64,000 bases of DNA from Microbacterium luteolum (lineage in GTDB: Bacteria > Actinomycetota > Actinomycetes > Actinomycetales > Microbacteriaceae): contig NZ_BAAAUN010000001.1 of the NCBI RefSeq assembly GCF_039533965.1, positions 1,772,950 through 1,836,949 of the forward strand, written 5' to 3'. The notes under the pieces were generated by a model. It saw nothing but the letters and a program-made list of their open reading frames with translations. It was not told the DNA's origin and did no database searches. How positions within the stretch are numbered: the first letter of the stretch is position 1; the number at the start of each line of letters is the position of its first letter. Shown piece by piece: positions 1 to 64,000 of this stretch. The position numbers were made by a program, and so were the translations under genes.

Positions 1-980
1 TGCGTGTCGAGCTGGGGCCAGTCCTCCTCCGCCGAGCTCGAGACGAGCTGCTGCAGCAGGGCGAGGGCTTCGACCGCGACCTGCTCGCGCGGAACATGGA
101 ACCCGGTGAGCGCGCGGTCGCCGACCCGGTGTCCGCGCACCTCGGCGAGGGACGCGACAGAGAGGTCGCCGGGAGCACTGATGCCCGACTTCGACAGCGT
201 GTGGATCACGTCTTCCGCGAGGAACGAGTCCTCCGCGAACACGACGGTCGCCGCGCCGACGGCGTCGACGACGGCCGCGAGATCGGCCTCGCGGAGGTAG
301 TCGAACTGCAGCACCCCCGCGGCATCCGCCGCACGGACGGCTGCCATGCGGTCGTCCGCCGCCGGGCTCGTGAGGTCGTGGTGCACGTACACGGCGCGCT
401 CGTGCCCGAGCTGCGCCGCACGCTCGATCAGCGCGGTGGTCGGGGTGACGTAGTCGAGTCCGACGTAGGGCACCTTGGCCGCTGTCTCGTCGCGTCGACC
501 GACCGCGACGAAGGGGAACTGCTCATCGACGAGGCGGGCCAGGTCGTCGCCGTCCATCCGCTGTCCCAGCAGGATGCAGCCGTCGGCCAGCCGCAGGCGG
601 GTGTTCTTGTGGAACAGCCGCCGCGAGCCGTCCTCGACCGGAGAGCTCGTGAAGAACAGGAGGTCGCAGCCGACGCGCTCCGCCGCACGTTCGATGCCGT
701 TGAGGAGCGGCCCGTAGAAGTCCATGCTCTCCGGGGAGAGCGCCGCCTCGTAGGTGAAGACGCCGATGATCTGGTTGTCGAGACCGGCGAGTCGGCGGGC
801 CGCGGGATCGGCGACGTACGTGGACTGCTCGATCGCCTGCCTGACCCGCGCACGGGTCGCCTCGGGGATGCGGACGCTCGCTCCGTCGCGGTCGTTGAGC
901 ACCATCGACACGGTGCTCTGACTCACCCCGGCGATCTCCGCGATCTCGCGTTGCGTCACCTTGCGTGGCTTCGATGCCAT
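1..980 (-). CDS. LacI-family transcriptional regulator (3' end outside window)
   Basis: Translation from the ATG at 980 gives MASKPRKVTQREIAEIAGVS, a LacI-type N-terminal helix-turn-helix (residues about 8-30, with QSTVSMVLNDR as the recognition segment). A periplasmic-binding-protein-like effector domain follows (IIGVFTYEAALSPESMDFYG at about residue 70). The frame stays open to base 1, so about 326 residues are visible and only the last few are missing, given the usual 330-350. The gene is divergent from the exported glycosidase at 1146, and the shared gap holds repeated operator-like sites, so it probably represses that gene and itself. The effector is unknown; a sugar released by the hydrolase is the obvious guess. 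Confidence 0.9.
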   Translation of the reverse strand, partial: MASKPRKVTQREIAEIAGVSQSTVSMVLNDRDGASVRIPEATRARVRQAIEQSTYVADPAARRLAGLDNQIIGVFTYEAALSPESMDFYGPLLNGIERAAERVGCDLLFFTSSPVEDGSRRLFHKNTRLRLADGCILLGQRMDGDDLARLVDEQFPFVAVGRRDETAAKVPYVGLDYVTPTTALIERAAQLGHERAVYVHHDLTSPAADDRMAAVRAADAAGVLQFDYLREADLAAVVDAVGAATVVFAEDSFLAEDVIHTLSKSGISAPGDLSVASLAEVRGHRVGDRALTGFHVPREQVAVEALALLQQLVSSSAEEDWPQLDT

Positions 981-1000
981 CCTGACTCCTGACCGAGTGA

Positions 1001-1036
1001 TAATTCGTATTTGCAGGACGCTAATACGTATCTGCA
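1001..1036. promoter_or_regulatory. Two direct operator-like repeats for the adjacent LacI regulator
   Basis: TAATTCGTATTTGCA (1001-1015) and TAATACGTATCTGCA (1022-1036) match at 13 of 15 positions and start 21 bp apart, two helical turns. Both have the central CG typical of LacI-family operators. A weaker third copy, TGATACGCATGAGCA, lies at 1100-1114. The sites occupy the divergent promoter region between the LacI gene and the glycosidase gene. Assignment to this regulator is inferred from position. Confidence 0.6.
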
Positions 1037-1052
1037 ACTTTTGCAAATTCTC

Positions 1053-1082
1053 TTGACAACGCTCGGAGGCACTCCTCAGGAT
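1053..1082 (+). promoter_or_regulatory. Candidate sigma-70 promoter of the exported glycosidase
   Basis: A perfect TTGACA (1053-1058) is followed after 18 bp by CAGGAT (1077-1082), a weak -10. It lies just downstream of the two operator repeats and about 65 bp before the start codon. Confidence 0.45.
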
Positions 1083-1091
1083 GAGGAAACC

Positions 1092-1119
1092 GAATCTGCT
1101 GATACGCATGAGCAGATTC
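1092..1119. repeat. Inverted repeat in the glycosidase leader, possible third operator
   Basis: GAATCTGCT (1092-1100) and AGCAGATTC (1111-1119) are perfect 9-bp arms around a 10-bp centre that itself contains a central CG and pairs partly. It could be an operator downstream of the transcription start or a leader hairpin. It overlaps the third weak LacI-site copy. Confidence 0.5.
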
Positions 1120-1145
1120 CTCCCCCACCGACAGCAGGAGTGACG

Positions 1146-3455
1146 ATGACGTCAGCACCAGACCCCCGCACGCCCGGCCTCAGCCGCCGCGGCTTCCTCA
1201 AGGCCACGATCGTCGCGGGCGTCGTGCTCGTCGCGGAGGCGAGTCCTGTGACGGCTCACGCGGCCGCCGGCGACGTCACGCTGTCCGCGACCGGCATCAG
1301 CGTGCTGGCGAGCGTCGGCGGTCGCATCGCGATCCGCGACGCGAGCGGCGTCATCCGCACACAGGGCTCGAAGTTCCAGGTGAAGGATCGGCTCAGCGGC
1401 ATCCATGTCTCCGTCGGAGGCACCCCGAGCCTGGTCACCGCCCCCGACGGCGCCCCGGCGATCCGCATGGACTACACGTTCGACGCCGCGGCCGGACCGA
1501 CGACCGTCGTCGGACTGATCACCCTGTCGACCAACCATGCCCACCTCGAATGGGAGGTGCAGGGCGACGCGACGCTCGTCCCGGACGGCTTCCTCTTCAG
1601 CCGCGCGATCCTCGCCTCGACGGCGCCGGACGACTTCGTCGCGGTCACCGAATGGGTGCGCGACGACCGTGGCGGCATCCCGTACGAGGACACGGCCGGC
1701 ATCGCCCACGTCTCCACCTGGGGCGCCCTGCACGGCATGTTCCTCCTGGAGCGCTCGCGCCAGGCGTGGACCAACACGACCTGGGTGCACTCCCCCGGCA
1801 CCGCGCTGACCGGAGGCGGGTATCTGAGCCAGGCCGACTTCTTCTTCAGCGAGACCCGCCCGTCCGCGACGGCGACGATCGGCCGCGGCGATGAGCTCGG
1901 CATCGAACTGCGCACCGATCAGCCGTTCAACATCTGGGAAGGCGGCCAGACCGCATCGTTGACGGCCCTCGTCGCCAACGGCGGGTCCACGGCCAAGAAC
2001 GTGCAGCTGTCCTGGTGGGTGCGCGACTTCGACGGCACCGAGCTCGCCACCAGCACGGTGACCGTGCCGGTAAGCGCCGCCGGCACGGCGGAGCACACGT
2101 TCACGCTCACCGTTCCCGCGCAGGGGATCTCGCTGGCGGAGGTGACGGCGAGCGCGGGGACGGATGCCGCGTTCGCCCGCACCAACATCGCCGCGCTCCC
2201 TCCGCGCAGTCTCGATCCGAGCGTGGCGAGCATGTTCGGGATGGCGAACTATCCCTGGCTGCTGCGACCCTCCGCTCCCGCCGTCCTCGACCTCTGGCAG
2301 CGCGTCGGGGTCAGCCGCGTGCGGATCTCCTACGCCGGAGGCCCCGGTCTGCCGCCGGCGGACTTCGACGCACGGAGCATGCTCCACAACATCGAGCTGC
2401 AGCCCTCGCTGGAGGTCACCGACGCGGCCGCCGCGGACTGGGCGGTCGCCAATGTGACCACGGCGATCGCCGCCGGTGCCGAGTACTTCGAGATCGGCAA
2501 CGAGTTGAACCGGCCCTTCAACACGGGTGACGCCGCGCAGGCCTACATCGACAAGGCGCTCCGCCCCGTCGTCGATCGGGTCGCGGCGACCGGCTCATCG
2601 ATCAAGATCATGAACAACGGCCTCGCGGGGATGGACAAGCCCTGGGTGGAGAACTTCATCGCCGGGGGCGGCTGGGACCTCATCGACGCCTTCGCCTACC
2701 ACCCCGGCCGCGGCAACTTCACCCCCGATTACATCCCGGACGGCGATGACTGGGAGGAGTCGAGCAACGGCACTTACTGGAACTTCGCCGGCGGCCTGAA
2801 GCAGCTGAAGGCGCTGATGGACGTGCACGGCGAGAAGGAGATCTGGCTCACCGAGGCGTATGCGTGCACACGGCCGAACGGCTGGTGGAACGACACCTAT
2901 CGGCACGCCGCCGAGAACGTGTTCCTCACACTCGCGCTCGCGAAGGCCGAAGGCATCCGCCACGTGTGCTGGTACCAGTTCCACGACAGCGTGCTGGGAA
3001 ATCCTCAGGTCGCCGACCCCGAGAACGTCGAGTACCACTACGGCCTCATGAACCGTGACCTCAGCGCGAAGCCGTCGCTCCTGGCCTATGCGCACGCCGC
3101 GAAGACGCTCGACGGGGCGACCTTCCTCGGGAAGCTCGACCTCGGCGTCGTGAACGCCAAGGGCCTGCTGTTCGACACGCCCCTCGGGCATGCCGCCGTA
3201 CTGTGGAGCCGCGCCGACGGCTACCTCCTCAACACGGATCACGATCCCGCCGACTGGCACTTCGCCGCGCCCGAGGTCTGGGTCGACCCCTGGCCGACGA
3301 AGACGACCCTCACGCTGCCGGCATCCGGCGGCACCGCGTACCAGCTCGATGCGATCGGACAGCGGTCCGACCTCGCGGTCGCCTCCGGCACGGTCGACGT
3401 CGTGATCGACGGCGCGCCGCGGGTGTTCTACGGGCTCGACCTGGCGGTCGACTGA
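1146..3455 (+). CDS. Tat-exported glycoside hydrolase-like protein, clan GH-A type catalytic domain
   Basis: The ATG at 1146 is chosen because AGCAGGAG lies just upstream and the protein then begins with a Tat signal (SRRGFLK at residues about 13-19, a hydrophobic stretch, and an Ala-rich cleavage region). The 769-residue product has an N-terminal beta-rich region (about 45-340), a TIM-barrel-like region with FEIGNELNRP (acid/base candidate Glu453) and IWLTEAYACT (nucleophile candidate Glu570), and a C-terminal beta domain. The NE...TE pair resembles clan A families such as GH39/GH5, but I cannot assign the family. It is divergent from a LacI gene. Its substrate is presumably a polysaccharide or glycoside hydrolysed outside the cell. 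Confidence 0.75.
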   Translation: MTSAPDPRTPGLSRRGFLKATIVAGVVLVAEASPVTAHAAAGDVTLSATGISVLASVGGRIAIRDASGVIRTQGSKFQVKDRLSGIHVSVGGTPSLVTAPDGAPAIRMDYTFDAAAGPTTVVGLITLSTNHAHLEWEVQGDATLVPDGFLFSRAILASTAPDDFVAVTEWVRDDRGGIPYEDTAGIAHVSTWGALHGMFLLERSRQAWTNTTWVHSPGTALTGGGYLSQADFFFSETRPSATATIGRGDELGIELRTDQPFNIWEGGQTASLTALVANGGSTAKNVQLSWWVRDFDGTELATSTVTVPVSAAGTAEHTFTLTVPAQGISLAEVTASAGTDAAFARTNIAALPPRSLDPSVASMFGMANYPWLLRPSAPAVLDLWQRVGVSRVRISYAGGPGLPPADFDARSMLHNIELQPSLEVTDAAAADWAVANVTTAIAAGAEYFEIGNELNRPFNTGDAAQAYIDKALRPVVDRVAATGSSIKIMNNGLAGMDKPWVENFIAGGGWDLIDAFAYHPGRGNFTPDYIPDGDDWEESSNGTYWNFAGGLKQLKALMDVHGEKEIWLTEAYACTRPNGWWNDTYRHAAENVFLTLALAKAEGIRHVCWYQFHDSVLGNPQVADPENVEYHYGLMNRDLSAKPSLLAYAHAAKTLDGATFLGKLDLGVVNAKGLLFDTPLGHAAVLWSRADGYLLNTDHDPADWHFAAPEVWVDPWPTKTTLTLPASGGTAYQLDAIGQRSDLAVASGTVDVVIDGAPRVFYGLDLAVD

Positions 3456-3460
3456 TCAGA

Positions 3461-3490
3461 GCCGGGCCGGGCCGAGCCGGGCCGGGCCGA
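3461..3490. repeat. Tandem pentamer repeat (2 x 15 bp)
   Basis: Right after the glycosidase stop codon the sequence is six GCCGG/GCCGA pentamers, arranged as two identical 15-bp units (GCCGGGCCGGGCCGA). It lies between two convergent genes and ends 5 bp before the stop of the MetS-like gene. It could be slippage-prone; no clear hairpin with a T-tract is present. Confidence 0.8.
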
Positions 3491-3494
3491 CGAA

Positions 3495-3629
3495 TCAGAG
3501 CTCGACGGGCACCGGGGGCTCGTCGTCGGCTTGCTCGGGATGCCGGGCGAGATTCACGATTCCGGCGACGAGTCCTCCCCATACCGTGACCATGGCGATG
3601 ATCATGAAGACGATGGCTGTCGTTGTCAT
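3495..3629 (-). CDS. metS: MetS-type small subunit of an NSS-family amino-acid transporter
   Basis: This 44-residue ORF begins MTTTAIVFMIIAMVTVWGGL: one transmembrane helix of about 20 residues, then a short acidic, proline-rich cytoplasmic tail ending PVPVEL. It overlaps the symporter stop by ATGA at 3626-3629, so the two are translationally coupled. In Corynebacterium glutamicum, MetS is the small partner required by the MetP symporter for methionine/alanine uptake. The hydrophobic pattern, the WGG motif and the position all fit that family. Confidence 0.85.
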   Translation of the reverse strand: MTTTAIVFMIIAMVTVWGGLVAGIVNLARHPEQADDEPPVPVEL

Positions 3630-5248
3630 GCGACCGCTCCCTTCTCGTCGGTCTTCTGGATATGCACGGCACCCGTCTCGGGATCGGGGTCGTAGTGTTC
3701 GTCGACGAGGAAGTCGTCGTACTCCGGGTCATCCTTGGCATGGGAGCGCCCGCTCCACGGCAGGAGCGACAACAGGAACGCCAAGATCACGAGGGCGATC
3801 ACCATGCCCCAGCCGAACACGGCCAGGAACCAGGCCGGGTAGCCGCTGTAGGGCTCGGAGATCTTCGAGATGAGCTCGGTGACCAGCAGGTAGCCGAGCA
3901 CGATCGGGGCGAGCGCGCCGATCGCGATCTTCCAGATCATGCCGACCGTGAAGCTGGAGCGCCGGTTGAGGTGCTCCTGCAGCGCCGGGAGCTTGTGCAG
4001 CACCCAGGCCACGACGACGACCGCGACGAGCGCGACCGCCATGATCCCGAACGCGTTGACGAACGCATCCGCCGTATCGAGCACGGAGAGCGCCGTCGTG
4101 GTCGAGAACAGTGCCATCGAGATGACGGCGAGCGGGATCGAGACCGTGAGCGTGGTGCGGATGCGGCTCCAGCCCAGCTTGTCCTGAAGTGCTGCCACGA
4201 TCACCTCGAGGATCGAGATGAGCGATGTGATCCCTGCGAAGACCAAGGCGCCGAAGAAGAGCACGCCGATGATCGAGCCGCCGGCGGCCTGCGACACGAT
4301 CGTCGGGAAGGCGACGAACGCGAGACCGATTCCGGAGGTGGCGACGCCCGCCACATCCGTGCCCTGCGCCTGCGCCATGAATCCGAGGGCGGCGAAGACG
4401 CCGATGCCCGCGAGGATCTCGAAGCCCGAGTTCGCGAAGGCGACGACCAGCCCGGAGCCGGTGAGGTCGGTCTTGCGCTTGAGGTACGAGGAGTACGTGA
4501 CCATGATGCCGAAGGCGACCGACAGCGAGAAGAAGATGTGCCCGTACGCCGACGCCCAGACTCCCGGGTCGGCGAGCGCCTCCCAGTTCGGGGTGAAGAA
4601 GGCGTTGAGGCCGTCCATCGCACCGGGGAGAAACAGCGCCTGCACGACGAGGACCGCGAACATGAGCGTGAGCAGCGGCATCAGGATCATGTTCGCCTTG
4701 CCGATGCCTCGCTTCACGCCGAGCGCCATGATGCCGATCACGACCACCCACACGCCGATCAGCGGAATGCCGACGCCGGGAACGAAGTCGGTGGAGACGC
4801 CGACCTCGGCGACATCAGCCGACTTGAGGAAGTCGACGAAGAAGAAGCTCTCCTCGTTGCCTGCTCCCCACGTGAGCTGCGCCGAGAACCAGGTGTACAT
4901 CGCGGCCCAGGCGACGATGACGGCGTAGTACACGGCGATCACGACGCAGATGAGCACCTGCCACCAGCCCAGAGGCTCGGCCGCGCGATGCATGCGACGG
5001 AACGCGAGCGGCGCCGACCCGCGGAAGCGGTGGCCGATCGCGTAGTCGAAGAAGAGCAGTGGGATCCCGGCGGTCAACAGTGCGCACAGATACGGGATGA
5101 GGAACGCGCCGCCGCCGCCCTCATACGCGACGTAGGGAAAGCGCCAGATGTTTCCGAGCCCGACGGCGGAACCGATCGCCGAGAGGATGAAGACGTTCCG
5201 CGACCCGAAGGCCTCGCGTTTCGGGGACTGCGTCGTTGCCGTTGCCAT
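3626..5248 (-). CDS. metP: Sodium-dependent NSS/SLC6-family amino-acid symporter (MetP-like)
   Basis: The 540-residue membrane protein carries the NSS N-terminal sodium/substrate-site signature GSAVGLGNIWRFPYVAYEGG at about residues 26-45 and about 11-12 predicted helices. It ends in an acidic cytoplasmic tail (DDPEYDDFLVDEHYDPDPET). Family knowledge plus the coupled MetS-like subunit point to Na+-driven uptake of methionine, alanine or other small neutral amino acids. It is convergent with the glycosidase and back to back in orientation with no obvious local regulator; the LacI gene upstream belongs to the fructoside operon. Confidence 0.9.
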   Translation of the reverse strand: MATATTQSPKREAFGSRNVFILSAIGSAVGLGNIWRFPYVAYEGGGGAFLIPYLCALLTAGIPLLFFDYAIGHRFRGSAPLAFRRMHRAAEPLGWWQVLICVVIAVYYAVIVAWAAMYTWFSAQLTWGAGNEESFFFVDFLKSADVAEVGVSTDFVPGVGIPLIGVWVVVIGIMALGVKRGIGKANMILMPLLTLMFAVLVVQALFLPGAMDGLNAFFTPNWEALADPGVWASAYGHIFFSLSVAFGIMVTYSSYLKRKTDLTGSGLVVAFANSGFEILAGIGVFAALGFMAQAQGTDVAGVATSGIGLAFVAFPTIVSQAAGGSIIGVLFFGALVFAGITSLISILEVIVAALQDKLGWSRIRTTLTVSIPLAVISMALFSTTTALSVLDTADAFVNAFGIMAVALVAVVVVAWVLHKLPALQEHLNRRSSFTVGMIWKIAIGALAPIVLGYLLVTELISKISEPYSGYPAWFLAVFGWGMVIALVILAFLLSLLPWSGRSHAKDDPEYDDFLVDEHYDPDPETGAVHIQKTDEKGAVA

Positions 5249-5329
5249 GCGGGCGAGAATACCGGATGGGAGTTCATCTCACCGTCCTCCCGCGGCGGCT
5301 CGTGGTCGGCGGGACCGTGCCGTTCGCCG

Positions 5330-6355
5330 TCAGTCCAGGTCGCGTATCGACGACCGCGTGACGACCGGCATGGGAATCAGCACCGCGCCCAGGGGGAGCT
5401 CTCCGAGCAGCATTTCGACGGCAGTGCGCCCCATCACGTCGTAGGGGAGCCGCGCGGTCGTCAGGCCCGGCCGCTGGAAGCTCGCCAGCTCCTCGTCATC
5501 GAACGACGCGACGGAGATGTCGTCCGGGACCTTCAGTCCGCGCTCCGCGATCGCCTGGTACGTGCCGAACGCCACGCCGTCGTTGCCGGCCAGGATCGCC
5601 GTGAGATCGGGATGGGCGTCGAGCATCTCCAGGGTGCGGGTGTATCCGATATCGGGGTTCCATTCCGGAACGTCGACGATGAACGGCTGAACGCCCGCCT
5701 CGGCGAAGGCGGCGCGGATCCCGTCGAAGCGCGGCCCGATCGTGACCGAGTGCCGTGGAGACGAGACTGCGCGGGGATTGTTGCCGATCACCCCGACGCG
5801 GCGGTGCCCGGCTTCGGTGAGCAGATGCGCCATCGCGTGCCCGGCTGTGCGCTCGTCCGGCAGCACGGAGGGGTGCCCGGTGGTCGACGTCCCGTTCACG
5901 ATCACGACCGGGACGTCGTGCGGCGTCTGCGGAACCTCGATCATGCGGGCGCCGAGGAGTCCGATCAGGATGCCGTCGACGCGGCGGTCGATCATCGCCT
6001 GGATCTCGTCGGAGATGGTCGCGTCGTCGCCCTCCGTCTCGGCAATGAGCACAGTATGGCCGTGCTCCTTCGCCGCCGAGAGCAGGCCGCGGATCATCTC
6101 GGAGGCGTAGCGGGTCACGGTGATCTGATCGGAGATGAAGCCGAGCGTCTTCGTCTTCCCGAGTCGAAGGCTCTGCGCCGCCGGGTTCGGCCGGTAGCCG
6201 AGTTCCTCTGCGGCGGCCCTGACCCGTCGCGCGGCATCGACGGAGAGGCGCGAGCCCGGTCGATCGTTCAGGATCATGCTGACGGCGGCCTTCGACATGC
6301 CGGAGAGCGTGGCCACATCGGCGAGCGTCGGCCTGCGATCCACGTTCTTCGGCAT
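5330..6355 (-). CDS. LacI-family regulator of the fructoside operon
   Basis: The 341-residue protein starts MPKNVDRRPTLADVATLSGM, with the LacI HTH (SKAAVSMILNDRPGSRLS, about residues 20-38), then the hinge and a sugar-binding effector domain (TLGFISDQITVTRYASEMIR near residue 70). It is divergent from the binding protein, permease and GH32 operon at 6554. Paired inverted 13-bp sites flank the rightward promoter. The likely role is repressor responding to a fructoside or its product. The C-terminal part (VTRSSIRDLD) is complete. Confidence 0.9.
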   Translation of the reverse strand: MPKNVDRRPTLADVATLSGMSKAAVSMILNDRPGSRLSVDAARRVRAAAEELGYRPNPAAQSLRLGKTKTLGFISDQITVTRYASEMIRGLLSAAKEHGHTVLIAETEGDDATISDEIQAMIDRRVDGILIGLLGARMIEVPQTPHDVPVVIVNGTSTTGHPSVLPDERTAGHAMAHLLTEAGHRRVGVIGNNPRAVSSPRHSVTIGPRFDGIRAAFAEAGVQPFIVDVPEWNPDIGYTRTLEMLDAHPDLTAILAGNDGVAFGTYQAIAERGLKVPDDISVASFDDEELASFQRPGLTTARLPYDVMGRTAVEMLLGELPLGAVLIPMPVVTRSSIRDLD

Positions 6356-6423
6356 GGGCTTCCTCCCGTCGCGACAGTCCCAGCTTAGGCAGTGGCGGCT
6401 CTGCCGCGGAACCAGTGGTGATG

Positions 6424-6490
6424 AATTGATTCAGCAAAATCGTTGCAGGTTCGATTCCACGATGCTAGCCTCGGCGATGCTGAATCAATT
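6424..6490. promoter_or_regulatory. Operator pair bracketing the fructoside-operon promoter
   Basis: AATTGATTCAGCA (6424-6436) and TGCTGAATCAATT (6478-6490) are perfect reverse complements. Each is also part of a smaller imperfect palindrome. Between them lies a possible promoter, TTGCAG (6443-6448), 17 bp, TAGCCT (6466-6471), which would place one site upstream and one at the transcription start. They are best explained as binding sites of the LacI regulator encoded at 5330-6355. Confidence 0.65.
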
Positions 6491-6553
6491 TAGCTTTGCG
6501 GGTCGGGCATCGTTCCTCCGCCCGCGGAGTCAAGAAAAACAGGAGAGAACATC

Positions 6554-7936
6554 GTGGTTGATCTCACTCGCAGAGCCCTGTTCGGCGCGATCGGACTGGG
6601 GATCGTCGGCACCGTGGTTTCGTGGCCGCGGCTCACCGGCGCCGACATCCCCGGGCGCGGACAGGATGTCCTGACAGTCGCTCTCTTCGGCACCGCGCAG
6701 GATGCCGTGGCTCGTCAGTCGCTGGTGGACGGGTTCCAGCGCAAGCATCCCGGCATCGAAGTGCGCATCGTCGCCATTCAGGGACAGGACTGGAGCGAGT
6801 ACTTCGCGAAGATCCTGACGATGATCGCGGCGGGCACACCCCCGGATGTCGTCACGGTGGCGACCGAGGGCGCCCAGCTCTTCGCATCACGGCTGGCGCA
6901 CCCGCTCGACGATCTCGTGCGCCGGGACGCCGCGGAGATGCAGGAGTACTTCGACGACGTCAACCCGACTCTCATCGAGGCGTTCATGTATCAGGGCAGC
7001 CTGTTCCAGCTGCCCGACAACTTCAATGCGGCGAACGTCTTCTACAGCACGCAGGCCATGGAGCGCGCCGGGCTCGAACGCCCCGCCGACAACTGGACCC
7101 TGGACGATTTCTTCGCGACGGCCCGTGCGATGAAGAAGAGCGCTCCCGGTCAGTTCCTGCCGTACTTCTGGAACAACCGACTGTGGGGCGGCGTCGTGCC
7201 CTGGCTCTACGTCAACAACACCAGCTTCCTGCGGGAGGAGAAGGCGAGCGGCGGCGACTGGTTCTGGAACCGCTTCTACCCGGATCAGCCGGCACGGAGC
7301 GGAGGATACGTCTGGCGGCAGGCGGACGCACTGAACGAGCACGCCGTCGAGAGCTTCTCCGTGCTCGAGAGCATGGTCTCCGAGGGCCTCGCTGCGAACC
7401 CCGCCCAGGGCGGTGGGAACGAGCTCGTCTCCCTGTTCTCGACGGGATCGGTCGGGATGACCCCCGCCGGAGGATTCTGGGTCCGGGGCCTCGACGAAGC
7501 GGGCGTGGCGAACGATGCCTACGACGTGACGTACTTCCCACGGATGGCGGGTCAGCGTCACCAGTTCGGCGCCGGAGGCTACGCGATCATGGAGACCTCG
7601 CCGCGCAAGGACGAGGCGTGGGAGTGGCTCAAGTACTGCGTGTCCGTCGAGGGCATGACGATCGCCCACCCGAAGCCCGACTCGTCACTCCCCCGTCGCT
7701 CGCTCAATGCCGAACTGTACGGAGCCGGAGTGGGCCCCGACCACTGGCAGGTCTTCTACGACACGCTCGACAAGTTCCCCGACACCGGCCCCATGCCGGC
7801 ACCGCCGCAGCAGGCTGCCGTCGAGTCCGCCCTGCTCAAGAACGTCGTGTCGACCATCACGAACGGTCCGTCCGGCGTGCGCCGCGGCCTCGAGACCATG
7901 CAGCGAGACCTCGAGATCGCACTGGGAGGACGATGA
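6554..7936 (+). CDS. ABC sugar-transporter substrate-binding protein
   Basis: The GTG start at 6554 has AGGAGAG six bases upstream. The 460-residue product is an extracellular solute-binding protein of the CUT1 type (LTVALFGTAQDAVARQSLVD, then AGTPPDVVTV and a C-terminal GPSGVRRGLETM region). The N-terminus has a twin arginine and hydrophobic run (TRRALFGAIGLGIVGTVV) but no Cys for lipid attachment. That suggests Tat export or an uncleaved membrane anchor. It is the first gene of a four-gene operon ending in a GH32 fructosidase, so the ligand is probably sucrose or a fructo-oligosaccharide. Confidence 0.9.
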   Translation: MVDLTRRALFGAIGLGIVGTVVSWPRLTGADIPGRGQDVLTVALFGTAQDAVARQSLVDGFQRKHPGIEVRIVAIQGQDWSEYFAKILTMIAAGTPPDVVTVATEGAQLFASRLAHPLDDLVRRDAAEMQEYFDDVNPTLIEAFMYQGSLFQLPDNFNAANVFYSTQAMERAGLERPADNWTLDDFFATARAMKKSAPGQFLPYFWNNRLWGGVVPWLYVNNTSFLREEKASGGDWFWNRFYPDQPARSGGYVWRQADALNEHAVESFSVLESMVSEGLAANPAQGGGNELVSLFSTGSVGMTPAGGFWVRGLDEAGVANDAYDVTYFPRMAGQRHQFGAGGYAIMETSPRKDEAWEWLKYCVSVEGMTIAHPKPDSSLPRRSLNAELYGAGVGPDHWQVFYDTLDKFPDTGPMPAPPQQAAVESALLKNVVSTITNGPSGVRRGLETMQRDLEIALGGR

Positions 7937-8874
7937 TGTCCGAGAGCACCACACGCACCCTCACCGTCCCTCGGGGCTCCCGGAGTGAGACCGGCACTAC
8001 CGCCCGATCCGGGCGACTCATCGTATGGATCTTCCTGGCGCCCACCCTCATCGGGCTCGGCCTGTTCAACCTCGTTCCGATCGTCGGATCGTTCGTCCTG
8101 GCGTTCTTCCGCTGGGACATCATCTCCGATCCCGTCTTCGTCGGCGTCGACAACTTCGTCGACCTCGCGATGAACCCGACGGTGCGCGTGTCGTTCCTGA
8201 ACACCATCGGCTTCGTGGTGGTGGCCGTGACCCTTCAGCTCACGGTCGCGCTGGTGCTCGCCATCCTCGTCCAGTCGAGGATGCCGGCATGGCTGCGCAC
8301 CTTCTTCCGGTCGTCGCTGTTCTTCCCACTGATCCTGTCGGCCGCGTCTGTCTCCCTGATCATGGCCTACCTGTTCAACCAGGAATTCGGTCTCGTGAAC
8401 CAGACGCTCAACCTGATCGGCATCGCCGACGTCGGGTGGCTGACGACCGGATTCGGGGCGAAGGTCGTGGTGCTGCTGGTCTACGTGTGGCAGAACTTCG
8501 GGTTCACCTTCCTGCTCTTCATCGGGGGGCTCTCGGCGATCCCCCGGGAGGTCTACGAGGCCTCCTCCCTCGACGGCGCAGCCGGGTGGACGCAGTTCCG
8601 GATGATCACACTTCCCCTGGTGAGTCCCACGTTGCTCGTGGCATCCGTCATGGCGATCATCAACGCTCTGCAGATCTTCGACCAGCCGTGGGTGCTCACC
8701 CGAGGAGGCCCCGGCGATGAGACCCGCACCGCGGTGATGGTGATCTACGAATCCGCCTTCCGGCAGCTCGACTTCGGCGGCGCTTCGGCCATCGGAATCG
8801 TTCTCACGCTGCTCATCATGCTCGTCACGGCCATCCAATTCCGGTTGAGCCGCCGATTCGTCTTCTACGGGTGA
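7936..8874 (+). CDS. CUT1 sugar ABC transporter permease, MalF/UgpA type
   Basis: Two ATGs overlap the upstream stop (7933 and 7936). The second is preferred because GGGAGG then stands 6 bases away. The 312-residue protein has six predicted helices, starting with WIFLAPTLIGLGLFNLVPIV, and the cytoplasmic EAA loop that contacts the ATPase (EVYEASSLDGAAGWTQFRMI, about residue 215). It pairs with the permease at 8882. No ATPase gene is present in the operon, so a shared MsiK-type ATPase elsewhere is presumably used. Confidence 0.9.
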   Translation: MSESTTRTLTVPRGSRSETGTTARSGRLIVWIFLAPTLIGLGLFNLVPIVGSFVLAFFRWDIISDPVFVGVDNFVDLAMNPTVRVSFLNTIGFVVVAVTLQLTVALVLAILVQSRMPAWLRTFFRSSLFFPLILSAASVSLIMAYLFNQEFGLVNQTLNLIGIADVGWLTTGFGAKVVVLLVYVWQNFGFTFLLFIGGLSAIPREVYEASSLDGAAGWTQFRMITLPLVSPTLLVASVMAIINALQIFDQPWVLTRGGPGDETRTAVMVIYESAFRQLDFGGASAIGIVLTLLIMLVTAIQFRLSRRFVFYG

Positions 8875-8881
8875 GGCCATC

Positions 8882-9715
8882 ATGACCACGACAATCACGA
8901 CGAAGCGTTCCTGGCTCCTGCGCCTCGGCACGGGTGGGAAGTTCGCCCTCCTCGCACTGGCGGTCTTCCTCACCCTCGGGCCCGTCGTCTGGACCCTGGT
9001 CACGGCGCTCTCGCCCACCGACAGCGTGACCCAGGAGGTCAGCGTCGGGTTCGGGGCGTTCGCCGATGTCTTCACCAAGATCCCCATCTGGCTCTACGCG
9101 TGGAACAGCGCTCTCGTGGTGCTGCTGATCGCCGCGGGTCAGATGCTCTCCGCTGCGATGGCCGGCTATGTCTTCGCCAAGTTCGAGTTCCGCAGCAAGA
9201 AGCTGCTGTTCGCTCTGATCCTCGCGACCATGATGGTCCCGCTGCAGGTCACGATCGTGCCCGTGTTCATGCTGGTGAGGGGCATGGGACTCGCCGACAC
9301 GCTCCTGGCGCTGATCGTGCCCGCGCTGCCGACCGCGTTCGGCACGTTCCTGATGCGGCAGTACTTCATGGGGGTCCCGACCGAACTGGGCGAAGCCGCC
9401 CAGCTCGACGGGGCAGGGCCATGGCGCACGTTCTTCGGCGTGTACCTTCCGCTGGCGACGCCTGGCCTCGCCATCGTCGGCATCCTCGCCTTCAACTATC
9501 ACTGGAACGAGTTCTTCCGGCCGCTGATCATGACCATCAGCGATCAGAACTTCACGTTGCCGCTCGGTCTCGTGACGCTGCAGGGCAACCTCGGCACCGG
9601 CAGTATCTCGACGGTGCTCGCCGGAGTGATCCTCTCGATGATCCCCGCGCTCCTGGTGTTCTTCTTCGGGCAGAAGCCGCTGCGCGAAGGACTCACCGCG
9701 GGCGTCGGCAAGTGA
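8882..9715 (+). CDS. CUT1 sugar ABC transporter permease, MalG/UgpE type
   Basis: The 277-residue inner-membrane protein has six predicted helices and the EAA loop GEAAQLDGAGPWRTFFGVYL at about residue 170. It starts 7 bases after the first permease ends and is the second half of the transmembrane channel. In MalG-type subunits this loop docks on the ATPase. It is followed closely by the GH32 gene. Confidence 0.9.
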   Translation: MTTTITTKRSWLLRLGTGGKFALLALAVFLTLGPVVWTLVTALSPTDSVTQEVSVGFGAFADVFTKIPIWLYAWNSALVVLLIAAGQMLSAAMAGYVFAKFEFRSKKLLFALILATMMVPLQVTIVPVFMLVRGMGLADTLLALIVPALPTAFGTFLMRQYFMGVPTELGEAAQLDGAGPWRTFFGVYLPLATPGLAIVGILAFNYHWNEFFRPLIMTISDQNFTLPLGLVTLQGNLGTGSISTVLAGVILSMIPALLVFFFGQKPLREGLTAGVGK

Positions 9716-9751
9716 CCCCCATCCGAATCACAGAGAAAGACGACTGCACCG

Positions 9752-11260
9752 GTGACAACAACTGACCTTCCCCCGGTCCGCATCACTCGCCCGCGGATGC
9801 ACTTCTCCCCTCAGAACAACTGGATGAACGATCCGAACGGACTCGTCTTCCACGACGGGCTCTACCACCTGTACTTCCAGTGCAACCCGCAGGGGGTCTC
9901 GCACGCGAACATCAGTTGGGGCCATGCCACGAGTACCGACCTGACGCGATGGACCGAGCACGATCCGGCGATCCTCTGGGATGACGAGGCGCAGATCTTC
10001 TCCGGCTCCGTCGTGGTGGACCACGGCAACACATCGGGATTCGGCACGGACCAGGAGCCGGCGCTGGTCGCGCTCTACACGGCTGCGGCGCCAGGACACC
10101 AGGCCCAGGCTCTCGCGTACAGCACCGACGGCGGGTACGTCTGGACGAAGTACCAGGGCAACCCCGTCCTCGACCGCGGCACGAGCGATTTCCGCGACCC
10201 GAAGGTGTTCCGCTACGACGACGGCGGGGACGGATTCTGGGTGATGATCGCGGTCGAGGCGCAGGACCGTCAGGTGCTGTTCCATCGGTCCGACGACCTC
10301 AAGACGTGGACCTTCCTCTCGTCGTACGGTCCGGCCGGACCGGTCGGCGGTGTCTGGGAGTGCCCGGACATGTTCCCGCTCGCGGTCGACGGCGACGAGG
10401 ACGACGTGCGATGGGTGCTGTTGATCAGCCTGAACCCCGGAGGCATCGCCGGCGGTTCCGGCACGCACTACGTCGTGGGCGACTTCGACGGCACGGTCTT
10501 CCACCCGAGCGCGCCCTTCGCGACTCCCGGGCCCGAGTCGTTGACGGACGGGAGCCAGTCTCGCGCGGAGCTGGAAGCGTTCGGCTGGATCGATTTCGGA
10601 CCGGACTGCTACGCCGGCGTCACGTTCGACGGTCTCGGTCGACATGACCGGACCCTCATCGCCTGGATGGACAACTGGGAGTACGCCGGTCTCATCCCCG
10701 CCGAAGAATCCGAAGAGCATCGCAGCGCGATGACGCTTCCTCGACGGCTCTCGCTCACCCGCGACCAGGGCGGCGCCGAGCGACTGCGGCAGACGCCGGT
10801 CATCGAGGTCGACCCCGGCGAGAGCATCGAGCTCGGTCGTCTGGCCGGCAGCGCTGTGCTCGGCGAAGGGATGACCGGGGCCGCGCGGATCCGCCTCGCG
10901 GCGGCGTTCGGCGATGCGCAGAGCGTCGAGCTGCGCATCGAGTCTTCGTCGGGCGACGGAGTCGTGATCCGTCAGGACCGTGCGAGCGGACGCATCGAAC
11001 TCGATCGTCCTGGTGCGGGGATGCCCCCGGGTTTCCCCGGGACTCCGTCGATGCTCCTCGCACAGCCGGACGAGATCGGATGGGACGTCTGGATCGATGC
11101 GCTGAACGAGCGGGTCTCTTCCATCGAACTGTTCGCACAGGACGGCGAGAAGGTGCTCACCGCACTGATCCCCACCGCATCCCCCCGCACGTACTCCCTC
11201 GACGTCGTCGGTGGGGCGCTGAGCGGGGCGCGAGCCGATGTGGTGGATATCGAAGGCTGA
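9752..11260 (+). CDS. Cytoplasmic GH32 beta-fructosidase (sucrose / fructan hydrolase)
   Basis: The GTG start at 9752 gives 502 residues. All three GH32 catalytic motifs are present: WMNDPNG with nucleophile Asp27, FRDPKVF with transition-state stabiliser Asp149, and WECPDMF with acid/base Glu203. A C-terminal beta-sandwich (about 340-500) completes the family architecture. No signal peptide is present, so the imported fructoside is cleaved inside the cell. It is last in the operon and convergent with the MFS gene. Sucrose, inulin- or levan-type oligosaccharides are the likely substrates; specificity cannot be read from sequence. Confidence 0.92.
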   Translation: MTTTDLPPVRITRPRMHFSPQNNWMNDPNGLVFHDGLYHLYFQCNPQGVSHANISWGHATSTDLTRWTEHDPAILWDDEAQIFSGSVVVDHGNTSGFGTDQEPALVALYTAAAPGHQAQALAYSTDGGYVWTKYQGNPVLDRGTSDFRDPKVFRYDDGGDGFWVMIAVEAQDRQVLFHRSDDLKTWTFLSSYGPAGPVGGVWECPDMFPLAVDGDEDDVRWVLLISLNPGGIAGGSGTHYVVGDFDGTVFHPSAPFATPGPESLTDGSQSRAELEAFGWIDFGPDCYAGVTFDGLGRHDRTLIAWMDNWEYAGLIPAEESEEHRSAMTLPRRLSLTRDQGGAERLRQTPVIEVDPGESIELGRLAGSAVLGEGMTGAARIRLAAAFGDAQSVELRIESSSGDGVVIRQDRASGRIELDRPGAGMPPGFPGTPSMLLAQPDEIGWDVWIDALNERVSSIELFAQDGEKVLTALIPTASPRTYSLDVVGGALSGARADVVDIEG

Positions 11261-11290
11261 CTCAGCCGACGGCGATCTTCTCCGTTCCGA

Positions 11291-12547
11291 TCAGGCGACG
11301 AGGGTGGGGTTCGACGCAGAGCGCGAGCGCGAAGCGCCTGCGGGAGTGGCGCGCTTGCGCACCAGGAGGAGGCAGGCGGCCGCGGCGAGCAGGACGGTCA
11401 CGACGGTGGTGATGCCGAGGGGCAGGATGCTGAGCGCTCCGGCGATGCCGACGAAGGGAGCAGCGATCCCGCCGAACCCGAATCGGACCATGCCGAGCAG
11501 AGACGATGCCGTTCCGGCCATCTGCGGGTAGTCGGCGAGAGCGAGCGTGGTCGCGGGAGGTGCGGTGATCGCCACACCGCTGGACAGGGCGAACAGCGAG
11601 ATGATGACCACCCACAACGGCATCGGCGTCAGTCCGGCGACGAGGAGTCCGACTGCGCCCAGTGCCGTGACGACGACTCCCGCCGCGAGCGTGCCGGGGA
11701 TGCTCCACCGCTCGGCGGTGCGCCCGGCGAGGTACCCGAAGATCATGTGCCCGGCGGAGTTGAGTCCGAACGCGGCGGCGTACCACTGCGGGCTGAGTCC
11801 GTAGATGTCCTGCAGGACGAACGTGGATCCTGCGAGATACGCGAACAGTGCCGCATACAGGAACCCCTGGTTCAGGACCGCGCCGAGGAACACGCGGTCG
11901 CCGAGAAGGGTGCGGTAGGCCTGGAGGGTCTCCCCGAATCCGCCGCGCGTGCGTTGGTCCGCCGGCAGGGTCTCCCCGAACACGAGGAGCGTGATGACGA
12001 GAAGCACCGCACCGATGACGGCGAGGAACACGAACAGTCCCCGCCAATCGGTGAAGGTGTTCAACAGCCCTCCGAGGAGGGGCCCGACGATGGCCGCGAA
12101 CCCCCCGATGACGGTGAGCCGGCCGTAGAAGCGGATGAGGGCCTTGCCCTCGAAGACGTCGCGGCCGGCCGCGGTGGCGATGACGATTCCCACACCGCCG
12201 GCGAGACCCTGCACGAGGCGGGCGAGGATCAGCAGCTCGATCGACGGGCTGAGCGCGCACAGCACAGAGGTGAGGATGTACGCCGCGATCCCGATCAGAA
12301 GGATCCCGCGGCGCCCGAACCGGTCGGACAGTGGGCCCGCGATCAGCTGACCCGCGGCGAGCCCGATCAGGCACGCCGTCACCGTCAGCTGCGCCACTGA
12401 GGTGACGGCGCCGAGCTCCGCCGTCAGTGCCGGAAGGGCGGGAAGGTAGAGATCCATCGAGATCGGACCGAACACCGTCAACAGCAGAAGCAAGGACGGC
12501 CGCACGCGTCGACTGAGGCTCGGCGATGACGGCGAGAGGGAAGGCAT
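11291..12547 (-). CDS. Bcr/CflA-type MFS multidrug efflux transporter
   Basis: The 418-residue protein has 12 predicted transmembrane helices. It carries the DHA1/Bcr-CflA N-terminal pattern MDLYLPALPALTAELGA and, in the loop between helices 2 and 3, LIAGPLSDRFGRRGILL (motif A, about residues 72-88). An RLVQGLAGGVGIVIA-type helix 4 follows. The family exports drugs such as bicyclomycin or chloramphenicol using the proton gradient. It is divergent from an XRE/MmyB-type regulator at 12650, which probably controls it. Confidence 0.88.
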   Translation of the reverse strand: MPSLSPSSPSLSRRVRPSLLLLLTVFGPISMDLYLPALPALTAELGAVTSVAQLTVTACLIGLAAGQLIAGPLSDRFGRRGILLIGIAAYILTSVLCALSPSIELLILARLVQGLAGGVGIVIATAAGRDVFEGKALIRFYGRLTVIGGFAAIVGPLLGGLLNTFTDWRGLFVFLAVIGAVLLVITLLVFGETLPADQRTRGGFGETLQAYRTLLGDRVFLGAVLNQGFLYAALFAYLAGSTFVLQDIYGLSPQWYAAAFGLNSAGHMIFGYLAGRTAERWSIPGTLAAGVVVTALGAVGLLVAGLTPMPLWVVIISLFALSSGVAITAPPATTLALADYPQMAGTASSLLGMVRFGFGGIAAPFVGIAGALSILPLGITTVVTVLLAAAACLLLVRKRATPAGASRSRSASNPTLVA

Positions 12548-12636
12548 GCATCCATCCTTCGCGCGGACGCGTCTCAGCGGGAGTCCCTGACGAGGGGTGT
12601 ACTGACAGAGAACCCCCCGACGCGGCTCCGTCGACC

Positions 12637-12642
12637 TACCCT
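12637..12642 (+). promoter_or_regulatory. -10 box suggesting leaderless transcription of the XRE gene
   Basis: TACCCT ends 7 bases before the ATG at 12650, so the transcript would start at the start codon. There is no Shine-Dalgarno sequence between the box and the ATG. Confidence 0.4.
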
Positions 12643-12649
12643 GAAGCGT

Positions 12650-13543
12650 ATGGACAATCGAGAAGAGGTGCGCGAGTTCCTCATGACCCGCCGCGCGCGG
12701 ATCTCACCGGAAGCCGCCGGCATCCCCGCGGGTTCGAACCGTCGCGTAGAGGGATTGCGGCGCAGCGAGGTGGCGACTCTCGCCGGGGTCAGTGTGGAGT
12801 ACTACTCCAAGCTGGAGCGTGGGGCGATATCCGGTGCCTCCGGGGCCGTGCTCGACGCGGTCTCCCGTGCCCTGCAACTGAACGATGCGGAGCACGCGCA
12901 CCTGCTCGACCTCGCGCGCAACGCCGACGGCATCCCCTCCTCCGGCCGCCATCGCCGTCGCAGCACCACACCCGGACCCCCTCGCGCCAGTCTGGAATGG
13001 GCGCTGGCATCGATCACCGACGCGGTCGCGGTCGTGCGGGACCAGAGGCAGAACCTGGTCGCCTTCAACGACCTCGGACGCGCGTTCTACTCCCCGCTCA
13101 TCGGGGACGGTGGACGGATGCCGAACTTCGCGAGGTTCCAGTTCCTCGACCCGGTGTCCCACGACTTCTACCCCGATTGGGACCGCTTCGCCGACATGTG
13201 CGTCGCCGTGATCCGCGCCGAGGCAGGCCGCGATCCTCATGACAAAGGCATCCAGGATCTCGTCGGCGAACTCTCGACCCGCAGCGAGACCTTCCGCACC
13301 CTGTGGGCCGCGCACAACGTCCGCTCCCACGGATCCGGGAAGAAGCGCTTCCATCACCCTGTCGTCGGTGAGGTGACGCTCGTGTACGAGGAACTCGCGA
13401 TCACCGCAGAACCCGGCCAGGTCCTTCTGATCTACTCCGCCGAACCGGGCTCCCCGTCGGCAGAGCGTTTGAAGCTGTTGGCGTCCTGGGCCGCCGACGC
13501 CGCCACGTCACCACCGGAGCCGACGCTCAGGGCGGAATCCTGA
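12650..13543 (+). CDS. XRE-family regulator with MmyB-like ligand-binding domain
   Basis: The 297-residue protein has an N-terminal XRE helix-turn-helix (GLRRSEVATLAGVSVEYYSK at about residues 28-47). A PAS-like MmyB domain follows (LEWALASITDAVAVVRDQRQ at about 110, then FYPDWDRFADMCVAVIRAEA). In this family the second domain binds a small hydrophobic ligand, often a fatty acid. It is divergent from the MFS exporter, so local control of efflux is the simplest role. A cupin gene follows 45 bases downstream. Confidence 0.88.
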   Translation: MDNREEVREFLMTRRARISPEAAGIPAGSNRRVEGLRRSEVATLAGVSVEYYSKLERGAISGASGAVLDAVSRALQLNDAEHAHLLDLARNADGIPSSGRHRRRSTTPGPPRASLEWALASITDAVAVVRDQRQNLVAFNDLGRAFYSPLIGDGGRMPNFARFQFLDPVSHDFYPDWDRFADMCVAVIRAEAGRDPHDKGIQDLVGELSTRSETFRTLWAAHNVRSHGSGKKRFHHPVVGEVTLVYEELAITAEPGQVLLIYSAEPGSPSAERLKLLASWAADAATSPPEPTLRAES

Positions 13544-13588
13544 CCCCCGGACAGGTTCGTCACCCGCGAGAGGCACCAGACTGGTGGT

Positions 13589-13972
13589 ATGACTGCTCTT
13601 CACGGAATCGACGTCGCTGCCGAACTTCTGCAGGTCCAGGCTCACTGGACTCCGCGCGTCGTCGGTCGAGTGAACGATCAGTACATCAAGGTCGCCAGGC
13701 TGCTCGGCGAGCTGGTCTGGCACGCGCATGACGCCGAGGACGAGATGTTCCTGGTGGTGTCGGGCCGCCTCCGTATCCAGCTCCCCGACGACGCGGAGGT
13801 CGTGCTCACCCCCGGACAGTTCTACGTCGTGCCGCGGGGTGTGCAGCACAACCCGATCGCCGAGGAGGAGGTCGAGATCGTCCTCATCGAGACAGTCACC
13901 ACCACGCACACCGGCGACGTCATCACCGAACGCACCGTGCCGCTCGAGGACCAGGTCGGCGACTTCCGCTGA
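13589..13972 (+). CDS. Small cupin-domain protein
   Basis: The 127-residue single-domain cupin shows the first cupin motif in modified form (VWHAHDAEDEMFLVVSGRLR, about residues 45-64), supplying His and Glu metal ligands. The second motif follows at about 72-95 (PGQFYVVPRGVQHNPIAEEE) with its His. Stand-alone cupins of this kind are metal-binding enzymes or sensors; no specific reaction can be assigned. It follows the XRE regulator in the same direction and may be cotranscribed. Confidence 0.8.
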   Translation: MTALHGIDVAAELLQVQAHWTPRVVGRVNDQYIKVARLLGELVWHAHDAEDEMFLVVSGRLRIQLPDDAEVVLTPGQFYVVPRGVQHNPIAEEEVEIVLIETVTTTHTGDVITERTVPLEDQVGDFR

Positions 13973-13996
13973 CACGCGCGGAGTGCGGTCGGGCGC

Positions 13997-14200
13997 TCAG
14001 CCCTCGCCGTTGTAGTACGGCCAGGGCAGGAAGCGACGGTCGCCGCGGCGGTCGGGTCCGCTGAGCGTGATCTCGCCCGTCGCGGCCCACTCGACGCCGC
14101 GCGGGAACATCCGGATGAACTCGATGCGCCGGAGCGTGTCTATGTCGTGGCCGATCGTGATCGTGAAGCCGGGAGTCCGTCCCGCCTCGTGGTTCGGAGG
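13997..14200 (-). pseudogene. Remnant: C-terminal end of a ThuA-like domain protein
   Basis: Directly after the stop of the GlcD-type gene (14201-14203), and in the same reading frame, about 67 codons read through to a TGA at 13997. They include GFTITIGHDIDTLRRIEF and RGVEWAATGEITLSGPDR. The pattern GHD...GVEWAATG is the C-terminal signature I associate with ThuA-like proteins (trehalose utilisation / glutamine-amidotransferase-like fold). There is no start codon or N-terminal two thirds, so this looks like a 5'-truncated leftover. The family assignment rests on a short stretch and needs a profile search. Confidence 0.55.
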
Positions 14201-15589
14201 TCAACCGATGACCTTGCCGGGGTTGAGTATCCCGGCCGGGTCGAGAGCCGCCTTGACCGCTCGATGCATGTCGAGGACTGCCGGTGAGAGCTCGGATCGG
14301 AGCCCCTCGCGTTTGAGCAGGCCCACGCCATGCTCTCCGGTGACCGTGCCGCCGAGCGCGAGGGCATCGTCGATGATCTCGGCGAACGCCTTCTCTGCGC
14401 GAGCGCGAGCCTCATCGTCCCCGGCCGGGACGACGAGGAGCGGATGGAGATTGCCGTCACCGGCATGCGCGATGTTGGCGATCAGGACGTCGTTCGCCAG
14501 CCCGATGGCTTCGATACGGCTGAGCATCTCCGGGACGGCCGCCTTCGGGACGCACACGTCCTCCGTCAGCACCGGTCCGAGGCGTTCGAGCGCCGGATAC
14601 GCCAGGCGCCGGGCGGCGAAGAGCGCCTCCCCCTCGGCCTCATCCGTGCTCCGATCGGCCCACGTGGCGCCACCGCGCTCGAAGGCCGACAGCAGCGCCG
14701 CCGCCTCCTCGTCTCCCGCCGCGCCGGGTGTGTCCACGCGTCCGAGCAGGACGACGGCGGCATCGGCCGAGAGCCCCATGTTCTTCCACTCGTCGACGGC
14801 CCGCAGGCAGTTGCGGTCGATCAGCTCGAGTGCCGAGGGCGTGAGCCCGGCCGCCGCGACCTCGCGCACCGCCTTCCCCGCGTCGGTGAGCGAATCGAAG
14901 TACCCCGCGATCGTCTGCTCGGCCGGGCGCATCGGCCGGAGCCGCACCGTGACCTCCGTCACGATGCCGAGAGTGCCCTCGGAGCCGACGAGAAGACCCG
15001 TGAGGTCGTACCCCGCGACCCCTTTCGCCGTGCGGCGTCCGAGCCGGACCAGTTCCCCCGTCCCAGTCACGATCTGCATCCCGAGCACGTAGTCCCGCGT
15101 GACGCCGTACTTGACGCAGCAGACGCCGCCCGCGTTCGTCGCCACGTTGCCGCCGATGGTCGACCAGGGCGAGCTCGCCGGATCGGGCGGATACCAGAGC
15201 CCGTGCTGGGCGGCGCGCGCCCGGAGATCGTCGTTCACGACCCCCGGCTGCACGACGGCGAGCCGCTCGAGCTCGTCGACTTCGAGCACGGCGTTCATCC
15301 GCTCCAGCGAGATCACGATGCAGCCGGCGACGGCGTTGGCGCCGCCCGAGAGGCCGGTTCCCGCCCCACGGGCGACGACGGCCGCGCCGTGGCGCAGGCA
15401 CGCCTGGACCACGAGCTGCACCTCTTCGGGAGTGCGCGGTCGCACGAGGCCGGCGGGCAGCGACCACTCCGCCCATTCGGCGTCGTCGTGCGCGTAACTC
15501 TCGAGCACATCGGGGTCCGTCGTGAGACGGTCGGCGGGGAGAACCGCCGCGAGGTCGCCGAGGAGCGCGGACTCACTCACGGTCGTCAT
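14201..15589 (-). CDS. FAD-linked oxidoreductase, GlcD / D-lactate dehydrogenase type
   Basis: The 462-residue protein has the PCMH-type FAD-binding fold at the N-terminus (VVARGAGTGLSGGANAVAGC, about residues 72-91, then WSTIGGNVATNAGG). The C-terminal substrate domain has HAGDGNLHPLLVV and ends with GTVTGEHGVGLLKR. This matches the glycolate oxidase GlcD / D-2-hydroxyacid dehydrogenase family, which oxidises 2-hydroxyacids to 2-oxoacids. It is third in a leftward operon after the amidohydrolase and esterase-like genes, and its start overlaps the esterase end by 17 bp. The exact 2-hydroxyacid is unknown. Confidence 0.9.
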   Translation of the reverse strand: MTTVSESALLGDLAAVLPADRLTTDPDVLESYAHDDAEWAEWSLPAGLVRPRTPEEVQLVVQACLRHGAAVVARGAGTGLSGGANAVAGCIVISLERMNAVLEVDELERLAVVQPGVVNDDLRARAAQHGLWYPPDPASSPWSTIGGNVATNAGGVCCVKYGVTRDYVLGMQIVTGTGELVRLGRRTAKGVAGYDLTGLLVGSEGTLGIVTEVTVRLRPMRPAEQTIAGYFDSLTDAGKAVREVAAAGLTPSALELIDRNCLRAVDEWKNMGLSADAAVVLLGRVDTPGAAGDEEAAALLSAFERGGATWADRSTDEAEGEALFAARRLAYPALERLGPVLTEDVCVPKAAVPEMLSRIEAIGLANDVLIANIAHAGDGNLHPLLVVPAGDDEARARAEKAFAEIIDDALALGGTVTGEHGVGLLKREGLRSELSPAVLDMHRAVKAALDPAGILNPGKVIG

Positions 15590-16472
15590 CGCCGGCGGCG
15601 GATCCCGAACGCGTGTGGCAGGTCTTCAGATAGCTCAGGAACGACGCCTGCAAGCCCGTGACATGGGTCTCGTGCAGGAGGGCCTTCGTGACCTCCCCCG
15701 CGCGCCCCTTGGTGTGCAGCTCCTCCACGACCGTGAGGAGGTTTCGACCGATCTCGCGGTAGATGGGAATGTCCCCGAGCAGCTCGGCCTCGTTCAGGGT
15801 GACATGCAGCCGACGGGCGGCGGCGGAACCGTGGTCCGGCAAGGCGGCGATCAAGGGGAACACCTGGCTGTCGGTGGCCGCGACGCCGGGGCTGCCGGCG
15901 CCGAACGTCGCGAACGGAGACGTCCGACGCAACCACGCGTACAGGGTGAAGAGGCCTCCGTAGGAGTAGCCGAAGAGGCCATGGCCGGATTCGCTGACAC
16001 GCAGGCGGGACTGCAGGAGCGGATGCAGCTCCTCGGTCAGGAAGGAGAGGAAGACGTCCGCGTGCGTGTCGACCAGGTGCGCGAGGTAGGCGTCCATGTG
16101 CTCCTGGGTCATCGCCCCGGAGTCCCGGGCGGCCGCGAGCGTCTTCCGCATCTCGTCGCTGACGGGTTCTCCCGGAGGCACGAGGTCGCGGTTGCGGAGC
16201 TGCGCCCACTGCTCGGCCTCTTCGCCGGCGTACCCGACGCTGACCTGGATGTAGGGGGCGACGGTGAGATAGGGATCGGCCTGGGTGACGATGAGCGGGG
16301 CGGTCAGCCCGACAGCGAAGTTGCCGTCCACCACATAGATCAGCGGCAGGGCGTCCGCGGACTCCGCGTAGCCCGGGGGCGTCGTCACCCAGACCCCGTA
16401 CCGATTCCCCGACCGTGCGGTGACCTCGAGGTACTCCGTGTCGGCCAAGCAGCCGTTCAGCATCGCGCTCAC
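15573..16472 (-). CDS. Alpha/beta-hydrolase, esterase-like (Fes/IroE-type fold)
   Basis: The 299-residue protein has a putative-esterase fold: an N-terminal beta region (YGVWVTTPPGYAES), an LPLIYVVDGN strand, and the nucleophile elbow GYSYGG with Ser170. A candidate catalytic His lies in the C-terminal KALLHETHVTG segment. No signal peptide is obvious. The start ATG overlaps the amidohydrolase stop (ATGA at 16469-16472), so the genes are coupled. Together with the amidohydrolase and the GlcD-type enzyme it probably hydrolyses an ester or related bond in one catabolic route; the substrate is not recognisable. Confidence 0.78.
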   Translation of the reverse strand: MSAMLNGCLADTEYLEVTARSGNRYGVWVTTPPGYAESADALPLIYVVDGNFAVGLTAPLIVTQADPYLTVAPYIQVSVGYAGEEAEQWAQLRNRDLVPPGEPVSDEMRKTLAAARDSGAMTQEHMDAYLAHLVDTHADVFLSFLTEELHPLLQSRLRVSESGHGLFGYSYGGLFTLYAWLRRTSPFATFGAGSPGVAATDSQVFPLIAALPDHGSAAARRLHVTLNEAELLGDIPIYREIGRNLLTVVEELHTKGRAGEVTKALLHETHVTGLQASFLSYLKTCHTRSGSAAGDDDRE

Positions 16473-17695
16473 TGGGTGTCTCCCTTCATGATGCGGCCGG
16501 CCTTCACGACGAAGGCGACCATGTCCGGTTCCGCGAAGATGCGGGCGTCGTCGAGCGGGTTCCGCTTCCAGGCGACGAGGTCCGCCGCCATCCCCACGCG
16601 GATCATCCCGACTGTCTCGCCGATGCCGAGGATGTCGGCGTTGACGCTGGTGGCCGAGACGAGCGCCTGCATGGGCGACTCCAGCTCGGCACGCAACCGC
16701 AGCTCCTCGCCGCGGCGGTGCTGGCCCGCCCCGAGGAGGTCGGAGCCGAGACCGATCCGCACGCCGGCCTCACGAGAGATCCGGAGGGCGGTGGCCATAC
16801 GGCGGCGGGCGCCGGCGATGCGTTCGCGCGTCGAGGGATCCACGTCGAGGCTCCCGGGGTCCATGATCTGGTCGATCACCGCGAAGGTGGGGACGAGCGC
16901 CACGTCGTGCTCGCGCATCAGCTGCGCGGTCGGCTCGTCGATGTCGGTGCCGTGCTCCACGCACCGCACGCCCGCCATCACGGCGTTGCGGATGCCGGCG
17001 TTGTTGTGCGCGTGCACGGTCACGTAGGTGCCGCGCGCGGTGGCCTCCTCGACCGCGACCGCGATCTCCGCCACGGTGAACTGCGTGTCCTCGAGGCGAT
17101 CATGACCCCCGACGACCCCACCCGTCACGCACAGTTTCAGGAAGGATGCTCCGCGTCGGAACGACTCCCGGACGTTGCGCCGCAGCTCGTCGGCGTTGCC
17201 CGACATGAGCGACAGGGCGGCGAGACCGGGGATGTGATGCGTCTCCCAGAGCTCGGTCGGCTCCCACTCGGCGCCGTAGTAGCCGTGCCCGCCGGTCTGA
17301 CAGTGCACGGGGCCGCACGACAGCACGCGCGGGCCGCGGACCTTGCCCTTCGCGATGACGTCGACGACCCCTCCGTCGATGCCTCCGGTGTCGCGCACCG
17401 TGGTGAAGCCGGCGTCGAGGGTGCGGCCGGCCGTGCTGAAGATGTCGGCGGCGATCTCGGCCGCGGAGAGCTGGAACCCGAACTGGGCCCGGATGGGACT
17501 CGAGAGTCCGAGGTGCACGTGGGCGTCGATCAGGCCGGGGGTCAGCAGCATGCCGTCGAGGTCGACGGTCTCGGCCCCCGCCGGGGCGGTTCCGATCCGG
17601 GTGATGACGCCGTCCTCGACGCACACATCCGCGGCGGAGGGCTCGGAGCCGGATCCATCCGCGACGGTGCCGCCGGCGAACCAGATCTCGGTCAT
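16469..17695 (-). CDS. Metal-dependent amidohydrolase (imidazolonepropionase/prolidase-like)
   Basis: The 408-residue protein has the amidohydrolase composite architecture: a small beta-sandwich formed by both ends, and a TIM barrel opening with LIDAHVHLGL (HxH metal ligands at about residues 59-61). Further metal-site candidates are VHAHNNAG and GLGSDLLGAG. It resembles the Xaa-Pro dipeptidase/imidazolonepropionase-related branch that hydrolyses cyclic amides or peptides. It is the first gene of a three-gene leftward operon, divergent from a TetR gene with shared repeat operators. Confidence 0.87.
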   Translation of the reverse strand: MTEIWFAGGTVADGSGSEPSAADVCVEDGVITRIGTAPAGAETVDLDGMLLTPGLIDAHVHLGLSSPIRAQFGFQLSAAEIAADIFSTAGRTLDAGFTTVRDTGGIDGGVVDVIAKGKVRGPRVLSCGPVHCQTGGHGYYGAEWEPTELWETHHIPGLAALSLMSGNADELRRNVRESFRRGASFLKLCVTGGVVGGHDRLEDTQFTVAEIAVAVEEATARGTYVTVHAHNNAGIRNAVMAGVRCVEHGTDIDEPTAQLMREHDVALVPTFAVIDQIMDPGSLDVDPSTRERIAGARRRMATALRISREAGVRIGLGSDLLGAGQHRRGEELRLRAELESPMQALVSATSVNADILGIGETVGMIRVGMAADLVAWKRNPLDDARIFAEPDMVAFVVKAGRIMKGDTQ

Positions 17696-17724
17696 GGAGC
17701 CTCTTTCCGGAGAACAGCCCTGTC

Positions 17725-17773
17725 CTCAACAGTGGTGAATTCGTTGTAGGCTAACGTACTCAACAGTGGTGAA
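17725..17773. promoter_or_regulatory. TetR operator repeats and divergent promoter
   Basis: CTCAACAGTGGTGAA occurs twice, at 17725-17739 and 17759-17773, as a perfect 15-bp direct repeat 34 bp apart. Each contains an imperfect palindrome CAxCAxTGxTG. Between them TAGGCTA (17747-17753) reads as a -10 box in both directions: TAGGCT rightward, TAGCCT leftward. Each repeat would therefore cover one promoter's start site and the other's -35 region. The TetR protein at 17792 is the natural ligand. Confidence 0.75.
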
Positions 17774-17791
17774 GGTGTCAACGGAGGCAAC

Positions 17792-18382
17792 ATGCGAGCA
17801 TCGATCGGCGAAGGGAAGGCGCGCCTCCTGCAGGCGCTGTTCGATGAATTCGGCGAGACCGGGCCCAGCCCGAACCTGTCGATGCGCCAGGTGGCCGAGC
17901 GCCTCGGCGTGCACCACACGCTCCTCACGTACCACTTCGGGTCGCGCCCTGCTCTGCTGAGCGCCGTCCTCTCGGAGGCGCGTCGTCGGGACAACCTCAT
18001 CATCGCGGCGACCGGCGACGACCTCGGCTTCGTCGACATGCTCCGCGCCATCTGGGGCTTCTACGCCAACACCGGGCATGAGGAGCGGACCCGCGCCTTC
18101 TTCCACCTGATCGGCTTGGCGGTGTACGAGCGCGGCGCCTTCGACGGTTTCGTCGCCGACCTCGACGACCTCACCCGCCTTCTCCAGGCGGCGGCACGAC
18201 GCGAAGGATGGCCCGAGGCGGAGGCCGTGCAGCAGAGCCTCATCGCGATCGCGTGCGTACGCGGCCTGCTGCTGCAACGACTGCTGAGCCCCTCCGAGGA
18301 GGTGGATGCCGCGGCCGAGCGGTTCATCGCATCGTTCGCGACGCCCCGCCTCGAGGATCATCGGAAGAACGGAACGACATGA
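17792..18382 (+). CDS. TetR/AcrR-family transcriptional regulator
   Basis: The 196-residue protein starts at the ATG with GGAGG four bases upstream. The N-terminal TetR HTH covers about residues 10-55 (LSMRQVAERLGVHHTLLTYH, then FGSRPALLSAVLSEA). An all-helical ligand domain follows, including ERFIASFATPRL near the end. Its stop overlaps the start of the flavoprotein gene (ATGA, 18379-18382). It sits between two catabolic units and next to a 15-bp repeat pair, so it likely represses both; the ligand may be their substrate. Confidence 0.88.
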   Translation: MRASIGEGKARLLQALFDEFGETGPSPNLSMRQVAERLGVHHTLLTYHFGSRPALLSAVLSEARRRDNLIIAATGDDLGFVDMLRAIWGFYANTGHEERTRAFFHLIGLAVYERGAFDGFVADLDDLTRLLQAAARREGWPEAEAVQQSLIAIACVRGLLLQRLLSPSEEVDAAAERFIASFATPRLEDHRKNGTT

Positions 18383-19581
18383 CCCAGGGATACTCCCACA
18401 TCGTCATCGGCGCCGGAGCCATCGGATCCGCTGCCGCCTACTGGCTGACGCAGGCGGGCGCAGAACGCGTGCTCGTGCTGGAGCAGTTCGAGCTCGGCCA
18501 CGCCCTCGGCTCGTCCGGCGACCACTCGAGGATCATCCGTCGGGCGTACCACCGCGACGACTACACGAAGCTCACCGCCGCGATGTTCGCCGCGTGGGCG
18601 CACGTCGAGGAGCGCTCCGGTCTGAAGATCTACACGCAGACCGGAGGCATCGACCTCGCGGTCGCGGAAAGCCCGGGCGCGGCGGAGATCGACGAGTACC
18701 GACGGGCGATGGATGCGGCCGGCATCCGCTACGACGAGTTGACGATCGACGACATCCGCGGCCAGTATCCGCAGTGGAACGTGTCGGACGACACGATCGG
18801 GATCCATCAGGCGGATGCCGGCATCCTCGACATCCGCCGCTCCGTGTCGGCCCATGTGTCGCTGGCCAGGGCCGCCGGGGTGGAGTTCCGCTCCGGTGTC
18901 GTCGTGACGGGCGTGCGGATCGACGCCGACGGGGTGACCGTCTCGACGTCGGAGGGATCGTTCGACGGAGGCCAGCTCGTCGTCGCCGCGGGATCCTGGC
19001 TCGGAGACCTGATGCCCGACCTCGGACTGTCGTTCGCTCTCACTCTGAGCCAGGAGCAGGTGGGGTACTTCTCCTCGCAGAATCTCTCCGATTTCACTCC
19101 GGACAGATTCCCGATCTGGATCCACCACAGCGACGAGGTGCATTACGGATTCCCGGTGTACGGCGAAGCGGCGGTCAAGCTCGCACGCGACATGCGCGGC
19201 CACTTCATCTCTCCCTCGGAGCGTTCGTTCGTCCCGGACGACGACGAGCCGGAGGTCCTCCGCGCCTTCCTCCGTGCGCACCTGCCGGGTGCCGACGGAC
19301 CGCTGCTGATGAGCAAGACGTGCGTGTACGACATGCCCGCCGACCGAGACTTCGTGCTCGACACCGTGCCGGGGCATCCTCACGTCGCCGTGTTCAACGG
19401 CGCAGGGCACGCGGGGAAGTTCGCGAGCCTGGTCGGGCGGATCCTCGCCGATCTGCTCACGGTCGGCCGCACGGAGCACGACATCTCGTCGTTCAGCCTG
19501 ACGCGACCCGCGATCGTCGACCCCGACTTCGTGCCTCTCTTCCGGCTCGGGACCGGCGATGAGACGGTGAGCGCCGTCTAG
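18379..19581 (+). CDS. FAD-dependent amine oxidoreductase, SolA / sarcosine oxidase family
   Basis: Starting at the ATG coupled to the TetR stop, the 400-residue protein has a Rossmann FAD motif GAGAIGSAAAYWLTQAG (about residues 9-25). The DAO-family arginine segment SSGDHSRIIRRAYHRDDYT and the C-terminal FNGAGHAGKFASLVGRILAD stretch are both present. This is the monomeric sarcosine oxidase / N-methyl-L-tryptophan oxidase family, which oxidises N-methyl amino acids with covalent or tight FAD. The usual FAD-linking Cys position holds no clear Cys that I can assign by eye. The substrate is inferred to be a secondary amine. Confidence 0.87.
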   Translation: MTQGYSHIVIGAGAIGSAAAYWLTQAGAERVLVLEQFELGHALGSSGDHSRIIRRAYHRDDYTKLTAAMFAAWAHVEERSGLKIYTQTGGIDLAVAESPGAAEIDEYRRAMDAAGIRYDELTIDDIRGQYPQWNVSDDTIGIHQADAGILDIRRSVSAHVSLARAAGVEFRSGVVVTGVRIDADGVTVSTSEGSFDGGQLVVAAGSWLGDLMPDLGLSFALTLSQEQVGYFSSQNLSDFTPDRFPIWIHHSDEVHYGFPVYGEAAVKLARDMRGHFISPSERSFVPDDDEPEVLRAFLRAHLPGADGPLLMSKTCVYDMPADRDFVLDTVPGHPHVAVFNGAGHAGKFASLVGRILADLLTVGRTEHDISSFSLTRPAIVDPDFVPLFRLGTGDETVSAV

Positions 19582-19604
19582 GGTGGTGAGCCGGGGGCCG
19601 ATAT

Positions 19605-20081
19605 ATGACTTGGCAAGACGCAGGACACGTGGATCGACGGCAGACCGGTGAAGCGCATCCCGGCTGGGGATGGGGCGTGGTGCTCGTCCCGGCAGCGGTG
19701 GGGCTGGCCGCACTCGGCCTGTTCTTCATCCGCGAGCTCGGCGCCGGAATGGGCGTCCTGATCGGCGTCGCCCTCATCGCCTGGGCCGCGTCCCTCGCGA
19801 TGCCCTTCTTCGTGATCGCGTGGTACGCCGCGCAGGCGGCGTGGAAGGCATCACGGGAACAGCGCGGTCAGACCTTCGCCGCCCCGTCGCATCAGCTCCG
19901 GGGCATCGGCTTCCGCATCCGCTGGAGCTTCCCCGCCCGCGGCCTCATGTTCAGCGCCGCCGCCTACGACGGGCCCGACCTCCCGATGCTCGTCGTCGGC
20001 AAGGTCGTCCACATCATCGCGATCGTGATCCTCGTGGGCGCGGGGCTCATCGCCGCGCTCGTCGGCCTGGCCACGCGCTGA
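19605..20081 (+). CDS. Small membrane protein of unknown function
   Basis: The 158-residue protein begins MTWQDAGHVDRRQTG. It has three likely membrane segments: about 24-46 (GVVLVPAAVGLAALGLFFIR), 48-76 (MGVLIGVALIAWAASLAMPF) and about 132-155 (VVHIIAIVILVGAGLIAALV). A soluble basic stretch lies between the second and third. I do not recognise the family. It follows the SolA-type gene by 23 bp in the same orientation, but no ribosome-binding site is evident and a functional link is uncertain. Confidence 0.65.
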   Translation: MTWQDAGHVDRRQTGEAHPGWGWGVVLVPAAVGLAALGLFFIRELGAGMGVLIGVALIAWAASLAMPFFVIAWYAAQAAWKASREQRGQTFAAPSHQLRGIGFRIRWSFPARGLMFSAAAYDGPDLPMLVVGKVVHIIAIVILVGAGLIAALVGLATR

Positions 20082-20090
20082 CCCGAGAGC

Positions 20091-20138
20091 GCAGCCCGGG
20101 CAGACGCGTGTCCTGCACGTCGTCCGCCCGGTGGCGCT
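20091..20138. terminator. Possible bidirectional terminator hairpin
   Basis: Between convergent genes, GCGCAGCCCGGGCAGACG and CGTCCGCCCGGTGGCGC form an imperfect stem of about 15 pairs with an 11-base loop. There is no T-tract, and the pairing has mismatches. Confidence 0.35.
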
Positions 20139-20142
20139 TCCT

Positions 20143-20898
20143 CTACTTGCGGGGCGGGTTGAGCGGCAGCCACTCCTCGAGGCGCGTCTCGAAGATGTGC
20201 GCCCCGTCGAGAGGTACCAGAGTGCGCTCCTCGATCTGAGCGCCGTAGTAGGGGGCGCTGTCATCGCGCACGACGGTGCGCGGATCCTTGCGGAAGGTCA
20301 GTCCCCTGCGGATGAACTCGTCCATGCCGAAGGCCTCCGGCCCCGCGATCTCGACGTCGCCGCTCGGGGCGCCGGCGGCGGTGCGAGCCACGGCCGTGGC
20401 GACGTCCTCGGCGGCGATGGGCTGCACGAGTGCGCCGGGCAGCCGCACTTCGGTGCCTTCGGTCGAGATGTCGGCGATGCTTCCGATGAACTCGAAGAAC
20501 TGGGTGGCGTGCACGAGCGAGTACGCGATGCCCGATTCTCGGATCAGCTTCTCCTGAGCGACCTTGGCAGCGAAGTACGGGATCGCCTGCGGGCGGTCGG
20601 TGCCGACGATGGTGAGCGCGACGTGATGCTTCACGCCGGCCTCCGCCTCCGCGCGGAGCAGATTGCGCGTCGAGGTGGTGAAGAACTCGAGCACGTCGTC
20701 CGGTGCGAACGACGGCGAGTTCGAGACGTCGACGACGACATCCGCTCCGGTCAATGCCTCGGCGAGGCCCTCTCCGGTGAGGGAGTTGACACCGGTGTTC
20801 GGCGAAGCCGCGACGGCCTCGTGGCCGTGCTCCGTCAGTTTCGCGACGACCTTGGATCCGATGAGGCCCGTGCCCCCGATGACGACGATCTTTGCCAT
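20143..20898 (-). CDS. NmrA-type NAD(P)-binding oxidoreductase/epimerase, COE partner of ECF41 sigma factor
   Basis: The ATG at 20898 gives 251 residues starting MAKIVVIGGTGLIGSKVVAK, a Rossmann nucleotide-binding motif. The rest is an NmrA/SDR-like atypical short-chain fold (VALTIVGTDR, YSLVHATQFFEFIG). A longer start, TTG at 20919, is possible but AGGCAGGG favours the ATG. ECF41 sigma genes typically sit beside a carboxymuconolactone decarboxylase, oxidoreductase or epimerase (COE) gene that they transcribe. This gene is divergent from such a sigma factor, and its own promoter carries the matching TGTCACA box. The chemical reaction is unknown. Confidence 0.87.
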   Translation of the reverse strand: MAKIVVIGGTGLIGSKVVAKLTEHGHEAVAASPNTGVNSLTGEGLAEALTGADVVVDVSNSPSFAPDDVLEFFTTSTRNLLRAEAEAGVKHHVALTIVGTDRPQAIPYFAAKVAQEKLIRESGIAYSLVHATQFFEFIGSIADISTEGTEVRLPGALVQPIAAEDVATAVARTAAGAPSGDVEIAGPEAFGMDEFIRRGLTFRKDPRTVVRDDSAPYYGAQIEERTLVPLDGAHIFETRLEEWLPLNPPRK

Positions 20899-20946
20899 TT
20901 CCCTGCCTTTCGTTCTCAAGAGCGCCGCTCGGCGCCCATCAGATAG

Positions 20947-20973
20947 GACCGGGGAGAGACGCTCGATGTGACA
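20947..20973 (-). promoter_or_regulatory. ECF41-type promoter of the NmrA/COE gene
   Basis: On the minus strand TGTCACA (20967-20973) is followed by 16 bp and GGTC (20947-20950). The published ECF41 consensus, as I recall it, is TGTCACA-N16-CGTC. The identical arrangement occurs on the other strand in front of the sigma gene. Confidence 0.8.
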
Positions 20974-21019
20974 GCGCGCCTTCGACCCGATCGGCCCCCG
21001 TCGGATTCCTCACCCGACC

Positions 21020-21046
21020 TGTCACAGATCGTGGCCGCCACCGGTC
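21020..21046 (+). promoter_or_regulatory. ECF41-type autoregulatory promoter of the sigma gene
   Basis: TGTCACA (21020-21026), a 16-bp spacer and GGTC (21043-21046) lie 46 bp before the sigma factor ATG. Both divergent promoters share the same -35, the same spacing and the same -10 variant. Confidence 0.8.
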
Positions 21047-21092
21047 TGTGCTTCTGTAGGGGTGTGCGCGGGAACGGAACGGAGCGGGCGAG

Positions 21093-22013
21093 ATGCGAAT
21101 CGATGAGGTGATGTCGAGCCCTGACGATCTCGGCAGGAGCGGAGACCTCGAAGAGGCCGTGCGGATCTTCGACACCCACCGTCGACGCCTGTTCGGCATC
21201 GCCTATCGCATGCTGAGCAGCGTCGCGGATGCGGAGGACATCGTCCAGGAGACGTGGATCCGGTGGCAGAACACGGATCGCACGCAGATTCAGGAGCCCG
21301 TGGCGTTTCTCACGACGATCGCCACCAGGCTCTCGATCAACGTCCTGCAGTCCTCGCACACGCGACGCGAGACCTACATCGGGCCGTGGCTGCCCGAGCC
21401 GGTCAACACGGACGACGACCCGGCTCTCGGTGCCGAGCGGGCTGAGGCGCTGCAGTTCGCGATCCTCTTGACGCTCGAGAAGCTGACCCCGACCGAGCGG
21501 GCGGCGTACATCCTCCGCGAAGCGTTCGACTACCCGTATCCCCGCATCGCCGAGGTGATCTCCAGCAGCGTCGTCAGCGCGCGACAGCTCGTCAGCAGGG
21601 CGCGAGCGCATCTGTCTTCCACGAAGGTGGCGACCGTGGATCCGCACGCGCAACGCCGATTGCTGGAAGCCTTCCTCACTGCGGCGCAGAAGGGTGACGC
21701 CCAGGAGCTGGAGCGCCTGTTCGCGTCCGACGTCGTGAGCTACACCGACGGCAACGGGGTGAAGCTCGCCGCGCGCACTCCCGTGAACGGACGCCGCCGC
21801 GTCGCGCAGTTCGTCGCCGCGTTCGCCCACCACTTCTGGACAGGAAAGACGATCGACTGGGTTCACGTCAACGGTCAGCCCGCCGCGACCCTCACCGAGG
21901 ACGACGCGGTGACCACCATCGTGACCGTGACGACATCGACCGAAGGCATCCTTCAGCTCCTCTGGGTCATGAGCCCGCAGAAGCTCGGACATGTCACCGC
22001 GGTCAGCGCATGA
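21093..22013 (+). CDS. ECF41-type (SigJ-like) RNA polymerase sigma factor with SnoaL-like C-terminal extension
   Basis: The 306-residue protein has sigma region 2 (IFDTHRRRLFGIAYRMLSSV, then DAEDIVQETWIRWQ), an inter-domain linker with WLPEP (99-103), and sigma region 4 (about 125-175). The SnoaL-like domain runs from about 185 to the end. The ECF41 hallmarks are WLPEP, DGGGK (here DGNGVK, 219-224) and a C-terminal NPDKL (here SPQKL, 294-298), so the last two are degenerate. In this family the extension both inhibits and is needed for activity; there is no anti-sigma gene. It overlaps the next gene by ATGA. Confidence 0.9.
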   Translation: MRIDEVMSSPDDLGRSGDLEEAVRIFDTHRRRLFGIAYRMLSSVADAEDIVQETWIRWQNTDRTQIQEPVAFLTTIATRLSINVLQSSHTRRETYIGPWLPEPVNTDDDPALGAERAEALQFAILLTLEKLTPTERAAYILREAFDYPYPRIAEVISSSVVSARQLVSRARAHLSSTKVATVDPHAQRRLLEAFLTAAQKGDAQELERLFASDVVSYTDGNGVKLAARTPVNGRRRVAQFVAAFAHHFWTGKTIDWVHVNGQPAATLTEDDAVTTIVTVTTSTEGILQLLWVMSPQKLGHVTAVSA

Positions 22014-22408
22014 CCCGCAAGCACTACCCGGCGTGGTGGCGCCGGAGGCTTCGTGGTGCCGCCGCCGAGGGCACGATGAGCGAACTCGCGAGCGCTCTGA
22101 CGTCGAACGATGAGGATGTGCTCCGCGAGATGCTGCACCCGGACGTCGTGGTGATCATCGACAGCGGCGGGTTCGTTCCCCACGCGGCCGAGCCCGCCGA
22201 GGGACCGGCCGCGGCTACCTCGCAGCTGCTCAGCCTGATGACGTCGGACACGTCCGTCGCGATGGCGTCGATCAACAGCGTTCCCGGGTTCACCCTGATC
22301 CGCGGCGGACAGGTCGTCGGAGCGGTCACCGCAGAGGAGCGATCGGGACTCCTGTCCAGCGTCTGGGTCGTGTGCAATCCCGACAAGCTCCGCCACTGGA
22401 ATCGGTGA
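22010..22408 (+). CDS. Stand-alone SnoaL-like protein resembling the ECF41 C-terminal extension
   Basis: The 132-residue protein starts within the sigma factor stop (ATGA at 22010-22013). MTRKHYPAWWRRRLRGAAAE is a basic start; a second ATG (MSELASAL, residue 23) could be the true start. The rest reads like an ECF41 tail: ASALTSNDEDVLREMLHPDVVVIIDSGG-type opening with DSGG at 51-54 in place of DGGG. It ends VVCNPDKLRHWNR, carrying the canonical NPDKL signature (123-127) that the adjacent sigma factor itself has lost. It probably acts on, or in place of, the sigma factor's regulatory domain. That is inference from motif and coupling. Confidence 0.75.
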   Translation: MTRKHYPAWWRRRLRGAAAEGTMSELASALTSNDEDVLREMLHPDVVVIIDSGGFVPHAAEPAEGPAAATSQLLSLMTSDTSVAMASINSVPGFTLIRGGQVVGAVTAEERSGLLSSVWVVCNPDKLRHWNR

Positions 22409-22421
22409 CGAGACCGTCAGA

Positions 22422-24446
22422 TCACGACACCGCCGCGATCGACCATGCCGCAGAGCCCTCCCGGATCACCGCCACCGCCCCCGGCTGCAGCACGACACCG
22501 TCGACCGCACCGGAGATCAGATCCACCCCCTCACCGTCCACACGCACCGGCCGCCCGCCGTGGTGCAGCAGGAACAGGTAGTCCCCGTCCGCTCCACGCC
22601 GCCTGATCGCTTCCACTCCGAACGCGCGGGAATCGGGGAACACCGCCTCCACCCCTGCCGTCGATGCGACACCGGCGAGGAAGGCATCCAGCGATTCCTG
22701 CTCGAGCTTCGTCGACACGTACGTCGCGCTCCCCTCCCCGAGCTCGCGCCGGGTGATGGCCGGCACTCCCGCGAGAGGACCCGACTCGTATCGTGTGACG
22801 ACCTCGGCGGTCTCGGCATGCAACAGCTCGGTCCAGGAGCCGCCCGTCATCCCGTTGCTGAGCGGCACCGTGTCCCCGTCCGCGCGCGGAAGGATCTGCT
22901 CGCCCCGGATGCCGAGAAGGTCTCGGAGCATGCCCGGATACCCGCCGGGGACGATGCGCTGATTCTCGTCGGCCAGGCCGGTAGCGAAGGTGACGACGAG
23001 ATGACCGCCGGCCCGTACGTACTCCTCGAGCCAGTCCACGGTCGCCGCGGTGATCGCGTAGAGCGCGGGCACCACCAGCATCCGATACCTCGACACGTCC
23101 GCTCCGGGCGCGACGAAGTCGACGGCGTGACCGCCGCGCCAGAGCGCCCGGTGCGCGGCGCGCACCTCGTCCGAATACGTGATCGCGTCGTTCGGCAGGT
23201 GCGGGGTCTCGAGCGACCACCAGCCCTCGGCATCCCACACGACGGCCACGTCGGATTCGACGACGACACCGTCCGCAGGCGGGGCGGCCACCTCGGCGAT
23301 CTTCTCGAGGATGCCGCCGAGTTCGACGACGGCCTCGAAAGCCTGGGAGTCCGCACCGGCGTGCGGAACGAGCGCGCCGTGCCAGAGCTCTGAGCCGGCG
23401 GCGGACGCCCGCCACTGGAAGAACAGCGAGCTCTGCGATCCGCGAGCGATGTAGCCGAGGGAGTTCCGGATCATGCGGTCCGGCTGTTTGACGAGCGTCT
23501 GCTCACCCACGCGGATGCCGGTGGCGTTCTGCTCCATCAGCAGCCACGGCCCACCCGCCCACGAGCGAGTGAGGTCGGAGCCGTAGGCGACGTGCGTCTC
23601 ACCGTCGGGACCGTCGGTGTCGAGGTAGTGGTCGATCGAGACGACCTCCTGCTCGGCGCTCCACGACCACTGGTCGAGGAAGTTCCAGGTCGGCAGCATG
23701 AAGTTGGTCGTCATCGGAGCCGTCGACCCGGTGGCGCGGATCTCCGACCGCTGCTCGCCGTAGGCCGCGAGCATCTCGTCGGAGTTGAAGCGCCGGAAGT
23801 CCACGAGCTGGGCGGGGTTGTGCAGATACTGCGTCTGCAGCGGAGGGAGGATCTGATCCCAGTCCCCGTAGCGCTGCGACCAGAAGGCCGTGTACCAGGC
23901 CGTGTTGAGCGCCTCGATGGAGCCGTACTTCGCCCGCAGCCACTCCCGGAACGCCCGAGCGGCGTGGGGTCCGTAGTCGACGGTGCCGTACTCGTTGTGG
24001 ATGTGCCAGCCGCGCAGCCCCGGATGCGTGCCGTAGCGCTCCCCCAGGAAACGAGCGATGCGACGAGCGGCCTCCCGGTACGCCGGGGCGCTGATCGCGT
24101 AGGTGTCGCGCGAACCGTGCAGCACGGGAGTGCCGTCGGCGCGGATCGGCAGCGCATCGGGGTGCGCGACGGTGAACCACGGCGGCGGTGAGGCCGTCGG
24201 TGTCGCGAGGAAGAACCCGATGCCGGCGGCGCCGAGGCCGGCGATCACGTCGTCGAGCCAGGCCGCGTCGTACTCGCCCTCGCTCGGCTCGAGCATGGCC
24301 CAGGAGAAGACCCCGATCGTGACCGTGTTCACCTTCGCACGGCGCATCAGCGCGATGTCCTCGGCCCACGTCTCGCGCGACCACTGCTCGGGGTTGTAGT
24401 CGCCTCCGAAGAGGAACTGACCTGGTGCGTACTGCGTGTGCGGCAT
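22422..24446 (-). CDS. GH42 beta-galactosidase
   Basis: The ATG at 24446 (MPHTQYAPGQFLFGGDYNPE) gives 674 residues, the normal GH42 length. The TIM barrel carries acid/base Glu152 in HIHNEYG and nucleophile Glu305 in LLMEQNAT. A trimerisation/amidotransferase-like middle domain (about 390-600) and a small C-terminal beta domain follow. No signal peptide is present, so it acts on imported galactosides. It ends a five-gene leftward operon (binding protein, two permeases, aldo/keto reductase, GH42) under the ROK regulator at 28778. Beta-galactosides or arabinogalacto-oligosaccharides are likely substrates. Confidence 0.92.
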   Translation of the reverse strand: MPHTQYAPGQFLFGGDYNPEQWSRETWAEDIALMRRAKVNTVTIGVFSWAMLEPSEGEYDAAWLDDVIAGLGAAGIGFFLATPTASPPPWFTVAHPDALPIRADGTPVLHGSRDTYAISAPAYREAARRIARFLGERYGTHPGLRGWHIHNEYGTVDYGPHAARAFREWLRAKYGSIEALNTAWYTAFWSQRYGDWDQILPPLQTQYLHNPAQLVDFRRFNSDEMLAAYGEQRSEIRATGSTAPMTTNFMLPTWNFLDQWSWSAEQEVVSIDHYLDTDGPDGETHVAYGSDLTRSWAGGPWLLMEQNATGIRVGEQTLVKQPDRMIRNSLGYIARGSQSSLFFQWRASAAGSELWHGALVPHAGADSQAFEAVVELGGILEKIAEVAAPPADGVVVESDVAVVWDAEGWWSLETPHLPNDAITYSDEVRAAHRALWRGGHAVDFVAPGADVSRYRMLVVPALYAITAATVDWLEEYVRAGGHLVVTFATGLADENQRIVPGGYPGMLRDLLGIRGEQILPRADGDTVPLSNGMTGGSWTELLHAETAEVVTRYESGPLAGVPAITRRELGEGSATYVSTKLEQESLDAFLAGVASTAGVEAVFPDSRAFGVEAIRRRGADGDYLFLLHHGGRPVRVDGEGVDLISGAVDGVVLQPGAVAVIREGSAAWSIAAVS

Positions 24447-24456
24447 CTGTCGTCTT

Positions 24457-25377
24457 TCAGGTGAGGAGGTGGGAGGCGTCGGCGCCGATGATGTCGCCGA
24501 CCTCGTGCCAGAGGGCGGCGGGCACATCGATGCCCGCATTCTCGACGAGCTCGTCGACGCGCTGAGGAGCGGAGACCCCGACGACCGTGGAGGTGATGCG
24601 GGGATCGCGGGTGGAGAACTGGAGGGCGACCGCCGGCAGCGGGACGCCGTGACGCGCGCACGCCTCGCGGAGCCGTGCGGTCGTGGCGACGATCTCCGGG
24701 CTCGGCGGCCGGTACTGGTACGTGGGCCGTGCGGCGGCCGGTCGCGCCAGGATGCCGCTGGCATACGGAGCGGCGTTCACGAAGGCGACGCCGCTCTCGA
24801 TCGCATGGTCGATGAGCGAGTCGGCCGACCGATCCAGCAGCGTGTAGCGGTTGTGGTTCAGCAGCACGTCGAAGACGCCGAGATCGACGTACCGACGCAT
24901 CTCGTCGAGGTCGCCGCCCGCGACGCCGATCGCGTCGACGAGGCCATCCCGCTTCAGGGAGACCATCGCCTCGACCGCGCTGTTCGGACCGACCATCGTG
25001 TCGAAGTCGAACCACTCGGGGTCGTGCAGGTAGTAGACGCCGAAACGCGCACCGCCCAGCCTCTCCGTGCTCTCCTGGAACGACCGGTGCACGCGGTCGC
25101 CGGAGAACCCGCCGTCACCGGGGAGCGGGTCGGCCTTCGTGGCGATCACGAAGTCGTCCGGAACGCCGCCGGCGTCGGCGAGCGCCCGCCCGATCCGCCG
25201 CTCGCTCTCTCCGCCCGAGTACTGGTTGGAGGTGTCGATCGACCGGACGGGGCTCTCGAGAAGGTGTCGCACGGTGCGGATCGCCGTGCTCTCGTCGACG
25301 TCGTAGCCGTACGTCTGCGCCATACCGCCGAGCGGGCTCGCCCCGACGCACAGCGGGGGCAGGACGCGCGCTGTCAT
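24457..25377 (-). CDS. Aldo/keto reductase (aldose dehydrogenase-like)
   Basis: The ATG at 25377, coupled by ATGA to the permease stop, gives 306 residues. The start PPLCVGASPLGGMAQTYGYD and the segment RSIDTSNQYSGGESERRIGR contain the catalytic Asp/Tyr region of the aldo/keto reductase fold (D-x4-Y). FVIATKADPL holds the Lys, and HDPEWF holds the His-equivalent. The closest functional group appears to be D-threo-aldose/L-fucose 1-dehydrogenase-like enzymes, which use NAD(P) to oxidise free sugars. Its place inside the galactoside operon suggests it processes a released monosaccharide; specificity is inferred. Confidence 0.85.
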   Translation of the reverse strand: MTARVLPPLCVGASPLGGMAQTYGYDVDESTAIRTVRHLLESPVRSIDTSNQYSGGESERRIGRALADAGGVPDDFVIATKADPLPGDGGFSGDRVHRSFQESTERLGGARFGVYYLHDPEWFDFDTMVGPNSAVEAMVSLKRDGLVDAIGVAGGDLDEMRRYVDLGVFDVLLNHNRYTLLDRSADSLIDHAIESGVAFVNAAPYASGILARPAAARPTYQYRPPSPEIVATTARLREACARHGVPLPAVALQFSTRDPRITSTVVGVSAPQRVDELVENAGIDVPAALWHEVGDIIGADASHLLT

Positions 25378-26291
25378 CCCTTGATTCCTCCCGAGACGAG
25401 GTCCAGACGCCAGTATCGCTGCAACGACAGCACGAGCGCCACGAGCGGGATGATCGAGATCGCGGCCCCGGTGATCGCCACCGAGTAGAGCGCCGGGCTT
25501 CCCGATCCCTTCGACAGGAGCGTGAACAGGCCGACGGTGAGCGGGTAGAGGTCCTGATCGGACAGCATGATGTACGGCAGCAGGAAGTTGTTCCAGGTGC
25601 CGATGAAGTGCAGCAGGAACACGGTCACCATGCCCGGCACCATCAGGGGCAGCACGATCATCCGGAAGATGCGCCACTCACCGGCGCCGTCGATGCGTGC
25701 CGCCTCGAGGGTCTCCTGAGGAACGGCCGACATCGCGTAGACACGACAGAGGTAGATGCCGAACGGGCTGACGATGCTCGGCAGCAGCACCGACCACTGC
25801 GTTCCGGTGAGGCCCACGGTCGACATCAGCAGGTACTGCGGCACGGCCAGCACGATGCCGGGGATGAGGATGCCGACGAGGAAGCCGAAGAAGATCGCGT
25901 TGCGCCCGCGGAAGCTGTACTTCGCCAGAGCGAATCCGGCCATCGCGGAGACGAAGACGGAGAGCACCGAGGCCACGCCGGAGTAGAGCAGGGAGTTCAG
26001 GCACCAGAGCAGGTACTGGCCGTCCTCATAGGTGAAGACCTCGACCAGGTTCTCCCAGAGACCGCTTCCCGGCGCGAAGGTGAAGGTGGTGAAGAGCTCG
26101 CTGCGGGACTTGGTCGCCGCGGTGAACACCCACGCCACCGGGATCAGGCAGTAGATGGCGCCGACGATCAGGACGATCGTCGGGAGCACGCCCCAGCCGC
26201 CCTGACGGCTGCGCTCGCTCGCGCGCCGAGAGCGTGCGGACCGGTTCTTCTCGTCGCCGAGGACGATCGATCGCGTCATCGTCGAGGTCAT
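25374..26291 (-). CDS. CUT1 sugar ABC transporter permease, MalG type
   Basis: The 305-residue membrane protein has a cytoplasmic N-terminal extension (about 30 residues), six predicted helices and an EAA loop ETLEAARIDGAGEWRIFRMI at about residue 199. Start and stop are both ATGA-overlapped with neighbours (26291 and 25374), a sign of tight operon coupling. It pairs with the permease at 26288. No ATPase gene lies in the operon. Confidence 0.9.
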   Translation of the reverse strand: MTSTMTRSIVLGDEKNRSARSRRASERSRQGGWGVLPTIVLIVGAIYCLIPVAWVFTAATKSRSELFTTFTFAPGSGLWENLVEVFTYEDGQYLLWCLNSLLYSGVASVLSVFVSAMAGFALAKYSFRGRNAIFFGFLVGILIPGIVLAVPQYLLMSTVGLTGTQWSVLLPSIVSPFGIYLCRVYAMSAVPQETLEAARIDGAGEWRIFRMIVLPLMVPGMVTVFLLHFIGTWNNFLLPYIMLSDQDLYPLTVGLFTLLSKGSGSPALYSVAITGAAISIIPLVALVLSLQRYWRLDLVSGGIKG

Positions 26292-27241
26292 GATTCCATT
26301 CCGTTCCGTCGGCGGTTCACGAGCCGGAGGACGAGCGCCGACACCAGCACCGTGCCGACCGCGAGAAGTGTGGATGCTGCCGCAGCCTGCGGCAGATTGT
26401 CCGTGCCGAACGCATCTCGGTAGATGGCCATGAGCGGCACCCAGCCGGCGGAGATCGTGCTGGTCATCGGCCGCAGCGTCGCCGGCTCGCTGTAGAGCTG
26501 GATCGTCCCGATGAGAGAGAAGAAGCCCGTGAGCACGAGGGCCGGAGCCACCAGGGGGATCTTGATCCGCCAGGCGATCTGCAGCTCGTTCGCGCCGTCC
26601 AGGCGCGCCGACTCGTAGATGTCGGCGGGGATGCCGCGCAGCGAGGTGTAGATGATGATCATGTTGAAGCCGACGCCGCCCCAGATGGCGATGTTCGCCA
26701 GCGACCCGAAGATGCCCGATTCCTCGAGGAACGGGATCGATCCGAGCCCGGCAGCCTTGGTCAAGTAGGAGAACGGACTCGTGCTCGGCAGGTACATGAA
26801 GCCCCAGAGCAGCGCCGCCACGACACCGGGCACCGCGTAGGGGATGAAGATCGCCGTCCGGCTGAAGCGCTTGGCGCGGACCGCCGGCGCGTCCAGCAGG
26901 AGTGCGAAGAGCAGGGCGAGGCCGAGCGTCAGCGGGATCGCGATGACGCCGTAGATCAGCAGTCTTCCGAATCCGGCGAGGAACGTCTCGTCCTGCAGCA
27001 CGGCGAGATAGTTCTCAAACCAGACGAAGACGTCCTGCTTGCGCCCGAGCGCTCCTCCCGTCACCCGGTAGGCGCGCAGGCTGAGCCAGATCGCGTAGGC
27101 GACGGGGATCACCGTGAAGACGATGTACAGCACGATCGCCGGCGTCGTGAAGAAGTACGGCGCGAGCCGGTTCGACTTCGCCCTTCTGGGCTTCGACGAT
27201 GCCGCCGGTTTCGCGGCCCGTCGCGGAGATGCGGTGGTCAC
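26288..27241 (-). CDS. CUT1 sugar ABC transporter permease, MalF type
   Basis: The GTG at 27241 is preferred (GCGAGGCAAGAAA precedes it), giving 317 residues. Upstream in-frame starts as far as 27301 would add a basic tail. After a Lys/Arg/Ala-rich cytoplasmic segment come six predicted helices beginning YFFTTPAIVLYIVFTVIPVA, and the EAA loop ADIYESARLDGANELQIAWR. It is the first permease gene after the binding protein in the ROK-controlled galactoside operon. Confidence 0.87.
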   Translation of the reverse strand: MTTASPRRAAKPAASSKPRRAKSNRLAPYFFTTPAIVLYIVFTVIPVAYAIWLSLRAYRVTGGALGRKQDVFVWFENYLAVLQDETFLAGFGRLLIYGVIAIPLTLGLALLFALLLDAPAVRAKRFSRTAIFIPYAVPGVVAALLWGFMYLPSTSPFSYLTKAAGLGSIPFLEESGIFGSLANIAIWGGVGFNMIIIYTSLRGIPADIYESARLDGANELQIAWRIKIPLVAPALVLTGFFSLIGTIQLYSEPATLRPMTSTISAGWVPLMAIYRDAFGTDNLPQAAAASTLLAVGTVLVSALVLRLVNRRRNGMES

Positions 27242-27311
27242 TTTCTTGCCTCGCTTCTGTCTGCGGTCGGCTGGCGGGAGGAGTGCCGACCCTGTCGACA
27301 CCCCTCTCCGG

Positions 27312-28610
27312 TCAGTCGTTCGTGACGGTGAAACCGCTCTTGACCATGTCGTCGATCACGGCCTTCTGGGTGGCGATGAACGCGTCACGCCAGGGAGTGC
27401 CGTTGTCGATGGCCTTCTGCAGCTCGTCCGCGAACACCGTTCGTGCGAGGTTCACGTTCGGACCCCAGGTGACCGGGATCGTGTCGGCCGAGATCTCGGC
27501 CGCGACGGCGTAGAAGTCGGTCTGCTGCGGCATCAGGGCCGGCGGGTCGTTGCTCTCGGTCATCTCCTGGCCGACGATCGCCGCCGGGTAGAGCGACTGC
27601 GTGTTGATCATGAGCTCGTTGCCCTCTTCCGAGGCGTTCAGCCACTTGGCGAACTTCGCCGCCTCCTCGGGGTGGTCGCTGCTCGTGGTCACCACGAGTG
27701 CGGATCCGCCCTGGTACGGCACGGCCGCGTCGCCCTCGGTCCACTGCGGGAGCGGAGCCATCGCCCACCCGCCGCTCGTGTCGGCCGCGACGTTCTCGAT
27801 CACGCTGGGAGCCCAGACGGCGGAGGGCCAGGAGAGCATCGTCCCGTTGTTCAGCGCCGCGTTGTACTCCGGCGTCAGAAGCGGGTCGGTGCTGACCAGG
27901 CCGTCTTCGACGAGCGCCTGGAAGAAGTCGGCGACCTCGAGCGAAGGCTCGTCGGCGATGCCGACGGTCCACTCGTCGCCCTCGCTCGACCACCACTGCC
28001 CACCGGCCTGGGTGGAGACGCCGGCCCAGAATCCGAACTCGGCAGGCGGGAGTGCGGCGATCACCGTCGCGGGATCGGCAGCCTTCACGGCCTCGGCGGC
28101 CGTGCGGAACTCCGCCCACGTCGTGGGCGGAGTCACCCCGAGCTCCTCGAACCGATCGGCGCGGTAGACGTTCGCCATCGGCCCGACGTCCTGCGGGATG
28201 CCGTACACGACGCCGCCGAAGGTGGTCTGCGCCCAGGTGCCCTCCGTGAACGCATCCTCGACATCGCCCACGTACTCGGTGATGTCGGCGGGAACATCCG
28301 CGACGATCATGGCGGGAAGGGTCGTGTACTCGACGAGCGCGACATCCGGCGCGTTCCCCGCACGGTTGGCGGTCAGCAGCTTGGCCGAGGAGTCGGTCCC
28401 GCCTCCGGCATCCGTGTACTTGACCTGGATGTCCGGGTTCTCCTTGTTCCACTGGTCGACGACGTCCTGCGAGTTCGAGGCCCACGCCCAGTACTCGAGC
28501 TGCACGGGACCGTCGCTGTTCGCGTCGGAACCTGAGCAGCCGGCCAGTCCGGCGACACCGATGATGGCAAGACCCGCCACGGCGGCGGCAAGCGGTCGAT
28601 GAGTGCGCAT
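27312..28610 (-). CDS. Galactoside ABC transporter substrate-binding lipoprotein
   Basis: The ATG at 28610 lies 6 bases after AAGGAG and gives 432 residues. The signal peptide MRTHRPLAAAVAGLAIIGVA ends in the lipobox LAGC (Cys25), so the mature protein is lipid-anchored outside the membrane. The fold is the extracellular solute-binding protein family 1 (LEYWAWASNSQDVVDQWNKE, then AGNAPDVALVEY). It heads the operon of two permeases, aldo/keto reductase and GH42, downstream of a ROK operator. A galactoside oligosaccharide is the likely ligand. Confidence 0.92.
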   Translation of the reverse strand: MRTHRPLAAAVAGLAIIGVAGLAGCSGSDANSDGPVQLEYWAWASNSQDVVDQWNKENPDIQVKYTDAGGGTDSSAKLLTANRAGNAPDVALVEYTTLPAMIVADVPADITEYVGDVEDAFTEGTWAQTTFGGVVYGIPQDVGPMANVYRADRFEELGVTPPTTWAEFRTAAEAVKAADPATVIAALPPAEFGFWAGVSTQAGGQWWSSEGDEWTVGIADEPSLEVADFFQALVEDGLVSTDPLLTPEYNAALNNGTMLSWPSAVWAPSVIENVAADTSGGWAMAPLPQWTEGDAAVPYQGGSALVVTTSSDHPEEAAKFAKWLNASEEGNELMINTQSLYPAAIVGQEMTESNDPPALMPQQTDFYAVAAEISADTIPVTWGPNVNLARTVFADELQKAIDNGTPWRDAFIATQKAVIDDMVKSGFTVTND

Positions 28611-28703
28611 CAACATCTCCTTTGATTGCTGTGTGCGCCGGACTGTCTCCGGCATCGGGACCGGTCACAATGCCGGCTCACCTAGATTGCCGCCGCGGGG
28701 CGT

Positions 28704-28726
28704 GTTTGTCAACAAGTGAAACTAAC
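28704..28726. promoter_or_regulatory. ROK operator copy 1 (between transporter operon and ROK gene)
   Basis: The 23-bp element starts GTTTGTCAAC and ends GAAACTAAC. Its exact reverse complement recurs at 29938-29960, on the other side of the ROK gene. The ends carry half-sites of the form TTxGTx in inverted orientation. It lies in the divergent promoter region between the binding-protein gene and the ROK gene. Confidence 0.85.
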
Positions 28727-28777
28727 TTCGGAATTCTTCGTTACGGCATGATGGGGATGAACGAAGAGAGAACTGCG

Positions 28778-29932
28778 ATGACGAAGAGCTCCGCACCCCC
28801 TCCTGCCGCGACCACCGCGTGGCCGAGACTGAACCACGGAGAGCGCGAGACGCTGCGCGAGGTCCTGATCCACGGTCCACTCCCCCGCGCGGAGATCGCT
28901 CGCCGCCTCGGGGTCTCGCGAGCCAGCCTCACGCGCGTCACGCGCAGCCTCCTCGAACACGGCCTCATCATCGAGGGGGCGACGGAGCAGCGCGCGTGGA
29001 CGGGGCGACCGAGCGAGCTGTTCGACATCGCTCCGACCGCCCGGCACTTCTTCGGCGTCAAGCTCACCGGCGACACCATCTTCGCCGCCGTCATCGATCT
29101 CGGTGCTCACGAGGTCGCCACCGTCGAGGAGGCCCTGACGTCGCGCGACGTGGCCGACGTCGTGAAGAGGATCGTCGCGATCTACACCGAGCTGTCCGGA
29201 GCGTTCGACGACATCGTCGCCGGCGGAGTGTGCGTCGCCGGCGACCTGACCCAGGACAGGAAGCTCGTCGTCGACTCGCCATTCCTCGGCTGGAAAGACG
29301 TGCCGCTCGCCCGAATTCTCACGGATGAACTGGGGATTCCCATGGCGACGGAGAACGATGTCCGCGCTCTCACGGCCACGGAGCACTGGTTCGGGGCAGG
29401 GGCGGGATGCTCGTCGCTGGCGCTCATCACGGTGGGCGCGGGAATCGGTTTCGGATTCGTGATCGACGACCGTCTCGTCGCCGGCCACCACGGCAGGGCG
29501 GGGCGCCTCGATCACCTGAGGATCGACGACGCCGGCCCGTTCTGCCCGGAAGGCCACCGCGGCTGCGCGTCGGTCTATCTCACCAACGAGTCGATCGTCC
29601 GGTCGCTGAACGGTGCCGCCGCCGACTACACCGAGGCCGTCAAACTGGCGCGCGGCGGGCACCCCGCGGCGCTGCGTGCGTTCCGCGATGCGGGCACCGC
29701 GCTGGGCACGCTCATCGCGACGGCGGCCAACGGGATCGACCCCCAGAAGATCATCCTCACCGGCGACGGCCTGCCGGTGTGGGAGATCGCCGAGCCCGAG
29801 ATCCGCGCGGCGATCGACGAGGTCCTGAGCGCCGGATCCGAGCCCCTCGAGCTCGACGTCCAGCCGTTCCAGTTCAACGAGTGGGCGCGCGCGGCGGCTG
29901 TCCTCGGCATCCGCACCGTCCTCCGCTTCTAG
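28778..29932 (+). CDS. ROK-family transcriptional repressor of the first galactoside regulon
   Basis: The ATG at 28778 has GAAGAGAG seven bases upstream and gives 384 residues; earlier ATGs at 28751 and 28757 lack a good site. A MarR-like winged HTH (LPRAEIARRLGVSRASLTRV, about residues 33-52) precedes an actin-fold ROK domain: LITVGAGIGFGFVIDD phosphate/sugar loop, GHHGRAGRLDH with metal-binding His, and FCPEGHRGC. The ROK zinc motif CxCGxxGC lacks its second Cys. It is flanked by identical operator copies, so it likely represses both the leftward transporter operon and the GH36 gene downstream. Confidence 0.9.
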   Translation: MTKSSAPPPAATTAWPRLNHGERETLREVLIHGPLPRAEIARRLGVSRASLTRVTRSLLEHGLIIEGATEQRAWTGRPSELFDIAPTARHFFGVKLTGDTIFAAVIDLGAHEVATVEEALTSRDVADVVKRIVAIYTELSGAFDDIVAGGVCVAGDLTQDRKLVVDSPFLGWKDVPLARILTDELGIPMATENDVRALTATEHWFGAGAGCSSLALITVGAGIGFGFVIDDRLVAGHHGRAGRLDHLRIDDAGPFCPEGHRGCASVYLTNESIVRSLNGAAADYTEAVKLARGGHPAALRAFRDAGTALGTLIATAANGIDPQKIILTGDGLPVWEIAEPEIRAAIDEVLSAGSEPLELDVQPFQFNEWARAAAVLGIRTVLRF

Positions 29933-29937
29933 CGGGC

Positions 29938-29960
29938 GTTAGTTTCACTTGTTGACAAAC
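29938..29960. promoter_or_regulatory. ROK operator copy 2 (upstream of GH36 alpha-galactosidase)
   Basis: The element starts GTTAGTTTCA and ends TTGACAAAC. It is the perfect 23-bp reverse complement of the site at 28704-28726. It sits 5 bp after the ROK stop and 88 bp before the GH36 start, and so would control that gene. Confidence 0.85.
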
Positions 29961-30047
29961 GCGCGGATTCGCACCAGGCTGTGACGGCCGGGGGCGTTCG
30001 CCTCCGAGCCGTCGAAGCACGGACTCTCCGAGGAAAGCGCAGCACCC

Positions 30048-32210
30048 ATGACAGCGACCGACCTCCGATCGGATGACACGAGGCTGGAACTGCCCCGACC
30101 TCAGCACCACGCCCTCCGCGGAGGCGGTGTGGAGGTGTCCGTGATGTCCGCCCCCGATCGTCTCCCGGAGATCCTGCACTGGGGCGCACCCCTCGGCGCC
30201 GCCGACCGGGAGGAGCTCGTGCTGTCCTCGCGCCGGCAGGTGTCGCCGAGCGCGCTCGACGCGGAGTGGCCGATCACTCTTCTCCCGAGCGAACACGACG
30301 GGTGGGAGGGGCGGCCCGGATTCGCGGCCCACCGGTCGGGACGGATCTGCCTGCCGAGATGGACCGTGGTCGCGATCGACGGCGACGAGACGGAACTGCT
30401 CGTCACCGCGCGGGCCGAGGGTCTCGAGCTGCGCACGGAGATGCGGCTCGACGACGCGGGAGTCCTCCGCGTGACGCACGAGATCCGCAACACCGGCGAC
30501 GATGATCTCGAGCTTCTCGCGCTCGAGACGACGATGCCGGTCGGCGACCTCGCCGCCGACGCGCTCGACTTCTCCGGCCGATGGACCAGGGAGCGCAGCC
30601 CGCAGCGCAGTCGTCTTCTCGAGGGCAGCCGCGTGCGCGAATCCCGCCGCGGCCGCACCGGCCACGACTCCCCCCTGCTGCTGGCTCTCGGCACCTCGGA
30701 CTTCGGCGACCGGACCGGCGAGGTGTGGGCGGCGCATCTCGCGTGGAGCGCCGACTCCGTCTACCGTCAGGACGCACTCCCGGAGGCGCCGACCCTCCTC
30801 GGTGCCGGGCCGCTGCTGCGCGCGGGCGAGGTCGTCCTCGCTCCGGGAGACCGGTTCCGTGCTCCGACTGCCGTCTTCGTCTGGAGCGATCGCGGGCTCG
30901 ACGGGATCGGTGCGCGGTTACACTCGTCGCTCCGTACCCGCGACGGACATCCCTCGACACGTCCGGTCACCCTCAACACCTGGGAAGCGGTGTACTTCCA
31001 CCACGACATCGATCGCCTCCGCACCCTCGCCGAGACGGCATCCGACATCGGAGTGGAGCGCTTCGTCCTCGACGACGGATGGTTCCGGGGGCGGCGCAGC
31101 GACGTGGCCGGCCTCGGCGACTGGAGCGTCGACGCGGAGATCTGGCCGCACGGGCTCCACCCGCTCGCCGATGAGGTGCGCAGCCTCGGGATGCAGTTCG
31201 GGCTCTGGTTCGAGCCCGAGATGGTCAACGTCGACTCCGACCTCGCGCGCGAGCATCCCGACTGGCTGCTGCAGGACCCCGACGCGGGCGTGCGCACGTG
31301 GCGGAACCAGTACGTGCTGGACGTCGCCAACCCGGCCGTCTTCGCGTATCTGCGGGACTCGATCTCCTCCGTCGTGAGCGAGTACGAGCTGGACTACATC
31401 AAGTGGGACCAGAACCGCGATCTCATCGAGGCGGTCCACGACGGACGAGCCGCGGTGCACCGCCACACGCTCGCGGTCTACGAGCTCCTCGACGCCGTGC
31501 GCCGCGCGCATCCGGGCCTGGAGATCGAGGCGTGCGCGTCGGGCGGAGCGCGCGTCGACCTCGGTGTGCTCGAGCACACCGATCGCGTCTGGGCGTCGGA
31601 CACCAACGACCCCATCGAGCGTCTCGACATCCAGCGATGGACGGAGCTGCTCCTGCCGCTCGAGCTGATCGGCTCGCACGTCGGGCCGCCGGTCACCCAC
31701 ACCACACGTCGCGAGACGGGCCTCGGCCTGCGCATCGCGGTCGCGCTCTTCGGCTCCTTCGGGATCGAGTGGGACATCACGGAGTGCTCGCCCGACGAGC
31801 TCGATCAGATGCGCGACGGCATCGCCGCCTACCGACGGCTCCGTGGCCTGCTGCACAGCGGTGTCCTCGCGCATCCCGAGGGAGGCGACGAGGGCCTGCG
31901 CGTCACGTCGGTCACTTCGCCGGATGCGAGTCGTGCGGTGATCAGGGTCGCGCGGGTGACCAGTTCCGATCGCGCGCTTCCGCGACTTCTCCGCATCCCC
32001 GACCTCGATCCGGAGGCGCAGTACCTCGTGCGGCCGGTCCCCGAACTGCGGATGCCGCGGGCGATCGAACCCACGCCTCCGCCGTGGATGGATCGCGGGC
32101 ACGTGGTGCTCACCGGCGCGGCGCTCGCGCAGCGCGGCATCCGTCTGCCCCTGCTGGGACCGGGTCAGGCTCTCGTGCTCGAAGCGGAGCGGGTGCCGGC
32201 GGAGGACTGA
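30048..32210 (+). CDS. GH36 alpha-galactosidase
   Basis: The 720-residue protein has the GH36 layout: an N-terminal beta-sandwich (about 1-290), a TIM barrel (about 300-620) and a C-terminal beta domain. Catalytic motifs are FVLDDGWFRGRR, FGLWFEPEMVN, YIKWDQNRD with nucleophile Asp454, EACASGGARVDLG, and SDTNDPIER with acid/base Asp518. It has no signal peptide, so it acts in the cytoplasm on imported alpha-galactosides such as raffinose- or galactomannan-type oligosaccharides. It is preceded by a ROK operator and convergent with the GH42 gene at 32260 across a hairpin terminator. Confidence 0.93.
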   Translation: MTATDLRSDDTRLELPRPQHHALRGGGVEVSVMSAPDRLPEILHWGAPLGAADREELVLSSRRQVSPSALDAEWPITLLPSEHDGWEGRPGFAAHRSGRICLPRWTVVAIDGDETELLVTARAEGLELRTEMRLDDAGVLRVTHEIRNTGDDDLELLALETTMPVGDLAADALDFSGRWTRERSPQRSRLLEGSRVRESRRGRTGHDSPLLLALGTSDFGDRTGEVWAAHLAWSADSVYRQDALPEAPTLLGAGPLLRAGEVVLAPGDRFRAPTAVFVWSDRGLDGIGARLHSSLRTRDGHPSTRPVTLNTWEAVYFHHDIDRLRTLAETASDIGVERFVLDDGWFRGRRSDVAGLGDWSVDAEIWPHGLHPLADEVRSLGMQFGLWFEPEMVNVDSDLAREHPDWLLQDPDAGVRTWRNQYVLDVANPAVFAYLRDSISSVVSEYELDYIKWDQNRDLIEAVHDGRAAVHRHTLAVYELLDAVRRAHPGLEIEACASGGARVDLGVLEHTDRVWASDTNDPIERLDIQRWTELLLPLELIGSHVGPPVTHTTRRETGLGLRIAVALFGSFGIEWDITECSPDELDQMRDGIAAYRRLRGLLHSGVLAHPEGGDEGLRVTSVTSPDASRAVIRVARVTSSDRALPRLLRIPDLDPEAQYLVRPVPELRMPRAIEPTPPPWMDRGHVVLTGAALAQRGIRLPLLGPGQALVLEAERVPAED

Positions 32211-32218
32211 CGCGGATG

Positions 32219-32251
32219 CCGGCGGCGATCAGCACGTCGGATCGCCGCCGG
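32219..32251. terminator. Bidirectional hairpin terminator
   Basis: CCGGCGGCGATC (32219-32230) and GATCGCCGCCGG (32240-32251) form a perfect 12-bp stem with a 9-base loop between two convergent operons. No T-tract follows, as is common in high-GC actinobacteria. Confidence 0.65.
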
Positions 32252-32259
32252 TACCGCGG

Positions 32260-34299
32260 CTACTCGCGGATGACGACGACAGCACCCGCAGCCACCGGCA
32301 CTCGATCGGTGTGCGCGGATCCGGTCAGCAGGTCGGTCCCCGATGCCTCTGCCCAGCCCTCTTCATCGGTGTGGTTGATGAGGAAGAGGTAGGACGCATC
32401 GGCGGAGCTCCGTCGCACGGCCTCGACACCGGGTGACACGACGGCGGTCGGAGCGACCGACGCCTCGGCCAGCAGGCGGTCGACCAGCTCGGTCAGACCC
32501 GTCTCGTCGAGGTCGGTCGACAGGTACCACGCCGTTCCGGCGCCGACCTGCCGGCGCGTGAGAGCGGGGTGTCCGGCGAGCGGGCCCTCGGCGTAACCCG
32601 CGACGATCTCGACGTCGTCCTCCGGCTGCGGATGCCGCAGCCGCTCCGACCACCGGCGTCCGGTCCAGCCGTTGTCCAGGGCGAAGGTCCGCTGCTCCTC
32701 GAGCGGGAAGAACTCCTCGCTCGTCACGCCGACGAGGGAGCGGAACGCGCCCGGATACCCGCCGATGTGCACGGTGCCTGCCTCATCGACGATGCCCGAG
32801 AACCAGGTCACGAGCACGGTGCCACCCGCCTCGACATACTCGTGCAGGGCGCGCGCGTTCTCCTCCGACACCAGGTAGAGCCCCGGAACGATCACGAGCC
32901 GGTAGTCGCCCAGCGGCGACCACGGCGCCACGACATCCGCCGTCACCGCACGTTCGAACAGCGCGTTGTGCACGGCCCGCGCGGTGTCGGCGTAGCGGAG
33001 GTTGTTGGCGGGTTTGAGACCCGACCGCAGCGCCCAGCCCGCCTCGTTGTCGTGGAGCAGTGCCACTTCCGCCGGGGCGACGACCGTGTCCCGCACCTCG
33101 GCGAGCGCGGCGAGCTGCGCACCGAGTGCGACGATGTCGCGGAACACCCGGGTGTCCTTGCCCGCGTGGGGCAGCATCGCGGAGTGGAACTGCTCGGTGC
33201 CGGACTTCGATGCGCGCCACTGGAAGAACATCGCACTGTTGGAGCCGCGCGCGACATGCGCGAGCGCGTGCCGGCTGATCTCCCCCGGAGCCTTCGGCTG
33301 GTTGATCGGATGCCAGCTCGACGCACCGGTCGCGTGCTCCATGAGCATCCACGGCCGACCTCCCGACATGCCGCGCATGCGGTCCCCGCTGAACGCGAGA
33401 TCCTGGTGCTTCCGCGGATCAGGGCCGAACGTGTAGTGGTCGTTCGCCACGATGTCCATCTCGTCGGCCCACCGGGTGTAGTCGACCACGTCGGGACCGA
33501 GACCGACCATGAAGTTGGTGGTGATGGGGAGTTCCGGGGTGAACCGCTGCAGCGCCTCCTTCTCGGCGCGGTACTGCGCGAGGAGCTCGTCGGACGAGAA
33601 GCGCTCGTAGTCGAGGAGATGCCCCGGATTGTGCGCCGTGACGCCCCACGGAGTCGTCACCTCCTCGAACGAAGAGTAGCTGTTGCCCCAGAACGCCATG
33701 CCCCAGGCCGCGTTCAGAGCCTCGACCGTGACGTACTTCTCTGCCACCCACTCGCGGAATCGGGCGTTCGAGACGGGGCAGTGGCAGCGCGCGTTCCCGC
33801 CGCCGAGTTCGTTGCTCACATGCCACATCAGCACGGCCGGGTGACCGGCCACGTGTTCGGCGAGGCGCTCGACGATGCGCACGGCGTACTTCCGGAAGAC
33901 CGTGGACGAAGGGCACCAGCCCAGCCGGCCGCCGGGGGCGAGGGGATGCCCGTGGATGTCCTGCGGCAGGATCTCGGGGTGCAGACGGTGCAGCCACATC
34001 GGCACCGCGGCGGTGGGCGTCGCGAGGTCGACCGCGATGCCGTTCTCGTGCAGCAGATCGAGCATCCGGTCGAGCCATGAGAAGTCGAAGACACCCTCGC
34101 GCGGCTCGTGCACCACCCAGGAGAACACGCCGAGCGTCACGAGGTTCACACCCGCTTCGCGCATCAGCTCCATGTCCTCGAGCACGACATCCCACGACCA
34201 CTGCTCGGGGCTGTAGTCGCCTCCGAACGAGAGTCCTTCGGTCGGCCACTCGACGATCCGGCGAGGGCCGTCGTCCAGGGTCTCGGTGCTACTGGTCAT
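32260..34299 (-). CDS. GH42 beta-galactosidase (second copy)
   Basis: The 679-residue protein starts MTSSTETLDDGPRRIVEWPT. The GH42 barrel has LSFGGDYSPEQWSWDVVLED, acid/base Glu164 in HVSNELGG and nucleophile Glu321 in LLMEHATG. A cysteine-bearing segment GGGNARCHCPVSN (about 166-178) follows the acid/base and may hold the structural zinc site found in some GH42 enzymes. It has no signal peptide. It is the last gene of the eight-gene operon starting with the binding protein at 42086, and overlaps the preceding GH36 stop by 11 bp. It differs clearly from the GH42 at 22422. Confidence 0.92.
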   Translation of the reverse strand: MTSSTETLDDGPRRIVEWPTEGLSFGGDYSPEQWSWDVVLEDMELMREAGVNLVTLGVFSWVVHEPREGVFDFSWLDRMLDLLHENGIAVDLATPTAAVPMWLHRLHPEILPQDIHGHPLAPGGRLGWCPSSTVFRKYAVRIVERLAEHVAGHPAVLMWHVSNELGGGNARCHCPVSNARFREWVAEKYVTVEALNAAWGMAFWGNSYSSFEEVTTPWGVTAHNPGHLLDYERFSSDELLAQYRAEKEALQRFTPELPITTNFMVGLGPDVVDYTRWADEMDIVANDHYTFGPDPRKHQDLAFSGDRMRGMSGGRPWMLMEHATGASSWHPINQPKAPGEISRHALAHVARGSNSAMFFQWRASKSGTEQFHSAMLPHAGKDTRVFRDIVALGAQLAALAEVRDTVVAPAEVALLHDNEAGWALRSGLKPANNLRYADTARAVHNALFERAVTADVVAPWSPLGDYRLVIVPGLYLVSEENARALHEYVEAGGTVLVTWFSGIVDEAGTVHIGGYPGAFRSLVGVTSEEFFPLEEQRTFALDNGWTGRRWSERLRHPQPEDDVEIVAGYAEGPLAGHPALTRRQVGAGTAWYLSTDLDETGLTELVDRLLAEASVAPTAVVSPGVEAVRRSSADASYLFLINHTDEEGWAEASGTDLLTGSAHTDRVPVAAGAVVVIRE

Positions 34300-36490
34300 C
34301 GGGGGTCCTCTCGGGGGAAGGGGCGGGGGATGTCCACGTCACGCGCAGAACGCGGGCGGTCGGTGCCGGCACGGCGACGGTGACGGCGAGCTCTCCGGCC
34401 GCCGCGTCCCACCGCCAAGACCAGCCGTCGGCGGAATCGGGGAAGAAGGCCTCGACCTCGATCTCCTCGCCGCGATGGAACGGCAGCGGGATCACGACCT
34501 CGTCGGCGGCACCGGGGCGCCGCCACAGGCTCACCAGCGCGGAGCCGGCGGGTTCGCGAAGCCCCAGTGCGACCCACGGGGTCTCCCAGGCGGGAAGGCC
34601 CAGCGGCCAGAACGGCACGGCTCGCTCGATGGTCGTCAGCACGCGGCGGTGCGCGTCCACGGCGGCGCGGACGAGCGCCTGCTCGTCCGCCGTCATCCGA
34701 TTGAGATAGCCGGAGAGGTACAGGCGACCGAGGATGCCGTTCACCAGCGCGAAGACCATCTCCTCGCGCGAGCTGCCGGCGACCGGATACGCCCAGTTCC
34801 CGGCCTGCTCGGGAAGCATCGCGGCGGGTGCGGCCGCGGCGATCGTCGCGTACATCACCGGATCCTGCTGGTCGGAGGTGGACTGCAGATGCAGCCGCGA
34901 CAGCATCGCCTGGTCCAGGCGCATCGCGCCCGACGCGCAGCTCTCGATCAGGAGCTCCGGATGCCGCGCCTGCCAGCCGTCGATCACGGCGAGGAGGGCG
35001 CGGTTGTGCTCCAGGAGTCCGGCGCCCGGCGCGAGGCCACCGGCATCCGTCCCCGGTCCGGTCATGGTGTTGTCGTCCATCTTGATGAAGCCGATGCCGT
35101 AGTCGGCCACCAGGCGATCAACGACTGCGTCGACGTGGCCGCGGGCCGCCGGGTCGCGCAGATCCAGCAGATGGCGGCCATGCTCGGCCAGTCGCACCCC
35201 GCCGCGGGAGAAGAACGCCGAGTCGGGGAGCGCCCTCCCCGAGGATGCGACGGCGAGCGGAGAGCGGACGCCGATCACCTCCGGCTCCAGCCACAGCCCC
35301 GCGACCATCCCGTGCGAACGGATCCGGTCGATGACCTCCTCGATGCCGCCAGGGAATCGGCGAGCAGCGGGGCGCCATTCCCCCACCGAGTCCCACCAGC
35401 TCCCGTCCGCGTACCAGCCCGCGTCGATGCAGAAGATGTCGACACCCGCCGCGGCCGCCGCGTCGATGAGCGGCAGCAGCTTCTCGGTCGTCGGATCGCC
35501 CATGAGCGTGTTCATGTAGTCGTTGAAGACGACGGGCAGACGACGATCCGCGGCGCGCACGTGCCGGACGGCCCGACGCTGCCACGTCATCCGCGAAAGC
35601 ACCTCGTCCATTCCCCCGGACGCGACGACGACCGACGCCGGCACGCTCGTGAACGAGTCGCCCGGCCGCAGTCGCACGCTCCACTGGTTGTCCTGATCGG
35701 TCGGGCCGGTGAGCAGCAGATAGGCGCCGTGCCGGGTCTCCCCGATCTCGAAGCCCCAGGGGCCGTTGTGCTCGATCTGCCAGGCGAGGGCGTAGTCGCC
35801 GGACTCCGCGAGGAGCGCCGCCGTCGGAACATGCTCGCCGCTGGACCACGAACCCCGATCGGCGACGTGTATCCGGCTGCGCGGAGGGTGATGCTGCAGG
35901 TCGCGATCGATGCGCGCGAGCCCGGAGTCTCGGAGCGAGCGTGTCGACCAGCGCCCCTCGCTCACCCAGTCGTTCGCGGCGGACGCGAGCTGGAACCCGT
36001 CGACGTCGGGAGCCTCCGTCAGGAACGCCCCGGTGGCGAAGGTCGAGACGAAGTCGAGCACGATCGAGGCGGCCTCGACACCGCCCGCCGGCGACGGCGC
36101 ATACGAGACCTCCGACCAGGTCCGGAATCCTCCGACACCGGGAGTCACCTCGAAGACGCTCGTCACGGCGAGCCCCGTCTCCTCATCGCGTTGGCGGATG
36201 CGCAGCGTGTGTTCCTCGACGACATGCGACTCGTGGCGGAGCCGCGCGCCGATGACCGTGTCCACGTTGCGGAAGCCCCCGGGAAAGCGCCCGTGCCCGA
36301 ACGCCGAGATCTCGACGAGCGGCTGCCGGAGGGCAGGCGCCAGCACGGCGGCTCCTGCTCGCGACGTGCCAGGAGCCCCCAGCCCGATGAGCGACACCGG
36401 CGCGTCCCGTCCGATCGCGAACACGAGTTCGAGCGCGTCGTCACCCCAGACGAGAACGTCGTCGCCGGGTCGGCCGAGCTCCTCAGGCAC
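34289..36490 (-). CDS. GH36-like alpha-galactosidase, divergent subgroup
   Basis: The GTG at 36490, overlapping the ATPase stop by 8 bp, gives 733 residues. It shows a GH36 plan with altered motifs: FCIDAGWYADGSWWDSVGEW, GLWLEPEVIG, GFIKMDDN (nucleophile candidate Asp472; the usual motif is KWDxNR), IESCASGAMRLDQAMLSR and LQSTSDQQDP (acid/base candidate Asp). These differences set it apart from the GH36 enzymes at 30048 and 42244, so its specificity may differ (another alpha-galactoside or related linkage). It lies in the operon between the ABC ATPases and a GH42. Confidence 0.85.
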   Translation of the reverse strand: MPEELGRPGDDVLVWGDDALELVFAIGRDAPVSLIGLGAPGTSRAGAAVLAPALRQPLVEISAFGHGRFPGGFRNVDTVIGARLRHESHVVEEHTLRIRQRDEETGLAVTSVFEVTPGVGGFRTWSEVSYAPSPAGGVEAASIVLDFVSTFATGAFLTEAPDVDGFQLASAANDWVSEGRWSTRSLRDSGLARIDRDLQHHPPRSRIHVADRGSWSSGEHVPTAALLAESGDYALAWQIEHNGPWGFEIGETRHGAYLLLTGPTDQDNQWSVRLRPGDSFTSVPASVVVASGGMDEVLSRMTWQRRAVRHVRAADRRLPVVFNDYMNTLMGDPTTEKLLPLIDAAAAAGVDIFCIDAGWYADGSWWDSVGEWRPAARRFPGGIEEVIDRIRSHGMVAGLWLEPEVIGVRSPLAVASSGRALPDSAFFSRGGVRLAEHGRHLLDLRDPAARGHVDAVVDRLVADYGIGFIKMDDNTMTGPGTDAGGLAPGAGLLEHNRALLAVIDGWQARHPELLIESCASGAMRLDQAMLSRLHLQSTSDQQDPVMYATIAAAAPAAMLPEQAGNWAYPVAGSSREEMVFALVNGILGRLYLSGYLNRMTADEQALVRAAVDAHRRVLTTIERAVPFWPLGLPAWETPWVALGLREPAGSALVSLWRRPGAADEVVIPLPFHRGEEIEVEAFFPDSADGWSWRWDAAAGELAVTVAVPAPTARVLRVTWTSPAPSPERTPDDQ

Positions 36491-37379
36491 GGGCCGGTTC
36501 CCGCTCCGAGCCCTCCCAGGACTGCGTGAAGTGGTTGTAGCAGATGGAGTTGTCCAGAGTCGAGCGGTCGGGAGCGGCCTCACTCGACACGACCTTCCCG
36601 ATCTTCTCCGGGTCGGGCGCGGCGATCGCGAGCAGGCGCGTGTAGCCGTGCTGCGGGTTGAGGATGACGTCATCGGCAGGCCCGCGCTCCACGACTCGGC
36701 CGTGGTACAGCACGAGGATCTCGTCGGAGAAGTGCCGGGCGGTCGCGAGGTCGTGCGTGATGTACAGCAGCGCCAGGTTGTCCTCGCGCTGCAGTCGTCC
36801 GAGCAGGTTGAGCACGCCGAGGCGGATCGACACGTCGAGCATCGACACCGGCTCGTCGGCGATCAGGACCTCGGCACCCGGTGCGAGGGCACGGGCGATC
36901 GCGACGCGCTGTCGCTGGCCGCCCGAGAGCTCGTGCGGGCGCCGGATCGCGACGTCCTCCGCCGGTGTGAGGTTCACCCGATCGAGCATGCTCAGCACCT
37001 TCTCGTGCACCGCCACCGTGCCGGAGGCGCGACGGTGGATGCGGATGGGGCGTGCGATGTGATGCTCGATGCTGTGGAACGGGTTCAGCGACGCGAACGG
37101 GTCCTGGAACACCATCTGCACGTGCCGGCGGTAGAGCGAGCGCGGCATCGGCGTGCCGTCGTCGAGCGTGACGTCGATCTGCCCCGACGTCGGCTTCTCG
37201 AGCCGGGACAGCATCCGCGCGATCGTCGACTTGCCCGACCCCGACTCGCCGACGAGAGCGATCGTCCGTCCGGGGACGAGGTCGAACGAGACCCCGTCCA
37301 CCGCGCGGAACGCGCCGCGGCGCAGACCCTTCCTGATCGTGTAGTCCTTCGTCAGATCGGTCACTCGGATCGTGGTCAT
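36483..37379 (-). CDS. Dpp/Opp-type ABC transporter ATP-binding protein (DppF-like)
   Basis: The 298-residue ATPase has Walker [10 protein letters not shown] (about residues 43-51), Q-loop [11 protein letters not shown], signature LSGGQRQRV and Walker [13 protein letters not shown]. An oligopeptide-transporter C-terminal extension is present ([16 protein letters not shown]). Its start is ATGA-coupled to the second ATPase, and its stop overlaps the GH36 start. With the adjacent permeases and family-5 binding protein it forms a complete peptide-type importer. The surrounding glycosidases indicate that oligosaccharides are the cargo. Confidence 0.92.
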
Positions 37380-38272
37380 GAGCGCTGCACCTGTCCCTCG
37401 TCGTCGCCGGTTCGGATGAATGCCCCGCGCGATCCGCTGAGGCTCGGGAAGGAGGAGAGCAGCTGCCGGGTGTACTCGTGCTCCGGCGCACGGTAGATCC
37501 GATCGGCCGTGCCGAGCTCGACGATCTCGCCGCGCAGCATGATGGCGATGCGGTCGCTGATCTCCAGCAGCAGCGGCAGGTCGTGCGTGATGAAGATGAC
37601 CGCGAAGTCGAGCTCGTCGCGCAGCCGCACGATCTCCCGCAGGATGTCCCGCTGCACGACGACATCCAGGGCGGTCGTGGGCTCGTCCATGATCATGACC
37701 TGGGGCTCGAGCAGCATCGCCATGGCGATCATGACGCGCTGCCGCATGCCTCCGGAGAGCTCGTGCGGATAGGAGTGCAGGCGGCGACGGTCCACCCCGA
37801 CCCGCTCGAGCACATCGCCAGCGCGCTGGGTGCGCTCCTTCTTCGACATCTCCGAGCGGTGGGTCAGCAAGACGTCGTCCAGCTGGGCGCGCACCGTCGT
37901 CACCGGGTTAAGGGCGTTCATCGCCCCTTGGAACACCATCGACAGCTTCGTCCAGCGGAAGGCCCGGAGCTGATCCTCGTCCAGCGCCAGCAGGTCGAGG
38001 TCGCTGCCGTCGCGATCATGGAAGGTGATGCTGCCCGACGAGATGCGGGCCGGGGGCTTGTGGAGCCGGTTGATCGCGTAGGCCAGCGTGGTCTTCCCGC
38101 ATCCGGATTCCCCGGCGAGGCCGAGGATCTCGCCCGGAGCGAGAGAGAAGGACGCGTTCTTCACCGCCGTGACGGGGTGGTCGACCTCGTAGACGACCGA
38201 CAGGTCCTCGATGCTGATCACGGCCGGCCGGTCCGAACCGGTCCGCGTGCGGGTCTCCTCCGAGATCGTCAT
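37376..38272 (-). CDS. Dpp/Opp-type ABC transporter ATP-binding protein (DppD-like)
   Basis: The ATG at 38272, inside the permease stop (ATGA), gives 298 residues. Motifs are Walker A GESGCGKTT, Q-loop FQGAMNALNPV, signature LSGGMRQRV, Walker B VMIMDEPTTALD and H-loop FITHDLP. The C-terminal RAPEHEYTRQLLSSFPSL-type extension is characteristic of oligopeptide transporter ATPases. It acts as a heterodimer with the ATPase at 36483. Confidence 0.92.
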   Translation of the reverse strand: MTISEETRTRTGSDRPAVISIEDLSVVYEVDHPVTAVKNASFSLAPGEILGLAGESGCGKTTLAYAINRLHKPPARISSGSITFHDRDGSDLDLLALDEDQLRAFRWTKLSMVFQGAMNALNPVTTVRAQLDDVLLTHRSEMSKKERTQRAGDVLERVGVDRRRLHSYPHELSGGMRQRVMIAMAMLLEPQVMIMDEPTTALDVVVQRDILREIVRLRDELDFAVIFITHDLPLLLEISDRIAIMLRGEIVELGTADRIYRAPEHEYTRQLLSSFPSLSGSRGAFIRTGDDEGQVQRS

Positions 38273-39282
38273 GCGGCTGCCTTCCTCTCCCGCGTCACGC
38301 GAGAGCGCTCGAGACGGGCGGCGACCCTGGCGCGCTTGCGGTGCAGCCGGACGTTCTTGAGTTTCGGGTTGATGATCTCGTCGATCGAGAAGTTGATCAG
38401 CGACAGCCCCATGCCGAACAGCGCGATGATGAGGCCGGGCGGCACGAACCACCACCACGCGCCCAGGGAGAGCGCGAAGCCGTTCTGCGCGTAGAACAGC
38501 ATGGTGCCGAGAGTCGACGAGTTCGAGGCGCCGAGGCCGAGGAACGAGAGCCCCGCCTCACCGAGGATCGCCGCGATCACGGCAAAGACGAACTGCGACG
38601 CGAGCACGGGGAGCAGGTTCGGCAGGATCTCGACGGCGATCACACGACCGGCGCGCTCTCCGGCCACCCGGGATGCCGCGACGTAGTCGCGATTGCGGAT
38701 GGAGAGTGTCTGCGCACGCAGCACACGGCTGGACGCCGCCCACCCGGTGATGGCGAGGACGACCGCGATCGTCCAGAGACCGCGCTGCGCCTGCGGGACG
38801 AATCCCGAGATCACGATCACGAGCGGCAGTCCGGGGATCACCAGGAAGACGTTCGAGAAGAGGGAGAACGCCTCATCCGCGAACCCGCCGATGTACGCCC
38901 CCAGGATGCCGAAGAAGGCGGACAGGATCGTCGCGAGCACGCCGACGATGAGGCCGATCTGCAGGGAGCCGGCCGTCGCGAAGGCCAACTGCGCGAACAC
39001 GTCCTGTCCGGTCTGCGTCGTACCGAGGATGTGCTCGGCGCTCGGCGGCTGCAGACCCGAGTCCCGGATGGTCGTCGGATCCTGCACGAGGAGCGGTCCG
39101 ATGATGCCGAACAGGGCGATGCCGCCGACGAGCACGAGACCGAAGGCGAGCCACGGCGTCATGGTGGGGAGCATCATCCGCCACGGCGAGCGCGGCTTCC
39201 TGCCCCGTTCGGCGGCGGCCGTGGCCAGGGCCATGGTCGCATCGGGGACGTTGGGCTCGGTGCGGGGAGCGAGGTTCGTCAT
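38269..39282 (-). CDS. Dpp/Opp-type ABC transporter permease (DppC-like)
   Basis: The 337-residue membrane protein has a cytoplasmic N-terminus, a first helix (WLAFGLVLVGGIALFGIIGP), a periplasmic-side loop with HILGTTQTGQDVF typical of DppC proteins, five more helices, and the ATPase-contact loop YVAASRVAGERAGRVIAVEI. A basic C-terminal tail of about 30 residues (KNVRLHRKRARVAARLERSR) is longer than usual. It is coupled by ATGA to the downstream ATPase. Confidence 0.91.
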   Translation of the reverse strand: MTNLAPRTEPNVPDATMALATAAAERGRKPRSPWRMMLPTMTPWLAFGLVLVGGIALFGIIGPLLVQDPTTIRDSGLQPPSAEHILGTTQTGQDVFAQLAFATAGSLQIGLIVGVLATILSAFFGILGAYIGGFADEAFSLFSNVFLVIPGLPLVIVISGFVPQAQRGLWTIAVVLAITGWAASSRVLRAQTLSIRNRDYVAASRVAGERAGRVIAVEILPNLLPVLASQFVFAVIAAILGEAGLSFLGLGASNSSTLGTMLFYAQNGFALSLGAWWWFVPPGLIIALFGMGLSLINFSIDEIINPKLKNVRLHRKRARVAARLERSRVTRERKAAA

Positions 39283-39343
39283 CGGCTGAGTCCTTCCGGG
39301 AAGAGCAGCGCGCGGATCGGCACCGGCGTCATCGCCGCCGACA

Positions 39344-40333
39344 TCAGGCGTTCACCCGCGTGCGAGGGTCGATGAGCCCGTAGAACAGATCGACGATGAG
39401 GTTGGCGACCAGGACGGCCAGGGTGATGAAGAGGAACAGCCCCTGCATCAGCGCGTAGTCGTTGTTGGTGACGGCCGAGAGCAGCTTCGATCCGATGCCG
39501 GGGTAGGAGAAGACCTGCTCGGTGACGATGGAGCCGGAGACGACGAACCCGAGGGAGATGGCGAAGCCGGCGACCGAGGGCAGCACGGCGTTGCGGGCCG
39601 CGTAGTGGCGGAGGATCCGCCCCGGGCTGAGCCCCTTCGCCTGCGCGGTGAGGATGTAGTCCTCGGAGAGGGTCGACACCATCATGTTGCGCATCCCGAG
39701 CAGCCATCCGCCGACCGAGGCGATCACGATCGTCAGCGCGGGGAGGAATCCGTATTGGATCGCCGAGGCGATGAACTCCCACGAGAACCCGGGGTCCAGG
39801 ATCACGTCGTACCCGCCCTGCGAGGGGAAGAGCTTGAGCGTCGATGCGAAGAAGTACACGAGCAGCAGCGCCAGCCAGAAGTACGGGACGGCGGCGAGCA
39901 GCGTGGTCGCGGGGATCAGCGAGTCGAGCCAGGTCCCCGGCTTCCAGCCGACGATGGCCCCGAGCGCCACCCCGATGACCGTGGCGAGGACCGTGGACAC
40001 GCCCACGAGCATGATGGTCCAGGGCAGCGAGGTGTTGATCACCTCGATGACGGGCGTCGGGAAGTAGCTGACCGAGACCCCGAGGTCGCCCCGGAAGATG
40101 TTGATCAGATAGTTCCAGTACTGGACGAGCAGCGGTTCCGAGGAATCGCCACCGAGAAGGAGCTCGTAGGCCTTGCGCGTGTCCGGGGTGACGATGCCGC
40201 CCCGTTGCTGCAGCTTGGCCAGCAAGATGTCGACGGGGTTCCCCGGCAGCAGCCGCGGAATCAGGAAGTTGAGGGTCAGCGCCGCCCAGAGGGCGATGAG
40301 ATAGAACCCCAGCTTTCGGACGAAGTAGTTCAC
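39344..40333 (-). CDS. Dpp/Opp-type ABC transporter permease (DppB-like)
   Basis: The 329-residue protein starts MNYFVRKLGFYLIALWAALT, the standard DppB first helix, followed by FLIPRLLPGNPVDILLAKLQ. It contains the LGVSVSYFPTPVIEVINTSL segment and an EAA-like loop YILTAQAKGLSPGRILRHYA. It ends LFYGLIDPRTRVNA, as DppB proteins do. It lies between the binding protein and the DppC-like permease, with a 61-bp gap to the latter. Confidence 0.91.
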   Translation of the reverse strand: MNYFVRKLGFYLIALWAALTLNFLIPRLLPGNPVDILLAKLQQRGGIVTPDTRKAYELLLGGDSSEPLLVQYWNYLINIFRGDLGVSVSYFPTPVIEVINTSLPWTIMLVGVSTVLATVIGVALGAIVGWKPGTWLDSLIPATTLLAAVPYFWLALLLVYFFASTLKLFPSQGGYDVILDPGFSWEFIASAIQYGFLPALTIVIASVGGWLLGMRNMMVSTLSEDYILTAQAKGLSPGRILRHYAARNAVLPSVAGFAISLGFVVSGSIVTEQVFSYPGIGSKLLSAVTNNDYALMQGLFLFITLAVLVANLIVDLFYGLIDPRTRVNA

Positions 40334-40385
40334 AGCATCCGTCCCTGTCCCCGCTCGCCGCGCTCCTTCTCGGTGACGATCACGA

Positions 40386-42086
40386 TCACTCCCCCGCCGG
40401 CTTCAGCGACTTGAAGATCTGCGCGTTGTCCGGCGAGGCCCAGACCGCCGGGAACGCGTAGAGGTCGTCCTGCGTCGGCCATCCGGTGAACTTGTCGACG
40501 TTGAACTCGCTGGTCGTGCCACCCGTCAGGACGGGGATGTACGGCATCGCGGCGACGATCTTCTCCTGGATGATGTCGAACTGCACCTGTCGCGTCTCGG
40601 CGTCCTCCGGGTTGGTCGCCTTGAGCACTGCGAGTGCGGCGTCCACGTCCGGGTCGCTGAATCGGGCGACGTTCTGCGGCGCGACCTCACCGACGGGTGC
40701 CGTGAAGGCCGTGTTGAAGTACTTGTCGTAGAGGTAGTAGGGGTCGGACGCGGCGCCTTGGCCGAGCGAGTCGATCGCCAGCTGGTACGTGCCCTTGCCC
40801 TTCTTGTCTGTCCACTCGTTCCACGACGACTGCGAGACGCGCAGATCGATTCCGGCGGCCTTGAGCTGCTGCGCCATCGTGTCGATCGCGGTGATGTAGT
40901 CGGTCCAGCCGGTCACGACCTCCACGGTCAGGGAGAGCGTCTCGCCGTCCTTCGCGTAGATGCCGTCCGATCCCTTCGCCCAGCCGGCGGCCTCGAGGAT
41001 CTCGGCAGCCGTGTCGGGGTCGGCGGCACCGGGCGCGACGGGCTCGGCGACGGCGGACGAGATCAGGTCCTTCTGCGTCGTGGTGAGCGCGAACGTCGGC
41101 GAGATCTCGCTCGCGGTGTTCTGGAATGCCAGCGAGTTGACCTGATCGCGGTTCAGCGCGGCGTACACGGCCTGGCGCACGGCAGGATCCGTCTGCGGAC
41201 CCGTGCAGCCGAGCTCGGCGCTCGAGCAGGTGAGCAGTGCGACCTGGTTCTGCGGGATGGTGATCGCGTCGTATCCGGGGTAGGTCGTGGACACGTTCTC
41301 GATGTCGGGCACCGGGCCCGTCTGCCAGTCGATCGTGCCGGCCTTGAGCGCGTCCACGCCGGCGGTGTTGCCGGACAGCGAGAGGTAGCGGATCGCCTTC
41401 ACCGCGGGGGCGCCGTCCCAGTAGTCCTCGTTGGCTGCGAGCGTGAACGCCTGCGGCTTGAAGTTGTCGAGCGTGTACGGACCCGTGCCGACCGGCTTCT
41501 CCATCACGTCGGTCGTGGGGTCGATCCCGGACCAGATGTGCTCGGGCACGATCGGGGTGCGGCCGAGCAGGGTCGGCCCGCTCACGAACGCGGGGTGGTC
41601 CCAGGTGAACACGACGTGCGTGTCGTCGGTGGCCTCGACGGTCCCGTCGAAGCCACCGTTGTTCAACGAGGGCGTGTCGAGGAGCAGCTGGAAGGTGAAC
41701 GCCACGTCGTCGGCGGTGAAGTCCTCGCCGTCCGACCAGGTGACGCCCTCGCGCAACGTGACGGAGAGCTGCGTGCCGTCCTCGTTCCAGGTGTACTCGG
41801 TGCCGAGCAGAGGCGTGTACGCCTCGGTGTTCACGTTCGTGACGAAGAAGAGCGACTCGAAGATCGTGCCGATTCCGCCGATCTGCGACGGCGAGTAGGG
41901 GTTGAAGTTGATCTGATAGTCGCCGGACTGCCCCGTGTACGCGATCAGGGTGTCCGCCGATCCGGAGGCGGAACCGCCGGATGCCGGCGCGCAGCCCGCG
42001 AGCAGGAGGGTGGTGGCCATCGCGGCCGAGGCTCCCGCCAGGGCCATCCGGATGCCGGCGCGTGGGCGCTTCGTGCTGAGGAACAT
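40386..42086 (-). CDS. Family-5 ABC substrate-binding lipoprotein (oligosaccharide-type)
   Basis: The ATG at 42086 follows AAAGGAC and gives 566 residues. The signal peptide MFLSTKRPRAGIRMALAGAS continues to the lipobox LLAGC (Cys32). The SBP_bac_5 fold is seen in LLGTEYTWNEDGTQLSVTLR and GVTWSDGEDFTADDVAFTFQ (about residues 110-145). In other bacteria, peptide-type transporters of this class import cello-, manno- or galacto-oligosaccharides. Heading an operon with GH36 and GH42 genes, this protein probably binds such an oligosaccharide. It is divergent from the GH36 at 42244 across a ROK-type operator. Confidence 0.91.
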   Translation of the reverse strand: MFLSTKRPRAGIRMALAGASAAMATTLLLAGCAPASGGSASGSADTLIAYTGQSGDYQINFNPYSPSQIGGIGTIFESLFFVTNVNTEAYTPLLGTEYTWNEDGTQLSVTLREGVTWSDGEDFTADDVAFTFQLLLDTPSLNNGGFDGTVEATDDTHVVFTWDHPAFVSGPTLLGRTPIVPEHIWSGIDPTTDVMEKPVGTGPYTLDNFKPQAFTLAANEDYWDGAPAVKAIRYLSLSGNTAGVDALKAGTIDWQTGPVPDIENVSTTYPGYDAITIPQNQVALLTCSSAELGCTGPQTDPAVRQAVYAALNRDQVNSLAFQNTASEISPTFALTTTQKDLISSAVAEPVAPGAADPDTAAEILEAAGWAKGSDGIYAKDGETLSLTVEVVTGWTDYITAIDTMAQQLKAAGIDLRVSQSSWNEWTDKKGKGTYQLAIDSLGQGAASDPYYLYDKYFNTAFTAPVGEVAPQNVARFSDPDVDAALAVLKATNPEDAETRQVQFDIIQEKIVAAMPYIPVLTGGTTSEFNVDKFTGWPTQDDLYAFPAVWASPDNAQIFKSLKPAGE

Positions 42087-42167
42087 CGTCGTCCTTTCCC
42101 AGGCGCGCCACCCGAGGGGTTGTCCGCGCCGACTGTGTGAGTGGAAGGAATCTCCATCTACCGCCCT

Positions 42168-42190
42168 CATTGTTACGTAGGTAAACTAAG
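42168..42190. promoter_or_regulatory. ROK-type operator between oligosaccharide transporter operon and GH36
   Basis: The 23-bp element begins CATTGTTACG and ends GTAAACTAAG. It has the same architecture as the site before the second ROK gene (48100-48122) and matches it at most positions. It lies in the divergent promoter region, where it would control both the leftward eight-gene operon and the rightward GH36 gene. Confidence 0.75.
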
Positions 42191-42243
42191 TCCGTCAAGC
42201 ACTTCCAGAAATCGACCGGACGGATCCCGTCCGAGAGGGCACC

Positions 42244-44466
42244 ATGACTGATCTCGTTACTCCGGATGTCCGCGGCGATGAGGCCGCGCATCCTCCACCC
42301 CCCTCGCGGCTCGCGCATCTGCGCGGCGACGGGGTGTCTCTCGTCATCGACACCGCGTCGGCGCCGGGCGCTCAGGGCGCCTCGTCCGCCATGCCCCAGG
42401 TGCTGTTCTGGGGAGCCGATCTCGGCGACCTCGACGACCTCGATCCCGGAGAGATCGTCGCGGCGATGAGCCGACAGGAGGCCGCGGGCACGCTCGACGC
42501 CGCATGGCAGGTGTCGCTGCTGCCTCTCGAAGGAGAAGGCTGGGGCGGGCGTCCCGGGCTGAGCGCCGGCGTCGACGGCACCCCCGTCCACCCGCGCTGG
42601 GCGAGCATCGAGTGCTCGACCGACCCCGACGGTCGCCGATTCTCCGTCATCGCGGAAGATGTCGGCAACGGGCTGCAGCTGGACTCCGCCGTCGCCGTCG
42701 AGGCCGGCGGCATCGTCACCGTGACGCACACCGTCACGCGCACGGCAGACGACGCGAGCGCTCTCGTGATCGAGTGGCTGGAGGCCACGCTCCCGACCCC
42801 GAAGGCCGTCGACCACCTGACCACGTTCGCGGGCCGATGGACGCGGGAGAAGGTGCCGACGACCAGCAGGATCCCTCGCGGGGCGACCACGCGACAGACG
42901 AGGCGCGGGCGCGGCGGACACGACGCCCCCATGCTCTCGATCGTCTCGATCGATCGGCCGCGCGATCGCAGCGGCGAGCTCTGGGCCGTCCACCTCGGCT
43001 GGAGCGCCGACTGCACCTACCGGAACGACCGGATGCCCGACTCCGTCGACGTGCTGGGCGCCGGTGAACTGCTGCGCACGGGCGAGATCGCGCTCGGTCC
43101 CGGAGAGTCGTACACGACCCCCACCGCCTACTTCGCCTGGTCGGGAGCAGGTCTCGACGGACTGTCGGAGCGGTTCCACCGGTTCGAACGGGCGCGCCCG
43201 AACCATCCGCATTCGCCGCGGCCGCTCGTGCTGAACACCTGGGAGGCCGTGTACTTCGATCACGACCCCGCCTTCCTCTTCGCGCTAACCGATCTCGCCG
43301 CGACGGTCGGCGTCGAGAGGTTCGTGCTCGACGACGGCTGGTTCCTCGGACGCCGCAGCGACATCAGGGGGCTCGGCGACTGGTTCGTCGACCGCGCGGT
43401 CTGGCCCGACGGCCTGGGTCCGCTCGCCGACCGCGTGCACGAGCGGGGGATGGAGTTCGGGCTGTGGTTCGAGCCGGAGATGATCAATCTCGATTCGGAG
43501 CTCGCGCGCCGGCATCCCGAATGGCTCCTGCATCCGCGCGATCATCTGCCGACGCCCGCGCACCTCTCCTGGCGCACCCAGTACGTTCTCGACCTCGCTC
43601 GTGAAGACGCCTACGCGTACATCCTCGGCAGCCTCGACGCCCTGGTGACGGAGCTCGGCATCGACTTCATCAAGTGGGATCACAATCGCGATCTGGTCGA
43701 GGCGGTGCACGACGGCCGTCCCGGCACGCACGCGCAGACCCGCGCGGTGTACCGGATGATGGCGGAGCTGAAGTCACGGCATCCGGGTCTCGAGATCGAG
43801 TCCTGCTCCTCCGGCGGCGCGCGCAGCGACCTGGGCATCCTCGAGGTCGCCGACCGCGTCTGGGCGAGCGACTCCAACGATCCGATCGAGCGTCAGGACA
43901 TCCAGCGGTGGACGCAGCTGCTGCTCGCTCCCGAGCTCGTGGGCGGTCACGTCGGTCCGACGACGGCCCACTCGACGGGACGCACGACGCCGCTGTCGTT
44001 CCGGCTCGCCACCAGCCTGATGGGCTCGGCGGGCTTCGAGTGGAACATCGCGGAGTGCACGCCCGAGGAGCTCGAGGTCATCACCCGATGGTCTGCGCTG
44101 TACAAGGAGCTCCGTTCGGTGATCCACACGGGGACGGCCGTGCACGCTGACGTGCGCGACCCCGCGCTCCGCGTCGTCGGCGCCGTCGCTCCCGACCGCG
44201 CGGAGGCCGTGTTCACGATCGCGAGTGTCGCGACGCTCGAGGACTCGCTTCCCGAGCGGATCCGGCTGCACGGGCTCGACGAGGACGCGATCTACGACGT
44301 GCGGGTGCGCGACGAGATCGGCGCCTCACGGCACGGCTTCGCGACCCCCGCCTGGCTGTCGAGCGGCACCGTCGGCCTGACCGGCTCGTTCCTCGACACG
44401 GTCGGGCTGCAGATCCCACCGCTGTGGCCCGCACAGGCGATCATCCTCCACCTCACGCGCCGCTGA
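42244..44466 (+). CDS. GH36 alpha-galactosidase (second regulon)
   Basis: The 740-residue protein has the same plan as the enzyme at 30048, of which it is a paralogue: an N-terminal beta-sandwich, FVLDDGWFLGRRSDIRGLGD, EFGLWFEPEMINLDSELARR, FIKWDHNRD with nucleophile Asp479, ESCSSGGARSDLG, and SDSNDPIER with acid/base Asp543. It is cytoplasmic, with no signal peptide. It is transcribed alone, divergently from the transporter operon, from the region holding a ROK-type operator. A 13-bp-stem terminator follows. Confidence 0.93.
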   Translation: MTDLVTPDVRGDEAAHPPPPSRLAHLRGDGVSLVIDTASAPGAQGASSAMPQVLFWGADLGDLDDLDPGEIVAAMSRQEAAGTLDAAWQVSLLPLEGEGWGGRPGLSAGVDGTPVHPRWASIECSTDPDGRRFSVIAEDVGNGLQLDSAVAVEAGGIVTVTHTVTRTADDASALVIEWLEATLPTPKAVDHLTTFAGRWTREKVPTTSRIPRGATTRQTRRGRGGHDAPMLSIVSIDRPRDRSGELWAVHLGWSADCTYRNDRMPDSVDVLGAGELLRTGEIALGPGESYTTPTAYFAWSGAGLDGLSERFHRFERARPNHPHSPRPLVLNTWEAVYFDHDPAFLFALTDLAATVGVERFVLDDGWFLGRRSDIRGLGDWFVDRAVWPDGLGPLADRVHERGMEFGLWFEPEMINLDSELARRHPEWLLHPRDHLPTPAHLSWRTQYVLDLAREDAYAYILGSLDALVTELGIDFIKWDHNRDLVEAVHDGRPGTHAQTRAVYRMMAELKSRHPGLEIESCSSGGARSDLGILEVADRVWASDSNDPIERQDIQRWTQLLLAPELVGGHVGPTTAHSTGRTTPLSFRLATSLMGSAGFEWNIAECTPEELEVITRWSALYKELRSVIHTGTAVHADVRDPALRVVGAVAPDRAEAVFTIASVATLEDSLPERIRLHGLDEDAIYDVRVRDEIGASRHGFATPAWLSSGTVGLTGSFLDTVGLQIPPLWPAQAIILHLTRR

Positions 44467-44480
44467 GGCTGAGGTGGAGG

Positions 44481-44521
44481 GGCGCCGAGGTCGGTCAGTC
44501 GTTCTGATCGACCTCGGCGCC
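44481..44521. terminator. Bidirectional hairpin terminator
   Basis: GGCGCCGAGGTCG (44481-44493) and CGACCTCGGCGCC (44509-44521) form a perfect 13-bp stem between the convergent GH36 and Gfo/Idh/MocA genes. The loop has a further TCAG/CTGA pairing. Confidence 0.7.
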
Positions 44522-44523
44522 GC

Positions 44524-45540
44524 TCATAGGCTGCCGATCTGCCGCCGCACCTCGTCGAGGGTGCGCATCACCGCGAGGGAATCATCCAGGGAGTGCAGCG
44601 GCGACTGCGTCCGGCCCTCGGCGAGGTACGTCGCGACGGCTGCCGCCTGCCACGCCAGCCCGTCTCGCCCGACCAGGCCGCTCTCGTCGCGCCACCGCAC
44701 TTCGTCACCGCCCCGTGCGATGCGCAGCTCGGCGGGAAAGACGAAGCTCGTCTCGAAGTGAACGCTTCCCGTCGACCCGTGGACGGCTGCCAGGCCGGGG
44801 GTGTCGATCGTGCAGGACGCGCTCACCGCCGCGTGCGCGCCCCGCTCGTTCTCGAGGAGGATCACCGCCTCCGTCTCGACGCCGGTGGGAGCCAGCGAAC
44901 CTCGGGCGGAGACGGCGGTCGCCGCGCCGAGCACGGAGTGCGCGAACCACAGGCTGTACACGCCGGCGTCGATCATCACCCCGCCGCCGGCGGCCGGATC
45001 GAAGTTGCGATCGGCCGGGTCGTACTTCCACTGCCACCCGAGGTGCGCGGTGGCGAGTCGCACGTCACCGAGCTCCCCTTCAGCCAGGAGCTGGGCGACG
45101 AGATGCGACTGTGGCAGGTACCGCGACCACATCGCCTCCATCGCGAAGACCCCGGCGGCGCGCGCCGCATCCGCGATCTCCTCCGCCTGCGCGGCGTTCA
45201 GAGCGATGGGCTTCTCGATGAGGACGTGCTTGCCTGCCGCGATGGTCGCGAGCGCCAGCGGATGGTGCTGCGCATGGGGAGCGGCGATGTACACGACGTC
45301 CACGTCGGGGTCCTGCAGAAGAGCGTCCTGACCTTCGTAGTGTCTCGGAATACCGTGTCGTGCAGCGAAGGCCGCGGAGCGATCCGCCGACCGCGAGGCG
45401 ACGGCGAGCACGCGCTGGTCGGTGTGCCGGTGCAGCGCACTCACCCAGTCCTCGGCGATCCCGCCCGGGGCGAGCACCCCCCAACGGGCGACGGGGCCGC
45501 CTCGCAGGGGGATGATCGTCGGTGTCGGAAGGCTGATCAT
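44524..45540 (-). CDS. Gfo/Idh/MocA-family oxidoreductase
   Basis: The ATG at 45540 gives 338 residues. The N-terminal Rossmann domain (ARWGVLAPGGIAEDWVSALH) has the nucleotide loop altered to APGGIA. The family lysine motif EKPIALNAAQAEEIADAA follows (Lys at about 112), and the C-terminal sheet domain contains GGGVMIDAGVYSLWFAHSVL. Members oxidise or reduce sugars and related polyols with NAD(P). It lies 14 bp after the beta-mannosidase gene in one operon, so it may act on a mannose- or glycoside-derived product. The reaction is not determined. Confidence 0.87.
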   Translation of the reverse strand: MISLPTPTIIPLRGGPVARWGVLAPGGIAEDWVSALHRHTDQRVLAVASRSADRSAAFAARHGIPRHYEGQDALLQDPDVDVVYIAAPHAQHHPLALATIAAGKHVLIEKPIALNAAQAEEIADAARAAGVFAMEAMWSRYLPQSHLVAQLLAEGELGDVRLATAHLGWQWKYDPADRNFDPAAGGGVMIDAGVYSLWFAHSVLGAATAVSARGSLAPTGVETEAVILLENERGAHAAVSASCTIDTPGLAAVHGSTGSVHFETSFVFPAELRIARGGDEVRWRDESGLVGRDGLAWQAAAVATYLAEGRTQSPLHSLDDSLAVMRTLDEVRRQIGSL

Positions 45541-45554
45541 TCGCGCTCCCCCAC

Positions 45555-48053
45555 TCAGCCGACCTGATCCGCGAGAACGCTGCGGCCGCGGTGCAGGGAG
45601 TTCGCGTGCCGCAGCACGGTCGGCGCGAGGAGGCCAGCGCGGTCGAGTGCGGAGTCGGTCGTCACGCGGAACACCGCGCGCTCCCCGGCGAGCAGCGTCA
45701 CCATGCCCCGGTCGACGCGCGCGGCGGCGTCGAAGCGATCGACGAGAAGGGTGATGTCGCGGACGTAGCTGCGCGCGGTGACCTCGACGAGCACGATGCC
45801 GTCCTCGGCATCCGCTTCGCCGATCTCCGCCTCGAGCGGCTCCGGGTCGAGCGCCTGATCCACGATCTCGACCGGATTGTGGATCGCGGTGGCGAACCCG
45901 TCCAGCTGCGCGGTGAGGATCTCGCGGGCGCTGTCGCCGAAGGCGGCGAGCTCCGTCGGGATCGTCACCGTCGTCTCTCCCCGGGCGGGGACGGATGCCG
46001 ACACCACGGTCTCCGCGAGCACGGTGCCGTCGAAGAGCGTCCGCTGCAGTCGGATGTCGCCGGTCCACGGCTCGTCGGTGTCGTTCAGCACGATGAGCGC
46101 CAGGCCCTCGTCGCGCGGCTGGAACGTCGCGAGCCGCGGCTCGTAGACGTCGCGGAGCGTGTACCAGAGGGGCTTCCGGTGCTCGGCGAAGTCCACAGCG
46201 GCCCAGGAGACGACGGGCCAGTTGTCGTTCAGCTGCCACACGATGGCACCGGTGTTGCTCGGCGACAGCGAGCGGAAGTGCTCGATCCCGAAGCGGACGG
46301 CGGCGGCCTGGTTGAGCTGCGTCGCCCAGTGCCATTCGTCGATCGTGCGGGGCTCGGGCAGATGCCCCTGCATGCCGCGCTCGAGCTTCAGGTTGCCGTC
46401 GTTCGCCTTCTGGTGCACCAGCATCTGCGCGCCGTACGGCTCGAGGGGCTCGTCGTGCACGACGTCGACCAGCGTCGACCACGCCGGCGGGCCCTGGAAG
46501 CCGAACTCCGAGACGAACCGCGGGCGGTGACTGCGGTAGACCGAGTAGTCGACGGTGTTCCACACGTCCCAGATGTGCATCGTGCCATGGGCGGCGTCGT
46601 TCGGATGGAGCGCCTCATCGAACGAGTACGGGCTCGCGGGCGAGTAGAAGCGGCTCGGGTCGAGCTCGGCCACGAGACCCGGGAGGAGCGAGAGGTAGTA
46701 GCCGAGCCCCCAGGTGCGACCCTCGAGCCTCTCCTGCCAGCCCCAGTCGTAGTAGCCCCAGATGTTCTCGTTGTTGCCGTTCCAGATGACCAGCGACGGA
46801 TGCGGGCTGAGTCGCGTGATCGCTTCGCGTGCCTCGGCCTCGACCTCGACGGCGAGCCATTCCTCCTCGGCGTAGGCGGCGCAGGCGAAGAGGAAGTCCT
46901 GCCACACCAGGATGCCCGCCTCGTCGCATGCCGCGTAGAAGTCGTCGGACTCGTAGATCCCCCCGCCCCAGACGCGGAGGAGGTTCATGTTCGCCTCCGA
47001 GGCGTCGCGGACCCGGCGGCGGTAGCGGTCGGCGTCGACCTCGGCGAGGAAGGCGTGATCGGGGATCCAGTTGGCACCCCGCACCTGGATGATCTCGTCG
47101 TTGACGCGGAGCACGAAGGGCGAGCCCTCGGCGTCGGGAGCCGTGTCGACGTGCACGGTGCGGAATCCGATCCGGGACGACCAGTGCGCGACCGGCGTGG
47201 ATGCCTGCGCGACCTGGACGTCGACGTCGTAGAGGGGCTGATCGCCATGCCCGATCGGCCACCAGACATCGACATCGGGCACCTCGAGCTCGAGGCGCAC
47301 CTCCGTGGTTCCCGCCTCGACCGCCTGATCCGCGGTGACGCCGGCGACGGATGCCGCGACTTCCCAGGGGCCCTCGGCGGAGGCATCGGCCCACTCCAGC
47401 GCGACGCGCGCGTCGAGGCGGCCGTCGACGCCATCGGCACGGTGCGACAGGCCGACGAGGGGACGGACCGACGCGATGCGCGCGCCCGACCAGCTGTCGA
47501 GTCCGATCGGCTTCCAGATCCCGCTGGTGGCGACATCGATGCCCCAGTCCCAGCCGAAGTTGGATGCCGTCTTGCGGAGCGCGTTGTAGGGGTGGTGGTT
47601 CGTGTGCGGGCGCGGTCCGTGGGCGGCGCTGCGAGCCTCGGCCTCGGCGACGGGCGAGGCGAAGGTGATCACCAGGCTGTTCTCGCCGTCGACGAGGTGC
47701 GGGCGCACGTCGAAGCGGTAGCTGCGGTGCTGGTTCTCGGTGCGGCCGACCACCGCGCCGTTGAGCTCGATCGTGGCGACCGTGTCGAGTCCTTCGGCGA
47801 CCAGATCGTGTCGATCGGACCCGTCGTCCTGCCAGTCGAATCGAGTCTCGTAGCGCCAGACCGTGCTCCCGATCCACTGCTGCTCGGCCTCGTTGTCGCC
47901 GTCGAACGGCGGTGCGATCAGCCCGGCGGCGAGCAGATCGGTATGCGCGCATCCGGGGACCGTAGCCGGGATCGATGCGCCGCGAACCGCGTCGGGAACG
48001 GGTCCGTCTGCGGCCGTGAGGGTCCAGTTTTCGTGCAGGGGGCGGAATGCCAT
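45555..48053 (-). CDS. GH2 beta-mannosidase
   Basis: The 832-residue protein starts MAFRPLHENWTLTAADGPVP and shows the GH2 order: sugar-binding jelly roll (about 1-190), immunoglobulin-like domain, TIM barrel (about 290-600) and C-terminal beta domains. Beta-mannosidase hallmarks are LLRVWGGGIYESDDFYAACD, WNGNNENIW with acid/base Glu429, and FVSEFGFQGPP with nucleophile Glu516. It has no signal peptide, so it trims mannosides in the cytoplasm. It forms an operon with the Gfo/Idh/MocA gene and is divergent from the second ROK gene across an operator. With the alpha-galactosidases it fits galactomannan-fragment breakdown. Confidence 0.92.
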   Translation of the reverse strand: MAFRPLHENWTLTAADGPVPDAVRGASIPATVPGCAHTDLLAAGLIAPPFDGDNEAEQQWIGSTVWRYETRFDWQDDGSDRHDLVAEGLDTVATIELNGAVVGRTENQHRSYRFDVRPHLVDGENSLVITFASPVAEAEARSAAHGPRPHTNHHPYNALRKTASNFGWDWGIDVATSGIWKPIGLDSWSGARIASVRPLVGLSHRADGVDGRLDARVALEWADASAEGPWEVAASVAGVTADQAVEAGTTEVRLELEVPDVDVWWPIGHGDQPLYDVDVQVAQASTPVAHWSSRIGFRTVHVDTAPDAEGSPFVLRVNDEIIQVRGANWIPDHAFLAEVDADRYRRRVRDASEANMNLLRVWGGGIYESDDFYAACDEAGILVWQDFLFACAAYAEEEWLAVEVEAEAREAITRLSPHPSLVIWNGNNENIWGYYDWGWQERLEGRTWGLGYYLSLLPGLVAELDPSRFYSPASPYSFDEALHPNDAAHGTMHIWDVWNTVDYSVYRSHRPRFVSEFGFQGPPAWSTLVDVVHDEPLEPYGAQMLVHQKANDGNLKLERGMQGHLPEPRTIDEWHWATQLNQAAAVRFGIEHFRSLSPSNTGAIVWQLNDNWPVVSWAAVDFAEHRKPLWYTLRDVYEPRLATFQPRDEGLALIVLNDTDEPWTGDIRLQRTLFDGTVLAETVVSASVPARGETTVTIPTELAAFGDSAREILTAQLDGFATAIHNPVEIVDQALDPEPLEAEIGEADAEDGIVLVEVTARSYVRDITLLVDRFDAAARVDRGMVTLLAGERAVFRVTTDSALDRAGLLAPTVLRHANSLHRGRSVLADQVG

Positions 48054-48099
48054 GAGCGTCCTTGCGTCGGGGGCCGAATCAACGTTCTTACTGCTGCTA

Positions 48100-48122
48100 C
48101 TTTATTACATAGGTTAACAAAG
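48100..48122. promoter_or_regulatory. ROK-type operator between beta-mannosidase operon and ROK gene
   Basis: The 23-bp element starts CTTTATTACA and ends GGTTAACAAAG. Its outer parts are palindromic: CTTT-x-TTA on one side and TAA-x-AAAG on the other. It closely resembles the site at 42168-42190 and more distantly the two sites of the first ROK regulon. Confidence 0.8.
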
Positions 48123-48178
48123 TCGGTAGAGTCATCGGGAGATATGATCCGGATGTCAGTGGATCGAAAGCGGGACAG

Positions 48179-49333
48179 GTGGCAGACGCACGAGGCGGTT
48201 CGGCATTCGATGCCTGGCCCTACCTGACCGGCGTGGAACGCGGCGCGCTGCGCGAGCTCCTCATCCATGGCGCACTCCCCCGCGCCGAGATCGCGCGTCG
48301 CATCAATGTATCCCGAGCCAGCCTGACACGCGCCTCGCGCGTGCTGATGGAGCACTCGCTCGTGGCCGAGGACGAGATCGCGCTCCGCGGAGCCATGGGA
48401 CGACCGAGCGAGATGCTCGTCATCCGCGAGGACACTCACCATCTTCTCGGGATCAAGCTCACCGGAGATTCGGTCTTCGCCGTCGTCACCGATCTGCGCG
48501 CCCGCAGCGTCGCCGAGGTCGAGGAGCGGCTCGTCTCGACATCCGTCGAGGACACCGTCGACCAGATCGCGGCCATCCACGCGCGCTTCGCCCGCACGTT
48601 CGGCGACATCCGCGCCGCGGGGATCTGTCTGGCCGGTGACCTCGCACAGATCGACGGCCGGCAGATCGTCGTGGCGTCCTACTTCCTGCGCTGGCACGAT
48701 GTGCCGCTGGCCGAGCTCCTCGAGCAGCGCCTCGGCATTCCGGTCACCGCCGACAACGACGTGCGGGCGCTCACCGCGGCAGAGCACTGGTTCGGGGCCG
48801 GGGCGGGATGCGATTCGCTCGCGCTGGTCACCGTCGGCGCCGGCATCGGCTTCGGGCTGGTCGTCGAGGGACGGGTCGTCACCGGGCACAACGGTCGCGC
48901 CGGGCAGCTGGATCATCTCATCGTGGACTCGAACGGCCCGACCTGCGGCCTCGGCCACCACGGCTGTGCGAGCGCCTATCTTCCGAGCGCGAGCATCGTG
49001 ACGGCGATCGGCGTCGAGGGCCTCGACTACCCGGGAGCGGTGGAGCTCGCCCGCGCAGGAGACCCGGTGGCCACGCGCGCGTTCGATGCTGCGGCGCGCG
49101 CCCTCGGTCTGATGATCGGCACGATCATCAACGGCCTCGACCCGGAGAAGATCGTGCTCACCGGCGACGGCCTCGCCGTGATGGACGTCTCCGGCGACGA
49201 GGTCATGCGCGCGATCGACGCCACACGTCTGCCGAGCGACCTGCCCATCCCCCTGGATGTGCAGCCGTTCGAGTTCACCGAGTGGGCGCGCGCCGGAGCC
49301 GTCGTCGCGATCCGGCGCCTGCTGCGGTTCTAG
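48179..49333 (+). CDS. ROK-family transcriptional repressor of the second regulon
   Basis: The GTG at 48179 gives 384 residues; nearby ATGs (48144, 48153) are out of frame. The winged HTH LPRAEIARRINVSRASLTRA (about residues 29-48) is nearly the same as in the ROK protein at 28778. The ROK domain shows LVTVGAGIGFGLVVEG, GHNGRAGQLDHLIV and TCGLGHHGCASAYL, again lacking one Cys of the usual CxCGxxGC zinc motif. The two proteins are clear paralogues. It is divergent from the beta-mannosidase operon and probably acts at the sites at 48100 and 42168. Confidence 0.9.
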   Translation: MADARGGSAFDAWPYLTGVERGALRELLIHGALPRAEIARRINVSRASLTRASRVLMEHSLVAEDEIALRGAMGRPSEMLVIREDTHHLLGIKLTGDSVFAVVTDLRARSVAEVEERLVSTSVEDTVDQIAAIHARFARTFGDIRAAGICLAGDLAQIDGRQIVVASYFLRWHDVPLAELLEQRLGIPVTADNDVRALTAAEHWFGAGAGCDSLALVTVGAGIGFGLVVEGRVVTGHNGRAGQLDHLIVDSNGPTCGLGHHGCASAYLPSASIVTAIGVEGLDYPGAVELARAGDPVATRAFDAAARALGLMIGTIINGLDPEKIVLTGDGLAVMDVSGDEVMRAIDATRLPSDLPIPLDVQPFEFTEWARAGAVVAIRRLLRF

Positions 49334-49352
49334 GGCGCAACTAGCGATCGGG

Positions 49353-49635
49353 TCATCGGCCGATCTGGAAGTCGTCCGGGACGGGAACATCGGAGTGACG
49401 CGCGGTCCGCGCGTCACGTTCCAGGCCGGAGCGCTGGGTGAGGATGCCGTAGAGCTCGGGGCGGCGACCCAGGAGCCACCGGCGGCCGGTCGACAGCGGA
49501 AGTAGCTCCAGGTCGAGGTCGGCGGTCACCACCGCTTCGTCGGCGACGGGTGTCTCGGCCACGATCCTCCCGTACGGGTCGATGATCATCGCGTTCCCGG
49601 TGCGGATCTCGTCGTCGTCGGGGCCGATGCCGTCA
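49353..49635 (-). pseudogene. Truncated nitrilase/carbon-nitrogen hydrolase remnant
   Basis: About 90 codons read PSDGIGPDDDEIRTGNAM, then IIDPYGRIVAETPVADEAVV and LPLSTGRRWLLGRRPELYGI, and end at TGA (49353). This is the C-terminal third of a nitrilase-superfamily hydrolase. The catalytic Glu-Lys-Cys part is missing. Similarity stops at about 49635, directly against the hairpin at 49640-49669. An ATG at 49589 exists, but a protein from it would lack any active site. It is best read as a decayed fragment. Confidence 0.75.
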
Positions 49636-49639
49636 GAAG

Positions 49640-49669
49640 GCCCGGAACTCAGATGAGTTCCGGGCTTTT
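49640..49669 (+). terminator. Strong rho-independent terminator
   Basis: GCCCGGAACTCA (49640-49651) and TGAGTTCCGGGC (49654-49665) form a perfect 12-bp inverted repeat followed on the plus strand by TTTT. On the minus strand it lies 6-35 bp after the DapA-family stop, so it may serve that gene too, although the T-run is on the plus strand. The apparent breakpoint of the nitrilase remnant abuts it. Confidence 0.75.
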
Positions 49670-49674
49670 CCCTG

Positions 49675-50574
49675 TCAGGCTCGAAGTCCGAGTCGGTCGA
49701 TGATCTCGGCGACCTTCACCCGCCCCTGCGGGTTCAGCCCCTGCACCGGACGCGGAAGACAATCCGAGCTCACCAGTTCAAGGCATTCGGCGATCGCCGC
49801 GGTCACCCGATAGCTGCCGTACTCCGCGAACAGATCCCACAGTGGCTGCAGGCGCGCTGACTCCGCCGTCGCGGCCGCGTGGTCACCGCTCTGCGCGGCG
49901 CGAGTGATGGCGAGTGCCGGCTCGGGGAGCGTGCCGCCGATGACCGAGTACCAGGCATCGCATCCGGCGTTCAGACCTGTCGCCGCGAACCAGTCTCCGG
50001 AGACGCCGATGGTCACCGTGCTCGGGACGCGCACACGGATCGAATCCACCCGTGCGGCCGCATCCTTCGGCGCCGACGGAACCCCGGGGATCTTGATCGA
50101 CGCGACGTGCGGCAGCGTCGCTATCCGCGCGTACAGGTCGTCCGTGAACGTGACATGCGTGGTACCGGGGTTGTCGTAGACGACGAGCGGGACCGAGAGC
50201 CCCGCGGTGACGTCTTCGAACAGCCCGTACACCTCGTCGACGGTGAGCGCCTGGTAGGTCACGGGTGCGAGCAGCACGGCGCTCGCCCCTGCCTCCTGCG
50301 CGTCGTCGGCGAGCCGCTGCACCTGCGAGGTGCGCAGGGCTCCGATGCCGACCATGACCGGTACGTCGCCCGCCTGCGTCGCGGCTGCGCGTGCGACCCG
50401 GCGGCGCTCCTCGCGGTCCAGGTACATGTAGGAGCCGGTCGACCCGAGCGCGGTGATCGAATCCACGCCCGCCGAGGCGAGGCGTTCGATCAGACCGGCG
50501 TACGAAGCCTCGTCGAACGCGCCATCACGCAGGGGCGTCAGAGGGAAGGCGCTCAGGCCGTCCAGTTCCACCAC
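49675..50574 (-). CDS. DapA/N-acetylneuraminate lyase-family aldolase
   Basis: The 299-residue protein starts with GTG (MVELDGLSAFPLTPLRDGAF), with GGGAG upstream. The TIM barrel carries the Schiff-base Lys161 in SIKIPG and the catalytic Tyr133 in VVYDNPGTT; SITALGSTGSYMYLDREER matches the family GTTGE-type loop in modified form. Members condense or cleave pyruvate with aldehydes (dihydrodipicolinate synthase, sialic-acid or keto-deoxy-sugar lyases). The altered loop and the isolated position suggest a catabolic lyase rather than the lysine-pathway enzyme. No partner gene is adjacent. Confidence 0.87.
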   Translation of the reverse strand: MVELDGLSAFPLTPLRDGAFDEASYAGLIERLASAGVDSITALGSTGSYMYLDREERRRVARAAATQAGDVPVMVGIGALRTSQVQRLADDAQEAGASAVLLAPVTYQALTVDEVYGLFEDVTAGLSVPLVVYDNPGTTHVTFTDDLYARIATLPHVASIKIPGVPSAPKDAAARVDSIRVRVPSTVTIGVSGDWFAATGLNAGCDAWYSVIGGTLPEPALAITRAAQSGDHAAATAESARLQPLWDLFAEYGSYRVTAAIAECLELVSSDCLPRPVQGLNPQGRVKVAEIIDRLGLRA

Positions 50575-50696
50575 GATGCACTCCCATTCCTCATCGACCT
50601 CCCATCCAGCGGAATAGGTGTCGTTCGTGACTCAGTTCGTCAGATCACGGTATGGAGAATCCGACCCGTCCGTCTACGAGGTTCCCGCGGTGCAAC

Positions 50697-50732
50697 GTTG
50701 TATCAACTGTTTAACAGTACCCCCTGGGGGTA
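50697..50732. promoter_or_regulatory. Stacked palindromes including a CsoR-like operator
   Basis: Three palindromes abut: GTTGTATCAAC (50697-50707), CTGTTTAACAG (50707-50717) and TACCCCCTGGGGGTA (50718-50732). The last is a perfect 15-bp palindrome of the kind bound by the copper sensor CsoR in actinobacteria. The first two could serve another regulator of the leftward DapA-family gene. TATTAG at 50731 could be the -10 box of the YHS gene. Confidence 0.65.
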
Positions 50733-50767
50733 TTAGACTGAGGAGTCACCGACGAAAGAAGATCAGC

Positions 50768-51046
50768 GTGAGCATCGACCAAACGAACAGCACGAGCCCC
50801 ATGAGCTGTTGCAGCGTTCGCAGCAACACTTCGTCGCCCACGGCCGGCGGCAGAGCCAATCTCCTCGGCAACGCCCCGGAAGACGCAACGACCTGCCCGG
50901 TCATGGGCGGTGTCGTGGCGAGCACGTCAGCCGCCGAGGCGGCGGGGCTCTACCGAGACCACAAGGGAGCGCGGTACTACTTCTGCTGCGCGGGGTGCGG
51001 GCCGGCCTTCGACGCCGATCCTGCGCGATACGTCGGCGTGGCATAG
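50768..51046 (+). CDS. YHS-domain protein, probably copper-related
   Basis: The GTG at 50768, after GAAAGAAG, gives 92 residues. An upstream in-frame start at 50618 would read through the palindromic promoter and is unlikely. The N-terminus has a CC pair (SPMSCCSVRSN). The YHS core follows: TTCPVMGGVVASTSAAEAAG, then KGARYYFCCAGCGPAFDADP, with metal-binding Cys residues. YHS/TRASH modules bind copper or other soft metals and often occur with copper ATPases. The CsoR-type palindrome directly upstream supports copper-responsive expression; the CsoR gene itself is not in the window. Confidence 0.8.
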   Translation: MSIDQTNSTSPMSCCSVRSNTSSPTAGGRANLLGNAPEDATTCPVMGGVVASTSAAEAAGLYRDHKGARYYFCCAGCGPAFDADPARYVGVA

Positions 51047-51143
51047 TTCAGCCGACCTCAAGCGCGCGGACAAGTCTCTCGCGCTGAGGGCATCGCTTTC
51101 GTGAATGCGCGGCATCGGAACCCTGCTCCTCCGGCCGATGCCC

Positions 51144-51893
51144 TCAGCTCGAGCGAGCAACGACCATCGGAAGCCGTTCGATGAGCGGATTGCGGTCGAG
51201 CGGATCGACGATGACGCCCGCGACGTCATCGAGATCCATCACGGGGAAGCGGGACGTGGCGCCGACCTTCTCCTCGCTGCCGAGGACGAACGTCTGTTCG
51301 CACCGACCGGCGATCGCGCGCTTCGTCGCGGCGTCGTCGAGGTTCCCCGTGGTCAGTCCGCGAGTCGGGTCGATACCCGTGACTCCCATGAAGAAGACGT
51401 CGGCAGCCAAGTGATGAATGGCCTCCATCGCGAGCGGACCGCTCGCGACCATCGAGTAGCGGGCGACTTCTCCCCCGATCATCACCACGCGCGCGTCCGT
51501 CCGGTCGGCGACCTCGATCGCGATCCCCGGACTCGGCGTGATGACGGTGAGCGCCGAGTGGCTCGGAAGCATCCGCGCCAGTTGGTGAGCGGTGGTGCCG
51601 GCATCCAGCACGATGGTGGATCCCGGGCGGATCAGCGCCGCCGCTCGTTCCGCAACGCGCATCTTGCTCTCCGTGGCGAGGGCGAACCGCTGCTCGACGG
51701 GTCGGTCAGCAGCGGGGATCGGCAAGGCTCCGCCATAGACGCGCACCAGCCTCCCGTCCTCCGCCAGCTCCCGAAGGTCGCGGCGGATGGAGTCCTCCGA
51801 CAACCCGAGCTCGTGTGCGACATCCTTCGCGACGACCCTTCCGTCACGGGCGAGAATCTGCAGGAGATGGGACTTGCGCTGAGCACCGAGCAT
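51144..51893 (-). CDS. DeoR/GlpR-family transcriptional regulator
   Basis: The 249-residue protein starts MLGAQRKSHLLQILARDGRV. It has the DeoR HTH (VAHELGLSEDSIRRDLRELA, about residues 24-43) and a C-terminal sugar-phosphate-sensing domain with ADVFFMGVTGIDPTRGLTTG and the ALTVITPSPGIAIEV segment. DeoR regulators usually respond to phosphorylated sugars or nucleosides. It is divergent from the small DUF4406-like gene at 51948, with repeated GTTT sites between them. Confidence 0.9.
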   Translation of the reverse strand: MLGAQRKSHLLQILARDGRVVAKDVAHELGLSEDSIRRDLRELAEDGRLVRVYGGALPIPAADRPVEQRFALATESKMRVAERAAALIRPGSTIVLDAGTTAHQLARMLPSHSALTVITPSPGIAIEVADRTDARVVMIGGEVARYSMVASGPLAMEAIHHLAADVFFMGVTGIDPTRGLTTGNLDDAATKRAIAGRCEQTFVLGSEEKVGATSRFPVMDLDDVAGVIVDPLDRNPLIERLPMVVARSS

Positions 51894-51911
51894 ACGATTC
51901 CTTTACGAAGC

Positions 51912-51941
51912 TTCACGTTTCTGCATGTTTTAGCTTAGCCT
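51912..51941 (+). promoter_or_regulatory. Promoter with DeoR-type GTTT repeats; predicted leaderless transcript
   Basis: TTCACG (51912-51917), 18 bp and TAGCCT (51936-51941) end 6 bases before the ATG at 51948, so the mRNA would begin at the start codon. There is no Shine-Dalgarno sequence. GTTT occurs at 51917-51920 and 51927-51930, one helical turn apart, a spacing seen in DeoR operators. Confidence 0.5.
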
Positions 51942-51947
51942 GTGAGC

Positions 51948-52304
51948 ATGGAAAAGCCAATGTTGATTCTGATTGCCGGCCCCTACCGCTCGGGAACGGG
52001 CGGAGACTCCGCTCTCATCGCCAAGAACCTCGAGCGCCTCGAAGAGGCCGCCGCCCCGATCCACCGGCTCGGCCACGTACCGATGATCGGCGAGTGGGTT
52101 GCGCTGCCGATCCTCCGCGGAATGGATGAGCAGGACTCGGTCGACGGAGATGTGATGTACGAGACCGCGTACCGCCTGCTGCAGCACTGCGATGCGGTGC
52201 TGCGTCTCCCCGGAGAGTCCTCCGGAGCGGATAAGGACGAAGAGATCGCGCGCGAGCGCGGTCTGCCCGTCTACCGCAGCCTCGACGAGATCCCGGCGCG
52301 ATAG
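51948..52304 (+). CDS. DUF4406-like nucleoside-deoxyribosyltransferase-fold protein
   Basis: The ATG at 51948 gives 118 residues (a GTG at 51942 would add two). MEKPMLILIAGPYRSGTGGD opens with a nucleotide-binding-like loop. AVLRLPGESSGADKDEEIAR (about residues 83-102) resembles the Asp/Glu region of the nucleoside 2-deoxyribosyltransferase-like fold, followed by GLPVYRSLDEIP. The biochemical role is unproven; nucleoside or nucleotide binding is a fold-level inference. It is divergent from the DeoR regulator, which probably controls it. Confidence 0.7.
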   Translation: MEKPMLILIAGPYRSGTGGDSALIAKNLERLEEAAAPIHRLGHVPMIGEWVALPILRGMDEQDSVDGDVMYETAYRLLQHCDAVLRLPGESSGADKDEEIARERGLPVYRSLDEIPAR

Positions 52305-52360
52305 AACGGGCTCGATCCCGCCAGCGTCAAGGAAAGCGCCCGCATCGGAAGAGGACACGC

Positions 52361-53476
52361 ATGAGCCCGGCATCGCACGCTCCGACCGTGACATCGACAC
52401 TCGCGGCCGGTTTCGACAACGTGAGAGAGGTCTTCTTCGACCTGTTCCGCACCGGCGAGGAGATCGGTGCAAGCGTCAGCGTGTGGCGCGACGGACGACC
52501 GCTCGTCGAGTTGCATGCCGGCTGGCAGGATGCGGGTCGCCAGCGCCCGTGGTGCGCCGACACCCTTGCTATGACGTACTCGACAGGGAAGCCCTTCGCC
52601 GCCCTCGCAGCGTTGAAGGCCGTCGAGCTGCGACACCTGACCCTTGATGCGCCCATCACCCGCTGGTGGCCGGAGTTCGGACAGCACAACAAGTCGTCGA
52701 CAACCCTGCGCCACATCCTCAGTCACACGGCCGGGCTCCCGGCGTTCTCCGAAGGTGTCCGGACAGCCGACCCCCTGGACTCGGCGCGGCTCATCGCGGA
52801 CCTCGTCTCGCAGGAGCCCCTGTGGGCTCCCGGTCAGGTCATCGCCGAGCATGCATTGACCTACGGACACCTGATCGAAGGTGCCCTGGCCGCCGGAAGC
52901 GCCGACGATGTTCGCACCGCTGTAGCCGAGTTCGCCCGAGAGTTCGGCGCGGACTTCTGGTTCGGCGTACCCGAGGAGTTGCTCGGTCGAGTGGCGGATC
53001 TCGAGATCATGGATAAGGCGTGGGTGGGCGAATACCTGCAGCGAGACCTCTCGTGTCGAGCCTTGACGATACCGACTGGCCGACTCGATCCCAGACACAC
53101 CAACACCGCCGCCTCCCGGCGTGCGACCTTCCCCGCCGACGGTCTGATCACGAACGCGTCCAGTCTCGCCCGGTTCTACGACGACCTGCCACGCCGCGAT
53201 GGCACCCTCGCCGAGTATCTGGGACCTCAACTCCACGAGGAGTTCATGAAACCCCAGGCCACGGGCTTCGATCACTTCCTCGAGTCCTCCGCATCCTGGT
53301 CCTTGGGTCTGCGCGTCGACGGCGGCGGGTTCGGTATGGGAGGCATCGGCGGAAGCTGCGCGTGGTACGACCCCGGACTCGAATACTCGATGGCCTACGT
53401 GACGCGAGGGCTGGGGACATTCGACCGAGTCGACGCTCTCGCCACGGCGGTCGAGAACGCCATTGGAGGTCTCTGA
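52361..53476 (+). CDS. Class C beta-lactamase-fold serine hydrolase
   Basis: The 371-residue protein has the SxxK motif as STGK (Ser74, Lys77) within CADTLAMTYSTGKPFAALAA. A YxN-type Tyr candidate lies in HALTYGHLIEGALAA, and GGIGGSCAWYDPGL sits near the C-terminus in the third-motif position. This is the beta-lactamase/esterase (EstB-like) family. There is no signal peptide, so an intracellular esterase or amidase is likelier than antibiotic resistance. It follows the DUF4406-like gene by 56 bp in the same direction. Confidence 0.87.
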   Translation: MSPASHAPTVTSTLAAGFDNVREVFFDLFRTGEEIGASVSVWRDGRPLVELHAGWQDAGRQRPWCADTLAMTYSTGKPFAALAALKAVELRHLTLDAPITRWWPEFGQHNKSSTTLRHILSHTAGLPAFSEGVRTADPLDSARLIADLVSQEPLWAPGQVIAEHALTYGHLIEGALAAGSADDVRTAVAEFAREFGADFWFGVPEELLGRVADLEIMDKAWVGEYLQRDLSCRALTIPTGRLDPRHTNTAASRRATFPADGLITNASSLARFYDDLPRRDGTLAEYLGPQLHEEFMKPQATGFDHFLESSASWSLGLRVDGGGFGMGGIGGSCAWYDPGLEYSMAYVTRGLGTFDRVDALATAVENAIGGL

Positions 53477-53534
53477 CCCCCGGATGCCTCAGCGGGTAGG
53501 CAAGCGGCAGGTCGGCCGCCCTCACCGAACGTTG

Positions 53535-53548
53535 CTGCAAGATTGCAG
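53535..53548. promoter_or_regulatory. Palindromic operator candidate upstream of the lipoprotein gene
   Basis: CTGCAA-GA-TTGCAG is a perfect 6-bp-arm inverted repeat about 97 bp before the ATG at 53645, in the only sizeable gap here. No regulator is obvious; nothing else was recognised in 53477-53632. Confidence 0.4.
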
Positions 53549-53644
53549 ACCGGGTATCGCCGATTCGACGAACGATCGGCCCTCCTAGCGTGAGGAACAT
53601 CACCGGCGAGCACCGCGCTCACCGCGTCACTTGAAGGAAGCCCC

Positions 53645-55306
53645 ATGTCCTGCCGCAAATCCCTGCTTCTGGGCGTCGCCGCTCTGCTCACGCTGTCGAC
53701 GCTCGCGGGCTGCTCAGTCGTTCCGCCGTCGACCGAGGATGGCCCTGCGAGCACCCGCGATTGGTCGTTCGATTCGGTGGAGAGCGGAGCCCGGGCATTG
53801 AGCGAGGCCGAGCACGACCTCGATGCGGAGTTCGTCCGCGAGCTCGGCATGAACGAGGCCTGGGGCGTGTCAGCCGACGACGCCGCTCAGCGCCTGCCCA
53901 GATTCGGTGACACCACGTCGCCGGTCGCGGATGCTCCGCGATCCGACGAAAGCAGCGCGGGCCCGTTGTTCATCGCGGCGTCCCACGTCACAGGAGGAGC
54001 GACAGCATCCGCCCGGGCGGAGTACCCGGTCCCCCAGCCGGATTCCGAGACCGTCGGTGCGGCGACCAACAGCCTCAGCGTCCTGCACCAGTTGCTCCGC
54101 GACGCGCTGGGCGACGCATCGCGAGATTCGGCGGGACACGCCGCCGAATACTCGTCCCCCGCAGGTCACAATCCGTCCAGCTCCTGGAACGTGGATAAGG
54201 GGCAGGCGTCCGGGCAGTTCGCCAGCTCGATCAGCGACACCGATGAGTCCGGCGATTCGGTCACCGTCGCTCTCGAGGGAGCGTTCTCCGTCGGCGCATG
54301 CCCGGATGAGTACGGCGCGGCAGAGGGGGCGTTCTTCACCACCGCGGCCGTGACGTTCACGCCGAGTGGAGGGCAGCCGAAGCGAACCACGATCGACATC
54401 GACATGAAGACGATCACCCACGTGAACGACGAGGCGTACGCCGCCGACCTCTGGGCACGCGTCGATTCCGCCGTGCGCACCGGCTCACCGTCGACCGACT
54501 CGCCCACAGACGTACCGGACCCCGACGCCGACCGTCGTGACGACAACGCCTACGCCTTCGAGTTCGGGGATGAGGGCGTGCAGGACCGAGGCGCGTTGAC
54601 GGCCGACGAGCAGCTCGACGGAGCGTTCTCCGCACAGGTGGACGACCTGGCCGAACAGATCGCCCTCCTCGTCGCCCGCGCCTCCGAGGACTACTGGCGT
54701 GACGGCAACTGCGTCGACGTCCTGGTCGAGGCTGAGGAGCTCACTCCCGGACCCGGCGAGAAGCAGCAGCTGTGGGTGGATGCGGTCAGCACTGTCGACG
54801 GCGAGAAGATCACTCGCGGGACGGTGGAGCTCACCCAGATCATCGGCGACTCGACCGTGAACCCGACGGGACGTCAGCAGATCGCCGACGCGGACTACCA
54901 GTTCATCGCAGGCCAGCAGTACGGCAAGGTGGATCCCGACTTCGAGGTCGTCACCCGCCGAGGAATCGGGCGCGGTGGGATCGGCATCACGGTCGGCGGT
55001 GATGTGTGGGCACTCTCGGGATCCTTCGACTCCGCCGAGTACTCCGGCCTGAGCTGCACAGGCATTCGCGGCCCGTGGGACGTCTCCATCAGTGTTCCCA
55101 TGATCGAGGAGACCTGGTCCACCGTCCTCGAATTCGACGACAACCTGGAGGCGCAGTACACCTCCAGCCCGACGAACGGCGGCGACTGGATCCACCCTGG
55201 CACCAGGTTCTGGCTCGTGCCGGAGGGCGAGGACTACATCATGCACAACGACCCGGAGGACGTTCCGCTTCGGATCACCCGCGCAGATCCCGCGCTCTGC
55301 GGCTAG
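53645..55306 (+). CDS. Secreted lipoprotein of unknown function
   Basis: The 553-residue protein has AAGGAAG upstream of its ATG, a lipoprotein signal MSCRKSLLLGVAALLTLSTL, and a lipobox LAGC (Cys23). The mature part is acidic and rich in Ser, Asp and Ala in the first 200 residues. It then has beta-rich stretches (VALEGAFSVGACPDEYGAAE, TVELTQIIGDSTVNPTGRQQ, GIGITVGGDVWALSGSFDSA). I do not recognise a family. A pair of spaced Cys residues (in GACPDEYG and LSCTGIRG, with NCVDV between) could form disulphides. It is probably surface-anchored. Both neighbours in the same direction are unrelated. Confidence 0.8.
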   Translation: MSCRKSLLLGVAALLTLSTLAGCSVVPPSTEDGPASTRDWSFDSVESGARALSEAEHDLDAEFVRELGMNEAWGVSADDAAQRLPRFGDTTSPVADAPRSDESSAGPLFIAASHVTGGATASARAEYPVPQPDSETVGAATNSLSVLHQLLRDALGDASRDSAGHAAEYSSPAGHNPSSSWNVDKGQASGQFASSISDTDESGDSVTVALEGAFSVGACPDEYGAAEGAFFTTAAVTFTPSGGQPKRTTIDIDMKTITHVNDEAYAADLWARVDSAVRTGSPSTDSPTDVPDPDADRRDDNAYAFEFGDEGVQDRGALTADEQLDGAFSAQVDDLAEQIALLVARASEDYWRDGNCVDVLVEAEELTPGPGEKQQLWVDAVSTVDGEKITRGTVELTQIIGDSTVNPTGRQQIADADYQFIAGQQYGKVDPDFEVVTRRGIGRGGIGITVGGDVWALSGSFDSAEYSGLSCTGIRGPWDVSISVPMIEETWSTVLEFDDNLEAQYTSSPTNGGDWIHPGTRFWLVPEGEDYIMHNDPEDVPLRITRADPALCG

Positions 55307-55353
55307 CACCACGAGGCAGGAGCGCGCCGATGTTCGCGGCCGGCAGAGGAGCC

Positions 55354-55869
55354 CTAGATAGGCGGGATGCCGACCTGCGCCTCGGTCCCGAAGGACAGCT
55401 TTCGCAGAAGCCTCTCGAGCGTGGACTGCTCTACCGCGGTCAGCGGAGCGAGGAGGTGCCGCTCCTTCTCCAGGTGCCGGGGATACATCTCGTCGATGAG
55501 TTCCAGGCCCTGCGGAGTGAGCGACACCATCCTCCCTCTGGCGTCGCCGGCCTGCTGTTCACGAGACACGAGACCGGCGCCGACGAGTCGATCCACGCGT
55601 TTCGAGGTGGCGCCGGCCGTGACCATGGTGTGCTCGGCGATCTCCCCCTGAGGAAGCGTGAACGGCCGCCCGGCCCTTCGAAGGGCGCACATCACGTCGA
55701 ACTCGCCCTCGCCGACGCCGTACGACCGGTAGTTGTCCGTCAACACTCCTGTGAACGTGTCGGAGAGTCGGCGCATCCTGCCGATCACGGCCATGGCACT
55801 CGGATCGATGTCCGGGCGCTCACGATTCCACTGTTCGATCATCCGTGCGACACGATCAGGTTCATTCAT
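55354..55869 (-). CDS. MarR-family transcriptional regulator
   Basis: The 171-residue protein (MNEPDRVARMIEQWNRERPD) has the MarR winged helix at about residues 55-110: VMCALRRAGRPFTLPQGEIA, then TMVTAGATSKRVDRLVGAGL, then the wing DARGRMVSLTPQG. A second ATG lies 4 bp further in. It is divergent from a DMT-family exporter, the usual arrangement for a MarR repressor of efflux. The start is preceded 6 bases upstream by a TATAGT box, so translation is probably leaderless. Confidence 0.9.
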   Translation of the reverse strand: MNEPDRVARMIEQWNRERPDIDPSAMAVIGRMRRLSDTFTGVLTDNYRSYGVGEGEFDVMCALRRAGRPFTLPQGEIAEHTMVTAGATSKRVDRLVGAGLVSREQQAGDARGRMVSLTPQGLELIDEMYPRHLEKERHLLAPLTAVEQSTLERLLRKLSFGTEAQVGIPPI

Positions 55870-55873
55870 GTTG

Positions 55874-55915
55874 CCACTATAGTTTCCGTGGAAGCTATAG
55901 TGGTTTCCATGGAAA
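55874..55915. promoter_or_regulatory. Interlocked divergent leaderless promoters and MarR operator
   Basis: CCACTATAG (55874-55882) and CTATAGTGG (55895-55903) are perfect 9-bp inverted arms. Each arm contains TATAGT reading outward: one is the -10 of the MarR gene (ATG at 55869), the other the -10 of the exporter gene (ATG at 55909), both 6-7 bases from their ATG. The spacer TTTCCGTGGAAG and the following TTTCCATGGAAA (55904-55915) are two more related palindromes, the second covering the exporter start codon. MarR binding here would block both promoters. Confidence 0.75.
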
Positions 55916-56850
55916 TCATTCTGAGGTCGATCCGGCGGCTTTGGCGCCCCTTGCGCTGGCCGCTGATCGTCGCGGTGGCGCCCGTGGCATTCGGATCGAC
56001 GTACTGGGTGACGAGGGAGTTCCTGCCGCTCGATTCACCTCTGTGGGGGTCCGCCATCCGCGCCCTGCCGGCCGGCATCGTTCTGTTGCTCGTGGCGCGG
56101 CAACTCCCCCGCGGGGCATGGTGGTGGCGGGCAGCGATCCTCGGAACTCTGAACATGGGATTGTTCTTCTGCCTGGTCTACATCGCGGCACAGATGCTGC
56201 CGTCCAGCGTCGCCGCGTCCATCTGCTCCGTCACGCCGCTGATGATCGCCGGGTCGGCCTGGTTGATCGTGCGCGAGCGCCCCAGTTCACGAGTGCTCGT
56301 CGGCGCTGCCACCGGAGCCGTGGGCGTGCTGCTCATCGTCGGCACGTCGACGGGGTCGTTGAATGCGTGGGGCGTCGTCGCGTCCATCGTGGCGATGGCC
56401 CTGTCGTCGGTTGGTGCCGTCCTCACCCGGCGCTGGGATGACGGCACCCCGATCCTGACCGTCACCGCGTGGCAGCTGCTCGTCGGCGGCCTCGAGCTGA
56501 CCGGGCTCGCCCTGCTTTTCGAAGGGGCGCCGCCGCAGCTCGATGCCGCACAGCTCGTCGCCTTCGCGCACGTCAGCCTCGTGGCGACGGCACTGGCATT
56601 CTTCTGCTGGTTCAGTGGATTCCGCCACCTGCCTGCGGGTGTGGTCGGAGTGATCGGCTTGCTGAACCCCATCACCGGCGTCGCCGTCGGCGTGCTCCTC
56701 GGTGCCGAATCGCTCAGCACCCTGCAGACTCTCGGCATCGGGCTGGTGCTCGGAAGCATCGTCTTCGTGAACATCCGACGAGGACGCGCCGCATCCGCAC
56801 TGACCGTGCCGGACAGGATTCTCGACAGCGAGGAAGCGAGCTACCGATGA
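55909..56850 (+). CDS. EamA/DMT-family membrane exporter
   Basis: The ATG at 55909 gives 313 residues with ten predicted helices in two EamA repeats, the first opening IVAVAPVAFGSTYWVTREFL and the second around VVASIVAMALSSVGAVLTRR. An EamA-typical segment is FRHLPAGVVGVIGLLNPITG near residue 245. Members export amino acids or small metabolites. No ribosome-binding site is present, and the -10 box placement predicts a leaderless mRNA. Its stop overlaps the SARP-type gene (ATGA, 56847-56850). The MarR at 55354 is its probable repressor. Confidence 0.88.
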   Translation: MEIILRSIRRLWRPLRWPLIVAVAPVAFGSTYWVTREFLPLDSPLWGSAIRALPAGIVLLLVARQLPRGAWWWRAAILGTLNMGLFFCLVYIAAQMLPSSVAASICSVTPLMIAGSAWLIVRERPSSRVLVGAATGAVGVLLIVGTSTGSLNAWGVVASIVAMALSSVGAVLTRRWDDGTPILTVTAWQLLVGGLELTGLALLFEGAPPQLDAAQLVAFAHVSLVATALAFFCWFSGFRHLPAGVVGVIGLLNPITGVAVGVLLGAESLSTLQTLGIGLVLGSIVFVNIRRGRAASALTVPDRILDSEEASYR

Positions 56851-59591
56851 ACAGCCGATTCCATGTGAACGCTTTCGGCTCATTCGCCGTCCGCTCGGAG
56901 TCAGACATCATCGACGTGAGCGCCGGTATCGCGAGCGCGATCATCGCACGGCTCGCCCTCTCGGCCGGGCAGACTCTGACGACGGAGCGACTGATCGCAT
57001 CACTGTGGGAGACCCCGCCGACGAACGCGTCCGGCTCTCTGCGGGTGTACGTCTCCCGGCTGCGGTCCGGCCCTCTGGGGGAGGTCCTTCAGGGCGGACG
57101 GGGCGGCTACACGCTCGATATCGACCCGGCGAACGTCGACGTCCTGCACTTCGAGGCGCTCATCGAGTCGGAACGCTACGAAGAGGCGCTCAGCGTCTGG
57201 ACCGCCGACCCCTTCGAGGCGCTCGGCGCGTTCCCGTTCGTGAAAGGTGCCCGCACCGCGCTCGAAGAGCGCCGAGCTCTCGCGCTGGAACGCGTCACGC
57301 GGGTTCGGATCCAGCGGGGTGAGGCCGCTGCGTCCATCGTCGAGCTGACCCCCCTCGTCGCACGAGATCCCCTTCATGAGGGCCTGGTCGCATCGCTCGC
57401 ACTCGCCTATGCGTCCGACGGTCGCGTCACGGAAGCCCTCGCGGTGATGGACCGATCTCGGACCGCGCTCCTCGAAAGCGGCGGGCTCGACCCGTCCGCG
57501 CGCATGGATGCGCTCAGGCAGTCGATACTCCGGCAGGACCCGGCCCTCGGCGCGAGCAGCTCGACGGAGAAGCACGTCGAGCGGCACGCGATCCCCGTGC
57601 CCCTCACTCAGCTCTTCGGCCGGGACGATGAGCTGCGACGAATCGAAGAGGCACGCAGCGCCCATCGCCTGGTCAGTCTCGTCGGTCCCGGCGGCGTCGG
57701 GAAGACGCGTCTCGCGATCGAGAGCGCTCGCCGATCCACCCGCACGATCGATACGGAGCAGTGGATGGTCGATCTCTCGACCGTCGCTGCCGGAGGAGAC
57801 GTGCTCGCGACCACTGCCGACACGCTCGGCGCCGTCTCCCCGTCGTTGGAGAGCATCGCGGCACGAATCGAAGGGCGCGCCACGCTGCTGATCCTCGACA
57901 ACGCGGAGCACGTGATCTCGACGACCCGCGCCCTCGTCAGAGGACTTCTCGCGCGTTGCGACGGTCTCGCGGTACTCGTCACCTCCCGGGAACCGCTCGG
58001 CATCGCCGGAGAGTTCATCATCCGGGTGCACGGGTTGATCGGCGAGTCATCCGAGCGCGCCGTCGAGCTCTTCCGAGAGCGGTCAGCTGCGGCCCGCGGG
58101 GGCGCAGAGGGATCGGCCGACGAGACCGCGACGATCCGACGCCTGTGCCGTCTTCTCGACGGGCTCCCCCTCGCCCTGGAATTGGCCGCCGCCCGCACTG
58201 ACGTGCTGAGCGTCAAGGAGCTCACCTCAGCACTCGAACGCGGCGAGCATCTTGCCGGGGATGCGCGAGCAGGAGAACGCCATGCGACCCTGGAGAGCAC
58301 GATCCGCTGGAGCACGGACAACCTCGAGCCCGACGAGTTCGCCGTGCTCGTCGAGTTGTCGAGCTTTGCCGGCCTCTTCACGCTCGACGCGGTCGAGAGC
58401 ATCTGCACCGCTGGCGAACGATCCGCGCGCGACCTCACGCTCGCTCTCGCGCGCAAGTCCCTGGTCGCCGTCGACGAGACGGAGGGCGGGCAGAGGCGCT
58501 ATCGGCTGCTGGAATCCATGCGCGCCTTCGTGCGGCCCCGAAGGGACACGGAGGCGACCGCCGCCTGGTACGTGCGGCACACCGCCTACTTCGCCGACCT
58601 CGTCGACCGCGTCGCGCCGACAATCCGCACGCACGACGCCCAAGCAGCACATGCCACGCTCGATGCCCTCGCCGCAGACCTGCACCTGGCGACCGAGCAC
58701 GCGATCGACGCAGGTCAGAGAGACCTGGCATTGAGGCTCTCGGGCGGCCAGGCCTGGCATTGGTTCAAGCGCGGATGGCTCGTCGAGGGCCGGGCGGTCA
58801 TCGACCGCGCCCTGGCCATCCCCGGCGAGAGCGATCCTTCGATCGAAGCCCGCGCACTTCTGGGCATCGTGAACCTCGCGTACCAGTCCGGAGACGCGGA
58901 ATCGGCGTTCGAGTACGTTCGAATCGGCCTCGAGCGGGCCACTGCAGGAGGTGACACTCTCGCGACCGCAAGCCTTCTCGCCTACATCGCGTACGGGAAG
59001 TCCCTGTTCGGCGAACCGGATGAGGCCGAGAGCCTCATCGACCAGGCGACGGCGTACGCCGCCGGGGGCCCGTCGTGGTTGCGCGCCGAGATCCTCATGA
59101 GCCGCGGGCAGACGCTGCGCGCACTCGGTCGCCCGTCCGAAGCACTCGACAGTCTCGCGGAAGCTCGGCAGCTCGCCGAGAAGTCGGGCCACGCGTGGGC
59201 TCTGTCCTCGAGCGAGTACGTCGCGGGGAAGATCCTCATCGAGGTCCGCCGATCGCGCGAGGCGATTCCGCTGCTCGTCCGCGGCGCCCAGACGGCTGCC
59301 ATCGGTGGGGACATCCCCGGAGCACTGGCTCTCCTGCACCTCGCCGGAGGCGCGTCCGCCTTCGTCGAACGGCATGCTGACGGTGCAGCGGTGTTCGGCG
59401 CCGTCGACACGATCGGCCGACGCTATTCGTACAACCCCGTGGTCGCAGAAGGCGCCGACGCCCAGGTGCACAGAGACCGCGTGGCGAGCGGCCTCCTCCC
59501 GCGCGACTACAGCGCCGCGTATGAGCGCGGGACGGAACTCTCCCTGGGTGAGCTCATCTCCCTTTCGTCCGGCCTCACCAGAAGCCGCTGA
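56847..59591 (+). CDS. AfsR/SARP-type large regulator with BTAD, NB-ARC and TPR-like domains
   Basis: The ATG at 56847 is coupled to the exporter stop and gives 914 residues. An OmpR-like DNA-binding domain (about 1-95, TTERLIASLWETPPTNASGS) and a bacterial transcriptional activation domain (about 100-240) precede an NB-ARC-like ATPase. The ATPase shows P-loop GPGGVGKT (280-287), LLILDNAEHV and LAVLVTSREPLGIAGE, with LDGLPLALELAAART further on. Helical TPR-like repeats fill the last 300 residues. Such proteins activate secondary-metabolite or nearby genes. The target may be the exporter operon or the downstream NUDIX/ProDH genes; no biosynthetic cluster is visible. Confidence 0.88.
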   Translation: MNSRFHVNAFGSFAVRSESDIIDVSAGIASAIIARLALSAGQTLTTERLIASLWETPPTNASGSLRVYVSRLRSGPLGEVLQGGRGGYTLDIDPANVDVLHFEALIESERYEEALSVWTADPFEALGAFPFVKGARTALEERRALALERVTRVRIQRGEAAASIVELTPLVARDPLHEGLVASLALAYASDGRVTEALAVMDRSRTALLESGGLDPSARMDALRQSILRQDPALGASSSTEKHVERHAIPVPLTQLFGRDDELRRIEEARSAHRLVSLVGPGGVGKTRLAIESARRSTRTIDTEQWMVDLSTVAAGGDVLATTADTLGAVSPSLESIAARIEGRATLLILDNAEHVISTTRALVRGLLARCDGLAVLVTSREPLGIAGEFIIRVHGLIGESSERAVELFRERSAAARGGAEGSADETATIRRLCRLLDGLPLALELAAARTDVLSVKELTSALERGEHLAGDARAGERHATLESTIRWSTDNLEPDEFAVLVELSSFAGLFTLDAVESICTAGERSARDLTLALARKSLVAVDETEGGQRRYRLLESMRAFVRPRRDTEATAAWYVRHTAYFADLVDRVAPTIRTHDAQAAHATLDALAADLHLATEHAIDAGQRDLALRLSGGQAWHWFKRGWLVEGRAVIDRALAIPGESDPSIEARALLGIVNLAYQSGDAESAFEYVRIGLERATAGGDTLATASLLAYIAYGKSLFGEPDEAESLIDQATAYAAGGPSWLRAEILMSRGQTLRALGRPSEALDSLAEARQLAEKSGHAWALSSSEYVAGKILIEVRRSREAIPLLVRGAQTAAIGGDIPGALALLHLAGGASAFVERHADGAAVFGAVDTIGRRYSYNPVVAEGADAQVHRDRVASGLLPRDYSAAYERGTELSLGELISLSSGLTRSR

Positions 59592-59606
59592 TACCGAGGA
59601 CCCTCC

Positions 59607-60302
59607 ATGACCAGCTCAGCATCCTCCGATCCCCGCCCCGGCGGCGAGATTCCCGACCATCGTGGCCGTACCGGTCTCGAACTCACCGGCATGGGCCTCG
59701 ACCGCAACCCGGACGTCATCGTGAGGCACGTCGAATTGACGTCCGAAGGGTGGCACGTGCTCCGTCGCACGACGTTCGACTACCGCGACCGTCGCGGGAC
59801 CTGGAGCACGCAGCAGCGGGAGACATACGACCGGGGCAACGGCGCCGTCATCCTCCTCTACAACGTCGCGAAGCAGGCCGTGCTGCTGGGGCGGCAGTTC
59901 CGCTACCCCGCCTACGTCAACGACCACCCGGACGGAATGCTCATCGAATGCGCCGCCGGGCTTCTCGAGGGCGACGATCCGGAATCGGCCATCCGCCGAG
60001 AGGCCGAGGAAGAACTCGGCGTGATCGTGGGGGCCGTCACGCCGGTCTTCGAGTCGTACATGAGCCCGGGCTCGGTGACGGAACGTCTGCACTTCTTCGC
60101 CGCACCCTACGAGCCGATCGATCGACGTCACGACGGCGGCGGGCTCGAACACGAGGGCGAGGACATCGAGGTGCTCGAGATGTCGATCATCGACGCATAC
60201 TCGATGATCAGAGATGGCGGAATCACGGATGGGAAGACCATCATGCTCCTCCAGTGGGCTCTTCTGGAGGGCCCGTTCGCCGATCTGAGACATGCCTCGT
60301 GA
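59607..60302 (+). CDS. NUDIX hydrolase, NudK/ADP-ribose pyrophosphatase-like
   Basis: The 231-residue protein starts 15 bp after the SARP-type gene. Its Nudix box reads AGLLEGDDPESAIRREAEEE followed by LGV. The first Gly is Ala and the first Glu is Asp relative to the consensus, as in the NudK/YffH branch, while the catalytic REAEEELG is intact. RYPAYVNDHPDGMLIECAAG precedes it. Family members hydrolyse GDP-mannose or ADP-ribose to the monophosphates. The N-terminal 70 residues (DVIVRHVELTSEGWHVLRRT) match the NudK beta-strand opening. It is probably cotranscribed with its neighbours. Confidence 0.86.
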   Translation: MTSSASSDPRPGGEIPDHRGRTGLELTGMGLDRNPDVIVRHVELTSEGWHVLRRTTFDYRDRRGTWSTQQRETYDRGNGAVILLYNVAKQAVLLGRQFRYPAYVNDHPDGMLIECAAGLLEGDDPESAIRREAEEELGVIVGAVTPVFESYMSPGSVTERLHFFAAPYEPIDRRHDGGGLEHEGEDIEVLEMSIIDAYSMIRDGGITDGKTIMLLQWALLEGPFADLRHAS

Positions 60303-60370
60303 ACCACCACACCGAACACCACCGCACCCCCGAGCGCCTCCGCACGAGGACACAGAGAGAGAAGAGCGTC

Positions 60371-61330
60371 ATGATCAACCCCCACGACTCGGCCACCACC
60401 CGTCGCGAAGAGGTCGCCGACGCCCTGCGCGCCTGGGCACTCGACGAAGAGCTCAAGGCACGGGTCCTCAGCGACCCCGGTCTGGCCGCCGCCGCCCGGC
60501 GCGTCGCCAGCCGCTACATCGGAGGGGACACGATCGGCGAGGCGGTCGCCGTCGCGCGCGCCGGAGTCGCCAGCGGACACCTTGCGAGCATCGAGTACGC
60601 CGGTGAGAGCGTGCGCGATCGCGACCTTGCCCGATCGGAGACCGACGTGTTCCTCGAGCTCGCTCAGGCCATCGCCGACGAGGGCCTTCCCAGCTCGGTG
60701 TCGCTCGATCTGTCGCACCTCGGAGCCGTGGTCGACGCCGGGCTCGGGCTGGCGCATGCGCGCGAGCTCGCCGCCGCGACGGCGAGCTCCGGCCAGGAGA
60801 TGATGATCTCGGCGGAGGGCTCCGACCGCACGGACCTCGTCCTCGGCCTCTACGAGACCCTCGCGAACGAGTACGACCATGTGGGCATCACGCTCCAGGC
60901 ACGCCTTCACCGCACGCCGCGTGATCTCGAGCGCGTGCTGCGAACGGACGGACGCGTGCGGTTGGTGAAGGGAGCCTTCCTCGAAAGCGAGGAGATCGCC
61001 CTTCGTCGCGGCACGGAGGAACTCACCGCCAGGTACCTGGACCTCGGTCGCGTGGCGCTCGAGTCCGGGCACGCCGTCACATTCGCCACCCACGATGACG
61101 CCCTTGTCGAGGCTCTCCAGCGTGAGCACGGCGACAGGCTCCGCCAGCCCGGCGTGGATTTCGAGATGCTGCTCGGGCTGGGGACGGAACTGCTCGACGG
61201 CCTGCGGGCCGACGGCTATCGCACGCGTCAATACGTGGTCTTCGGCGGTGAATGGTGGCTCTACGTCCTCAACCGCATCGCCGAGCACCCCGAGCGTGTC
61301 TTCACCGCTCTCACCGATTTGCGCAGCTGA
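60371..61330 (+). CDS. Proline dehydrogenase (PRODH, monofunctional)
   Basis: The ATG at 60371 gives 319 residues, the usual size of a monofunctional actinobacterial PRODH. It oxidises proline to pyrroline-5-carboxylate with FAD. Supporting segments are LAAAARRVASRYIGGDTIGE at the N-terminus, the barrel strands ISAEGSDRTDLVLGLYETLA and GITLQARLHRTPRDLERVLR, RLVKGAFLES (the family Lys-Gly-Ala strand), and the C-terminal GYRTRQYVVFGGEWWLYVLN with its Arg residues. No P5C dehydrogenase gene is adjacent. It follows the NUDIX gene by 68 bp. Confidence 0.85.
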   Translation: MINPHDSATTRREEVADALRAWALDEELKARVLSDPGLAAAARRVASRYIGGDTIGEAVAVARAGVASGHLASIEYAGESVRDRDLARSETDVFLELAQAIADEGLPSSVSLDLSHLGAVVDAGLGLAHARELAAATASSGQEMMISAEGSDRTDLVLGLYETLANEYDHVGITLQARLHRTPRDLERVLRTDGRVRLVKGAFLESEEIALRRGTEELTARYLDLGRVALESGHAVTFATHDDALVEALQREHGDRLRQPGVDFEMLLGLGTELLDGLRADGYRTRQYVVFGGEWWLYVLNRIAEHPERVFTALTDLRS

Positions 61331-61332
61331 GC

Positions 61333-61959
61333 ATGCTGCGGGCAGCGACACCCACTCACAGGCGAATACCACTCTCGAGTGAACGCATCGAGCTCGACCT
61401 CCTCACGGCCGTCGATGTACCGGCTTTCGTCGCCTACCGGCGCGATCCGAACGTCGCGCGGTACCAGTCGTGGGACGTCGACTACGACGAGCAGAGAGCC
61501 CATCGCCTCGTCAGCGCTCAGGAATCGCTCTCCGACGGTGACGGGCTCCCGCCCGCAGGTGAGTGGGTGCAGCTCGCAGTTCGCGACCGACAGTCTCGCG
61601 AGCTGCTCGGTGACGTCGCCGTTCACCGGCTCGATGAACAGCCCGACACGTACGAGATCGGGTTCACGCTGGCGCCGGCAGCACAGGGTCAGGGATTCGC
61701 CCCAGAGGCCGTCCGCCTCGTCCTGGACCATCTGTTCACGTCTGCTGGGGCCCACCGGGTCACGGCTTCATGCGATGCACGCAACGAACCGTCTCGACGG
61801 GTGCTGGCAAGGGTGGGATTCCACCAGGAGGCTCGCCACGTCGACGCCGACTTCTTCAAGGGAGAGTGGACGACTCTGGACGAGTTCGCTCTGCTGGCGA
61901 GCGAGTACGAGACCATCTCCGCGGTGAACGGATCGCGGATCTCGGCAGGGCGGCGGTGA
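61333..61959 (+). CDS. GNAT-family N-acetyltransferase (RimJ-like)
   Basis: The ATG at 61333 lies 2 bases after the PRODH stop and gives 208 residues. The GNAT acetyl-CoA site is APAAQGQGFAPEAVRLVLDH (about residues 113-132, Q-x-x-G-x-A), followed by VTASCDARNEPSRRVLARVG-type strand and helix. The opening SERIELDLLTAVDVPAFVAY is typical of RimJ/RimL-like acetyltransferases. The substrate is unknown. It overlaps the next GNAT frame by GTGA. Confidence 0.87.
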   Translation: MLRAATPTHRRIPLSSERIELDLLTAVDVPAFVAYRRDPNVARYQSWDVDYDEQRAHRLVSAQESLSDGDGLPPAGEWVQLAVRDRQSRELLGDVAVHRLDEQPDTYEIGFTLAPAAQGQGFAPEAVRLVLDHLFTSAGAHRVTASCDARNEPSRRVLARVGFHQEARHVDADFFKGEWTTLDEFALLASEYETISAVNGSRISAGRR

Positions 61960-62511
61960 ACGACGGCCCCTGGCGTCACCCGGAGCCCATCCGGTCGGGC
62001 TTGCGGCTGGAGATGGTCCCCGAGGGCGTCCTGCACGCCTTCGCCGCCGAAGACGCGGCCTCGTTGCCCGCTCGATTCGCGTCGCCCTACCTCATGGGGA
62101 GCCGAATGCCTCCCCATCTGGCGGGTGCGGAGCGCACAGATCAGGACGAACCCGTCGGATGCGCCGTGGGTCACCCGGTTCATCATGATGCCTGGAGCTG
62201 AGGCGCCCGTCGGAATGGCGGGATTCCATGGGCCACCCGATCACACGGGCATGGTGGAGGTTGGCTATCAGATCGACCCGGAGCAACGCCGACGAGGGTA
62301 CGCCGGGCGGTCTCTCGAGATACTGCTCGCCGTCGCGGGTCAGCACCCTGACGTCCGGGTTGTTCGAGCCACGATCAGCCCCGCGAATTCCGCTTCGTCG
62401 GCGCTCATTCGCCGCTACGGATTCGTCGAGACCGGCGAACAGTGGGACGAAGAAGATGGGCTCGAGATCATCTACGAGCGCGATGCGTCCCGCGATCTCG
62501 AACGCGGCTGA
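61956..62511 (+). pseudogene. GNAT acetyltransferase with a +1 frameshift in a G4 run
   Basis: From the GTG at 61956 the frame reads GLRLEMVPEGVLHAFAAEDA and LPARFASPYLMG, then becomes nonsense and stops at 62201. The other frame carries the rest: WRVRSAQIRTNPSDAPWVTR, then AGFHGPPDHTGMVEVGYQID and the acetyl-CoA site QRRRGYAGRS, ending at 62511. Removing one G from GGGG (62096-62099) joins them as LMGAECLPIWRVRSAQI, giving one GNAT of about 185 residues. It is either a real inactivating insertion or a sequencing error. Confidence 0.8.
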
Positions 62512-62527
62512 CGCCGGGGGAACATGC

Positions 62528-62568
62528 GTCATGCCCCGGTCGACGTCTGAGGTCGACCGGGGCATGAC
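62528..62568. terminator. Strong bidirectional hairpin terminator
   Basis: GTCATGCCCCGGTCGAC (62528-62544) and its perfect complement (62552-62568) form a 17-bp stem with a 7-base loop GTCTGAG, between the convergent GNAT and protease genes. Confidence 0.8.
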
Positions 62569-62582
62569 GGAGGTGGGCGCGG

Positions 62583-64000
62583 TCAGAAGCTCGCTGCGAA
62601 GCTTCCGAGTGCTCGGTCGATGGTCGTCAGGTCGGCTTCCGAGACCGCCTGGACGGCCAGTGCGATGACGTAGGAGCCGTCCGTCGAGTACGCCGACAGC
62701 ATCAGGTATTGGGCACCGACGCCACCGCATCCGGTCCAATACGTGAATGCGCCTTCGTGCATTCCATCCGCGTAAGCGTCCTCCGTGTCTTTCACACATC
62801 CGGACTGTCCGAGGTGCTGCTCGGCCATGGAGAGCCACTCCTCCGGAGTGAACGAGGCGGTCGCGGTCGGCGCGGCCATGATGGAAACGCCGGGAACGCT
62901 CCAATCTCCACCCTGGAACGCGCTGATGTCAGGGCTGGCATCGATGTGGGCCCACTCGCCGCCCTCAGGATCCACGAAGACGGCCGTGTCGAGGCCCTTC
63001 CAGCTCGCCGGGACTTCGACCGCCACGCTTTCCGTGTCGTCGACGACCGTGACGTACTCCGTGTCGACGCCCTGTGCGCCACCATCGGATGCACCCGCGT
63101 CCTGGGCGACGGAGACCGCCTCGACGGCATCGCCGTTGAACTGACCGGAGTAGTAGACGCCCTCTCCGGAGCGGAACAGATCGACGGCCAGTGTCGCGTC
63201 GGCGCCGTGCGTCTCGAGAACGCTGCAGTAGTCGGCCATCGTGCCGTCGGTGCCGAGGGAGACGCCCTCCATCTTCGTCAGGAGGTCGCCGGGCTCCACG
63301 CCGGCCTTGTCGGCGGCTGAGCCGGAGGCGACGGAGTTGACCCAGATGCCGAGGCCCTCGCCGTCCTCGTTCATGAGGCCGGTGCCGTTGATGCCCAGAC
63401 TCATCACGTTCTCGCCCTTGATCAGCTGGTCCAGGACGCCCTGTACCTCGTCGCGGTGGATCGCGAGATTCTGGTCATGCTGATCGTTGCCGGCGTAGTT
63501 GACACCGACGAGCTTGCCGTTCTCGTCGACGAGCGGGCCGCCGGAGTTGCCGGCGCGGATACGCGCGTCATGTTCGATGACATGGCTGAGCGAGGCCCAG
63601 GGAGTGTCCATCGCGGTGTCGGCCTTGGAGACGATGCCGCGCGTCATGGTGAACTCGGGGTCGCCGAGCGGGAACCCCGCCGCATACACATCGGTGGCGG
63701 TCGGGATCTCGCCCTCACGCCACGTGAAGTGCGGGTAGTCGTCCTTCTCGAGTTGGATGACGGCGAGGTCGAGGCACTCCGATGATCCGAGCACCTTCGC
63801 GTTGAGAGTGCTCTCGGTGTCGCCGCCGCGCCATACCTTCAGAGTGCCGGCTCCGACCACGACATGATTGTTGGTGACGGCGAGACCGTCGTCACTGATC
63901 AGGAAGCCCGAGCCGCGTCCGGCGGCTTCGTAACCCCCTTCTTCGGGCGACACGAAGGTGCCGACGGCCTCGATCTGGATCGTGGCGGACTGGACGTCAT
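62583..64000 (-). CDS. DegP-like trypsin-fold serine protease with PDZ domain (N-terminus outside window)
   Basis: The reading frame is open to base 64000 (VQSATIQIEAVGTFVSPEEG), so the start lies beyond the edge. At least 471 residues are visible. The S1C catalytic triad is in place: His in VTNNHVV, Asp in CLDLAVIQL and Ser in RAGNSGGPLV. A PDZ domain follows (GIWVNSVASGSAADKAGVEP, GDLLTKMEGVSLGTDGTMAD). A C-terminal region of about 150 residues (from YVTVVDDTESVAVEVPASWK) is not part of ordinary DegP and ends ALGSFAASF. It is probably an envelope protease. Confidence 0.88.
   Translation of the reverse strand, partial: DVQSATIQIEAVGTFVSPEEGGYEAAGRGSGFLISDDGLAVTNNHVVVGAGTLKVWRGGDTESTLNAKVLGSSECLDLAVIQLEKDDYPHFTWREGEIPTATDVYAAGFPLGDPEFTMTRGIVSKADTAMDTPWASLSHVIEHDARIRAGNSGGPLVDENGKLVGVNYAGNDQHDQNLAIHRDEVQGVLDQLIKGENVMSLGINGTGLMNEDGEGLGIWVNSVASGSAADKAGVEPGDLLTKMEGVSLGTDGTMADYCSVLETHGADATLAVDLFRSGEGVYYSGQFNGDAVEAVSVAQDAGASDGGAQGVDTEYVTVVDDTESVAVEVPASWKGLDTAVFVDPEGGEWAHIDASPDISAFQGGDWSVPGVSIMAAPTATASFTPEEWLSMAEQHLGQSGCVKDTEDAYADGMHEGAFTYWTGCGGVGAQYLMLSAYSTDGSYVIALAVQAVSEADLTTIDRALGSFAASF

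Follow-up and report, generated by a model that had tools for sequence, protein, structure and literature searches.

The 132-residue protein encoded directly after an ECF41 sigma factor gene in Microbacterium luteolum is an ECF41 tail encoded alone, and it is not itself a sigma factor. Its relationships indicate that it was once the tail of another ECF41, which stood in tandem and is now lost here. We consider it rather likely that the small protein acts in trans as a sigma-directed regulator of the adjacent ECF41.

Organization of the locus

The window, i.e. the whole 64,000-nucleotide stretch analysed, contained the following features around this gene.

20143..20919, minus strand: gene of an NmrA/SDR NAD(P)-binding protein (Pfam NAD_binding_10 and NmrA above cut-off)
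20947..20973, minus strand: divergent ECF41-type promoter-like site, TGTCACA-N16-GGTC, before the SDR gene
21020..21046, plus strand: ECF41-type promoter-like site, TGTCACA-N16-GGTC, before the sigma/small-gene operon
21093..22013, plus strand: partner ECF41 sigma factor (S1), 306 aa (SigJ/SigX4 models, Pfam and SigJ structure match)
S1 residues 26-87, plus strand: sigma2 domain (Pfam Sigma70_r2 above cut-off)
21387-21401, plus strand: WLPEP linker of S1 (from the sequence)
S1 residues 123-174, plus strand: sigma4 domain (Pfam r4_2 above cut-off)
21747-21764 (DGNGVK) and 21972-21986 (SPQKL), plus strand: motifs of the fused SnoaL tail of S1 (Pfam SnoaL_4 above cut-off)
22010..22013, plus strand: ATGA overlap of 4 nt, formed by the S1 stop TGA and the small-ORF start ATG (from the sequence)
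22010..22408, plus strand: small stand-alone ECF41-tail ORF, 132 aa (tail-only SigJ match, AF2 fold, recurrence and dN/dS)

Judging from its sequence, S1 is an ordinary ECF41 in a standard ECF41 locus. The SigJ/SigX4 models spanned the whole protein above cut-off (NCBIfam TIGR02957, 340.8 bits against 323.25; NCBIfam SigJ NF007214, 293.6 bits against 271), and the SigJ structure (PDB 5xe7) was matched with E = 8.2e-45. The other ECF41 hallmarks were also found: the WLPEP linker, the SnoaL-like C-terminal extension, a TGTCACA-type promoter and the NmrA/SDR neighbour. The SDR gene is divergent from the S1 gene; passages of the founding study describe oxidoreductase- or epimerase-type neighbours of this sort as typical of ECF41 loci (PMC3426412). 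In the ORF list the SDR gene begins at a TTG; initiation at an ATG seven codons inward seems likelier. Beyond the small ORF lies a beta-galactosidase gene on the opposite strand. The first-pass annotation had described a 132-residue ORF joined to the sigma gene by an ATGA overlap, and the sequence bears this out.

The promoter pattern TGTCACA-N16-GGTC matched twice in the window against 0.07 matches expected, with GGTC at the -10 position versus the CGTC consensus. Similar sites occurred within 1.5 kb upstream of 41/60 S1 sigma genes and of 0/60 in the reversed-sequence control; these 60 genes were chosen by sigma and tail scores, with at least 1.1 kb of upstream sequence, and the set differs from the 60 loci described below. 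Genome-wide, the pattern gave 5 matches versus 2 for the backward pattern, which counts against a regulatory role.

The small protein is related to ECF41 tails

The small protein carries DSGG at residues 51-54 (22160-22171) and NPDKLRHWNR at residues 123-132 (NPDKL, 22376-22390), and its N-terminal stretch is basic. Its match to the SigJ model NF007214 (E = 1.9e-14) took in positions 172-290 of the 293 in the model and no others, that is, the tail, and residues 181-297 of SigJ in 5xe7 were matched with E = 7.9e-5. This likeness is beyond chance, and the earlier claim that the protein carries the ECF41 tail signature, which was open to refutation by a lack of profile similarity to ECF41 extensions, therefore stands: as a domain, the protein combines SigJ-tail homology with the DxGG and NPDKL motifs. 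At E ≤ 0.01, both SigJ-type models (NF007214 and TIGR02957) were matched by 44/44 members of alignment A1; Pfam SnoaL_2 was matched by 10/44. The best Pfam match of the small protein was DUF4440 (E = 0.0038), below the cut-off, so that the kinship to ECF41 tails would escape a search with Pfam alone.

The AF2 model (pLDDT 86) showed a SnoaL/NTF2 fold, with helices packed on a curved sheet. We observed no sign of sigma2 or sigma4 in the small protein: no Sigma70 family was matched in Pfam at E ≤ 1, and the NCBIfam match covered the tail only. No match of the small family to an anti-sigma model was listed in Pfam or NCBIfam.

Recurrence in Microbacterium

We surveyed 295 Microbacterium genomes, in which 60 S1-subfamily loci comprised all matches with at least 384 bits and at least 61% identity. 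At 53 of them the small gene started with exactly the 4-nt overlap; by gene order it is thus encoded with the sigma gene, as anti-sigma factors are. Among 63 small ORFs taken from genus loci, 55 had the overlap (41 ATGA, 14 GTGA). The idea that the pair might not recur in other genomes was accordingly not borne out, and the pair was also found in other genera (see below). The recurrence search had matches in 146 genomes; stretches were read for part of these, mostly for potential stand-alone tails, among the matches listed. Before counting, duplicates of identical sequence were removed, as were tails that aligned to fewer than 85 positions of the profile.

The seven exceptions were of several kinds. 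The small gene was frameshifted just after its start at L043, reduced to fragments at L107 and L110, on the other strand at L091, and on another contig (L082) in the case of L105. At L103 and L104 the stretch read held no small gene, which counts against a regulatory role; the L104 sigma gene has an in-frame stop and that of L103 is intact. Among the 53 overlap loci, the small gene of L059 is frameshifted internally, and that of L084 (genome G198; 2166-3356, minus strand) has no stop of its own and continues in frame, via a short stretch, into the SDR gene, a possible natural fusion. Two loci with broken sigma genes, L047 and L066, lie outside the count of 60 and nevertheless have the small gene at -4; a small gene that stays whole next to a disrupted sigma gene likewise speaks against the regulator. 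The same holds for small genes with no sigma gene directly adjacent (L082, L089, L161, L166, L196, L203, L204 and L210).

In the genus, 11 ECF41 genes belonging to other subfamilies (L002, L003, L085, L087, L090, L092 and L118-L122) had no small gene in the surrounding sequence that was read. Most copies read of a sister sigma subfamily (~52% identity) had no small gene directly after them, the exceptions being L074, with the small gene 7 nt on, and L088, with the small gene 825 nt on. Sister-subfamily members L058, L065, L070, L073 and L112-L116 have DGGG and, where the tail is whole, mostly NPxKL. In several genomes no more than a few kb separate a sister-subfamily sigma gene from the main locus.

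The tail of the partner is a variant

The first-pass annotation took the motifs of the sigma factor itself to be degraded, and on that view the small protein could be a replacement for the tail. Neither part agrees with the motif counts. DGNG was present in 55/57 and SPxK in 49/57 genus partner tails with an adjacent small gene, and all six genus subfamily sigmas lacking an adjacent intact small gene had DGNG as well, with SP (5) or AP (1). Outside the genus, partner-type sigmas next to a small or pseudo-sigma gene had NPxK in 19/21 and DGGG in 15/21 cases; these loci were picked by their match to the small profile, several from one genus, and the 21/26 partner-type tails with such a neighbour are therefore not a frequency. 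SigJ of M. tuberculosis itself has DSNGK and NPDKF. DGNG and SPxKL in the partner are thus subfamily variants, and we rejected decay of the partner tail followed by replacement. Since partners with NPxK also have the small gene, the small protein makes up for no lost motif; it is an added second SnoaL domain.

Origin from a second tandem ECF41

Searches of 398 genomes from other genera of the family (loci L151-L170 and L201-L208) found the partner sigma and small protein together at many loci, with overlaps and short gaps more variable than in Microbacterium. At L151, L152, L153 and L162 the partner is accompanied by a second full-length ECF41-like protein, a pseudo-sigma, in which the DAED(I/V)VQ stretch of sigma2 is altered. 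The Pfam sigma2 scores were 16.5, 27.1 and 16.0 bits for L151, L152 and L153, with no match for L162, versus 43.1 and 42.8 bits in two partners; the sigma4 scores of the four were 26-33 bits versus 44-50 bits in the partners. The L162 protein has also lost the WLPEP linker. All four pass the cut-off for sigma4, and L152 passes it for sigma2; the pseudo-sigmas are not wholly decayed, which counts against the reading that we favour. A start with the 4-nt overlap is possible for the second gene at L151 (TTG), L152 and L162 (both GTG), and at L153 no such start opens the frame. The relatives therefore form a graded series, from weakened sigma2 (L151-L153) through absence of WLPEP and of any recognisable sigma2 (L162) to the tail alone.

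The L162 pseudo-sigma (2496-3395) also matched Pfam PF22233, PhyR_sigma-like, with E = 9.3e-5 and a score of 22.6 bits that falls short of the cut-off (27); it had no Sigma70_r2 match. The sigma4 common to both may be the sole source of this match.

In a tree of 206 tails, containing only sequences retrieved with ECF41-type queries, the 83 stand-alone tails grouped with the four pseudo-sigma tails (UFBoot 98), inside other full-length ECF41 tails (UFBoot 99-100); all partner and sister tails formed a separate clade (UFBoot 100), and FastTree gave the same groups. The nearest kin of the small protein are, on this tree, tails of tandem ECF41s. In an 80-tail subset the support for small and pseudo-sigma tails together was 89, and the nesting inside other ECF41 tails was not significant (alternative p-AU 0.39-0.41). 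The stand-alone tails by themselves had UFBoot 79 in the full tree and formed no clade in the subset, so that one loss of the sigma part is indistinguishable from several. It had been proposed that the regulatory surface was duplicated and moved to a separate protein. The separate, overlapping and recurring tail gene agrees with this, but not the implied copying from the present sigma factor: constraining the small clade to join the partner tails, apart from the sister subfamily, gave delta lnL 53.1 (p-AU 3e-4), and the small protein as a copy of its own partner's tail was rejected.

One genome of another actinomycete family (G985) encodes, on two contigs, truncated ECF41-like proteins that keep the tail and lack linker and sigma4. 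One lies beside an intact ECF41 (L198, 2990-3664, minus strand) and the other beside an ECF41 of another type (L200, 1565-2437). These proteins, which stand outside the tree, perhaps reflect the same kind of decay again, and the conversion may have happened more than once. The order sigma, small gene, SDR was met once in a further family of the order (L216).

Stand-alone tails with no directly adjacent sigma gene were also seen at L163 (2002-2448), L166, L167 (3014-3487), L202, L203, L208 (2984-3346) and L210. Where translated, the proteins of this group have ~150 aa and a variable C-terminal end, with sequences such as HPETQRHWN or RPLMLRHWN. Other families of the class likewise have stand-alone ECF41-like tails, at L196 (G898), where the window sigma as query found no sigma gene in the 6.4 kb, and at L197 (G758), where an ECF sigma of another type lies about 0.5 kb from the tail.

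Selection and residue conservation

In 11 close pairs, dN/dS was 0.11-0.39 for the small gene and 0.03-0.15 for the sigma gene, and dN of the small protein was 1.5 to 9 times that of the sigma factor. The small gene is under purifying selection and evolves faster than its neighbour. Over 83 small tails the best-kept residues were D51 (99%), G53 (94%), G65 (95%), N89 (96%) and W119 (99%), followed at the C-terminal end by P124 (94%), K126 (95%), L127 (96%) and W130 (96%). Residues A58, A59 and P62, which in fused tails are kept just after DGGGK, are not kept in the small family; the surface used in cis may thus be partly gone, which argues against a regulator. The distances of small protein and sigma core correlated in a mirror comparison (r = 0.76 over the 51 loci left once L059, L084 and any pair lacking either sigma match had been removed; Mantel 0 of 1000), to which we give no weight, because any linked pair would show such a correlation.

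Proposed function and alternatives

The small gene encodes nothing but a tail, apparently goes back to a second sigma factor that has since been lost, and has stayed next to the partner gene across many related species. It is thus probably a control element that has become separate. Passages of the published work report that the fused ECF41 tail contacts the linker and inhibits, that loss of its C-terminal part raised activity about 20-fold in B. licheniformis and 120-fold in R. sphaeroides, and that removal of the whole tail abolished activity (PMC3426412, PMC8999054). The overlap would couple translation and yield similar amounts of sigma factor and small protein, and through the ECF41-type promoter before their operon, expression would feed back on itself. 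Produced in parallel with the sigma factor, the free tail, whose C-terminal motif is best kept, may bind at the sigma2-sigma4 linker (WLPEP) or against the SnoaL domain of the sigma factor itself. Once bound, it would keep the sigma factor from acting until a ligand occupying the SnoaL pocket altered the shape of the tail, and would work like a cytoplasmic anti-sigma factor of sigma-factor descent. That the effect on the sigma factor is negative comes close to an even chance. We hold the full history tentatively, at rather less than even: a second ECF41 lost first the core-binding sigma2 and then the whole sigma part, and its free tail now controls the neighbour, as a sigma-derived anti-sigma factor that passed from cis to trans and whose intermediates are still living. 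Against any regulator of this kind, Wecke et al. found that ECF41 required no further protein to be active in B. subtilis, which has no ECF41 of its own, and, in the passages available, argue that none takes part (PMC3426412).

The small protein might instead be a co-activator or co-sensor, a SnoaL subunit that pairs with the SnoaL domain of the sigma factor and without which full activity or the sensing of a ligand would fail; we regard this as unlikely. Fused tails are described, in passages of the founding study, as positive as well as negative in role (PMC3426412), the small gene is rarely missing where the sigma gene persists, and at L104 and L110, which have no intact small gene, the sigma gene is broken too. 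A required subunit fits poorly, however, with the intact sigma gene of L103, with the small genes retained at L047 and L066, and with the faster change of the small protein.

The fold of the small protein also makes enzymes, and this counts against the regulator: the fold search returned many ketosteroid isomerases and limonene epoxide hydrolases. The small protein could accordingly be a ligand-binding or catalytic protein of the SnoaL/ketosteroid-isomerase type that shares the metabolite of the SDR and affects the sigma factor only by removing or buffering it. We judge this quite improbable, although the SDR gene (SDR1) was near in 43/55 pairs, the small gene adjoins an SDR gene, and not a sigma gene, at L082, L161 and L088, and the in-frame run at G198 could be a tie to the enzyme, and so a point against the regulator. 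The position of SDR1 varied (25 downstream on the same strand, 14 divergent upstream, 3 downstream on the opposite strand and 1 run together), and in 12/55 pairs it was absent from the stretch read, whereas the overlap with the sigma gene is fixed; the SDR tie is looser than the sigma tie. The sequence affinity is to ECF41 tails, and at E ≤ 0.01 the SnoaL-enzyme-type model TIGR02246 and SnoaL_4 were each matched by 1/44 A1 members. The nearest relatives in the tree are sigma tails, in a tree of ECF41-query sequences only.

That the gene is a functionless, decaying remnant of a tandem sigma duplicate is very improbable, the broken or partial copies at G165/L043, G183/L059, G201/L107 and G090/L110 notwithstanding, since dN/dS rejects a pseudogene, the ORF and its motifs are retained down to about 30% identity, the overlap is constant and the family occurs in several genera.

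Comparison with known systems

PhyR is the sigma-mimic anti-anti-sigma factor of the alphaproteobacterial general stress response. PhyR keeps a sigma-like region without sigma action, and the L162 pseudo-sigma gave the PF22233 match below cut-off; no region of this sort is present in the small protein of the window. Classical anti-sigma genes beside ECF genes, as passages of the founding study describe them, are likewise small, follow the sigma gene directly and share an operon with a sigma-type promoter (PMC3426412); they differ from the small protein, which stems from a sigma-type tail. Fused-tail ECF41s (SigJ of M. tuberculosis, Ecf41Bli and Ecf41Rsp) are, by the same passages, like S1 in the WLPEP linker, SnoaL tail, TGTCACA site and SDR neighbour (PMC3426412). 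Homology of the small protein to these sigma factors is limited to the tail. Here, in contrast, a second tail is present as a separate protein, and the founding study, in the parts cited, describes ECF41 working without a second protein (PMC3426412).

The closest arrangement is that of SigG1-RsfG in Streptomyces tsukubaensis (ECF56), where, according to passages of the report, a SnoaL-tailed sigma gene is followed by a co-transcribed gene for a ~17 kDa sigma-binding protein (PMC7730460). A SnoaL-tailed sigma factor can thus have a small co-transcribed binding partner. The likeness is one of gene arrangement; the published account reports no conserved Pfam domain for RsfG and, in the parts cited, does not call it SnoaL-like (PMC7730460). 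RsfG apart, the titles, abstract beginnings and passages retrieved on ECF41 and on SnoaL with sigma or anti-sigma factors described no such gene, nor did the matches listed for pseudo-sigma factors and the SigG1 structure. In passages of their study, Wecke et al. note genes for hypothetical proteins that lie between ECF41 and the neighbour gene (PMC3426412), so members of the small family may have been seen unrecognised.

ECF41 sigma factors are widespread, and the founding study, in the passages cited, did not know their inducing conditions and concluded against the involvement of another protein (PMC3426412). A conserved protein of sigma descent that can be deleted, titrated or purified independently of the sigma factor would offer a handle on tail action. 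If the proposed history is true, it would show one source of new anti-sigma factors.
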